Shown piece after piece: positions 1-34,312 of a stretch of DNA of 34,312 nt (position 1 is the first letter of the stretch; each line of letters opens with the position of its first letter). This DNA is from Actinobacteria bacterium HGW-Actinobacteria-5. Lineage in GTDB: Bacteria > Actinomycetota > Actinomycetes > Propionibacteriales > Propionibacteriaceae. The position numbers were made by a program, and so were the translations under genes. The notes under the pieces were generated by a model that was given only the letters and a program-made list of their open reading frames with translations, ran no database searches and was not told where the DNA came from. Where the stretch lies: the NCBI GenBank assembly GCA_002843035.1, contig PHEV01000022.1, positions 1 through 34,312 of the forward strand, written 5' to 3'.

Positions 1-422
1 CCAACACCCGCCAGCAGGCGAAGGAGGAGGCCGAACGGCTGCTCGCCTCCGCGCGCGCGGAGGCGAAGGCGCAGATGGAACGCGCCGAGCGGCGACTGGC
101 CGAGGCCGAGTCGGGCGCGAAGCTGATCCGCGAGCGCTCCGCGGCCGACATGGAGAAGCTGCAGCGGGAGACCTACGAGAAGGCGCGCGCGTCACGGGAC
201 GAGGCGGTCAGCCTGCTCACCGAGGCGCGAGTCGAGGCGGACGCGGTCCGCAGCGAAGCGCGCGCGATGCTCGACCGGGCTCGCGCCGAGGTCGCCCAGC
301 TGGCCCGCCGCCGCGACGACATCAACGCCCAGCTCGGGCACCTCTCCGGGGTGATCGAGGCGCTCGCCGTCTCCGAACGTCCCTCCCCCACGACCCAGCA
401 AGGAACGGAAGAAGGATTATGA
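1..422 (+). CDS. Coiled-coil DivIVA-like protein, C-terminal part (truncated by window edge)
   Basis: The reading frame is already open at base 3, so the gene starts outside the window. The visible ~139 residues are almost entirely Ala/Glu/Arg-rich coiled coil. They end in a motif (ARRRDDINAQLGHLSGVIEAL) very like the end of the next protein's coil (ARRDSITAQLTNVRQMLATL), so the two are probably tandem paralogues. No membrane segment is visible. The stop overlaps the next start as ATGA, implying translational coupling. By analogy with actinobacterial Wag31/Scy/FilP-type coiled coils, a scaffold role in polar growth or division is likely. This is inferred from composition and neighbour, since the N-terminal domain is not visible. 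Confidence 0.7.
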   Translation, partial: NTRQQAKEEAERLLASARAEAKAQMERAERRLAEAESGAKLIRERSAADMEKLQRETYEKARASRDEAVSLLTEARVEADAVRSEARAMLDRARAEVAQLARRRDDINAQLGHLSGVIEALAVSERPSPTTQQGTEEGL

Positions 423-1543
423 CCCAGCAGAACGCCGCTTTCCGCACGGTGATGCGTGGCTACGAGCCGAATGAGGTCGACCGGGCCATCGCCGACCTGC
501 AGAGGGCACTCGAACAGGCCCGGGCCGAGTCGGGGTCCAGCTCGGTCGCTGTGACCAAGCTGACCTCGCAGGTGAGTCACCTCGAGGAGCAGGCGAACGG
601 CTACCGGACGCGGATCGCGGCGCTGGAGCAGGAGCAGAAGGAATCCAGCGCGCCGACCTACACCGACCTGGGAGCCCGGATCGGCAAGATCCTGAAGCTG
701 GCCGAGGACGAGGCGAACGATCTGCGCACCAAGGCGCGGGCCGAGGCCGAGAAGCTGGTCGCCGAGGCCGAAGCGGCCGCGGAGCAGGCCCGCACCGCGG
801 CCGACCGGTACGCCGCGGACGTCACCAGCCGGGCCGACGCCGAGTCGACCCGCGTGCTGGAGGCCGCGAAGCGGCAGTCCGACGAGATCCTCGACTACGC
901 CGACCGCGAGGCCACCGCGCGCCGCGAGGAGGCGGAGGCCGTCTACGAGCACCAGCGGGCCCGCGCCGCCGCCGCTGCCGCCGACTTCGAGAAGACCCTC
1001 GCCGAGCGCAGGGACAAGGCGGCCGAGGAGTTCTCCAGCCTGATGCAGGCCAACGAACAGGCGATCGCGATGGCGCAGGAGCGCCAGGCCGCGATCGAGG
1101 CCGAGGCCGACCGGACGCTCGCCGAGGCGAAGGCCCAGGCCGAGGCGCACCTGAAGTCGGCCCGCGAGGAGGCCGCCCAGCACGTCGACTCCGCCCGCCT
1201 GTCCGCGGAGAAGATCCGCCGCGAGTCCGAGCGCGAGTTGCAGGCCGCCACGGCCCGCAGGGATTCGATCACGGCGCAGCTGACCAACGTCCGGCAGATG
1301 CTGGCAACCCTCGGTGGCGCGGCCATCGTGAACCCGCTGGCCGAGCCGGAGGAGCCGGTGGCGCCGGTCGCGCCGGTGGAGGCGGAGAGCGAGGCTGACG
1401 ACGAGGCGGACGCCGCCGCCGAGGCTGCAGTGGACGCCGGGCCTGAGGCGGACGTCGAGGGCGACACCGGAGATGCGGAACTGGAAGTCGAGCAGGAGGC
1501 GGCGGAGGCCGAGGGCATGGTGGAGCAGGAGACGCTCGCGTGA
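419..1543 (+). CDS. DivIVA-domain coiled-coil protein
   Basis: A 374-residue protein. Residues 8-24 (FRTVMRGYEPNEVDRAI) match the DivIVA/Wag31 N-terminal lipid-binding motif (F-x-R-GY-x3-EVD). Residues ~30-305 form a long Ala/Glu/Arg coiled coil with a conserved-looking segment at 82-117 (LGARIGKILKLAEDEANDLR). The last ~55 residues are a very acidic Glu/Asp/Ala/Val tail that is probably disordered. The family binds curved or polar membrane and scaffolds cell-wall synthesis in actinobacteria. ATG 419 overlaps the upstream stop (ATGA), and its own stop overlaps the next GTG (GTGA), so the three genes are probably one operon. The exact role (Wag31, Scy or FilP-like) cannot be decided from sequence alone. 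Confidence 0.85.
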   Translation: MTQQNAAFRTVMRGYEPNEVDRAIADLQRALEQARAESGSSSVAVTKLTSQVSHLEEQANGYRTRIAALEQEQKESSAPTYTDLGARIGKILKLAEDEANDLRTKARAEAEKLVAEAEAAAEQARTAADRYAADVTSRADAESTRVLEAAKRQSDEILDYADREATARREEAEAVYEHQRARAAAAAADFEKTLAERRDKAAEEFSSLMQANEQAIAMAQERQAAIEAEADRTLAEAKAQAEAHLKSAREEAAQHVDSARLSAEKIRRESERELQAATARRDSITAQLTNVRQMLATLGGAAIVNPLAEPEEPVAPVAPVEAESEADDEADAAAEAAVDAGPEADVEGDTGDAELEVEQEAAEAEGMVEQETLA

Positions 1544-2550
1544 GACATCGCTACCTCGGCAACTCGGGGCTGAAGGTCTCCGAGATCTGCTACGGCAACT
1601 GGCTCACCCACGGTTCGCAGGTCGAGAACGAGACTGCCGAGAAGTGTGTCCACGCCGCCCTCGACGAGGGGATCACGAGCTTCGACACTGCGGACGTCTA
1701 CGCGAACACCGTCGCAGAGGCGGTGCTCGGCGAGGCGCTGAAGGGCCAGCGGCGGGAGTCGCTGGAGATCTTCACCAAGGTCTACTGGCCGACCGGGCCG
1801 AAGGGGCCGAACGACTGCGGCCTGTCCCGCAAGCACATCATGGAGTCGATCGACGGCTCGCTGCGGCGGCTCGACACCGACTACGTCGACCTCTACCAGG
1901 CGCACCGCTACGACCACGAGACGCCGCTGGAGGAGACCATGCAGGCGTTCGCCGACGTGGTCCGGCAGGGCAAGGCGCTCTACATCGGCGTCAGCGAGTG
2001 GGACGCGGCGCAGATCCGCGCGGGGCACGCGCTGGCGAAAGAGCTGGGCTTCCAGCTGGTCTCGAACCAGCCGCAGTACTCAATGCTGTGGCGAGTGATC
2101 GAGGAGTGGGTGGTGCCGACGTCGGCCGAGCTGGGGCTCTCCCAGGTCTGCTGGTCGCCGGTGGCGCAGGGCGTGCTGACCGGCAAGTACGTGCCGGGCG
2201 AGGCGCCGCCGAAGAACTCCCGCGCGACCGACACCAGGGGCGGCGCGGCCATGATCCAGCGACTGATGGGCGAGGAGGTGCTGGTCGCTGTGCAGCGGCT
2301 GCGTCCGATCGCAGAGGAACTGGAGCTGAGCATGGCCCAGCTCGCCGTCGCCTGGGTGCTGCAGAACCCGAACGTCGCCTGCGCGATCATCGGTGCGTCG
2401 CGCCCGCGGCAGGTGAAGGAGAACGCGGCCGCGTCCGGGGTGGTGCTCACTCCCGAGGTGATGTCGCGAATCGACGACGCCCTGGGCGATGTGGTGGTGC
2501 GCAACCCGATGCTGACCGCTGAGCACACGCCGAAGGAGCGTCCCTGCTGA
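1540..2550 (+). CDS. Aldo/keto reductase (KCNAB/YajO-like)
   Basis: A 336-residue cytosolic NADPH-dependent oxidoreductase of the AKR superfamily, (beta/alpha)8 barrel. The catalytic tetrad is visible: Asp49 and Tyr54 in FDTADVYAN, Lys80 in FTKVYW, and His122 in LYQAHRYD. The signature SLRRLDTDYVDLYQAH (107-122) and a C-terminal cofactor segment (IIGASRPRQVKEN) are also present. Length and motifs fit the subgroup related to potassium-channel beta subunits and YajO. The GTG start at 1540 overlaps the preceding stop, coupling it to a cytoskeletal-type gene with no obvious metabolic link. Substrate is unknown; such enzymes usually reduce aldehydes or ketones broadly. Confidence 0.9.
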   Translation: MRHRYLGNSGLKVSEICYGNWLTHGSQVENETAEKCVHAALDEGITSFDTADVYANTVAEAVLGEALKGQRRESLEIFTKVYWPTGPKGPNDCGLSRKHIMESIDGSLRRLDTDYVDLYQAHRYDHETPLEETMQAFADVVRQGKALYIGVSEWDAAQIRAGHALAKELGFQLVSNQPQYSMLWRVIEEWVVPTSAELGLSQVCWSPVAQGVLTGKYVPGEAPPKNSRATDTRGGAAMIQRLMGEEVLVAVQRLRPIAEELELSMAQLAVAWVLQNPNVACAIIGASRPRQVKENAAASGVVLTPEVMSRIDDALGDVVVRNPMLTAEHTPKERPC

Positions 2551-2679
2551 ACCCGGGCCGCCGGGGCGGGCGATCACCCGGGGCCGGCGTGGTGGAAGAA
2601 CTGCGCGTGTCCCGCTGAGGCATCCGGGGACCACGATGGGCAGGGGCGCACGCGGAGCCGCTCCCGGGGGGTGCGAGTC

Positions 2680-5067
2680 ATGTCCGTGGACGTGGCGGAA
2701 GCCGTTGACGCAGTGGTGGTCGGGTCAGGGTTCGGCGGTGCGGTAGCGGCTCACCGGCTGGCCGACGCGGGGCGCTCCGTGGTGGTCCTGGAGCGCGGGC
2801 GTGCCTATCCGCCGGGTTCGTTCGCGCGGTCGCCGACCGAGTTCGCCGAGAACTTCTGGTCACCGGACGACCACCTGTACGGGCTCTACCAGGCGTGGAG
2901 CTTCAGCGGTCTCGAAGGGCTGGTCTCAGCCGGGCTCGGTGGCGGTTCGCTGATCTACGCCAATGTGCTGCTGCGCAAGGACCCGGAGTGGTTCGTGCGC
3001 GACTCCCCGATTCCCGGCGGCGGCTACGAGACGTGGCCGATCGGGCGGGAGCAGCTCGACCCCCACTACGACCGCGTCGAGGAGATGCTCGGCGCCCGGT
3101 CCTACCCCTACCCCGACACGCCCAAGACGATCGCCTTCGAGGCGGCGGCGACGCGCGCTGGCTACGCGACGATCCGTCCGCCGCTCGCGGTGTCGTTCGC
3201 GCCGGGCCGGAACGATCCGCCCAGCCTCGACGTCGTCCTGACACCCGACTACGGGAACATTCATCACGCGCCGCGGTTCACCTGCAGGTTGTGCGGCGAG
3301 TGCGACATCGGCTGCAACTACGGGGCCAAGAACACCCTCGACCACACCTACCTCTCCGCGGCCGCGCACGCCGGCGCGGACGTCCGGACGCTGCACGAGG
3401 TGAAGGGCTTCCACCGCGACGCCGACGGCTGGGTCGTGCGGCTGGCCGTGCACGACCTGGACGGCGGGCCGAGTGTCACGCGGGCCATCCGCGCCCGGGT
3501 GCTCGTCCTCGCAGCGGGCACCTTCGGCTCGACCTTCCTGCTCCTGAAGAACCGCGCGGCGCTGCCGGGCCTCAGCGACGCCATCGGCACCCGGTTCAGC
3601 GGCAACGGCGACCTGCTGGGCTTCCTGTTCAACGCACGCGAGGGGATCGAGCGGGAGGCCAGGGCCCGCACGGTGGCGGGCAGCAGGGGCCCGGTGATCA
3701 CCAGCGCGATCCGGGTCGGCGACGTCGTGGACGGCACGGGTGCCCGCGGGCGCGGCTACTACGTGGAGGACGCGGGCTATCCCGGCTTCCTGAACTGGCT
3801 GATCGAGGCCGCCCAGTTGCGTTCGGTGGTCTCGCGCAGCACCCGGATCGCGGCCCGGCTGCTGCTGTCCCGGATCGGGCACTGGAAGAACTCGGACGTG
3901 TCCCGCGATCTGGCGGACGCGGTGGGACGCGTGTCGATCTCGTCCAGCTCGATGCCCCTGCTCGGCATGGGCCGCGACGTCCCGGACGGACGGATGTACC
4001 TCGACCGGGGGCGGCTGGCCGTCGACTGGACCACGGCCACCTCGCTGGCGTTCTTCGACGACATCCGGGGCACGATGGCCGACGTGGCGAAGGAACTGGG
4101 GGCGGACTACCAGGACGACCCGCTGTGGTGGGCGCGGCGCGTGATCACCGTCCACCCGCTCGGCGGCGCCCCGATGGGCCGGAACAGCCACGAGGGCGTC
4201 GTCGACGAATGGGGCCGGGTCTTCGGCACCGAGGGCCTGTGCGTGGTGGACGGCGCGGCCATGCCCGGGCCGGTCGGCGCGAACCCGGCCCTCACTATCG
4301 CCGCCTTCGCAGACCGGGCGATGGAACACGAACTCGAAGCGCCGCGGTCGCGTGCCCACCGGCCGCGACGCTCGCCGCGTCCCGAAGGAGTCGCCGTGAA
4401 CCAACCGACACCCGTACCCGGTGCCACCGCGGTCTCGTTCACCGAGCAGATGAAGGGATTCGTCGGCCTGGGCACGGCGGACCCTGCCGAGGCCTACGAG
4501 GACGCTCGGCTGCGGCGTGAGGACCTCATGTTCGAGCTCACCATCACCGCCGACGACGTGGCCGCCTTCGTGGCGGACCCGGCCCACCAGGGCGGTGCGA
4601 CGGGCTACGTCGAGGGCGAGGTGATCGGCGGCCGTTGCGTGGTCGAGCAGGGCTGGTTCAACCTCTTCGTCGCGGCCGGGCAGGGCACCGACCGGCGGAT
4701 GCTCTACCGTCTCTGGTTCACCCCCGACAGCGGGGAGCCACTCACCCTGGTGGGCTTCAAGGACATCCACGACGACCCCGGGTTCGATCTCTGGGAGGAC
4801 ACGACGACGCTGTTCGTCCAGCTCCTCGACGGGCACGTTCCGCCCGGGGACGTGACCGTCGAGACGGGCCTGCTGCCGGTCGCGGACGCGCGGGTGCGGG
4901 GCGCGGGCATCCTGCGGATCGCTCCGCTGGACTTCGCGAAGCAGCTGACCACCTTCGCTGCGGAGGGCCCGCAGGGCGCGGAGGCGATCGCCGAGTTCGG
5001 GGAGCTTTTCCTCGGTCAGCTGTGGCACACCTACGCGGGCCTCGCCACCGGACGGGGAGGCCGGTGA
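2680..5067 (+). CDS. GMC-family FAD oxidoreductase fused to an uncharacterised C-terminal domain
   Basis: About 795 residues from ATG 2680, which a G-rich Shine-Dalgarno (2665-2672) favours; an in-frame GTG lies at 2671. Residue numbers here count from the GTG. Residues ~12-550 are a cholesterol-oxidase-like GMC enzyme: FAD-binding GSGFGG (18-23), a Cys cluster C205-x2-C208-x2-C211-x3-C215 followed by GAKNT, the His495-containing HPLGGAPMG, and VGANPALTIAA with Asn538. A basic linker (~555-575) leads to a ~220-residue domain (from ~576) whose fold I do not recognise. I recall similar GMC-domain-hydrolase fusions in other bacteria. Here the hydrolase is the next gene, overlapping by one base (TGATG). 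The likely substrate is a sterol or other hydrophobic alcohol, by inference. An internal ribosome site precedes the second domain. Confidence 0.85.
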   Translation: MSVDVAEAVDAVVVGSGFGGAVAAHRLADAGRSVVVLERGRAYPPGSFARSPTEFAENFWSPDDHLYGLYQAWSFSGLEGLVSAGLGGGSLIYANVLLRKDPEWFVRDSPIPGGGYETWPIGREQLDPHYDRVEEMLGARSYPYPDTPKTIAFEAAATRAGYATIRPPLAVSFAPGRNDPPSLDVVLTPDYGNIHHAPRFTCRLCGECDIGCNYGAKNTLDHTYLSAAAHAGADVRTLHEVKGFHRDADGWVVRLAVHDLDGGPSVTRAIRARVLVLAAGTFGSTFLLLKNRAALPGLSDAIGTRFSGNGDLLGFLFNAREGIEREARARTVAGSRGPVITSAIRVGDVVDGTGARGRGYYVEDAGYPGFLNWLIEAAQLRSVVSRSTRIAARLLLSRIGHWKNSDVSRDLADAVGRVSISSSSMPLLGMGRDVPDGRMYLDRGRLAVDWTTATSLAFFDDIRGTMADVAKELGADYQDDPLWWARRVITVHPLGGAPMGRNSHEGVVDEWGRVFGTEGLCVVDGAAMPGPVGANPALTIAAFADRAMEHELEAPRSRAHRPRRSPRPEGVAVNQPTPVPGATAVSFTEQMKGFVGLGTADPAEAYEDARLRREDLMFELTITADDVAAFVADPAHQGGATGYVEGEVIGGRCVVEQGWFNLFVAAGQGTDRRMLYRLWFTPDSGEPLTLVGFKDIHDDPGFDLWEDTTTLFVQLLDGHVPPGDVTVETGLLPVADARVRGAGILRIAPLDFAKQLTTFAAEGPQGAEAIAEFGELFLGQLWHTYAGLATGRGGR
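4385..4398 (+). promoter_or_regulatory. Internal Shine-Dalgarno and GTG start inside the GMC fusion gene
   Basis: AAGGAG (4385-4390), a 5-base spacer and an in-frame GTG (4396-4398) sit exactly at the junction between the GMC domain and the C-terminal domain. Initiation here would yield a free 223-residue protein starting MNQPTPVPG, ending at the same stop. The spacing is as good as that of real starts in the window. Whether it is used is inference. Confidence 0.5.
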
Positions 5068-6152
5068 TGGATCCCGTCGAGGTGGTGCCGGCGCCCGGGA
5101 CGCCCCGCTACGTCCGTCCGGGCACCCGGGGGCAGCACACCGAGGTGGTACCCCTCACCGCGGGCGACGGGCACCCGCTCACGCTGCTGCACGTGACCCG
5201 GGCCGACGGGATCGCCCCCACCCACGGGCCGGTCCTGCTGGTCCACGGCGCCGGCGTCCGGGCCGAGATCTTCCGCCCGCCCCTGCAGCGCACCCTCGTG
5301 GACGCGCTGCTGACCGACGGCTTCGACGTCTGGCTGCTGAACTGGCGTGCATCGATCGACCTGCCTCCCGTCGGCTGGACCCTCGACGAGGCGGCGGCCT
5401 TCGACTTCCCGGTGGCTGTGCGTACGATCCTGCACGCGACGGGGGCGGCCACCCTGAAAGCCTTCGTGCACTGCCAGGGCTCGACGTCGTTCATGATCGC
5501 CGCCATCTCCGGCCTCGTGCCGGAGGTGACCACCATCGTCAGCAACGCCGTGTCGCTCCACCCGGTGCTCCCGGCCTGGTCAAGGGTGAAGATTCTTGGC
5601 CTGGCTCCGTCGATCAGGCGGTTCACCCCCACCCTCTCGCCCAAGTGGGGCTACCGGACGGAGGGCTGGTTCTCCCGGGCGCTCCGCGCCGGAGTCAGCC
5701 TCAGCCATCGCGAGTGCGACAACCCCGTGTGCGCGATGGTGAGCTTCGTGTACGGCAGCGGCCGCCCCGCGCTGTGGTCGCACGCGAACCTCGACGATCA
5801 GACCCACGACTGGATCCGGGGCGAGTTCGCCGGAGCTCCGATGACCTTCTTCGCCCAGATGCGGGACTCCGTCCGGGCCGGCCACCTGGTGCCGACCGGG
5901 CTGGTGCCGGGGATCCTCCCCGACCTCACTGTGGCACCGCGAACCGACGCCCGGTTCGTGTTCATCGCCGGCGAGGACAACCGCTGCTTCCTCCCGGCCA
6001 GCCAGCAGCGCAGCTTCGAGCACTTCGACCGGCTGGCGCCCGGACGCCACGTGCTGCACCGGATCCGGGGTTACGGCCACCTGGACGTGATCTTCGGTGT
6101 CAACGCCTGGCGGGACACCTACCCCCTGATCGTCTCCGAGTTGCGTGGCTGA
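5067..6152 (+). CDS. Alpha/beta hydrolase with cysteine nucleophile elbow
   Basis: A 361-residue protein from ATG 5067, preceded by GGGGAGG (5054-5060). Its start shares one base with the GMC stop, so translation is coupled. The oxyanion region LLVHGAGVRAE (~56-66) is typical of alpha/beta hydrolases. The nucleophile elbow reads V-H-C136-Q-G-S instead of G-x-S-x-G, as in PhaC-like or GMC-linked hydrolases with cysteine. A plausible triad is completed by Asp304 (AGEDNRCF) and His338 (GYGHLD). No signal peptide is seen. With the GMC partner it probably acts on the same hydrophobic substrate, for example a thioester or ester after oxidation. Substrate and chemistry are inferred. Confidence 0.8.
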   Translation: MDPVEVVPAPGTPRYVRPGTRGQHTEVVPLTAGDGHPLTLLHVTRADGIAPTHGPVLLVHGAGVRAEIFRPPLQRTLVDALLTDGFDVWLLNWRASIDLPPVGWTLDEAAAFDFPVAVRTILHATGAATLKAFVHCQGSTSFMIAAISGLVPEVTTIVSNAVSLHPVLPAWSRVKILGLAPSIRRFTPTLSPKWGYRTEGWFSRALRAGVSLSHRECDNPVCAMVSFVYGSGRPALWSHANLDDQTHDWIRGEFAGAPMTFFAQMRDSVRAGHLVPTGLVPGILPDLTVAPRTDARFVFIAGEDNRCFLPASQQRSFEHFDRLAPGRHVLHRIRGYGHLDVIFGVNAWRDTYPLIVSELRG

Positions 6153-6180
6153 GCGCTGCGTAGCTGTCCCCGGGCCCCGA

Positions 6181-6195
6181 TAGGTTGGTGGCGTG
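6181..6195 (+). promoter_or_regulatory. -10 box directly before GTG (leaderless start)
   Basis: TAGGTT (6181-6186) is followed by six bases and then GTG 6193. No Shine-Dalgarno is visible, so transcription probably begins at or next to the start codon. A convincing -35 box was not found. Confidence 0.4.
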
Positions 6196-7533
6196 GACGA
6201 ACCGATCGGACGGGACCTGTTCGAGGCCCTCGGCGAGCACCCCGAACTCGAATTGCACGCGCTGCTGGTGCTCCGGGACGGGGTCACCGTGCTCGAGCGG
6301 TATGCCGAACCGTACCGGCCCGGTGACCGGCCCCTGGTGTACTCCGCCAGCAAGGCCTTCTCCGCGACCGCGGTCGGGCTGGCGATCGGCGAGGGGCGCT
6401 TCGCCCTGGACGACCGCATCGTCGACCTGCTCGACGCTGCCCCGGACGTTGACGACCGGGTCGCGCAGATCACCGTCCACCACCTGCTGTCGATGTCGAC
6501 CGGACACACGGAGGACACGATCGACGCGATGACGGCGGGCCCACCCGAGGGCTGGGTGGAGGCGTTCCTGGCGATCCGTCCCCAGCAGCCCGTGGGCTCC
6601 TGCCACGTGTACAACAACGGCGCGTCGTTCCTGCTCGGCGAGCTGGTGCGCCGCCACACCGGGGCGGACCTGCTCGCCTACCTGCGTCCGCGGGTGCTCG
6701 AACCGCTGGGCATCGAGGCGACCTGGGACACCGACCCGGTGGGACGCTGCCTGGGCTGGACCGGACTCCACGTCGACGTTCGCGGGCTGGCCGCGCTGGG
6801 CGAACTGCTGCGCTGCGACGGGGTCTGGCAGGGACGCCGGCTGCTGCCGGAGGGTTGGGTGGCCCGGGCCACCGCGAAGCAGATCGCGACCCTCGAGCCC
6901 AGTCCCGAGTGGAACCTCGGTTACGGCTACCAGGTCTGGATGGGACGCGATGGCTTCCGCCTGGACGGTGCCTACGGCCAGTTCGCCTTCGTGCTGCCCG
7001 GACGCGACCTCGTGGTGGCGGTCCAGTCCGCGCAGTCCTGCACCCAGGTGCTGATCGACCTGCTCTGGGAGCACCTGCCGACCCTGGGCGACACCGGCTC
7101 CGGGCTCTCCGCCGTCCCCATTCCCGCCGACTCCGGCCTCGGCACCACCTGGGTGCACGCCGGCGCGGTCGCGCTGGACGCCACGATGGTCGACGACGGC
7201 GAGGAGGTCGGCCCGCCCGCGGACCTGGCCGGGGTCGGAGCGTTCCGCACGGGGGACGGCATAACGCTCGACCTGGTCGCCGAGGGCCACGAGGTGCGGC
7301 TGGCCGTGACACCGGGGCAGTGGCGGCGGCAATCGCTGCGCCTGAGCGGGATCGAAGTGCCGGTCGCGCTGGCCGCGGGTGCCGACGAAGCGGGCACGCT
7401 GCACGTCCGGCTGGTGTTCACCGACACTCCGCACACGCTCCGGCTGCGGTTGGGCGCCGACGGTTCGGCAGCCCAGGCCTGGAAGGTGAACCCGCTGCAG
7501 GGGCCGTCGCTGGCCGCCATGCGGGCCCACTGA
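6193..7533 (+). CDS. Serine hydrolase, beta-lactamase class C fold
   Basis: A 446-residue protein. The acyl-enzyme motif S51-A-S-K54 and the second motif Y140-N-N142 are in the usual order and spacing of the class C beta-lactamase/penicillin-binding-protein-like family. DGAYGQFAFVLPGRDLVVAV (~257-276) occupies the place of the third motif. Residues ~300-446 form an extra beta-rich C-terminal domain. There is no signal peptide, so the enzyme is probably cytoplasmic and more likely an esterase or peptidase than a beta-lactamase. GTG 6193 is chosen because a -10 box lies six bases upstream and the protein starts naturally there. It is followed nine bases later by a small membrane protein. Confidence 0.85.
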   Translation: MDEPIGRDLFEALGEHPELELHALLVLRDGVTVLERYAEPYRPGDRPLVYSASKAFSATAVGLAIGEGRFALDDRIVDLLDAAPDVDDRVAQITVHHLLSMSTGHTEDTIDAMTAGPPEGWVEAFLAIRPQQPVGSCHVYNNGASFLLGELVRRHTGADLLAYLRPRVLEPLGIEATWDTDPVGRCLGWTGLHVDVRGLAALGELLRCDGVWQGRRLLPEGWVARATAKQIATLEPSPEWNLGYGYQVWMGRDGFRLDGAYGQFAFVLPGRDLVVAVQSAQSCTQVLIDLLWEHLPTLGDTGSGLSAVPIPADSGLGTTWVHAGAVALDATMVDDGEEVGPPADLAGVGAFRTGDGITLDLVAEGHEVRLAVTPGQWRRQSLRLSGIEVPVALAAGADEAGTLHVRLVFTDTPHTLRLRLGADGSAAQAWKVNPLQGPSLAAMRAH

Positions 7534-7542
7534 GGAGGCGCC

Positions 7543-7941
7543 ATGGGTCTGCTGCGGGTGCTCACGTTCCTCGTCGTCGCGGTCGTGGTCATGGTGATCG
7601 TGCTGCGTTTCGTCCTGCCGATCCTGCGGCGCGCGCGAAGTGCGCCGACGATCGTCCCTGGCAGCGTGGTGGAGTACGACGCGCCGCTGCCGGGCACGCT
7701 CCCGCTCGCCCGCGGGCACGGCTACGACACCGCCGACGTGGATCAGTTGCTCGAGCGGGTCTACGGGCTCTCCGGCAGCGCGCCGGGACGGGCGGAGGCG
7801 CTGGAGCTGATCCGGTCCGCGCGCTTCCACCTGGACCGCACGGGCGGCTACGAGCCGGTCTATGTCGACCGGCACATGGACGCCCTCGCGGCGGCTCTCT
7901 CCGGCGGAGGCGAGTTGCCGCCGAGGCCCGGCTACCGCTGA
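7543..7941 (+). CDS. Small membrane protein with DivIVA-type motifs
   Basis: A 132-residue protein with one N-terminal transmembrane helix (~5-28) and a short basic stop-transfer. Its cytoplasmic part carries two copies of the short DivIVA-like motif: GYDTADVDQLLERV in the middle and GGYEPVYVDRHMDALAAAL near the end, each with Tyr, then Val-Asp and a hydrophobic helix. GAGGAG lies just upstream of ATG 7543, nine bases after the previous stop, suggesting co-transcription with the serine hydrolase. Role unknown. The motif suggests contact with a division or polar-growth scaffold, and it is the third DivIVA-like protein in this window. Confidence 0.7.
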   Translation: MGLLRVLTFLVVAVVVMVIVLRFVLPILRRARSAPTIVPGSVVEYDAPLPGTLPLARGHGYDTADVDQLLERVYGLSGSAPGRAEALELIRSARFHLDRTGGYEPVYVDRHMDALAAALSGGGELPPRPGYR

Positions 7942-7959
7942 GCCTGGGCACTGCTGACA

Positions 7960-7998
7960 CTGACGCGCGACGACACTCGCCCCTACGGTGACGGCATG
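7960..7998 (+). promoter_or_regulatory. Promoter of the PIG-L gene (leaderless)
   Basis: CTGACG (7960-7965), an 18-base spacer, TACGGT (7984-7989), then six bases to ATG 7996. There is no Shine-Dalgarno. The pattern fits a sigma-A-type promoter giving a leaderless transcript. Confidence 0.5.
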
Positions 7999-8724
7999 GA
8001 CGCTCCGAAGCTCGAGACCCTGCCCGACGCCGACTTCCAGCGGGTCCTGTGCGTGGTGGCCCATCCCGACGACGTCGAGTACGGCACGTCCGCCGCGGTT
8101 GCGGCCTGGACATCCCGCGGCATCGAGGTGGCCTACCTGCTGCTCACGGCGGGGGAGGCGGGCATGCAACGGCTGCCGGAGGAGACGCGGGTCGTGCGGG
8201 CAGGGGAGCAGCGCGCGGCCTGCGACGCGGTGGGCGTGCGCGACCTGACCGTCCTCGACCACCCGGACGGGATGCTGGTGTACTCCCTCGACCTGCGCCG
8301 GGACATCGCGCGCAGGATCCGGCAGTTCCGGCCGGACGTGGTGGTGACGATGTCGTGGGAGGTGGAGGCTCCGTGGGGGCTGAACCAGGCCGATCACAGG
8401 GCCGCGGGGCTGGCCTGCCTGGACGCCGTCCGCGACGCCGACAACACCTGGGTGTTCCCCGAACTCGCTGCGGACGAGGGCCTGTCCAAATGGGGTGCGA
8501 CCTGGTTCCTGGTCGGCGGGGACGCGCGTCCGACCCACGGCGTGGACGTCTCCGGCGACCCCCTCGAACGGGGCATCGCCTCGCTGGCGGCGCACGCCGC
8601 CTATCTCGCCGACCTGCCCGGCCACCCGACTCCCCGTGACCTGCTCAGCGGCTCCACCAGCGGCGCCGGTCAGGCTCTCGGGGTCGCCAACGCCGTCCTC
8701 TTCCGCGCCCACAAGCTCCGCTGA
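7996..8724 (+). CDS. PIG-L/LmbE family deacetylase
   Basis: A 242-residue protein of the zinc-dependent N-acetylglucosaminyl deacetylase superfamily, which includes MshB, Mca and eukaryotic PIG-L. The signature A-H23-P-D-D26-V-E supplies two zinc ligands, and A-D133-H134-R-A-A supplies the third (His134). Asp25 is the likely general base. It is shorter than MshB or Mca, which are nearer 290-300 residues, so a mycothiol role is possible but not shown. The substrate is probably an N-acylated sugar or glycoconjugate. The gene has its own leaderless promoter and ends in a convergent junction filled by a 27-bp inverted repeat. Confidence 0.85.
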   Translation: MDAPKLETLPDADFQRVLCVVAHPDDVEYGTSAAVAAWTSRGIEVAYLLLTAGEAGMQRLPEETRVVRAGEQRAACDAVGVRDLTVLDHPDGMLVYSLDLRRDIARRIRQFRPDVVVTMSWEVEAPWGLNQADHRAAGLACLDAVRDADNTWVFPELAADEGLSKWGATWFLVGGDARPTHGVDVSGDPLERGIASLAAHAAYLADLPGHPTPRDLLSGSTSGAGQALGVANAVLFRAHKLR

Positions 8725-8725
8725 A

Positions 8726-8805
8726 TGGCCGATAAGGGGACGGTTCTCCTTTTCGGCCAGCGCCGCCGAGGTGGACGGAAAGGAGAACCGTCCCCTTATC
8801 GGCCA
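8726..8805. repeat. Perfect 27-bp inverted repeat between convergent genes (REP-like, bidirectional terminator candidate)
   Basis: The left arm 8726-8752 and right arm 8779-8805 are exact reverse complements with a 26-base loop. The hairpin fills the whole 83-base gap between the PIG-L stop (8724) and the amidotransferase stop (8808). Each arm contains GGGGACGGTTCTC, whose core recurs in the repeat cluster at 14814-15060. It probably terminates both genes, but arm length and recurrence suggest a mobile palindromic repeat. Confidence 0.85.
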
Positions 8806-8807
8806 GG

Positions 8808-9539
8808 TCAGTCGCGGGCGTAGCGGGCGACGAAGTTGCGCAGGACGAGGTGCTGCTGGCCACTGACCTGGCTGGCGTAGGCCATCTCGGTCAGGTCCTC
8901 CAGCTCGGACGGGTCGAAGTAGCCGGCGTGCTGGTAGATCCGCATCCGGGCGGCCAGGTCGTCGGCGTCCAGCTCGGGGTGGAACTGAGTGACGTATACG
9001 TTCGCGCCGACCCGGTACATCTGGACGGGGCAGTCGACCCCGGTGGCGAGCATGACCACCCCGGGCGGGGCGCCGTTGCAGGCCTCCTTGTGCCCGACGA
9101 ACGCGTGGAAGGACGGACTGACGCCCTCCAGCAGCTGGTCCTCCCGGCCGGCATCGGTGAGCTCGATCTCGATCGCTCCCACCGGCTCGCTGAAGGTGCG
9201 GTCGATCACCCCGCCGAGGTGGGTGCTGATCGTGCCCACTCCGTAGCACATGCCCAGGAACGGGAAGTCGGTGTCGACGATCTCGTCGACCAGCGCGGCG
9301 AGGTCGGCCTCCACGCGCAGCTGGATCTCGGTCTTCTGTGCGTCGGAGATGTTGAACGAACTCCCCCCGAGGATCACGCCGGAGTAGTCGGCCAGGTACA
9401 GCGGCGGCAGGGGACGGGACTCCACCCGGATGTGCTCCAGCTGGTCGGCGGCCAGGCCGGAGTGCCGCAGCACCGAGCGGTACTCCGCCGCCGCGGCCTC
9501 GTCGTGGTCACGTGTCGCGAGCATCAGGAACGGCTTCAC
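8808..9539 (-). CDS. Class I glutamine amidotransferase (GMP-synthase-like)
   Basis: A 243-residue stand-alone GATase1 protein. The nucleophile elbow is FLGM-C98-YGVG and the catalytic pair lies in QF-H187-P-E189-L. The oxyanion region is VILGGSSFN (55-63). Such proteins hydrolyse glutamine, or as GuaA-like relatives gamma-glutamyl compounds, and transfer the ammonia. No synthetase domain is present and the adjacent upstream gene is a glutamate-cysteine-ligase-like enzyme, so a gamma-glutamyl substrate is a reasonable guess. The start is GTG 9539. A -10 box (TACTCT, plus-strand 9547-9552) sits seven bases upstream with no Shine-Dalgarno, another likely leaderless gene. Confidence 0.85.
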   Translation of the reverse strand: MKPFLMLATRDHDEAAAAEYRSVLRHSGLAADQLEHIRVESRPLPPLYLADYSGVILGGSSFNISDAQKTEIQLRVEADLAALVDEIVDTDFPFLGMCYGVGTISTHLGGVIDRTFSEPVGAIEIELTDAGREDQLLEGVSPSFHAFVGHKEACNGAPPGVVMLATGVDCPVQMYRVGANVYVTQFHPELDADDLAARMRIYQHAGYFDPSELEDLTEMAYASQVSGQQHLVLRNFVARYARD

Positions 9540-9546
9540 GGCGGTC

Positions 9547-9552
9547 AGAGTA
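9547..9552 (-). promoter_or_regulatory. -10 box of the amidotransferase gene (leaderless)
   Basis: On the minus strand TACTCT is followed by seven bases and GTG 9539. No ribosome site intervenes. Confidence 0.35.
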
Positions 9553-9634
9553 GCCCGCAGTCCGCCCGCGGTGGCATCAACCAGTTCAACCAGCGGTACG
9601 GGTCAGCCGGCATCCGGCCCAACCCGGCGATCTC

Positions 9635-10750
9635 TCAGAACGGGGACGGACGCCCGGTTTCGGCGAGCAGCAGCCGCAGCGCCGCCTCGGGACCGCCGGC
9701 GTCCCGCTGCCGGGAGTAACTGGCGCCCCGCTCGGCCAGTTCGCCAGCGAAGCGCAACTCCTCCGCGCAACCCAGGTCGCGAGCCACCGGTTCGAGCCGC
9801 TCCAGCCACTGCGCCAGACCCTCGCGCAGCGGCACCTCGCGGCGGGCCCGGTTGGGTGTGATCACGTCCGCGTCCAGTCCGTAGCGGGCGGCGCGCCACT
9901 TGTTCTCCCGCACCAGCCACGGCGGCAGCGCCTCGTAGGTCTGGTCGTGCTCCCAGGTGCGGGAGACGTGCTCGGCGAAGCACTGGGTGAGAGCGGCCAG
10001 GCAGCCCAGTTCGGCGAGGGTGGGCACCGAGTCGGCCGTGCGGTTCTCCACCGTCCCGAACCGCGGTGCCGGGCGGACGTCCCAACGGATCTCCCCGGGA
10101 GTGCTGATCATGCCGCAGTCGAGCAGGTCGTCGGCGTACGCCTCGAACTCGGCCCAGCTCGTCATCGGGTAGGGCAGGCCGTTGGTCGGCAGCTGCTGAA
10201 ACAGCATGGTGCGCTGGGACGCGTACCCGGCGTCCTCACCCTCCCAGTACGGGGACGAGCAGCTCAATCCGAGCAGGTACGGGTAGAACCGGGCCAGGCC
10301 GGTGGTGATCGGCAGCGCCTTGTCCCGGTGCTCGACACCGACGTGGACGTGGGTACCGCAGATCGCCATCTGGCGTCCCCACCAGCCGTTGCGCTCGGCC
10401 ACCACGTCGTAGCGGTCGCCGTGGAACCGCGGCTGGTCGGCGGCCCGGCTGAACGGGTGCGTGCCCGATCCGATCAGGCCCACGCCGAGCCGACCGGCCA
10501 CCCGCTGCACGACCGCGAAGCTGGCGGCGACGTCGGCCACCGCCTCGCTCACCGTGGCATGGACGCCGGAGACCAGCTCGACCATCTCCTGCAGGTACTC
10601 CTTGCGGATCGGCGAGCCCGTGTCGCTGTCGCAGGCGTCCAGCACTTGCGGTGCGGCCGCGGTCAACTCGCCCGAGGCGACGTCGACCAGCGCCAGTTCC
10701 CACTCGATCCCCACGCTGGAGCGGGCGGACGGGGCGAAGTCGATCAGCAT
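9635..10750 (-). CDS. Carboxylate-amine ligase, GCS2 family (YbdK/EgtA-like)
   Basis: A 371-residue protein of the glutamate-cysteine ligase type 2 family, which joins glutamate or a related carboxylate to an amine using ATP. Visible family segments are GIEWELALVD (14-23, metal-binding Glu16 and Glu18), LIGSGTHPFS, QMAICGTHVHVGVEH with paired histidines, EIRWDVRP and FGTVENRTAD. Length is typical for YbdK-type ligases (~370). It starts at ATG 10750 with GAGGAG upstream and a -10 box TAGAAT (plus-strand 10779-10784). In actinobacteria such enzymes make gamma-glutamylcysteine for ergothioneine (EgtA) or have unknown products. No other ergothioneine genes are visible here, so the product is open. 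Confidence 0.85.
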   Translation of the reverse strand: MLIDFAPSARSSVGIEWELALVDVASGELTAAAPQVLDACDSDTGSPIRKEYLQEMVELVSGVHATVSEAVADVAASFAVVQRVAGRLGVGLIGSGTHPFSRAADQPRFHGDRYDVVAERNGWWGRQMAICGTHVHVGVEHRDKALPITTGLARFYPYLLGLSCSSPYWEGEDAGYASQRTMLFQQLPTNGLPYPMTSWAEFEAYADDLLDCGMISTPGEIRWDVRPAPRFGTVENRTADSVPTLAELGCLAALTQCFAEHVSRTWEHDQTYEALPPWLVRENKWRAARYGLDADVITPNRARREVPLREGLAQWLERLEPVARDLGCAEELRFAGELAERGASYSRQRDAGGPEAALRLLLAETGRPSPF

Positions 10751-10778
10751 GTCGGCTCCTCACTGGCGGCTGCGGCCG

Positions 10779-10784
10779 ATTCTA
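10779..10784 (-). promoter_or_regulatory. -10 box of the GCS2 gene
   Basis: The minus strand reads TAGAAT, about 28 bases before ATG 10750, which has a good GAGGAG ribosome site. The -35 element is weak. Confidence 0.4.
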
Positions 10785-10915
10785 GGTTCCCGGTACCCGC
10801 TGTGTGACCTGCCCGCCACCGCACGGCGGACGATCCTTCCTGCCGTCGCCGCCGTCGCGCCCACTCTGCGGGGCGTGGTCCGTACACCGGTTCCGCATGG
10901 TGTCAGGGTCGCCGC

Positions 10916-10944
10916 CTGACAACTGGCCGTGCCGCGCGTAATGT
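10916..10944 (+). promoter_or_regulatory. Promoter of the ABC exporter operon
   Basis: CTGACA (10916-10921), a 17-base spacer and TAATGT (10939-10944). ATG 10954 follows after nine bases with no Shine-Dalgarno, so the transcript is leaderless or nearly so. This also argues against the in-frame TTG at 10945 as start. Confidence 0.55.
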
Positions 10945-10953
10945 TTGTCGGCT

Positions 10954-12810
10954 ATGCATGACTTCCCGCCCCGCGTCGACGCCTACACCCCGGCCGAGAC
11001 GTCCCGCCCGGACACCCGCAGCCCGGCCCGCTTTCTGGGCTGGCTGCTGCGGGTGCAATGGGACGTGGTCGCGCTGCTCGGCGTCACGGGGCTGGTCTGG
11101 TTCCTGCCCGGCGCGCTGAGCCCGCTGCTGCTGGGCAAGGCGATCGACTCCGGCGTCCTGCACGGGGACATGTGGGCCACTCTCGGCTGGGCGGGCGTCC
11201 TGACCCTGGTGATCGTGGTCGGCGCCGCGGCAGGCATCGCCAACCACACCTTCGTGGTGCGCGGCTGGTTGATCGCGCTGTACGGCACCCAGAAGCTGGT
11301 CACCCGCAAGGCCGTCCAGCTGGGTCACGTGCTCAGCCGCCGGCTGCCCACCGGCGAGGTGCTGAGCATCTCCAGCTCGGACTCGAACACGTTCGGCCAG
11401 ACCATCGAGATCGTGTCCCGCACGATCGGGGCGATGTCGGCGTTCGTGCTGGTCTGCGCGCTGATGTTCACCACGTCGCCGCCGCTGGGCTGGGTGGTCG
11501 TGATCGCGGCACCGCTGCTGGTCGGGGCGGCGTCCCCGGTGTTGCGTCCGTTGAACCACGCCCAGACGGCCGAACGTACCCGGACCGGCGAGCTGACCTC
11601 GATGGCCACCGACATCGTCTCGGGCCTGCGGATCCTGCGTGGCATCGGCGGCGAACGCACCTTCGGCAACAACTACGCCGCCCTGTCGCAGAAGGTGCGC
11701 CGGCTCGGCGTCGCCACCGGCACCTGGCAGGCGGTCACCGAGACGATCAGCGTGCTGCTGTCGGGCCTGTTGCTGGTCGCGCTGGTCTGGCTGGGTTCCC
11801 ACGAGATGCTGGAGGGGCGGCTCAGCGTCGGCCAGCTGATCTCCTTCGTCGGCTACGCGCTGTTCATGGTGTGGCCGCTGCAGACCTTCTTCGAGTTCGC
11901 CGAGAAGTGGGTGCAGGGCCTGGTGTCGGCGCGCAAGGCGATCGCGCTGCTGGCTCCCGAGCTGCCGTTCAGTGAAGGCGCCGAGCCGTTGTCGCCGCGT
12001 CCGCGGCTGGTGGACGCGGTGTCCGGGGTGGCGGTGGAGCCGGGCCGGTTCCTAGCCGTGGTCAGCGCCGTCCCCGAGGAGTCGGCAGCGCTGGCCGATC
12101 GGCTGGGCCGCTACCTGCCCACCCTGCAGGGGGCGCAGGAGAACGACGACGACGATTCCGAACTGCGCGGACGCAGGGCGCGGCTGGCCAGGGAGAGCAG
12201 GGAGGCCCGCCGCGCCGAGGTGGCCGAGCGGGACCGGGATCTCGGCGGTGGCGAGTGGGGCGTGAGCGCGGACGGCGTCGACTACAGCCGCCTGCCGCTG
12301 GCGTCCCTGCGCCGGACGGTGGTGGTCTCCGACACGGCCAGCCAGCTGTTCGCCGGAACCCTCCAGCAGGCGGTCGACCCGTGGGGCACCCACACCCTCG
12401 AACAGGCGCAGGAGGTGCTGCACGCGGCGGCAGCGGAGGACGTCTACGCCGGGCTGCCCGGCGGCTGGCAGGGCCGCGTCGACGAGCTGGGCCGCGGGCT
12501 GTCCGGCGGCCAGCGCCAGCGGGTGGTGCTCGCCCGCGCGCTGCTGCTCGACCCGGAGGTGCTGGTGCTGGTCGAGCCGACTTCGGCCGTGGACGCCCAC
12601 ACCGAGGCCCGGATCGCCGAGCGGGTGGTGGAGCACCGCCGCGGCCGGACCACGGTCGTGATGACCGCGTCGCCGCTGCTGCTGCACCACGTCGACGAGG
12701 TGAGCCTGCTGGTCGACGGACGCGAGGTCGCCCGCGGCACCCACGCCGACCTGCTCGCGGATCCGCGGTACCGCAGCATCGTCGGCCGCGGCATGGAGGA
12801 CGACGAATGA
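10954..12810 (+). CDS. ABC exporter subunit A (permease plus degenerate ATPase domain)
   Basis: A 618-residue half-transporter: a six-helix type I exporter membrane domain (~30-330) and a nucleotide-binding domain (~345-618). The ATPase domain is strikingly eroded. Where the P-loop should be (~368-379) the sequence reads AVVSAVPEESAA, with no Gly-Lys-Ser/Thr. A charged insert (~395-440) follows. The signature LSGGQ (516-520) and D-loop SAVD (544-547) are intact. The Walker B Asp is Val540, the catalytic Glu541 is kept, and the switch His is Ala572. It can offer a signature face but should not bind ATP normally. Its stop overlaps the start of subunit B (ATGA), whose domain has the opposite defects. 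The substrate is unknown. Confidence 0.9.
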   Translation: MHDFPPRVDAYTPAETSRPDTRSPARFLGWLLRVQWDVVALLGVTGLVWFLPGALSPLLLGKAIDSGVLHGDMWATLGWAGVLTLVIVVGAAAGIANHTFVVRGWLIALYGTQKLVTRKAVQLGHVLSRRLPTGEVLSISSSDSNTFGQTIEIVSRTIGAMSAFVLVCALMFTTSPPLGWVVVIAAPLLVGAASPVLRPLNHAQTAERTRTGELTSMATDIVSGLRILRGIGGERTFGNNYAALSQKVRRLGVATGTWQAVTETISVLLSGLLLVALVWLGSHEMLEGRLSVGQLISFVGYALFMVWPLQTFFEFAEKWVQGLVSARKAIALLAPELPFSEGAEPLSPRPRLVDAVSGVAVEPGRFLAVVSAVPEESAALADRLGRYLPTLQGAQENDDDDSELRGRRARLARESREARRAEVAERDRDLGGGEWGVSADGVDYSRLPLASLRRTVVVSDTASQLFAGTLQQAVDPWGTHTLEQAQEVLHAAAAEDVYAGLPGGWQGRVDELGRGLSGGQRQRVVLARALLLDPEVLVLVEPTSAVDAHTEARIAERVVEHRRGRTTVVMTASPLLLHHVDEVSLLVDGREVARGTHADLLADPRYRSIVGRGMEDDE

Positions 12811-14780
12811 CCGCTTATCGCGCGACGCCCGACGACCTCGCGGAGGACCGGAACCGGCGGGACACCCGCGCCACGGACTGGGTGCACGGCCCGACGGACG
12901 AGCAGGTGCCGCCCGAGCTCCTGATCACGCCCGGCCTGCCCTGGTCCGACCGGCTGGCCGCGCTGCGTCGTCGGCACCGGCTCCGCGGCGAGCGTGCCCG
13001 TGCGTTCTACGCCGCGTCCCGCACGCCGGAACGGGGGCTGCCCGTGGCCGGCAACGCGGCCGCGTGGGCGTTCGTGAAGCGCCTGCTGCGCACCCGCAAG
13101 GGCAGCTTCGCCCTCACCGTGGCCACGAACCTCGCTGCGGCGGTGGCCGGACTGATCGTCCCGCGCCTGCTGGGGAACCTGGTCGACGAGGTCACCGGTG
13201 GGGCGACCGGCGCCACCCAGGTGGATCCGATCATCGGCGGCGTCATCGTCGTGGTGGTCGTCCAGGCCGCGCTGGTACTGGCTGCGCGGCGGGCCTCGGC
13301 CGTGCTGGGCTACGACCTGCTTGCCGCCGCGCGGGAGGAGATCGTCGACACCGTGCTGCGGTTGCCCCTGGGCGAGGTCGAGTCGGCGTCCAGCGGCGAC
13401 CTGCTCACCCGGATCACGTCCGATGTGTCGAAGATGAGCCAGTCGGTGCGTTGGGCATTCCCACAGCTGGTGATGTCGTCGGTGCTGGTGGTGGCCAGCC
13501 TGGTCGCGTTGGTGCTGAACTCGGCGTTCCTCGCGCTCACGATGAGTGGGTCGCTGGTCGTGCTGTGGTTCGCCACGCGCAACTATCTGCGGCACGCGGG
13601 TGCCGGCTACATCACCGAGTCCGGCACCTACAGCCAGATCAACTCGACCACGACCGAGACCGTGGAGGGTGCGCGGACGGTGGAGGCCCTCGGTCTGGGC
13701 GAGCGCCGGATTGCGATCGGGGACGCGGACGTCGAGGTGTCGAGTCAGGCCGAGCGCTACACGATGACGCTGCGGAACCTGTTCTTCATCTTCCTCGACA
13801 TCTCCTACCAGCTGCCGCTGGTTGGCGTCGTCCTGCTGGGCACCTGGGGTTACGCGGAGGGCTGGGTGACGTTGGGCGAGATCACGACTGCGGCGATCTA
13901 CGTCCAGGGCCTGGTCGAGCCGATGGACCGGCTGATCCAGGTGTTCGACACGCTGCAGGTGGGGCTGGCCGCCACGACCCGTCTGCTGGGGGTGGCGGAG
14001 GTTCCGGAGGACCGGGTGGCGGGCGATGACCGTCCGCGGGGCACCGACGTGGTCGGGGTGGACCTGCGCTTCGCCTACCGTCCGGGCGTGGACGTGCTGC
14101 ACGGCATCGACCTCGACCTGCGGCCGGGGGAGCGGCTGGCGATCGTCGGCCCGTCCGGGTCGGGCAAGTCGACCCTGGGCCGGCTGCTGGCCGGGATCAA
14201 CGGCCCCCGCACCGGGGAGGTCGATATCGGCGGGGTGGACGTGATGACGCTGCCGCTGGACCTGCTGCGCACCGAGGTGGCGCTGGTGACTCAGGAACAC
14301 CACGTGTTCGTCGGCAGCGTCCGGGACAACATCGTGCTGGCGCGCGACCGCCAGCTCGAGGGCGACGCCGTGGACGAGGCGGTGCGGGACGCGCTGCGCG
14401 CGGTGGACGCGCTGGACTGGGTCGAGCGACTGCCGCAGGGACTGGACACTGTGCTCGGCCACGGCCGGGTGCACCTGACGCCCGCGCAGGCCCAGCAGGT
14501 GGCGCTGGCCCGACTGATGGTGGCCGACCCGCACACGCTGGTGCTGGACGAGGCGACGTCCCTGATCGACCCGCGTACGGCCCGCCATCTGGAGGGTTCG
14601 ATGGCTGCGCTGATGGAGGACCGGACGGTGATCGCGATCGCACACCGGTTGCACACCGCCCACGACGCCGACCGGATCGCCGTGGTGATCGACGGACGCA
14701 TCGCCGAGCTCGGCTCCCACGCCGAGTTGCTCGCCCTCGACGGCGAGTACGCCCGCCTGTGGCGCACCTGGCGCTCGTAG
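12807..14780 (+). CDS. ABC exporter subunit B (permease plus active-type ATPase domain)
   Basis: A 657-residue half-transporter from ATG 12807, coupled to subunit A. A ~85-residue cytoplasmic N-terminal extension precedes six membrane helices (~90-395). The ATPase domain has an intact Walker A GPSGSGKST (448-456, Lys454), Walker B LVLDE (Asp581, Glu582) and switch His613 (AHRL). Its signature is degenerate: LTPAQ (557-561) in place of LSGGQ. With subunit A this builds one complete site (Walker A/B/His from B, LSGGQ from A) and one non-functional site. Heterodimeric exporters with one degenerate site (TM287/288, BmrCD, TmrAB) are known; here the asymmetry is nearly total. Drug, lipid or peptide export is possible. 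Confidence 0.92.
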   Translation: MTAYRATPDDLAEDRNRRDTRATDWVHGPTDEQVPPELLITPGLPWSDRLAALRRRHRLRGERARAFYAASRTPERGLPVAGNAAAWAFVKRLLRTRKGSFALTVATNLAAAVAGLIVPRLLGNLVDEVTGGATGATQVDPIIGGVIVVVVVQAALVLAARRASAVLGYDLLAAAREEIVDTVLRLPLGEVESASSGDLLTRITSDVSKMSQSVRWAFPQLVMSSVLVVASLVALVLNSAFLALTMSGSLVVLWFATRNYLRHAGAGYITESGTYSQINSTTTETVEGARTVEALGLGERRIAIGDADVEVSSQAERYTMTLRNLFFIFLDISYQLPLVGVVLLGTWGYAEGWVTLGEITTAAIYVQGLVEPMDRLIQVFDTLQVGLAATTRLLGVAEVPEDRVAGDDRPRGTDVVGVDLRFAYRPGVDVLHGIDLDLRPGERLAIVGPSGSGKSTLGRLLAGINGPRTGEVDIGGVDVMTLPLDLLRTEVALVTQEHHVFVGSVRDNIVLARDRQLEGDAVDEAVRDALRAVDALDWVERLPQGLDTVLGHGRVHLTPAQAQQVALARLMVADPHTLVLDEATSLIDPRTARHLEGSMAALMEDRTVIAIAHRLHTAHDADRIAVVIDGRIAELGSHAELLALDGEYARLWRTWRS

Positions 14781-14813
14781 CGTCCGTCCGTCCGTCGCCA
14801 CTCCCGCGCTTGC

Positions 14814-15060
14814 CGATGGCCGGGGACGGTTCCCTTCCCGTTCACCGGGTCCGTCCCCGTTTCCGTTCACCGATGGCCGGGGACGGTTCCCTTCCCGTTC
14901 ACCGGGTCCGTCCCCGTTCCCGTTCACCGATGGCCGGGGACGGTTCCCTTCCCGTTCACCGGGTCCGTCCCCGCCCGTTCATCCACTGTCATCCCTTGTC
15001 GGCGGCTGAACGGAAAGGGAACCGTCCCCGTGAACGGAAAGGGAACCGTCCCCGGACCGT
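14814..15060. repeat. 57-bp tandem repeats with inverted copies (REP-like cluster)
   Basis: This fills most of the 312-base convergent gap between the exporter (stop 14780) and LarA (stop 15093). Units at 14814-14870, 14871-14927 and 14928-14981 are 57 bp long; the first two differ by one base, and the third lacks two bases near its end. Each carries GGGGACGGTTCCC followed by a CCGTTCA end. Two inverted copies of that ~23-base segment lie at 15007-15029 and 15031-15053. Within each unit CGGGGACGG and CCGTCCCCG can also pair. The core matches the inverted repeat at 8726-8805. Frames through it are not coding: the 57-base period gives artificial 19-residue repeats. Confidence 0.9.
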
Positions 15061-15092
15061 TCACCGCGCGGGTCGTCGGGACGGGGGGGTGC

Positions 15093-16391
15093 TCAGCCGA
15101 CCGGCCGGTACTTCGGGATCACGTAGGGTCCCTCCGGGATCACGGCGACGGCGCCGGGGTGCTCGGCGATGCTCCTGAGCACAGCCGCCTCCACCGAGGT
15201 TGTCGGCTCGACGCCGGTGAGGAGGAGGTCGTCGGCGTCGAGGCCCGTTGCGTACAACCGGATCGTTCCGACCCGCATCGGCTTGAGCTGCATCTCGGTC
15301 TGCCACTCGTCGATGTCGGCGAGTTCCTTGTGGGAGAGGGACTCGGCGAAGGCGTCCATTCCGAGGGCGACCAGCCGCCGTTGGGCGTCCCGGAAGTGCG
15401 CACTGCCGAGGCCCTCGGAGCACTCCGAGACCATGATGATCGTGCCGCCGGGTTCGAGGATGTCCATCGGCGTGACCATGCCCTTGATGGTCTGGTAGTA
15501 GGTCCGGTCCAGCGGGTACCCGGCCGAAGAGGTGACGACGGTGTGGAATCGCCGGGGTGAGTCGACGACCGCGTAGGCCTGCACGAAGTCCACCGCCCGC
15601 AGATGGCTCTCCTCGATCCGGCCGAAGTTGACGAAGCTGAGGTCGCGGTCCTCGTCGATCACGGTGTTCAGCGCGTAGAGCTCGCCGATCCTGTGCACGA
15701 TCTCCCGTTGTGCCAGGTGGAGCGGATTGCCCTCGAGGTTGCACTGGACAGCCCGGGGATCCTCCATGAAGCGCGACGAGTGGAACGTGCGGATGGTGTC
15801 CTCGCCGGCGACCCCCGGCGCGACGACCTTGCGTCCGCCCGACCACCCGGCCATGAAGTGGGGCTCCACCAGGCCGGTGACGATTCTCAGGTCGGCATCG
15901 ACCAGGAGGCGGTTGACCCAGACCGGGCAGTCGCTGGCCGCCGTGCGCCCGAGGTCGGTGAGGGACGCCCGGTCGCAGGCATCGTGCGACACGACCCGGA
16001 CGTTCTCGACCACCCACGGGTCGCCGATGATCTCGGCGATCTCGGCGTCGTCGCCGGCGCGGTGCATCCCGTTGGCGATCAGGATGGTGATGCTCGCCAG
16101 GGGGATCCCGGACGCGCTCATCCGCTCCAGCATGGGCCGCAGGAAGAGATGGTTGGGCACCGGCCGGGTGATGTCGCAGACGACGATGCAGGCGTTGCGC
16201 CGGCCACGCGCCAGCTCGGCCAGGCCCGGGCAGTCGTCGGGGTGATCCAGGCTGTCCTCGACGGCGCGTCGCGGATCGGTGAGCTTCGGGAGGGGTCGCT
16301 TGCGGATGACCTCGACATCGACCGATTCCGGGAGTTCGACCCGGAGCCGTCCGCGGCCGTAGAGGAGATCCACCTGTGTGCTGTCGTCCAT
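15093..16391 (-). CDS. larA: Nickel-dependent lactate racemase family protein (LarA-like)
   Basis: A 432-residue protein from ATG 16391, with AGGAG upstream, ten bases after the preceding gene. LarA racemises lactate, and homologues racemise other 2-hydroxy acids, using the nickel-pincer nucleotide cofactor. The catalytic pattern is preserved: His110 in NGMHR, His178 and Lys188 in HFMAGWSGGRK (spacing 10, as His174/Lys184 of Lactiplantibacillus LarA), and His204 (26 after His178, as His200). DITRPVPN (73-80) is a further family motif. The cofactor-making genes larB, larC and larE are not in the window. The true substrate may not be lactate. The gene is cotranscribed with an NADPH:quinone oxidoreductase. 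Confidence 0.85.
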   Translation of the reverse strand: MDDSTQVDLLYGRGRLRVELPESVDVEVIRKRPLPKLTDPRRAVEDSLDHPDDCPGLAELARGRRNACIVVCDITRPVPNHLFLRPMLERMSASGIPLASITILIANGMHRAGDDAEIAEIIGDPWVVENVRVVSHDACDRASLTDLGRTAASDCPVWVNRLLVDADLRIVTGLVEPHFMAGWSGGRKVVAPGVAGEDTIRTFHSSRFMEDPRAVQCNLEGNPLHLAQREIVHRIGELYALNTVIDEDRDLSFVNFGRIEESHLRAVDFVQAYAVVDSPRRFHTVVTSSAGYPLDRTYYQTIKGMVTPMDILEPGGTIIMVSECSEGLGSAHFRDAQRRLVALGMDAFAESLSHKELADIDEWQTEMQLKPMRVGTIRLYATGLDADDLLLTGVEPTTSVEAAVLRSIAEHPGAVAVIPEGPYVIPKYRPVG

Positions 16392-16401
16392 GCCAGAGCT
16401 C

Positions 16402-17376
16402 CTAATCGACGGTGAGAATGACTTTGCCGGTGTTCTGTCCGGACTCCAGCCGGCGGTGGGCATCGGCGACCTGTTCGAGCGGGAACCGGGTTTCGGGCGC
16501 GGGCCGGATTGCCCCGGACGCGACCAGCGGCCAGACGCGCTCGGCCACAGCTGCGCAGATCGCGGCTTTCTGTTCGACCGGGCGGCCACGCAGGCTGGTC
16601 GCGGTGACCGTCCCACGCCTGGTCAGCAGCCGGTTCAGGTCGAGGGTGCCCTTGCGCCCGCCCTGCATTCCGATCACGACCAGGCGCCCGTCCATGGCGA
16701 GCGCCGCGACGTTCGACTCCAGGTACTTCGCCCCGATCACGTCGAGGATCACGTCCACCCCGCGTCCCCCGGTTGCCTCGGACACGGCGACCGCCCAGTC
16801 GTCGTGGTAGTCGAAGGCAAGGTCGGCGCCCAGTTCGCGGCACAGGTCGAGCTTCTCCGGCGAGCCTGCGGTGGTCAGCACCCTCGCGCCGAGGGCCTTC
16901 GCGTACTGGATGGCGAAGGTGCCGACACCGCCGGCGCCGCCGTGTACGAGCACGGTCTCCCCGGACGACAGGTGCACGTGGTCGAAGTTGGAGACCACGG
17001 TGGCAGCCACCTCGACCAGGCCGCCGGCGCTGACCAGGTCGACGCCGGGAGGCGGCGCGATCACCTGGCCCGCGGGCACGCCGACGTACTCGGCGTACCC
17101 GCCGCCGGCGAGCAGGGCGACGCATTCGTCCCCGGGACGCCACGCCTCGACCCCTGCGCCGACCTCGTCGATCGTGCCCGACACCTCCAGCCCGATCACC
17201 TCGCTGATGCCCGGTGGGGGCGGGTAGAAACCCTGGCGCTGCAGCAGGTCGGCGCGGTTCACGCCGGCCGCCTGCACGGTGATGACGACCTCTCCCGGGG
17301 CGGCAACGGGACGTGGCGCCTCGGCGATGACGAGGTTCTCCGGCCCGCCGGGCTCGGTGAGGGTGACGATACGCAT
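16402..17376 (-). CDS. NAD(P)H:quinone oxidoreductase (PIG3/QOR-like MDR family)
   Basis: A 324-residue zinc-free medium-chain dehydrogenase/reductase. The N-terminal half carries AGVNRADLLQRQGFYPPPPG (~47-66), characteristic of the TP53I3/PIG3 subgroup. The Rossmann motif VHGGAGGVGTFAIQYAKALGA (~136-156) binds NADPH. The C-terminus (RFPLEQVADAHRRLESGQNTGKVIL) is typical. ATG 17376 gives the standard N-terminus MRIVTLTEPGGPE; longer upstream frames run through a tRNA gene and are rejected. The enzyme probably reduces quinones or enones. Its stop lies ten bases before larA, so the pair is an operon. Confidence 0.92.
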   Translation of the reverse strand: MRIVTLTEPGGPENLVIAEAPRPVAAPGEVVITVQAAGVNRADLLQRQGFYPPPPGISEVIGLEVSGTIDEVGAGVEAWRPGDECVALLAGGGYAEYVGVPAGQVIAPPPGVDLVSAGGLVEVAATVVSNFDHVHLSSGETVLVHGGAGGVGTFAIQYAKALGARVLTTAGSPEKLDLCRELGADLAFDYHDDWAVAVSEATGGRGVDVILDVIGAKYLESNVAALAMDGRLVVIGMQGGRKGTLDLNRLLTRRGTVTATSLRGRPVEQKAAICAAVAERVWPLVASGAIRPAPETRFPLEQVADAHRRLESGQNTGKVILTVD

Positions 17377-17490
17377 GTCACCAGCTTTCCACCCGCGGCC
17401 GGGCCGGCGCAGTGTCTCGGGGTCGCGCGCGCCGCGGATCTTGCGGCTCGGCTGAGGGTGGAGGCTGGCGATGGGTACGATGGGCAGTCT

Positions 17491-17575
17491 GGCGAGGTCG
17501 CATAGTGGACTAGTGCAGCCGCCTTGAAAGCGGCCGAGCTCAACGGCTCCGTGGGTTCGAATCCCACCCTCGCCG
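17491..17575 (+). tRNA. tRNA-Ser(UGA)
   Basis: An 85-base class II tRNA. The acceptor stem GGCGAGG (17491-17497) pairs with CCTCGCC (17568-17574), with discriminator G and no encoded CCA. The anticodon stem GCCGC/GCGGC encloses loop CTTGAAA, giving anticodon TGA. The long variable arm (GAGC-TCAAC-GGCTC region) is diagnostic of serine, and the T arm contains GGTTCGAATCC. A TACGAT -10-like box lies at 17476-17481. Confidence 0.95.
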
Positions 17576-17602
17576 CGGGGACCTGTCGAGGGAAGGGGTG
17601 CG

Positions 17603-18043
17603 GTGCCGGCTACCACGCACAGGGTGCGGCAGCGTCCGCCGCTGCGAGCGCTCGGGCTGTCCGCGATCCTCATGCTCGTGGGCGTTGTCGTGGTGCTGAT
17701 GGCGCAGTTGCTCGAGGAGAACCTGCCGCTGCTGGTGATCGGGCTGGTGGTGATCGCGCTGGGCTTCGTCCTGTTCGGCGTGTCGACGTGGGTCGCCCGG
17801 GCCATGCGCGTCCACGTGATCCTCGACGAGGACGGCTACGTCCTCCAGGGCAGGGACACGACCGAATCCGGGAAGTGGTCGGACGTGGGCCGCGTCACCC
17901 GGGGAAGCGATCGGATGACCCTGCATCACAAGGACGGGACCCGCGTCCAGCTGGTCGTGGCTCGCGGTGCGCGCGCAGACCTGGACGCGCTCGGCGCGGA
18001 CATCGCGCGCCGCCTCGACGCGAATCGGGGCTACCGGGGCTGA
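17603..18043 (+). CDS. Two-helix membrane protein with PH-like domain, function unknown
   Basis: A 146-residue protein with two adjacent membrane helices (~15-37 and ~42-65). A C-terminal soluble domain (~68-140: VHVILDEDGYVLQGRDTTES...) has the short beta strands and final helix of bacterial PH-like (YcxB/PH_10-type) domains. GTG 17603 follows a GGAAGGGG ribosome site (17591-17598). It lies just after tRNA-Ser(UGA) and converges with the LCP gene 48 bases away. No function can be assigned. Confidence 0.65.
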   Translation: MPATTHRVRQRPPLRALGLSAILMLVGVVVVLMAQLLEENLPLLVIGLVVIALGFVLFGVSTWVARAMRVHVILDEDGYVLQGRDTTESGKWSDVGRVTRGSDRMTLHHKDGTRVQLVVARGARADLDALGADIARRLDANRGYRG

Positions 18044-18091
18044 ACTGCGAGCCCCCTGACCGGTCGAGTTGGTCGGCCCTCCCGCGGCCGC

Positions 18092-19696
18092 TCAGCCCTT
18101 CCCGGGGTGGTACCCGCAGGTGTAGTCGAGGTCTTCGCTCTTCGCCTTGGTCGTGGCCTTCGTCGTGGGCGAAGTGCTGGCAGACGGCGAGGTGGAATCG
18201 GTGCTGGTGGGCGTCGGCGTGGCAGTGGCCTCGACCCCCGCGGCGGTCTCCTTGAGCGCCTTCTGCACCTTCTTCCGCACGTCGGTCCAGTTCGGATTGG
18301 GGCTGTTGAACCCGTTCTGCGGGTCGAACACGACGCTGCGCAGCTTGGTGTTCTTCACCTTCATGCCGAGGTCGACCAGGTCGCTCAGCAGGTTGCGGGG
18401 TACGTCCGTGGTGATGGTCTTCTCGCCCGCGGCGGCGATCGACTGGAAGTTCGTCAGCACCGTTTCAGGCGTGGTCTGCTGCACGACGGCGTTGATCACG
18501 CAGCGCTGGCGCTCCATCCGCTTGTAGTCGTCCAGGTGGTACCGACCGCGCGCGTACCACAGGGCCGTTCCGCCCATCATGTGCTTGTTCGGGCCCGGCT
18601 CGATGTACCCACCGGGCGCGATATTGGCGTCGGTCTGGCCGCCCATCGGGATCCGGTAGTTGACGTTCAGGGTGATCCCGCCGATGGCGTTGATGAAGTC
18701 CTTGAACCCGTCCATGTTGATCTTGACGAAGTAGTCGATGTCCAGCCCGAGGGCGTAGCCGACCGACACCTTCATCGCGCTCGCGCCGAAGTCCTTCGTC
18801 TTGCCGAGGACGTCGTGCGGTACCCGGGCCGGCACGTCGCGGTACATCGCGTTGAGCAGGTACTGCGAGCGCTCGTACAGAGAAGGATTCGCGCTGGGCG
18901 AGGTGAAGCCGTTCGGGTAGTACTTGTGCAGCGGGGAGTTGGGCGGGAAGGGCATCTTCTCGGCGTTGCGCGGCAGCGTGAACAGCGTGGTGGCGCCGGT
19001 GTGGGTGTCGATCGAGGCCACGATCACCGTGTCCGCCCGCATCCCGACCGACGCGCTTCGCCCGCTGCCGGTGCCGGAATCGCCGCCGAGGATCAGGAAG
19101 TTCAGCCGGTCCTTGTTGGCCCAGGGATCCTGGACGTTGATGGTCGGCTGGGTGGAGTCCGGGGTGTTGGAGTCGGAACCACCGACGAGACTGTCGAGGG
19201 TGGTGCCGGCGATCCAGGCGACGTTGGCGCCGACGGCCATCGGCGCGGCGACGACGAAGGAGAGGGCGCCCACGACGAGTGCGCCCGCGGCGCGCTGCCC
19301 GACCGAGGGACGGGAGGGCCGCAGGGCCAGGTGGCTGACGCCGATCACGACGACCCAGAGCACGGCCAGCACCAGCAGGGCGATCGCCACGTTCTGGAGC
19401 ATGCCCTGCTGTGCGATCACGAGGTTCTCGACCGCCTTGCGGCTGGTGAGGAAGAGCGTCGCCGCCCCGCCGACCAGCACGACGAACAGGCCCATGATGA
19501 TGCCGCCGGCGACCCTGCGTCCGGCACGCCACAGACCCAGCCCCGGGATGACAGCGCCGAGCACCGTCCAGCCGAGCGAACCGGAGAAGCTGTTGCTGTG
19601 CGCGACCCGGCGTGCGGGTCCGGCGGGTTCACCCGGTTCCGAGGCGGCAGCGCGGCGTGCGTTCGCGCCGTCGGGCGCGGAGGGGTCGGTGCTCAT
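18092..19696 (-). CDS. LytR-CpsA-Psr (LCP) family cell-wall polymer ligase
   Basis: A 534-residue membrane protein. LCP enzymes attach polymers such as teichoic acid, arabinogalactan or capsule from lipid carriers to peptidoglycan, outside the membrane. The LCP domain (~195-430) shows MRADTVIVASID (Arg220, Asp222), TLPRN (Arg243), GGITLNV and ALWYARGRYHLDDYKRMERQR, all typical phosphate- or lipid-binding motifs. The membrane part is unusual: four predicted helices (~41-56, 64-83, 103-124, 138-161) instead of the usual single anchor. A Ser/Thr/Pro-rich linker (~490-522) precedes a short conserved-looking tail ending DYTCGYHPGKG. ATG 19696. Confidence 0.9.
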   Translation of the reverse strand: MSTDPSAPDGANARRAAASEPGEPAGPARRVAHSNSFSGSLGWTVLGAVIPGLGLWRAGRRVAGGIIMGLFVVLVGGAATLFLTSRKAVENLVIAQQGMLQNVAIALLVLAVLWVVVIGVSHLALRPSRPSVGQRAAGALVVGALSFVVAAPMAVGANVAWIAGTTLDSLVGGSDSNTPDSTQPTINVQDPWANKDRLNFLILGGDSGTGSGRSASVGMRADTVIVASIDTHTGATTLFTLPRNAEKMPFPPNSPLHKYYPNGFTSPSANPSLYERSQYLLNAMYRDVPARVPHDVLGKTKDFGASAMKVSVGYALGLDIDYFVKINMDGFKDFINAIGGITLNVNYRIPMGGQTDANIAPGGYIEPGPNKHMMGGTALWYARGRYHLDDYKRMERQRCVINAVVQQTTPETVLTNFQSIAAAGEKTITTDVPRNLLSDLVDLGMKVKNTKLRSVVFDPQNGFNSPNPNWTDVRKKVQKALKETAAGVEATATPTPTSTDSTSPSASTSPTTKATTKAKSEDLDYTCGYHPGKG

Positions 19697-19823
19697 GCGG
19701 GAGAGGATCCTTACTACAGTCGAAGAGCCGAAGCAAGCTTACCGGGCTTGAACAAACCGGCTTTTCCAGCGATCGGAGCCGGAGACGCCGGGGAACAGCG
19801 GCCGATGCGGCCGGACCCCTCTT

Positions 19824-19853
19824 TTGCCTCGCCGGATCGCCGCCTTGTAGGCT
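19824..19853 (+). promoter_or_regulatory. Promoter of tRNA-Ser(GCU)
   Basis: TTGCCT (19824-19829), an 18-base spacer and TAGGCT (19848-19853), ending 13 bases before the tRNA. It is a reasonable sigma-A-type match. Confidence 0.5.
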
Positions 19854-19866
19854 GGCCTGCGGTCTT

Positions 19867-19957
19867 GGAGGTGTCGCCTAGTCCGGTCTATGGCGCCCGC
19901 CTGCTAAGCGGGTTGAGGGCTTCAACCCTCTCCGGGGTTCAAATCCCCGCACCTCCG
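19867..19957 (+). tRNA. tRNA-Ser(GCU)
   Basis: A 91-base class II tRNA. The acceptor stem GGAGGTG (19867-19873) pairs with CACCTCC (19950-19956), with discriminator G and no encoded CCA. The anticodon stem CCCGC/GCGGG encloses CTGCTAA, giving anticodon GCT. The long variable arm (GAGGGCTTCAACCCTC) is typical of serine, and the T loop is GGGTTCAAATCCC-like. Confidence 0.95.
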
Positions 19958-19970
19958 CGTTGACTAGGGG

Positions 19971-20007
19971 AAACGCCCCTCCCGAGGGTCTCTCGGGAGG
20001 GGCGTTT
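19971..20007 (+). terminator. Strong hairpin terminator after tRNA-Ser(GCU)
   Basis: The perfect 16-base arms AAACGCCCCTCCCGAG (19971-19986) and CTCGGGAGGGGCGTTT (19992-20007) enclose a 5-base loop. The stem ends in TTT without a long T tract, as is common in actinobacteria. Confidence 0.85.
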
Positions 20008-20361
20008 CTGGCTTCGGATGGGCCGGTGGTCTCAGTTGTGGTTAGGAGACGGTGTTCGATTTCGGCTGTTCGGGCTTGTCCGGGGCCGTTCGACGAAGCC
20101 GCTCAAGCCCGAGAGCGTCGATGCTCGCCAGCCCACAGGCCCGACTCCCTTGTCTGGACCACCGGCGCCCAGATGTAGGGGCTGCCCTCAGTGGGGCTAT
20201 TCCATATCGTGTCCATGCCGCTACGGCGCCGCCCGACGGCCGGGGATTGTCACTTGCCAGGCCGAAGCGTGGTTGGCTGAGAACGTGTGCGGGCTCGACG
20301 CTTTCCCTCTGAGTCGAGTGGGTTTATCAGTCGGCTGCCGAGCTAGCTCGAGATAGGTCGT
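20008..20361. other. Non-coding stretch after the tRNA terminator
   Basis: No credible gene, RNA or repeat is seen here. The open frames are short, lack ribosome sites and have no protein-like composition. Base composition looks less GC-rich than the flanks. No second copy of the tRNA 3' end was found that would mark an integration site. Confidence 0.5.
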
Positions 20362-21063
20362 ATGAAGAAGATGAGCGGACAGAACACGAGCAGTTCCCGC
20401 ATCCTTCGCCACGTACTCGTGGGCCTCGCAGTCATCGCATTGTGCCTCGGTGCTTTGAGTTGGGTGTCATCTGCGGCGGGCCTGGGGCTGTTCGGCTTCT
20501 TGCAGCCGAGCATGGAGGATGTCCTCGACGGTCGTAGGGCGAATGCGGAGCGCCTGGCCGCGATTCAGACGGTCGACAAATGGATGGCCCAGTCGATCAC
20601 CCCCGGCGCGACGCTGGCGGGCACTCAGACCTTCACGAGGTGCGAGTGGGGTCAGAACAACCCCGAGGTCAACGATGGCTATCGGCTGCGTTGCACCGCG
20701 AGCGGTGTGCTGGTTAGCTCCTGGGAGGGCAGTTTCGACGGGTTCACGCAGGCCATGGCGTCACGGCTTGAAGCCACTTGTCCGGGTGCTGGACCGTGGC
20801 GCACGCCACTCTCGCCGGGCTCGAGGGGCCACTCCGACCCCCTACGTTACGAGTGCTCGAACGGCCTCACGCTGTACCTGATCTTCGGGGACTCCAGCCG
20901 CGTGGCCAGCGATGGCTTGGCCAACGGAGTGCTGCCTTGCACGGACAACTTCCGCTGCATCTCGGGGGCCGCCGACGGTGAGCTTCGGCAGGCCGTGACG
21001 GGCTCAGACTCCTATGCGATCCAGCAGATCGACAAGACCTATTACGAGGATCAACTGTGGTGA
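20362..21063 (+). CDS. Membrane-anchored extracytoplasmic protein, function unknown
   Basis: A 233-residue orphan. A basic N-terminus is followed by one hydrophobic helix (~15-38: HVLVGLAVIALCLGALSWVSSAAGL), consistent with a signal anchor. The outer part (~45-233) contains six cysteines in pairs (TRCEWG, RLRCTAS, ATCPGAG, YECSNG, PCTDNF, RCISGA), consistent with disulfides in a secreted domain, and ends in YYEDQLW. ATG 20362 is used; ATG 20371 is an alternative. Codon use is less GC-biased than its neighbours, suggesting acquisition or fast evolution. It is isolated between non-coding stretches. I recognise no family. Confidence 0.6.
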   Translation: MKKMSGQNTSSSRILRHVLVGLAVIALCLGALSWVSSAAGLGLFGFLQPSMEDVLDGRRANAERLAAIQTVDKWMAQSITPGATLAGTQTFTRCEWGQNNPEVNDGYRLRCTASGVLVSSWEGSFDGFTQAMASRLEATCPGAGPWRTPLSPGSRGHSDPLRYECSNGLTLYLIFGDSSRVASDGLANGVLPCTDNFRCISGAADGELRQAVTGSDSYAIQQIDKTYYEDQLW

Positions 21064-21557
21064 TTCACATCATCGCCGGGACTGTTGCACGGACCGGTGA
21101 CAGCCAGTGTCACTGGGGATTCCCGCGAGCGCGCTCTGGTCACGGACATGCTCATGCCCCGTGCGTGTCGTTGGTGCCGCGATGCATTAGGCGTTGTCAA
21201 GCCAGAGCAGTGAGCGTCACCCAAGGCTGACCACCGCACAGAGCAGGATCAGGTGGGTCGCGTTCTGGTGCGTCGGCAGATGCCGGGTCCGGGTCGTTCC
21301 CCTCGTTGCCGGGGCTGGGAATCTGGCGTCCACGCTGGCAGCGAGTTCCCGGCTCGCCCCAGGGCCATTCCCGCGGATCGCCGGCGGAGGTCGAACGACC
21401 TGATTACCTTGGCACAGGGACTCTGACGCGAGAAGCCGCCTCGGGGTGGCCATCCGCCGCCGCCCTGATGGCTCGGTGTTCGGGTTCGCAGGGATCCTAC
21501 TTTCCGACTGGAGCGGCCATCGGCTCTTGCTGGAGGCGGCGTCTCTCGGCAGAGTCC
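21064..21557. other. Stretch with no convincing gene
   Basis: Small overlapping frames run on both strands but none has protein-like composition with a ribosome site. A short dyad GTGACA-GCCAG-TGTCAC (21097-21113) lies 34 bases after the preceding stop and may be a weak terminator. The stretch looks like degraded DNA. Confidence 0.45.
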
Positions 21558-22045
21558 GTGGAAGGAGAGCCGTACCGTGAGCAAGCGGCGCCCCCGTTGG
21601 TTTCCTGGATCGTCGGACATCACAATCTCGCCGACTCGCGGCTGGCGACTTTTGGCGGGGAGCGGTGGGATACCGATGAGCCCGATGCTGAGCCGGTCGC
21701 GCTGTTTCGTGTTCTCCTGGAGGCTCCGGATCGACCGAGGTTGAGCTTCCGGCTCGACGATCAGAGCGAACGCCATCTCGTGTTCGACGGGCTTGTCGAT
21801 CTTCGGATTGACGGACCGCTCTTCACCGAGGAGCCGGACTGGGGGTGGGAAGTGATGGACATGTGCATGCTGGAAGCCTCCTCGTTCCCCGACGGCGGCC
21901 GGGTGGTGCGTGCTGACGGACGGGTTGTGTACGACCTGGGCCTGGTGCACGCCGGCGTCTGTTTCGCCAGTTGGGTTGGCAGCGTCGAGCAGTTCTGCGG
22001 TCCGCGATGTGCCGCAGGAACCTACCGAGTCCGACGAATAGGCCA
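21558..22045 (+). pseudogene. Probable decayed or frameshifted gene remnant
   Basis: A protein-like segment is readable at ~21600-22045 (for example DEPDAEPVALFRVLLEAPDR, DWGWEVMDMCMLEASSFPDG, VVYDLGLVHAGVCFASWVG), but the frame has no good start and runs without a stop into the LacI gene. In a neighbouring frame, GGAAGGAG (21560-21567) precedes GTG 21577 and MSKRRPRWFPGSSDITISPT, which stops at 21744. The simplest reading is a gene starting at 21577 that has suffered a frameshift and lost its native end. I do not recognise the family, and a genuine intact gene with a GTG start at 21558 is not excluded. Confidence 0.35.
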
Positions 22046-22135
22046 ACCACCACCCAACACCACCTCCCTGATGGGTGCGTTGGGTGTTGCAGCGCCCTCG
22101 GCGTTCTTGGGGCCGAGGACTAGGATGCGTTGCCT

Positions 22136-23179
22136 ATGCCGCGATCGAAGAAGGCCCTTCGGCTGCCAACCCTCGAAGAGGTGGCAGCGCAGGCAGGCGT
22201 GTCCCGGGCCACGGTCTCGCGGGTCGTCAACGGGGTGGGCACGGTCGATCCGGCCCTCGCGGAAAAGGTACGGGCCGCCATCACCCAGGTCGGGTACTCC
22301 CCGAACTTGGCTGCGCGGGCGTTGATGACGAATCGCACCGACCTGGTCGCACTCGTCGCCCACGAGCCGGACACCAGGGTCTTCAGCGATCCGTTCTTCG
22401 CCGGGATCGTCCGGGGGGTCAGCCAGGAACTGCGCCGGGCCAAGCTGCGGATGGTGTTGATGATGATCCAGAGCCCCGAGGACCTGGACCAGTTCAACGC
22501 CTACCTGCGCGCCGGGCACGTCGACGGCGTGCTGCTGATCTCCGAGCACGGGTCGAACCCGATCTCGTCGCACGCCGAGGAGGCCGGCCTGCCGATCGTC
22601 ATGGGTGGCCGCCCGTTCGACTCCTCCGATATCACCTTCGTCGACAACGACAACCGTGGTGGAGCGGAGTTGGCGGCCGCGCGCCTGGTCAGCCTCGGGC
22701 GGCACCGCATCGCCACCATCGCGGGGCCCCTCGACATGAGCGCGGGCGTCGACCGACTGGAGGGGTTCCGTAGGGGTTTGGGCGACCGGTTCGACGAGAC
22801 GCTGGTGGAGCATGGCGACTTCACCCTGAAGGGTGGCGCCGACGCGGCTCGCCGGCTGCTCGATCGTCACCCCGACGTCGACGGCATCTTCGTCGCCTCC
22901 GACCTGATGGCGCTGGGGGTGCTTCCGGTTCTTCGTGAAGCCGGGCTACGCGTGCCCGAGGACGTCGCGGTGGTCGGCTTCGACGACATCGAGTTGGCGA
23001 CCTACGCCGACCCGCCGCTCACGACGGTGCGCCAGCACACCCGGGATCAGGGACGGCTGATGGTCCGCACGCTTCTGGCGTTGCTGGGTCGCGAACTCCC
23101 CACCGAGGACGAGCGGCTGGTGGATGGTACCCAGTCGCTGGTCAATCCGGTTGAGCTGGTGGTGCGTCAGTCCGGCTGA
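22136..23179 (+). CDS. LacI-family transcriptional repressor
   Basis: A 347-residue regulator. The N-terminal helix-turn-helix (11-33: PTLEEVAAQAGVSRATVSRV, hinge-helix region to ~60) is standard LacI/GalR. Residues ~65-347 form a periplasmic-binding-protein-like sugar sensor (DPFFAGIVRGV, FVASDLMALGVLPVL, VVGFDDIELATYADPPLTTVRQ). ATG 22136 has a TAGGAT -10-like box (22121-22126) close upstream. Its stop overlaps the end of the convergent giant enzyme gene by 13 bases. The three identical GCGC-centred palindromes between that gene and the sugar importer are of the LacI-operator type, so this protein probably represses both and is released by the imported sugar or its breakdown product. Confidence 0.92.
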   Translation: MPRSKKALRLPTLEEVAAQAGVSRATVSRVVNGVGTVDPALAEKVRAAITQVGYSPNLAARALMTNRTDLVALVAHEPDTRVFSDPFFAGIVRGVSQELRRAKLRMVLMMIQSPEDLDQFNAYLRAGHVDGVLLISEHGSNPISSHAEEAGLPIVMGGRPFDSSDITFVDNDNRGGAELAAARLVSLGRHRIATIAGPLDMSAGVDRLEGFRRGLGDRFDETLVEHGDFTLKGGADAARRLLDRHPDVDGIFVASDLMALGVLPVLREAGLRVPEDVAVVGFDDIELATYADPPLTTVRQHTRDQGRLMVRTLLALLGRELPTEDERLVDGTQSLVNPVELVVRQSG

Positions 23180-26100
23180 ACCGGCGTGCCGAGGTCGGGT
23201 CCGTTCCCGGGAGTGTGGACGACGATCGAGCTGACCCGATTCGACCGGGAGAAGACCTCGCGTGAAAGATCCGTCGGCAGGACCGTCCCCGGGAGCCGCT
23301 GGCTGCTGCCGTCGCTGAACGCGACCTCGATCGACGCGGTCGCCGAGCGGCTTCGCCGGTAGCTGACGGGAGTGCGGCACATGCTGAAGGCCAGGGAATC
23401 GGCGGGCAGGTCAATCCGTCGGGAGGTCCCGGTCGAGTCAACCACGTCCCAGGACGTGGCCGCGCTGGTCCAGTCATCGTCGCGGACCAGCTGAGGCCGG
23501 AACTGGATCTGGCCGCCGCTGACCGCCACCCCCAACTCGCCGATGCGGATCAGCACGTCCTCCTTCACCTGACCGGTCATGCCGGGCTGCCGCGCACCGG
23601 CATGTGCCGGGGTGTGCGAGTAGGGATCGATCGGGAAGGCTCCGTACCGGGACGGTGACTTCCGGAACCCGAGCCCTTCGCGGATGTCCTCGAAGCGGTC
23701 GACCAGCTCGGTCACAACCGCGTCGGGTTCGTCGTTGAGGCGTGCGTGCTCGATGGTCTCCTGGACGGCGAGAAGGAGCTTGGAGACCATGTGCCAGTAG
23801 ATGCTCCCGAGGCCTTCGAAGGCGAAGAACGACCCCGACCGCCCGGTGAAGTTGCGGTGGCCGAACGTTGCTTCGTAGTGCTCCAGGACCCGTCCGCGGT
23901 CCCGGGACACCGCCTCGGTGAACCGCGGGTCTTCGGCCAGCCTGTCGAGAGCCTCCCGCAGGTGGGAAGCGTTCCGCATTCCGGGGGCGAAGTGCACCGA
24001 GCCGTGGAGATCGGTCACGGTGACCGAGCGATCGTTGAGCTCGGCGGCCAGAGCGTAGAGAGGGCACTCCGCCGCGGCGCCGGCCTCGACCACGTTCCGG
24101 GCCAGGAACCCGGGCAGGTCCTTGTCCGGGTACAGCAGGTAGCTGTGCTGGTCGGCCCGGAAGAGGGCGCTGTTGCGCAGGGCCCTCAGGACGCGCAGCG
24201 AAGCGGCCCCGTCCAGCAACCCGGAGGACAGCATGCTCACCTGGCCCTCGAGCATCGGCGCGAGCCGGCCGATCGTGGCGCGCCCGTCGGTGAGCTCGAG
24301 GGTGTTGTAGCTGTGCACCATTCCGTTGCTGCGGACGTTGCGGGCCAGGCTCAGCTCGACATAGTGCCGCGCCAGCTCCAGCAGCGCGCTGATGTCGGCG
24401 GCGGCAAGGCTGACCCGCGCGGCCGGCGCCGCCCGGTAGGCCCGTTGCCGGTAGGCGTCGCCGGCGCGGCCCAGATCGACCAGTGCCGTGTAGCGGGCCT
24501 CCTCGCTGAGCCCGGCGTCGAAGCCATCCTTGTGTGTGCCGAGGATGTCGATCAGTGCGCGGATCAGCTCGGCCAGGTCAGCGCTCACCTCGGCCGGCCC
24601 GGTCAGCATGCTCTGCAGGTGCACCAGGTAGCGGCGCAGGTAGCCGAGGGTGACCACCGAGAGCCCGCGGCCCACCAGGGCGTTGTTGGCATCGTTCCAT
24701 TCGGGGCGCTGGGTATTCATCCAGATCCCGCCGTCTGGCACGAGGTTCACCAGCTTGGCGGCCAGCAGGAGCAGCAGCTTCTCCGCGAGCGTGACCCGGT
24801 CGAGGTCTCCGTCCGGGTTCACCCGCAGGGCGCCGTCGCCGCCGAGCTCGCCCTGCCGACGAAGGCTGTCCTGGTGGGCAGGGACATCGAAAGCGATGGT
24901 CTGGGCGGGGTCGGCGAGGACGTCGTCGAACGGCTTGAGGCGGTAGGGAACGTCGGCGTGGGTGAAGATGCGCCGTGCCAGCAGGGCCTCGGCGGCTCCG
25001 GGATCGAAGCGCCGGGACGCCTCGAGGAGCTTCTGCAGGTAGATGATCTGGTGGTCACTCCAGTAGCCGAGGTTCGCCCAGGGGTTGTCGGGTTCGGGCA
25101 CCTCCCAGTCGATTCCACTGCGGGAGATGCGGTAGGGGTTGTAGCCGTCGACGGTGGTCGCGTTGACGAAGATGCAGATCATGTTCTCCAGGTAGTCGGG
25201 GTGCGACCACGCCAGGGCCTCCCAGTTCTGGAAGATGTCCCGCCAGTTCCCCTGATAGCCGACGATCGGCCCACCGGAGGGGTCGAGGAGGCGGATCTCG
25301 AAGCGGTTCCACGGCCGGCTCGGATCGCCGTGGCGCCGGCTGAACATCAAGGGCAGGTATTCCCGGGCCAGCCGGGCGAGATCGGGATCGCCGGTCGCGT
25401 CGGCCCAGGTTCGCAACGCGCTGATTTCCAGGGTGGGCGGAAGCACGGCCAACGCCGCGGTACTGCGTTCGAGGACCGCGCGGTTGCGTTGCCCGATGAA
25501 GGCCCGGAAGTCGGCGGCCTCAAGCCGGTAGCCGTCGACCGGCACGCCACCCCGCATCGCGTTGAACAGTGCGCTCGTGGTGTGGTGGGCAGTCGTGCGT
25601 TCGTCGCTGCCCACCTGGAAGCCGTCCACCGAGGCAACGATGCTGTGGAGCCGACGGCGGCCTTCGGAGAGATCGTCGTCGAGCTGCTCGACCAGCGCGC
25701 CAGGGTCGAGCAACGCATCCTCCAGTGCCACGACCCGGGCCGCGTCGAGCTCGACGTCGGCTGCGACCACCCACTCGCAGGTGGCGCCGGGCGGCAACTC
25801 GAGGCTGGAGTGGTTGAGGTAGGCGCCACGCCGGCCCCGGACGTCGCTCTCCGCGCGTACCGGACGCCCGGCGCGGAAGCCCTCGAGCTGGGTCGTCGAG
25901 AGCAGGGTGGTCGCGGACGGGAGCCCGACCTGCCACACGGCGGTCGCCGAGAGGGACTCCGCCGGCTCGGCCAGATCGGTGAGCAGCGAGCTCATGGTGA
26001 AGAGCCCCAACCCGGTCGCGGGATCCGCCTCGGCGCGCTTGTAGGCGTCGACCAGATTGCTGAGGTCGGTCTGGACCTGGGCGGTCACGCCCGAGGGGAG

Positions 26101-26619
26101 GACGTTGCGCAAGCCGTCCAGCACCTCGAGGGAACGGCTGCTCCTCCCCGTGTTCGTCAGCCGGCAGCGCCGGATCAGGCCGAAGCGCTGGCTCGCCGTC
26201 CAGGTGACCGAGAAGCGCAGGCCGATCCCGGCGGCGTCCTCGGTGAACTGGATCGAGTCGCCGAGGACGGTCTTGGTCAGCGAGCGGGAGCAGCCGTCGG
26301 GGCGGGAGGCCCGGGAGAACGGCTCCCAGGCCTGGGCTTCGGGGGTTGCGGTGTCACGGATCAGCGTGATGCCACCGGTGTTGCCGACGTTCTCGGTGAC
26401 CTTGTCGTCGGTGTAGTACGGCAGCAGGGCGTGGTTGGCGTCCCATCGTCCGGCCGTCAGGCCGCCGGTGCTGGCGAGGAAGCACCAGACCTCGGTCGCC
26501 GTGGCCAGCGTCATGAAGAACGGCGGCAGCAGGTCGACGTCGTTGATCCGGTAGGAGCGCTCTCCATCGAGGTCGCAGAACTCGCCGCCGGCGGTATCGG
26601 CTGCTTCGGTCACGGGCAT
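23167..26619 (-). CDS. Very large GH94-like carbohydrate-active enzyme (putative oligosaccharide phosphorylase or hydrolase)
   Basis: A 1150-residue cytoplasmic protein (no signal peptide) from ATG 26619, with AAAGGAAC upstream. The first ~330 residues look beta-rich (sandwich-like). The middle (~370-1000) is helix-rich with aromatic clusters (YQGNWRDIFQNWEALAW, EPDNPWANLGYWSDHQIIYLQ). QRPE-W641-N-D643-ANNALVG resembles the W-N-D motif carrying the catalytic Asp of GH94 phosphorylases (ADWNDGMN-type). The size matches the ~1100-residue GH94 branch that includes 1,2-beta-oligoglucan phosphorylases, but subgroup identity is inference. Genomic partners (LacI, sugar importer) fit intracellular cleavage of an imported glucan fragment. 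It could instead be a hydrolase of a neighbouring (alpha/alpha)6 family. Confidence 0.65.
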   Translation of the reverse strand: MPVTEAADTAGGEFCDLDGERSYRINDVDLLPPFFMTLATATEVWCFLASTGGLTAGRWDANHALLPYYTDDKVTENVGNTGGITLIRDTATPEAQAWEPFSRASRPDGCSRSLTKTVLGDSIQFTEDAAGIGLRFSVTWTASQRFGLIRRCRLTNTGRSSRSLEVLDGLRNVLPSGVTAQVQTDLSNLVDAYKRAEADPATGLGLFTMSSLLTDLAEPAESLSATAVWQVGLPSATTLLSTTQLEGFRAGRPVRAESDVRGRRGAYLNHSSLELPPGATCEWVVAADVELDAARVVALEDALLDPGALVEQLDDDLSEGRRRLHSIVASVDGFQVGSDERTTAHHTTSALFNAMRGGVPVDGYRLEAADFRAFIGQRNRAVLERSTAALAVLPPTLEISALRTWADATGDPDLARLAREYLPLMFSRRHGDPSRPWNRFEIRLLDPSGGPIVGYQGNWRDIFQNWEALAWSHPDYLENMICIFVNATTVDGYNPYRISRSGIDWEVPEPDNPWANLGYWSDHQIIYLQKLLEASRRFDPGAAEALLARRIFTHADVPYRLKPFDDVLADPAQTIAFDVPAHQDSLRRQGELGGDGALRVNPDGDLDRVTLAEKLLLLLAAKLVNLVPDGGIWMNTQRPEWNDANNALVGRGLSVVTLGYLRRYLVHLQSMLTGPAEVSADLAELIRALIDILGTHKDGFDAGLSEEARYTALVDLGRAGDAYRQRAYRAAPAARVSLAAADISALLELARHYVELSLARNVRSNGMVHSYNTLELTDGRATIGRLAPMLEGQVSMLSSGLLDGAASLRVLRALRNSALFRADQHSYLLYPDKDLPGFLARNVVEAGAAAECPLYALAAELNDRSVTVTDLHGSVHFAPGMRNASHLREALDRLAEDPRFTEAVSRDRGRVLEHYEATFGHRNFTGRSGSFFAFEGLGSIYWHMVSKLLLAVQETIEHARLNDEPDAVVTELVDRFEDIREGLGFRKSPSRYGAFPIDPYSHTPAHAGARQPGMTGQVKEDVLIRIGELGVAVSGGQIQFRPQLVRDDDWTSAATSWDVVDSTGTSRRIDLPADSLAFSMCRTPVSYRRSRSATASIEVAFSDGSSQRLPGTVLPTDLSREVFSRSNRVSSIVVHTPGNGPDLGTPVQPD

Positions 26620-26641
26620 GCTGCGTTCCTTTCGAGGGGTC

Positions 26642-26655
26642 AGAAAGCGCTCTCT
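26642..26655. promoter_or_regulatory. LacI-type operator 1
   Basis: AGAAAGCGCTCTCT, a near-perfect palindrome centred on GCGC, immediately downstream of the leftward -10 box and covering the expected transcription start of the giant enzyme gene. It is identical to operator 3 and is the exact reverse complement of operator 2. Confidence 0.85.
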
Positions 26656-26659
26656 CGAA

Positions 26660-26688
26660 ACTATCCCATCTCGACGAGGCGCTGACAA
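26660..26688 (-). promoter_or_regulatory. Leftward promoter of the GH94-like enzyme gene
   Basis: On the minus strand TTGTCA (plus 26683-26688), a 17-base spacer and GATAGT (plus 26660-26665), about 40 bases before ATG 26619. It is a near-consensus sigma-A-type promoter, with operator 1 just beyond it. Confidence 0.7.
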
Positions 26689-26759
26689 CGGCCGCGTTCC
26701 ATCGTGCAGCCCGATCGGACCGGCTCGCGAAAGAGTGACCGGATCGTTATGTCCCCAAG

Positions 26760-26789
26760 TTGACGAGAGAGCGCTTTCTCATCCACAGT
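26760..26789 (+). promoter_or_regulatory. Rightward promoter of the sugar importer operon
   Basis: A good -35 box TTGACG (26760-26765) and a weak -10 candidate CACAGT (26784-26789) at 18-base spacing. Operator 2 occupies the spacer and operator 3 lies just downstream, a layout suited to repression. The -10 assignment is uncertain. Confidence 0.5.
26766..26779. promoter_or_regulatory. LacI-type operator 2
   Basis: AGAGAGCGCTTTCT, directly after the rightward -35 box. Its centre is 124 bases from that of operator 1 and 32 bases (about three helical turns) from that of operator 3. Confidence 0.85.
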
Positions 26790-26797
26790 GGGATCCC

Positions 26798-26811
26798 AGA
26801 AAGCGCTCTCT
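26798..26811. promoter_or_regulatory. LacI-type operator 3
   Basis: AGAAAGCGCTCTCT, 47 bases before ATG 26859, placed at or just after the expected transcription start of the importer operon. Confidence 0.85.
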
Positions 26812-26858
26812 GACCGATGTTGCGGATCAGGGCGCGCACCAAAGACGAAGGAGTCCAC

Positions 26859-28154
26859 ATGCGCTCATCCCTGATCCGGGGCGCGGCTACAGCGGCAGGT
26901 CTGGCACTTGTCCTGGCCGGTTGCTCCACCAGTACGCCGAACCCGGGTGCCTCGACGGCCCCCAGCGACGAGAAGGTCACCCTGACCGTCGCGACCTTCA
27001 ACGAGTTCGGGTACGACGACCTGTACGCCGAGTACACCGCGTCCCACCCGAACGTCACGATCGTGCCGAAGAAGGCCGCGACCTCCAACGAGGCCCGCGA
27101 GAACTACTTCAGCAAGCTCGCGGCAGGCTCGGGCCTGAGCGACATCGAGGCCATCGAGGTCGACTGGATGCCCGACGTCATGCAGACCGCTGACAAGCTG
27201 ATGGACCTCAGCGGCGACGACGTCGCCGGGCGCTGGCTCGACTGGAAGGCCAAGGCCGCCACCACCCCGGACGGCAAGCTCGTCGCCTTCGGCACCGACA
27301 TCGGCCCGGAGGGCGTGTGCTACCGCTCCGACCTGTTCAAGAAGGCCGGCCTGCCGACCGACCGTGAGGAGGTCGCCAAGGCGCTCGGTACGACGTGGGA
27401 CGACTACTTCAACCTCGGCAAGCAGTTCGTCGCCAAGTCCGGCGGTGTGGCCTGGTTCGATGGCGCGGACGCGATCATGCAGGGCCAGATCAACCAGTTG
27501 CCCAACGCCTTCTCCTCCTCCGACACCGAAGAGGTCCTGATCCCGCTCGATCAGAACCAGCCGGTCAAGGACATGTACAACTCGATCCTGAAGGCGTCGA
27601 TCGACGACAAGTTGTCCGCGAACCTGCAGCAGTGGCAGCCGGACTGGACCAACGCCTTCCAGAAGGGCAAGTTCGCCACGATGCTGTGCCCGGGCTGGAT
27701 GCTCGGTGTCATCGAGGGCAACGCCAAGGGCGTCGAGGGCTGGGACATCGCCAACGCCTTCCCCGGTGGCGGCGGCAACTGGGGTGGCTCCTACCTGACC
27801 GTGCCGGCGCAGGGCGCGCACCAGGCCGCGGCCCGCGAACTCGCCGCGTGGCTGACCGCTCCCGAGCAGCAGATCAAGGCGTTCAAGGCCAAGGGCACCT
27901 TCCCGAGCCAGGCCGAGGCCCTCAGCAGCCCTGACCTGCTGGGTGTGAAGAACGCGTTCTTCAACGACGCTCCGACCGGCCAGATCCTGGCCGACCGCGC
28001 CAAGGCCGTCACCATCGTCCCGTTCAAGGGCCCGCAGTACTTCGCCGTCCGGGGCGTCCTCTCCGACGCGATCAACCGGGTCGACATCACCAAGAAGCAG
28101 ACGGCCGCCGATTCCTGGGCACAGGCCGTCAAGGAGTTTGAAGCGCTCGGCTGA
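26859..28154 (+). CDS. Sugar ABC importer, substrate-binding lipoprotein (CebE-like)
   Basis: A 431-residue extracellular solute-binding protein of family 1. ATG 26859 follows GAAGGAG. The signal peptide ends in lipobox L19-A-G-C22, so the mature protein is lipid-anchored outside the membrane, followed by a Ser/Thr/Pro linker. The mature fold begins VTLTVATFNEFGYDDLYAEY and contains GIEAIEVDW-like and PGWMLGVIEG segments typical of oligosaccharide binders. It resembles CebE (cellobiose/cellotriose) in general layout. The substrate is inferred to be a short beta-glucan from the GH94-like partner. A 33-base perfect hairpin separates it from the permease genes. Confidence 0.88.
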   Translation: MRSSLIRGAATAAGLALVLAGCSTSTPNPGASTAPSDEKVTLTVATFNEFGYDDLYAEYTASHPNVTIVPKKAATSNEARENYFSKLAAGSGLSDIEAIEVDWMPDVMQTADKLMDLSGDDVAGRWLDWKAKAATTPDGKLVAFGTDIGPEGVCYRSDLFKKAGLPTDREEVAKALGTTWDDYFNLGKQFVAKSGGVAWFDGADAIMQGQINQLPNAFSSSDTEEVLIPLDQNQPVKDMYNSILKASIDDKLSANLQQWQPDWTNAFQKGKFATMLCPGWMLGVIEGNAKGVEGWDIANAFPGGGGNWGGSYLTVPAQGAHQAAARELAAWLTAPEQQIKAFKAKGTFPSQAEALSSPDLLGVKNAFFNDAPTGQILADRAKAVTIVPFKGPQYFAVRGVLSDAINRVDITKKQTAADSWAQAVKEFEALG

Positions 28155-28168
28155 GCTACCCGCCCGAT

Positions 28169-28201
28169 CCGTGGGCAGGACGCCTGGCGTCCTGCCCACG
28201 G
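28169..28201 (+). terminator. Perfect palindromic hairpin between binding-protein and permease genes
   Basis: The 16-base arms CCGTGGGCAGGACGCC (28169-28184) and GGCGTCCTGCCCACGG (28186-28201) are separated by one base, giving a ~14-bp stem with a small loop. There is no T tract. It probably acts as a partial terminator or RNA stabiliser, giving more binding protein than permease. Confidence 0.8.
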
Positions 28202-28227
28202 CCTGAACCCATGAAGGGAATTCCACG

Positions 28228-29169
28228 ATGATGTGGCATCACCGGCTCAGCCGTTGGGACGTCAAGAGCGCCCCCTATCTCTACATCGCACCGTTCTTCA
28301 TCCTGTTCGCCCTCGTGGGCCTGTTCCCGCTGCTGTACACCGGCTGGGTTGCGCTGAACAAGTGGAGCCTGATCACGGGCAACCAGGGTTTCATCGGGTT
28401 CGGCAACTTCAGCTACGTCCTGGACCAGCCGCGGTTCTGGGACGCGGTGGTGAACACCTTCAGCATCTTCCTGCTGTCCTCGGTGCCGCAGATGATCATC
28501 GCCATCGCGATCGCCTCGGTGCTGGACGCCAACCTGCGCGCCAAGACCTTCTGGCGGATGGGCGTCCTGGTGCCCTTCGTGGTCGCCCCGGTCGCGGTGT
28601 CGCTGGTCTTCGGGCAGCTGTTCGCCGACCAGTCCGGCGTCATCAACGCCATCCTCACCAACATCGGCCTGGACCCGATCGGCTGGCACTCCGAACGGTT
28701 CTGGTCCCACATCGCCATCGCGTCGATGGTCAACTTCCGGTGGACCGGCTACAACACCTTGATCTTCCTCGCCGCCATGCAGGCCATTCCGCGCGACGTC
28801 ATCGAAGCGGCGGTCGTTGACGGTGCCAGCCGGTGGCGGACGTTCTTCCACGTCACGGTGCCTTTGCTGCGTCCGACGATCATCTTCGTGGTGATCACCT
28901 CGACGATCGGCGGCCTGCAGATCTTCGACGAGCCGCGCATGTACGACAACTTCGGCCTCGGCGGTCCCGACCGCGAATGGATGACCGTCACGATGTACCT
29001 CTACGAGCTGGGCTGGGGCAGCCAGCGGAACCTCGGTCGGTCCGCAGCAGCGGCCTGGCTGCTGTTCCTGATCATCGTGCTCTTCGCCGTCGTCAACTAC
29101 GCCATTACCCAGCGGATCTCCACAACCGAGGGCCGCCCGGCCAAGACCAGGAAGGTGGTGGCCCGATGA
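28228..29169 (+). CDS. Sugar ABC importer permease 1 (MalF/CebF-like)
   Basis: A 313-residue inner-membrane protein with six predicted helices, the first at ~19-40. The EAA loop that docks the ATPase is present at ~193-212 (EAAVVDGASRWRTFFHVTVP). ATG 28228 has GAAGGGAA upstream. It pairs with the next permease, whose start overlaps its stop (ATGA). It forms half of the channel for the sugar delivered by the lipoprotein. Confidence 0.92.
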   Translation: MMWHHRLSRWDVKSAPYLYIAPFFILFALVGLFPLLYTGWVALNKWSLITGNQGFIGFGNFSYVLDQPRFWDAVVNTFSIFLLSSVPQMIIAIAIASVLDANLRAKTFWRMGVLVPFVVAPVAVSLVFGQLFADQSGVINAILTNIGLDPIGWHSERFWSHIAIASMVNFRWTGYNTLIFLAAMQAIPRDVIEAAVVDGASRWRTFFHVTVPLLRPTIIFVVITSTIGGLQIFDEPRMYDNFGLGGPDREWMTVTMYLYELGWGSQRNLGRSAAAAWLLFLIIVLFAVVNYAITQRISTTEGRPAKTRKVVAR

Positions 29170-30074
29170 GTTCGGTCGCGACAACCCGCCAGCTCGCAGG
29201 GAAGGGGGCGGCCCGCGCGGCCGCTCGCAAGCGCTCCCGGATGGAGGGCGGCGTCCGAAGCCCTGGCTGGGGCACCTACACCTTGCTCACGCTGGTGGTG
29301 GTGGCTTCGGCGGTGCCGCTCTACTACGCGTTCCTGCTGTCCACCTCGACCGCAGGAGAGATCGCCCGCAACCCGATCCCGTCCCTGATTCCCCAGGGCC
29401 ACTTCTTCGAGAACGTGACCCGGGTGCTCACCGCAGGCATCGGGTTCTGGCAGGCCCTGCTGAACAGCATCATTGTCAGCCTCGCCACCGCGGCCTCCGT
29501 GGTGCTCTTCTCCACGCTCGCCGGCTACTCGTTCGCAAAGCTGCGGTTCCGTGGGCGCAACTGGATGCTGGCCTTCGTGATCGGCACCATGGCGGTCCCG
29601 ACCCAGCTCGGAGTCATCCCGCTGTTCATCGTGATGTCGCGGCTCGGCTGGACGGGGAAGCTGATCGCGGTGATCGTGCCGGCCATGGTCACGGCCTTCG
29701 GCGTGTTCTGGATGACCCAGTACCTGTCCGAGGCGCTGCCGTACGAGCTGATCGAGGCTGCGCGCGTCGACGGCTGTTCCATGATCCGCACCTTCTGGCA
29801 CGTCGCCCTGCCGGCGGCCCGGCCGGCCGCGGCGATGCTGGCCCTGTTCACCTTCGTCGGTAGCTGGACCAACTTCTTCTGGCCGTTCATCGTGCTCGGC
29901 TCGTCCAACCCGACCCTGCCGGTGGCCCTGCAGTTGCTGCAGGCGTCCTACTTCAAGGACCTCGCCCTGATCATGGCTGGCGTCGTGCTCGCGACCCTGC
30001 CGTTGCTGGTCCTGTTCGCCGTTGCCGGCCGACACCTCGTCTCCGGCATCATGGCTGGGGCCGTCAAGGGATGA
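29166..30074 (+). CDS. Sugar ABC importer permease 2 (MalG/CebG-like)
   Basis: A 302-residue six-helix permease from ATG 29166, coupled to permease 1 by a four-base overlap. A basic N-terminal tail (~1-32) precedes the first helix. The EAA motif is at ~197-216 (EAARVDGCSMIRTFWHVALP). No ATP-binding subunit follows; the next gene is a small unrelated protein. As in Streptomyces Ceb systems, a shared MsiK-type ATPase elsewhere in the genome is expected. Confidence 0.92.
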   Translation: MSSVATTRQLAGKGAARAAARKRSRMEGGVRSPGWGTYTLLTLVVVASAVPLYYAFLLSTSTAGEIARNPIPSLIPQGHFFENVTRVLTAGIGFWQALLNSIIVSLATAASVVLFSTLAGYSFAKLRFRGRNWMLAFVIGTMAVPTQLGVIPLFIVMSRLGWTGKLIAVIVPAMVTAFGVFWMTQYLSEALPYELIEAARVDGCSMIRTFWHVALPAARPAAAMLALFTFVGSWTNFFWPFIVLGSSNPTLPVALQLLQASYFKDLALIMAGVVLATLPLLVLFAVAGRHLVSGIMAGAVKG

Positions 30075-30087
30075 CCGGGGGCGCCCG

Positions 30088-30645
30088 ATGAGCGCGACAC
30101 AGCCCGCAGGCCCCGAACTCGACCAGTCGGCCGCCGCTGCGGGCCCGGGCAGGGAGCTGGACGATCACGGCGACCTGCGCGTGCTGCGCGCGCGGGACGC
30201 CTTCCAGCGGGGGTGGCAGGCGCACCTTCTCGGGGACCGGGTGGGCGCCCTCCTGCACCTCGAGGCGGCGAAGTGGGGCGTCGACGGGATCGAGGAGCGG
30301 GACTGGCCGCTGGCCATGTTCGTGCTCTCCCTCTACGCGTTCACGCAGGCGAGCATCGGCTGCGAGGGCACGGCGACCGCGGCCGCGCAGCGGGCCGCGC
30401 GCACGGCCCGCGCGCACGACCCCTCCCGGAACACGCCACGCGCGATCCGGCTGCGGCTCGCCAGCCGACTTCCCTCGGGGCCCCCCGCGGAGCGGTTCAG
30501 GGAGTGCCTCGAACGATGGGCTCTCGCAGTCGCCTACCGGCTGCCGTCCACTCACTACCGGCTGGCCCACGAGTCGGACCTCAATCGGCTCAGAGCAGCC
30601 CGCCTGTCCCCGGTCAGTGACCGTGCGGAATCGCTACCGGGCTAG
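30088..30645 (+). CDS. Hypothetical protein, last gene of the sugar operon
   Basis: A 185-residue protein starting at ATG 30088, 13 bases after the permease stop, so probably cotranscribed. Codon third positions are strongly GC as in real genes here. The sequence looks like helical repeat hairpins (RARDAFQRGWQAHLLGDRVGALLHLEAAKWGVDG; SLYAFTQASIGCEGTATAAAQRAARTARAH), reminiscent of TPR-like proteins, with no signal peptide or membrane helix. Function unknown. Confidence 0.6.
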   Translation: MSATQPAGPELDQSAAAAGPGRELDDHGDLRVLRARDAFQRGWQAHLLGDRVGALLHLEAAKWGVDGIEERDWPLAMFVLSLYAFTQASIGCEGTATAAAQRAARTARAHDPSRNTPRAIRLRLASRLPSGPPAERFRECLERWALAVAYRLPSTHYRLAHESDLNRLRAARLSPVSDRAESLPG

Positions 30646-31026
30646 AACCGACCATGCCCCATTCCGGCGCGCGATCCGCTGGTCACACCTCCAGGTCCGA
30701 CATTTGCGGGTCGGAATGGCGAACGTGTCAGGACGGGCCCACCCTGCGATGCCTCATGCTGCGTGGGCACGGCGGTACCCACCAGGCCTACTTCCGGGAT
30801 CGGCTTCAGGAATGGTCGACCACCCTCAGCGCCGGCGCAGGTCCGGAGCAGGACGCCGGCGAAGCGACTCTGCGCCTGGAGCGGGGCGCGACTCGCGGCT
30901 GACGCAGGGGAGTGGGTGCCTGGGCAAGGCTCCCCATTGGATCCTGCCGCCGCGTCGCGTTTGCTGGAGGTGAGGGCGCCGGGAGGGATGCCCGGCTCAG
31001 ACGCGCCCCGGACGATGGGAGATTCC
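30646..31026. other. Long leader region before the cysteine synthase gene
   Basis: 381 bases without a credible gene. I looked for SAM, cobalamin and T-box elements and recognised none. Only short GC-rich dyads, such as GTGGG/CCCAC, are visible. It could hold a promoter or a structured leader, but nothing specific can be supported. Confidence 0.4.
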
Positions 31027-32112
31027 ATGGCGGCACCGCAGACAAGAACCACGACCGGGCGGGGACGCCGCTTCGACAGCATTCTGGACACGGTGGGCAA
31101 CACGCCGGTGGTGCGGGTCAACAACGTCGGCGTCGACGGCGTCACCCTCTACGTCAAGGCGGAGTACTTCAACCCGCTCGCCTCGGTGAAGGACCGGCTC
31201 GCGGTCAACATCATCGAGGACGCGGAGCGCCGCGGCACGATCGCGCCCGGGCAGACCGTGGTCGAGGCGACCAGCGGCAACACCGGGATCGGGCTGGCCA
31301 TGGTGTGCGCGCAGAAGGGCTACCCGCTGGTCGTGACCATGGCGGACAGCTTCTCGATCGAGCGCCGTCGGCTGATGCGGATGCTGGGCGCGAAGGTGGT
31401 GCTCACCCCACGGGCCGAGAAGGGCTTCGGCATGTACCGCAAGGCGGTCGAGCTCGCCGAGGCCAACGGCTGGTTCCTCGCCCACCAGTTCGAGACCGAG
31501 GCCAACGCCGACATCCACGAGGCCACCACGGGCCGGGAGATCGTCAACGACTTCGCCGGGTCCCGGCTGGACTACTTCGTGTCCGGCTACGGCACCGGCG
31601 GCACGCTGACCGGCGTCGGACGGGTCCTCCGCAAGGAGCGTCCCGAGGTGCGAATTGTCCTGGCCGAGCCCGCCAACGCCCAACTCGTCGGCAGCGGCAC
31701 GCCGCAGCAGCGGGAGGCGGGCGGAGCACCCGCGTCCAGCCACCCCGCGTTCGAGCCGCACCCGATCCAGGGGTGGACGCCGGATTTCATCCCGCAGGTG
31801 CTGCAGGAGGCCCTCGACGACCACCTCTTCGACGAACTGGTGCCCGTGGCCGGGTCGGAGGGCATCCGGTGGGCTCGCGAACTGGCCGCCAAGGAGGGCA
31901 TCTTCACCGGTGTCTCCGGCGGCTCCACCTTCGCCGTTGCGCGGCAGCTGGCCGAGCGGGCCGAGCCCGGGACGGTGATCCTGGCGATGCTCCCGGACAC
32001 TGGTGAGCGATACCTGTCCACACCGCTGTTCGAGGACATCCCCGCCGAGATGACCCAGGCCGAGCTCGAGATCTCTCGGTCGACCCCGGGCTACCAGATG
32101 CCCGCCGAGTAG
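31027..32112 (+). CDS. cysK: Cysteine synthase (O-acetylserine sulfhydrylase family)
   Basis: A 361-residue PLP enzyme from ATG 31027, with GGGAG six bases upstream. It makes cysteine from O-acetylserine and sulfide. The PLP lysine is Lys55 in NPLASVKDR. The substrate loop TSGNTGIG (82-89) and phosphate loop GTGGT (~187) are present, as is GVSGGST near ~300. It is about 50 residues longer than typical CysK (~310). It has an N-terminal basic stretch, a ~15-residue insert (REAGGAPASSHPAFEP) before HPIQGWTPDFIP, and a C-terminal extension (EMTQAELEISRSTPGYQMPAE). The length could mean a different thiol donor, such as O-phosphoserine. Confidence 0.88.
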   Translation: MAAPQTRTTTGRGRRFDSILDTVGNTPVVRVNNVGVDGVTLYVKAEYFNPLASVKDRLAVNIIEDAERRGTIAPGQTVVEATSGNTGIGLAMVCAQKGYPLVVTMADSFSIERRRLMRMLGAKVVLTPRAEKGFGMYRKAVELAEANGWFLAHQFETEANADIHEATTGREIVNDFAGSRLDYFVSGYGTGGTLTGVGRVLRKERPEVRIVLAEPANAQLVGSGTPQQREAGGAPASSHPAFEPHPIQGWTPDFIPQVLQEALDDHLFDELVPVAGSEGIRWARELAAKEGIFTGVSGGSTFAVARQLAERAEPGTVILAMLPDTGERYLSTPLFEDIPAEMTQAELEISRSTPGYQMPAE

Positions 32113-32156
32113 ACAGCACCCGTCGAGGTTCGGACCGGGGCGGCTGGGGGCCTCCC

Positions 32157-32171
32157 TATGCTTTCGCCATG
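32157..32171 (+). promoter_or_regulatory. -10 box of the HTH-TOBE regulator (leaderless)
   Basis: TATGCT (32157-32162), six bases, then ATG 32169. There is no Shine-Dalgarno and no clear -35 box. Confidence 0.4.
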
Positions 32172-32591
32172 ACGAAGCTGCGGATCCGCGATGCTGCGGT
32201 CTTCCTCGGGGTGAGCGACGACACGGTGCGTCGGTGGGTGGATTCCGGCCTGCTGGCGCACGAGCTGGACCAGAGCAACCGGAAAGTGATCGACGGCGAG
32301 GTGCTGGCCAGGTTCGCGCAGTCGGTCGCCCACCCGATGCCCGACCCCTCGGATGTGGCGCGGTCGGCCCGGAACCGGTTCGTCGGGCTCGTCTCCCGCG
32401 TCGTGTCCGACACGGTCATGTCCCAGGTGGAGTTGCAGTGCGGTCCCTACCGCGTCGTGTCGCTGATGAGCACGGAGGCCGTTGAGGAGATGGGGTTGCG
32501 GCCCGGCGTGGTGGCCGTCGCCGTGGTGAAGGCGACGACCGTCATCGTGGAGATCCCCCAGGAGTCCGGTCGCCGGATCGAGCCCGACTGA
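32169..32591 (+). CDS. Molybdate-responsive HTH-TOBE regulator
   Basis: A 140-residue protein. An N-terminal excisionase/MerR-like helix-turn-helix (~3-50: LRIRDAAVFLGVSDDTVRRWVDSGLL) is joined to a TOBE/Mop domain (~68-132: SARNRFVGLVSRVVSDTVMSQVELQCG...), which binds molybdate or tungstate. This is an alternative to ModE, which uses a winged helix and two TOBE domains. It lies 114 bases before the modA start and probably senses intracellular molybdate to control the uptake genes. The start is ATG 32169, probably leaderless. Confidence 0.85.
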   Translation: MTKLRIRDAAVFLGVSDDTVRRWVDSGLLAHELDQSNRKVIDGEVLARFAQSVAHPMPDPSDVARSARNRFVGLVSRVVSDTVMSQVELQCGPYRVVSLMSTEAVEEMGLRPGVVAVAVVKATTVIVEIPQESGRRIEPD

Positions 32592-32705
32592 GCGGCACTC
32601 CGCCGGTCCCAAGCCTTCCGCTACTGCGGAGACTTCATCGTGCTGGACACGCATCCGCGGATATCCTCGGGTGCCATCGCTACGCAAACACGGGGAGGAC
32701 TGCCG

Positions 32706-33485
32706 ATGTCGAGGTCGATCGGGCTCGCCGCGAGCCTTGTGTCTGTCGTCCTGCTCGCAGGGTGCGCACCCGGGCAGACGGCGGGGACGACGAGCAGTGG
32801 TGCCCCGGCGCGGACTCTCACCGTCTTCGCTGCGGCCTCGCTGCAGACGACGTTCACCGGACTCCGGGAAACCTTCGAGGCGAGCCATCCAGGGGTCACG
32901 GTCGTGATCAGCCTCGCCGGCTCGCAGACGCTGGCGTCCCAGCTCGTCGAGGGTGCCTCCGCCGACGTCTTCGCCTCGGCGAACGAGACCCAGATGAAAG
33001 TGGTCACCGACGCCGGCCTGGCCGCCGGCGAGCCGACGGTCTTCGCCACCAACCAGTTGATGATCGCCGTGCCGCCGGACAACCCGGCCGGCATCGCCGC
33101 ATTCGGCGACCTGACCCGGAAGGGACTCGCGCTGGTGGTCTGTGCGCCGGCGGTGCCGTGCGGGGCGGCGACGGAGAAGGTCGAACAGGCCACCGGCGTC
33201 CGGCTGGATCCGGTGAGCGAGGAGCAGTCCGTGACCGCTGTGCTGTCGAAGGTCCGGACCGGTGAGGCCGATGCCGGCCTGGTGTACCGGACGGACGTGA
33301 TCGCGGCCGGCGGCTCGGTCAAGGGGATCGCGTTCCCGGAGTCGGACCAGGCGCTCAACCGCAATCCGATCGTGCTGCTGAAGGGCGCCCCCCAGGCGGG
33401 ACTCGGCCGGGCCTGGATCGACCTGGTGCTGAGTGCGCAAGGCCAGAAGGTGTTCACCGACGCCGGATTCCAGGGCGCACCGTAA
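32706..33485 (+). CDS. modA: Molybdate ABC importer, binding lipoprotein ModA
   Basis: A 259-residue protein from ATG 32706, with GGGAGGA just upstream; an in-frame GTG at 32640 is less likely. The signal peptide ends in lipobox L17-A-G-C20. The mature protein carries the ModA hallmarks [13 protein letters not shown] (~38-50), [25 protein letters not shown] (~73-97) and [12 protein letters not shown] (~188-199), whose residues contact the oxyanion. It captures molybdate or tungstate outside the cell and delivers it to ModB. A 10-bp hairpin separates it from modB. Confidence 0.93.
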
Positions 33486-33493
33486 GTCGAACC

Positions 33494-33529
33494 GGGAGTG
33501 GGCCCCGCCGTCCGGTGTTGCCCACTCCC
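33494..33529 (+). terminator. Hairpin between modA and modB
   Basis: GGGAGTGGGC (33494-33503) pairs with GCCCACTCCC (33520-33529) over a 16-base loop. There is no T tract. It is placed like the hairpin in the sugar operon, between binding protein and permease, and probably lowers downstream expression or protects modA mRNA. Confidence 0.7.
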
Positions 33530-33550
33530 CGGAACCAAGGGAGAACGCTG

Positions 33551-34312
33551 GTGCTTGCAGAGGCTTCGCTGGTCGACCCGGCACGGGCCCGGACGGCCGC
33601 CGGGTACTCGGGGCTGCCCGGCTGGGTGTACGTCCCTGCTGCCGCGGGTGCCCTGTTCGTGGTCCTGCCGCTGGTGGCGATGGCGCTCCGGCTGGACTGG
33701 ACGCGGTTCCTCGTTCTGGTCACCAGCGAGTCCTCGCTTGCGGCCTTGAGGCTTAGTCTGCTGACCGCGGGGACGTCCACCCTGCTCTGCCTGCTGCTGG
33801 GCGTCCCGATGGCGATGGTGCTGGCCAGGGAGCGATTCCGGGGACAGCAGCTGATCCGCTCCCTGGTGCTGCTGCCCCTCGTGCTGCCTCCGGTCGTGGG
33901 CGGCATCGCCCTGCTGTTCACCTTCGGGCGTCGTGGGCTGGCGTCCCCGGTGATGAACCTCTTCGGGGTCTCGATCGCCTTCTCCACCGCTGCGGTCGTG
34001 CTCGCCCAGACGTTCGTCGCGCTCCCGTTCATGGTGCTCTCCCTGGAGGGCACCGTGCGGAGCGTCGGCCAGCGCTACGAGCTGGTCGCCGCCACCCTCG
34101 GCGCCCGCCCGTCCACCGTGCTGCGACGGGTGACCCTTCCGCTGGTCCTGCCCGGGCTCGGCGCCGGTGCCGTGCTCTCCTTCGCGCGGGCGCTCGGCGA
34201 GTTCGGGGCGACCATCACCTTCGCCGGCAGCCTGCAGGGCGTCACCCGGACGCTCCCCCTGGAGATCTACCTGCAGTCGGTGACCGACCAGGACGCGGCG
34301 ATCGCGCTCTCC
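33551..34312 (+). CDS. modB: Molybdate ABC importer permease ModB (truncated by window edge)
   Basis: 254 codons are visible before the window ends. GTG 33551 is supported by AAGGGAGA (33537-33544) with a six-base spacer. At least five membrane helices are visible. The typical ModB cytoplasmic loop [21 protein letters not shown] and the segment [16 protein letters not shown] mark the family. It follows modA by 65 bases. The ATPase gene modC would be expected next, outside the window. Confidence 0.92.

Follow-up and report, generated by a model that had tools for sequence, protein, structure and literature searches.

Passages of the 2018 description of family GH149 record it from Proteobacteria, Bacteroidetes and Euglenophyceae, and name its characterised members, Pro_7066 and EgP1, as β-1,3-glucan phosphorylases (PMC5827456). 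The part of PMC8950772 covered here lists the family as inverting, with α-glucose 1-phosphate as product. According to the sections of PMC6771811 covered, the active site of Pro_7066 comprises the W651-N652-D653 motif, in which D653 is the predicted catalytic residue, R470-D471, H959 and the contact residue E951. The type I GH149 clusters of Proteobacteria, as presented in the passages of PMC5827456, contain an ABC importer and no glucanase, with a LacI regulator in some; their importer consists of a COG0747 binding protein, two permeases and two ATPase genes.

The window, by which we mean the whole stretch of 34,312 nucleotides that was analysed, is an entire contig (C284) of a 3.84 Mb assembly in 295 contigs. 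Its central part holds the following features.

22136-23179, plus strand: LacI-family regulator of 347 aa (Pfam LacI 56 bits, Peripla_BP_3 104.8 bits, above cut-off)
23167-26619, minus strand: GH149 gene, predicted β-1,3-oligoglucan phosphorylase of 1150 aa (NF058639, 6HQ6 sequence match, 6HQ8 fold match)
26642-26655, plus strand: putative operator copy 1, AGAAAGCGCTCTCT, a short distance upstream of the GH149 start
26766-26779, minus strand: putative operator copy 2, AGAAAGCGCTCTCT
26798-26811, plus strand: putative operator copy 3, AGAAAGCGCTCTCT, upstream of the binding-protein gene
26859-28154, plus strand: extracellular solute-binding protein of 431 aa (Pfam SBP_bac_8 94.8 bits, SBP_bac_1 70.3 bits, above cut-off)
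28228-29169, plus strand: ABC importer permease 1 (BPD_transp_1 54.2 bits; nearest UgpA 104.4 bits, cut-off 335; scanned from 28231)
29166-30074, plus strand: ABC importer permease 2 (BPD_transp_1 73 bits; nearest UgpE 110.6 bits, cut-off 297; scanned from 29169)

The GH149 gene is a single uninterrupted frame of 1150 codons with its ATG at 26619, and the opposite strand is interrupted by stops in the frame translated; the initial annotation had placed these 1150 residues correctly, without giving the strand. The protein matches NCBIfam model NF058639 (1,3-beta-D-glucan phosphorylase GH149) over residues 10-1135 with 1374 bits, above the curated family cut-off of 1150, and its best sequence match among solved structures is Pro_7066 (6HQ6/6HQ8; 950 bits, residues 14-1134). 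The next solved structures, 9QQK, named GH161, and 9H8V, total 61.5 and 58.2 bits in three weak pieces each, and thus give no full-length sequence match to GH161, while the closest Pfam GH94 domain, GH94_b-supersand, scores 13.2 bits, under its curated cut-off of 23. The 1150-aa protein is therefore a clear GH149 member and not an unclassified GH94-like enzyme. Judged by the curated model and by the invariant active-site residues described below, 23167-26619 is a real gene and not a chance frame.

An AlphaFold2 model built from the relatives' alignment (mean pLDDT 88.0, pTM 0.89) leads to the same family. Foldseek ranked 6HQ8 first (TM 0.95/0.96, 39% identity), followed by GH161 structures (TM to query 0.68 and 0.66) and GH94 laminaribiose phosphorylase (0.55-0.57). 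With VIA-align the model superposed on 6HQ8 as a whole, including both domains that are inserted into the catalytic one (Z 49.1, rmsd 2.1, 1126 of 1138 residues aligned), so that sequence and fold likeness to Pro_7066 extend over the full length. The GH161 β-1,3-glucan phosphorylases 9GY9 and 9QQK have the same clan fold but align with Z of 36.0 and 32.2, at 18-19% identity over 890 residues. GH94 enzymes, among them the laminaribiose phosphorylase of Paenibacillus sp. YM-1 (6GGY, 6GH3), have in common with the window enzyme a β-sandwich, an (α/α)6 domain and the W-N-D motif, as set out in the sections of PMC6771811 covered; they differ from it by identities of 10-15%, a Pfam sandwich match under cut-off and Z values of about 18-30 (laminaribiose phosphorylase 29.7, rmsd 3.9, 828 residues; other GH94 rows about 23-26; 1,2-β-oligoglucan phosphorylase about 18). 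The predicted fold is thus closest to Pro_7066, well above GH161 and GH94.

The W-N-D motif pointed out in the initial annotation is present as W641-N642-D643, within RPEWNDANNALVG. When residues were paired by hand count on printed alignments (chain number minus 19 giving the numbering of PMC6771811), R470, D471, W651, N652, D653, E951 and H959 of Pro_7066 all fell on identical residues, R460, D461, W641, N642, D643, E935 and H943, and D643 is accordingly the predicted catalytic acid. These seven are invariant in 36 rows, the window protein and 35 of the 80 relatives fetched, which were the best 80 among the matches listed in a contig scan baited with NWRDIFQ and YWSDHQI. The exact RPEWNDANNALVG string occurs in 77 of the 80 loci; NWRDIFQNW occurs in 79, a figure biased because part of the string served as bait. 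The laminarihexaose surface site of Pro_7066 is not conserved, as only one of its eight named residues is identical (R1062 = R1046) and Y841, Y993, E990, E994, E982, K831 and E838 are replaced by H825, E977, D974, D978, D966, R815 and A822. Since this site is described, in the sections covered, as less conserved in distant bacterial GH149 members, its loss does not bear on membership of the family (PMC6771811). The gene cluster around the window enzyme also differs from that of Pro_7066. The same sections report that GH149 acceptor subsites were not observed occupied, so chain length and linkage are not readable from the sequence.

The LacI gene converges on the GH149 gene, with overlapping 3' ends, and the genes for the binding protein and the two permeases are divergent from it. 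The three exact 14-bp near-palindromes lie in the intergenic region between the divergent genes. A 13-base form of the operator, allowing two mismatches, gave six matches in the window, corresponding to the three promoter places read on both strands; shuffled controls gave a mean of 0.67, and none of 100 shuffles reached six. Throughout the assembly, exact AGAAAGCGCTCTCT occurs only in these three copies, all in the GH149/binding-protein promoter, and a scan with up to two mismatches returned ten rows at seven distinct places (three exact, four with two mismatches; backwards control, 2). A wide regulon of the window's LacI in this genome is therefore rejected as far as such a scan reaches. One of the two-mismatch sites (C81:30353; L008:1500-1513, TGAGAGCGCTTTCA) lies ahead of a different gene that looks by eye to be of LacI type; it may serve as the operator of this other regulator, perhaps a paralogue.

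The importer departs from the type I clusters: it combines an SBP_bac_8/SBP_bac_1 protein, whose N-terminus resembles by eye that of a lipoprotein, with UgpA/UgpE-like permeases in a cluster without an ATPase gene, where that cluster type has a COG0747 protein and a pair of ATPase genes. MalF and MalG matches to the permeases fall below those of UgpA and UgpE, and none of the importer proteins passes a substrate-specific NCBIfam cut-off; with all permease matches under cut-off, the term MalFG/UgpAE-like is a class label that implies no substrate. In the 22-31 kb part of the window the ATPase model NF008653 has no match, while the whole assembly has 91 matches, one of them above the cut-off of 432 (C58, 460.3 bits). 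Importers of the MalFG/UgpAE kind are able to share an ATPase, and the C58 protein is a candidate for such a shared subunit. Sharing of this type is discussed for GH161 clusters in the passages of PMC6484121 covered. The 185-aa ORF directly after permease 2 (30088-30645) has no Pfam or NCBIfam family and, at an E-value of 1e-5, no match among the fetched loci, and ORF 20362-21060 likewise has no Pfam or NCBIfam family.

A window-like set of LacI, binding protein, both permeases and GH149 recurs in four of the 80 fetched loci, all from Actinomycetales MAGs (L013, L014, L034 and L045), that is in four of the five Actinomycetota loci of the 80, the one without it being L035 (Demequina). Distant versions of both permeases were found in seven loci of Chloroflexota or Deinococcota (L015, L017, L020, L021, L023, L029 and L083). 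Neighbour counts are limited to the fetched DNA and several loci are short (L019 has 3534 bases), so a missing neighbour there says little. Sites of the form AGAGAGCGCTCTCT, with at most two mismatches, occur in five of the 80 loci: L013 (five), L014 (five rows, two overlapping), L034 (three), L082 (one) and L090 (five). Shuffling each of L013, L014 and L034 30 times at the mononucleotide level gave mean numbers of sites of 0.0, 0.07 and 0.03, and at most 2.

In L013, sites at 13436 and 13457 precede an ORF encoding GH16 and CBM11 domains (ATG 13531), and in L034 a site at 8344 precedes a GH16-CBM6 ORF (ATG 8484), its stop codon being 47 bases ahead of the GH149 ATG. GH16 includes β-1,3-glucanases, and both GH16 ORFs begin with putative export signals, read by eye. 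L014 has one operator copy (10640) inside the GH149 frame, and a scan of two ORFs downstream found no glycosidase. In L045 a GH1 gene separates the permease and LacI genes, and there is no AGAGAGCGCTCTCT site within two mismatches. Its binding-protein and GH149 genes are preceded (3600-3890 and 9700-10010) by GGGACCGGTCCC palindromes, seen by eye, in place of the GAGAGCGCTCTC type. The L045 LacI is, of the four clusters, the least similar to that of the window (47%), and regulator and operator may have been swapped together there. Outside the Actinomycetota, the Vibrio hannami GH149 locus L090 has two LacI-type matches and five AGAAAGCGCTTTCT sites (1923, 3757, 3823, 14968 and 15143), each with two mismatches, which by their letters are a similar operator in a Gram-negative host of the published type.

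Taken together, we consider it very likely that the window encodes a cytoplasmic GH149 phosphorylase that converts imported laminari-oligosaccharides to glucose 1-phosphate, with the divergent enzyme and importer genes under LacI control. Short β-1,3-gluco-oligosaccharides, laminaribiose and longer, would be captured by the lipoprotein encoded at 26859-28154 and imported through the two-permease ABC importer, its ATPase probably being encoded elsewhere in the genome. Using phosphate, and D643 as the predicted acid, the enzyme would then release α-glucose 1-phosphate and shorten the chain stepwise. Attack would be from the non-reducing end, as in GH94 enzymes. The window's LacI would bind the three near-palindromes and repress both transcription units until released by the sugar or a product of it. 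The β-1,3 reading is supported by the operators ahead of the GH16 genes in L013 and L034; it is limited by the identity to Pro_7066 of just 39% and by a regulon that holds no glucanase gene in the window.

The initial annotation, which rightly saw a GH94-related (α/α)6 phosphorylase comparable in size to oligoglucan phosphorylases and encoded in a sugar regulon, as the flanking LacI and importer genes bear out, also held that no other glycosidase belongs to the regulon. This stands for the present genome as far as the two-mismatch operator scan sees. Its corollary, that this enzyme alone processes the imported sugar, is too strong: in two relatives the operator is followed by a GH16 gene, the cluster of a third includes a GH1 gene, and other contigs of the genome itself hold matches to GH16 (one), GH1 (four) and GH3 (eight). 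These other enzymes may supply the substrate or use it as well; the single GH16 match lacks an operator at up to two mismatches.

An enzyme of GH149 fold that prefers other linkages or acceptors, such as mixed-linkage or β-1,4 oligosaccharides, and is particular to this Actinomycetota lineage, appears unlikely. The lineage does stand apart from the other rows of the tree described below, the surface site of Pro_7066 is lost, and Pro_7066 itself accepts β-linked disaccharide acceptors of varied linkage, as reported in the passages of PMC6484121 covered. However, the protein scores well above the threshold of a model that was curated for β-1,3 specificity, its active-site residues are those of Pro_7066, and the same operator stands before GH16 genes in L013 and L034. 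We give very little credence to a mainly synthetic role, making β-1,3-glucan from glucose 1-phosphate, because the GH149 gene and the divergent sugar importer have operators in common and an adjoining LacI gene, an arrangement that fits uptake and breakdown. We give equally little credence to the new GH94-like family or activity suggested by the initial annotation, which found the protein not clearly assignable and can point to the sub-threshold Pfam GH94 match, since as to family it is refuted by the above-cut-off GH149 match over the full length, the 950 bits to Pro_7066 and the fold match. That annotation had named a clear match to a characterised family with other chemistry as evidence against itself; the family has been found, and the predicted chemistry is the same phosphorolysis. 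The structure comparison it suggested with GH94 enzymes likewise gave a related fold and a closer one in GH149. Its observation was sound and its biochemical guess largely right, but because GH149 is already known, the phosphorylase of the window extends a known kind and founds no new family.

With the GH149 model, four of 147 genomes of the host's family match, two of them above cut-off, and 10 of 396 in the phylum, six above cut-off, the host's own genome being included in each count; no match was found in the 15 other same-genus genomes listed. Another genome of the family, G110 (L010, L012), has its match in two abutting pieces in different frames (633 and 561 bits), which indicates a broken gene or a sequencing error. 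In an 84-row tree made by a quick method, with SH-aLRT support only and with many rows, the window's among them, deviating in letter composition, the window groups with four other Actinomycetota rows (99), and this group of five is nested in a set of 17 rows that also takes in Chloroflexota and Deinococcota (100). The tree excludes L013 and L080 (internal stops in the matched stretch), L097 (motif frame not found), Pro_7066 and EgP1. Other Actinomycetota rows (L035, L093-L096) are placed elsewhere, so GH149 of the Actinomycetota is not a single clade. A full-length GH149 sequence, 46% identical to the window's, lies at L024:10001-13384 on a contig titled Candidatus Brockarchaeota archaeon (MAG); it groups with Acidobacteriota, and transfer and binning error are both possible.

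No account of an actinobacterial GH149 enzyme was found in the passages of GH149 literature covered; this negative applies to those passages, and we do not claim that such an enzyme is unreported. Our literature search also found no work joining a glucan phosphorylase, LacI, laminari- sugars and an ABC transporter in actinobacteria. The modest novelty lies in a branch of GH149 that spans Actinomycetota, Chloroflexota and Deinococcota and whose importer differs from that of the published type I clusters. More tentatively, and with rather more doubt than confidence, we suggest an uncharacterised lineage of these three phyla with a MalFG/UgpAE-type importer, in Actinomycetales under a AGAGAGCGCTCTCT LacI regulon able to include a secreted GH16; without the known surface site, its enzymes may prefer other chain lengths or acceptors than Pro_7066 and EgP1 do.

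The unknown giant enzyme of the initial annotation thereby gains a named reaction, and a substrate that can be tested. Both a substrate and a regulator are now predicted for a lineage and cluster type for which the literature passages covered name no characterised enzyme, and its relatives link the same operator to GH16 genes. GH149, known in 2018 from Gram-negative bacteria and Euglena as far as the passages of PMC5827456 go, would in this actinobacterium form a compact unit of uptake and phosphorolysis.
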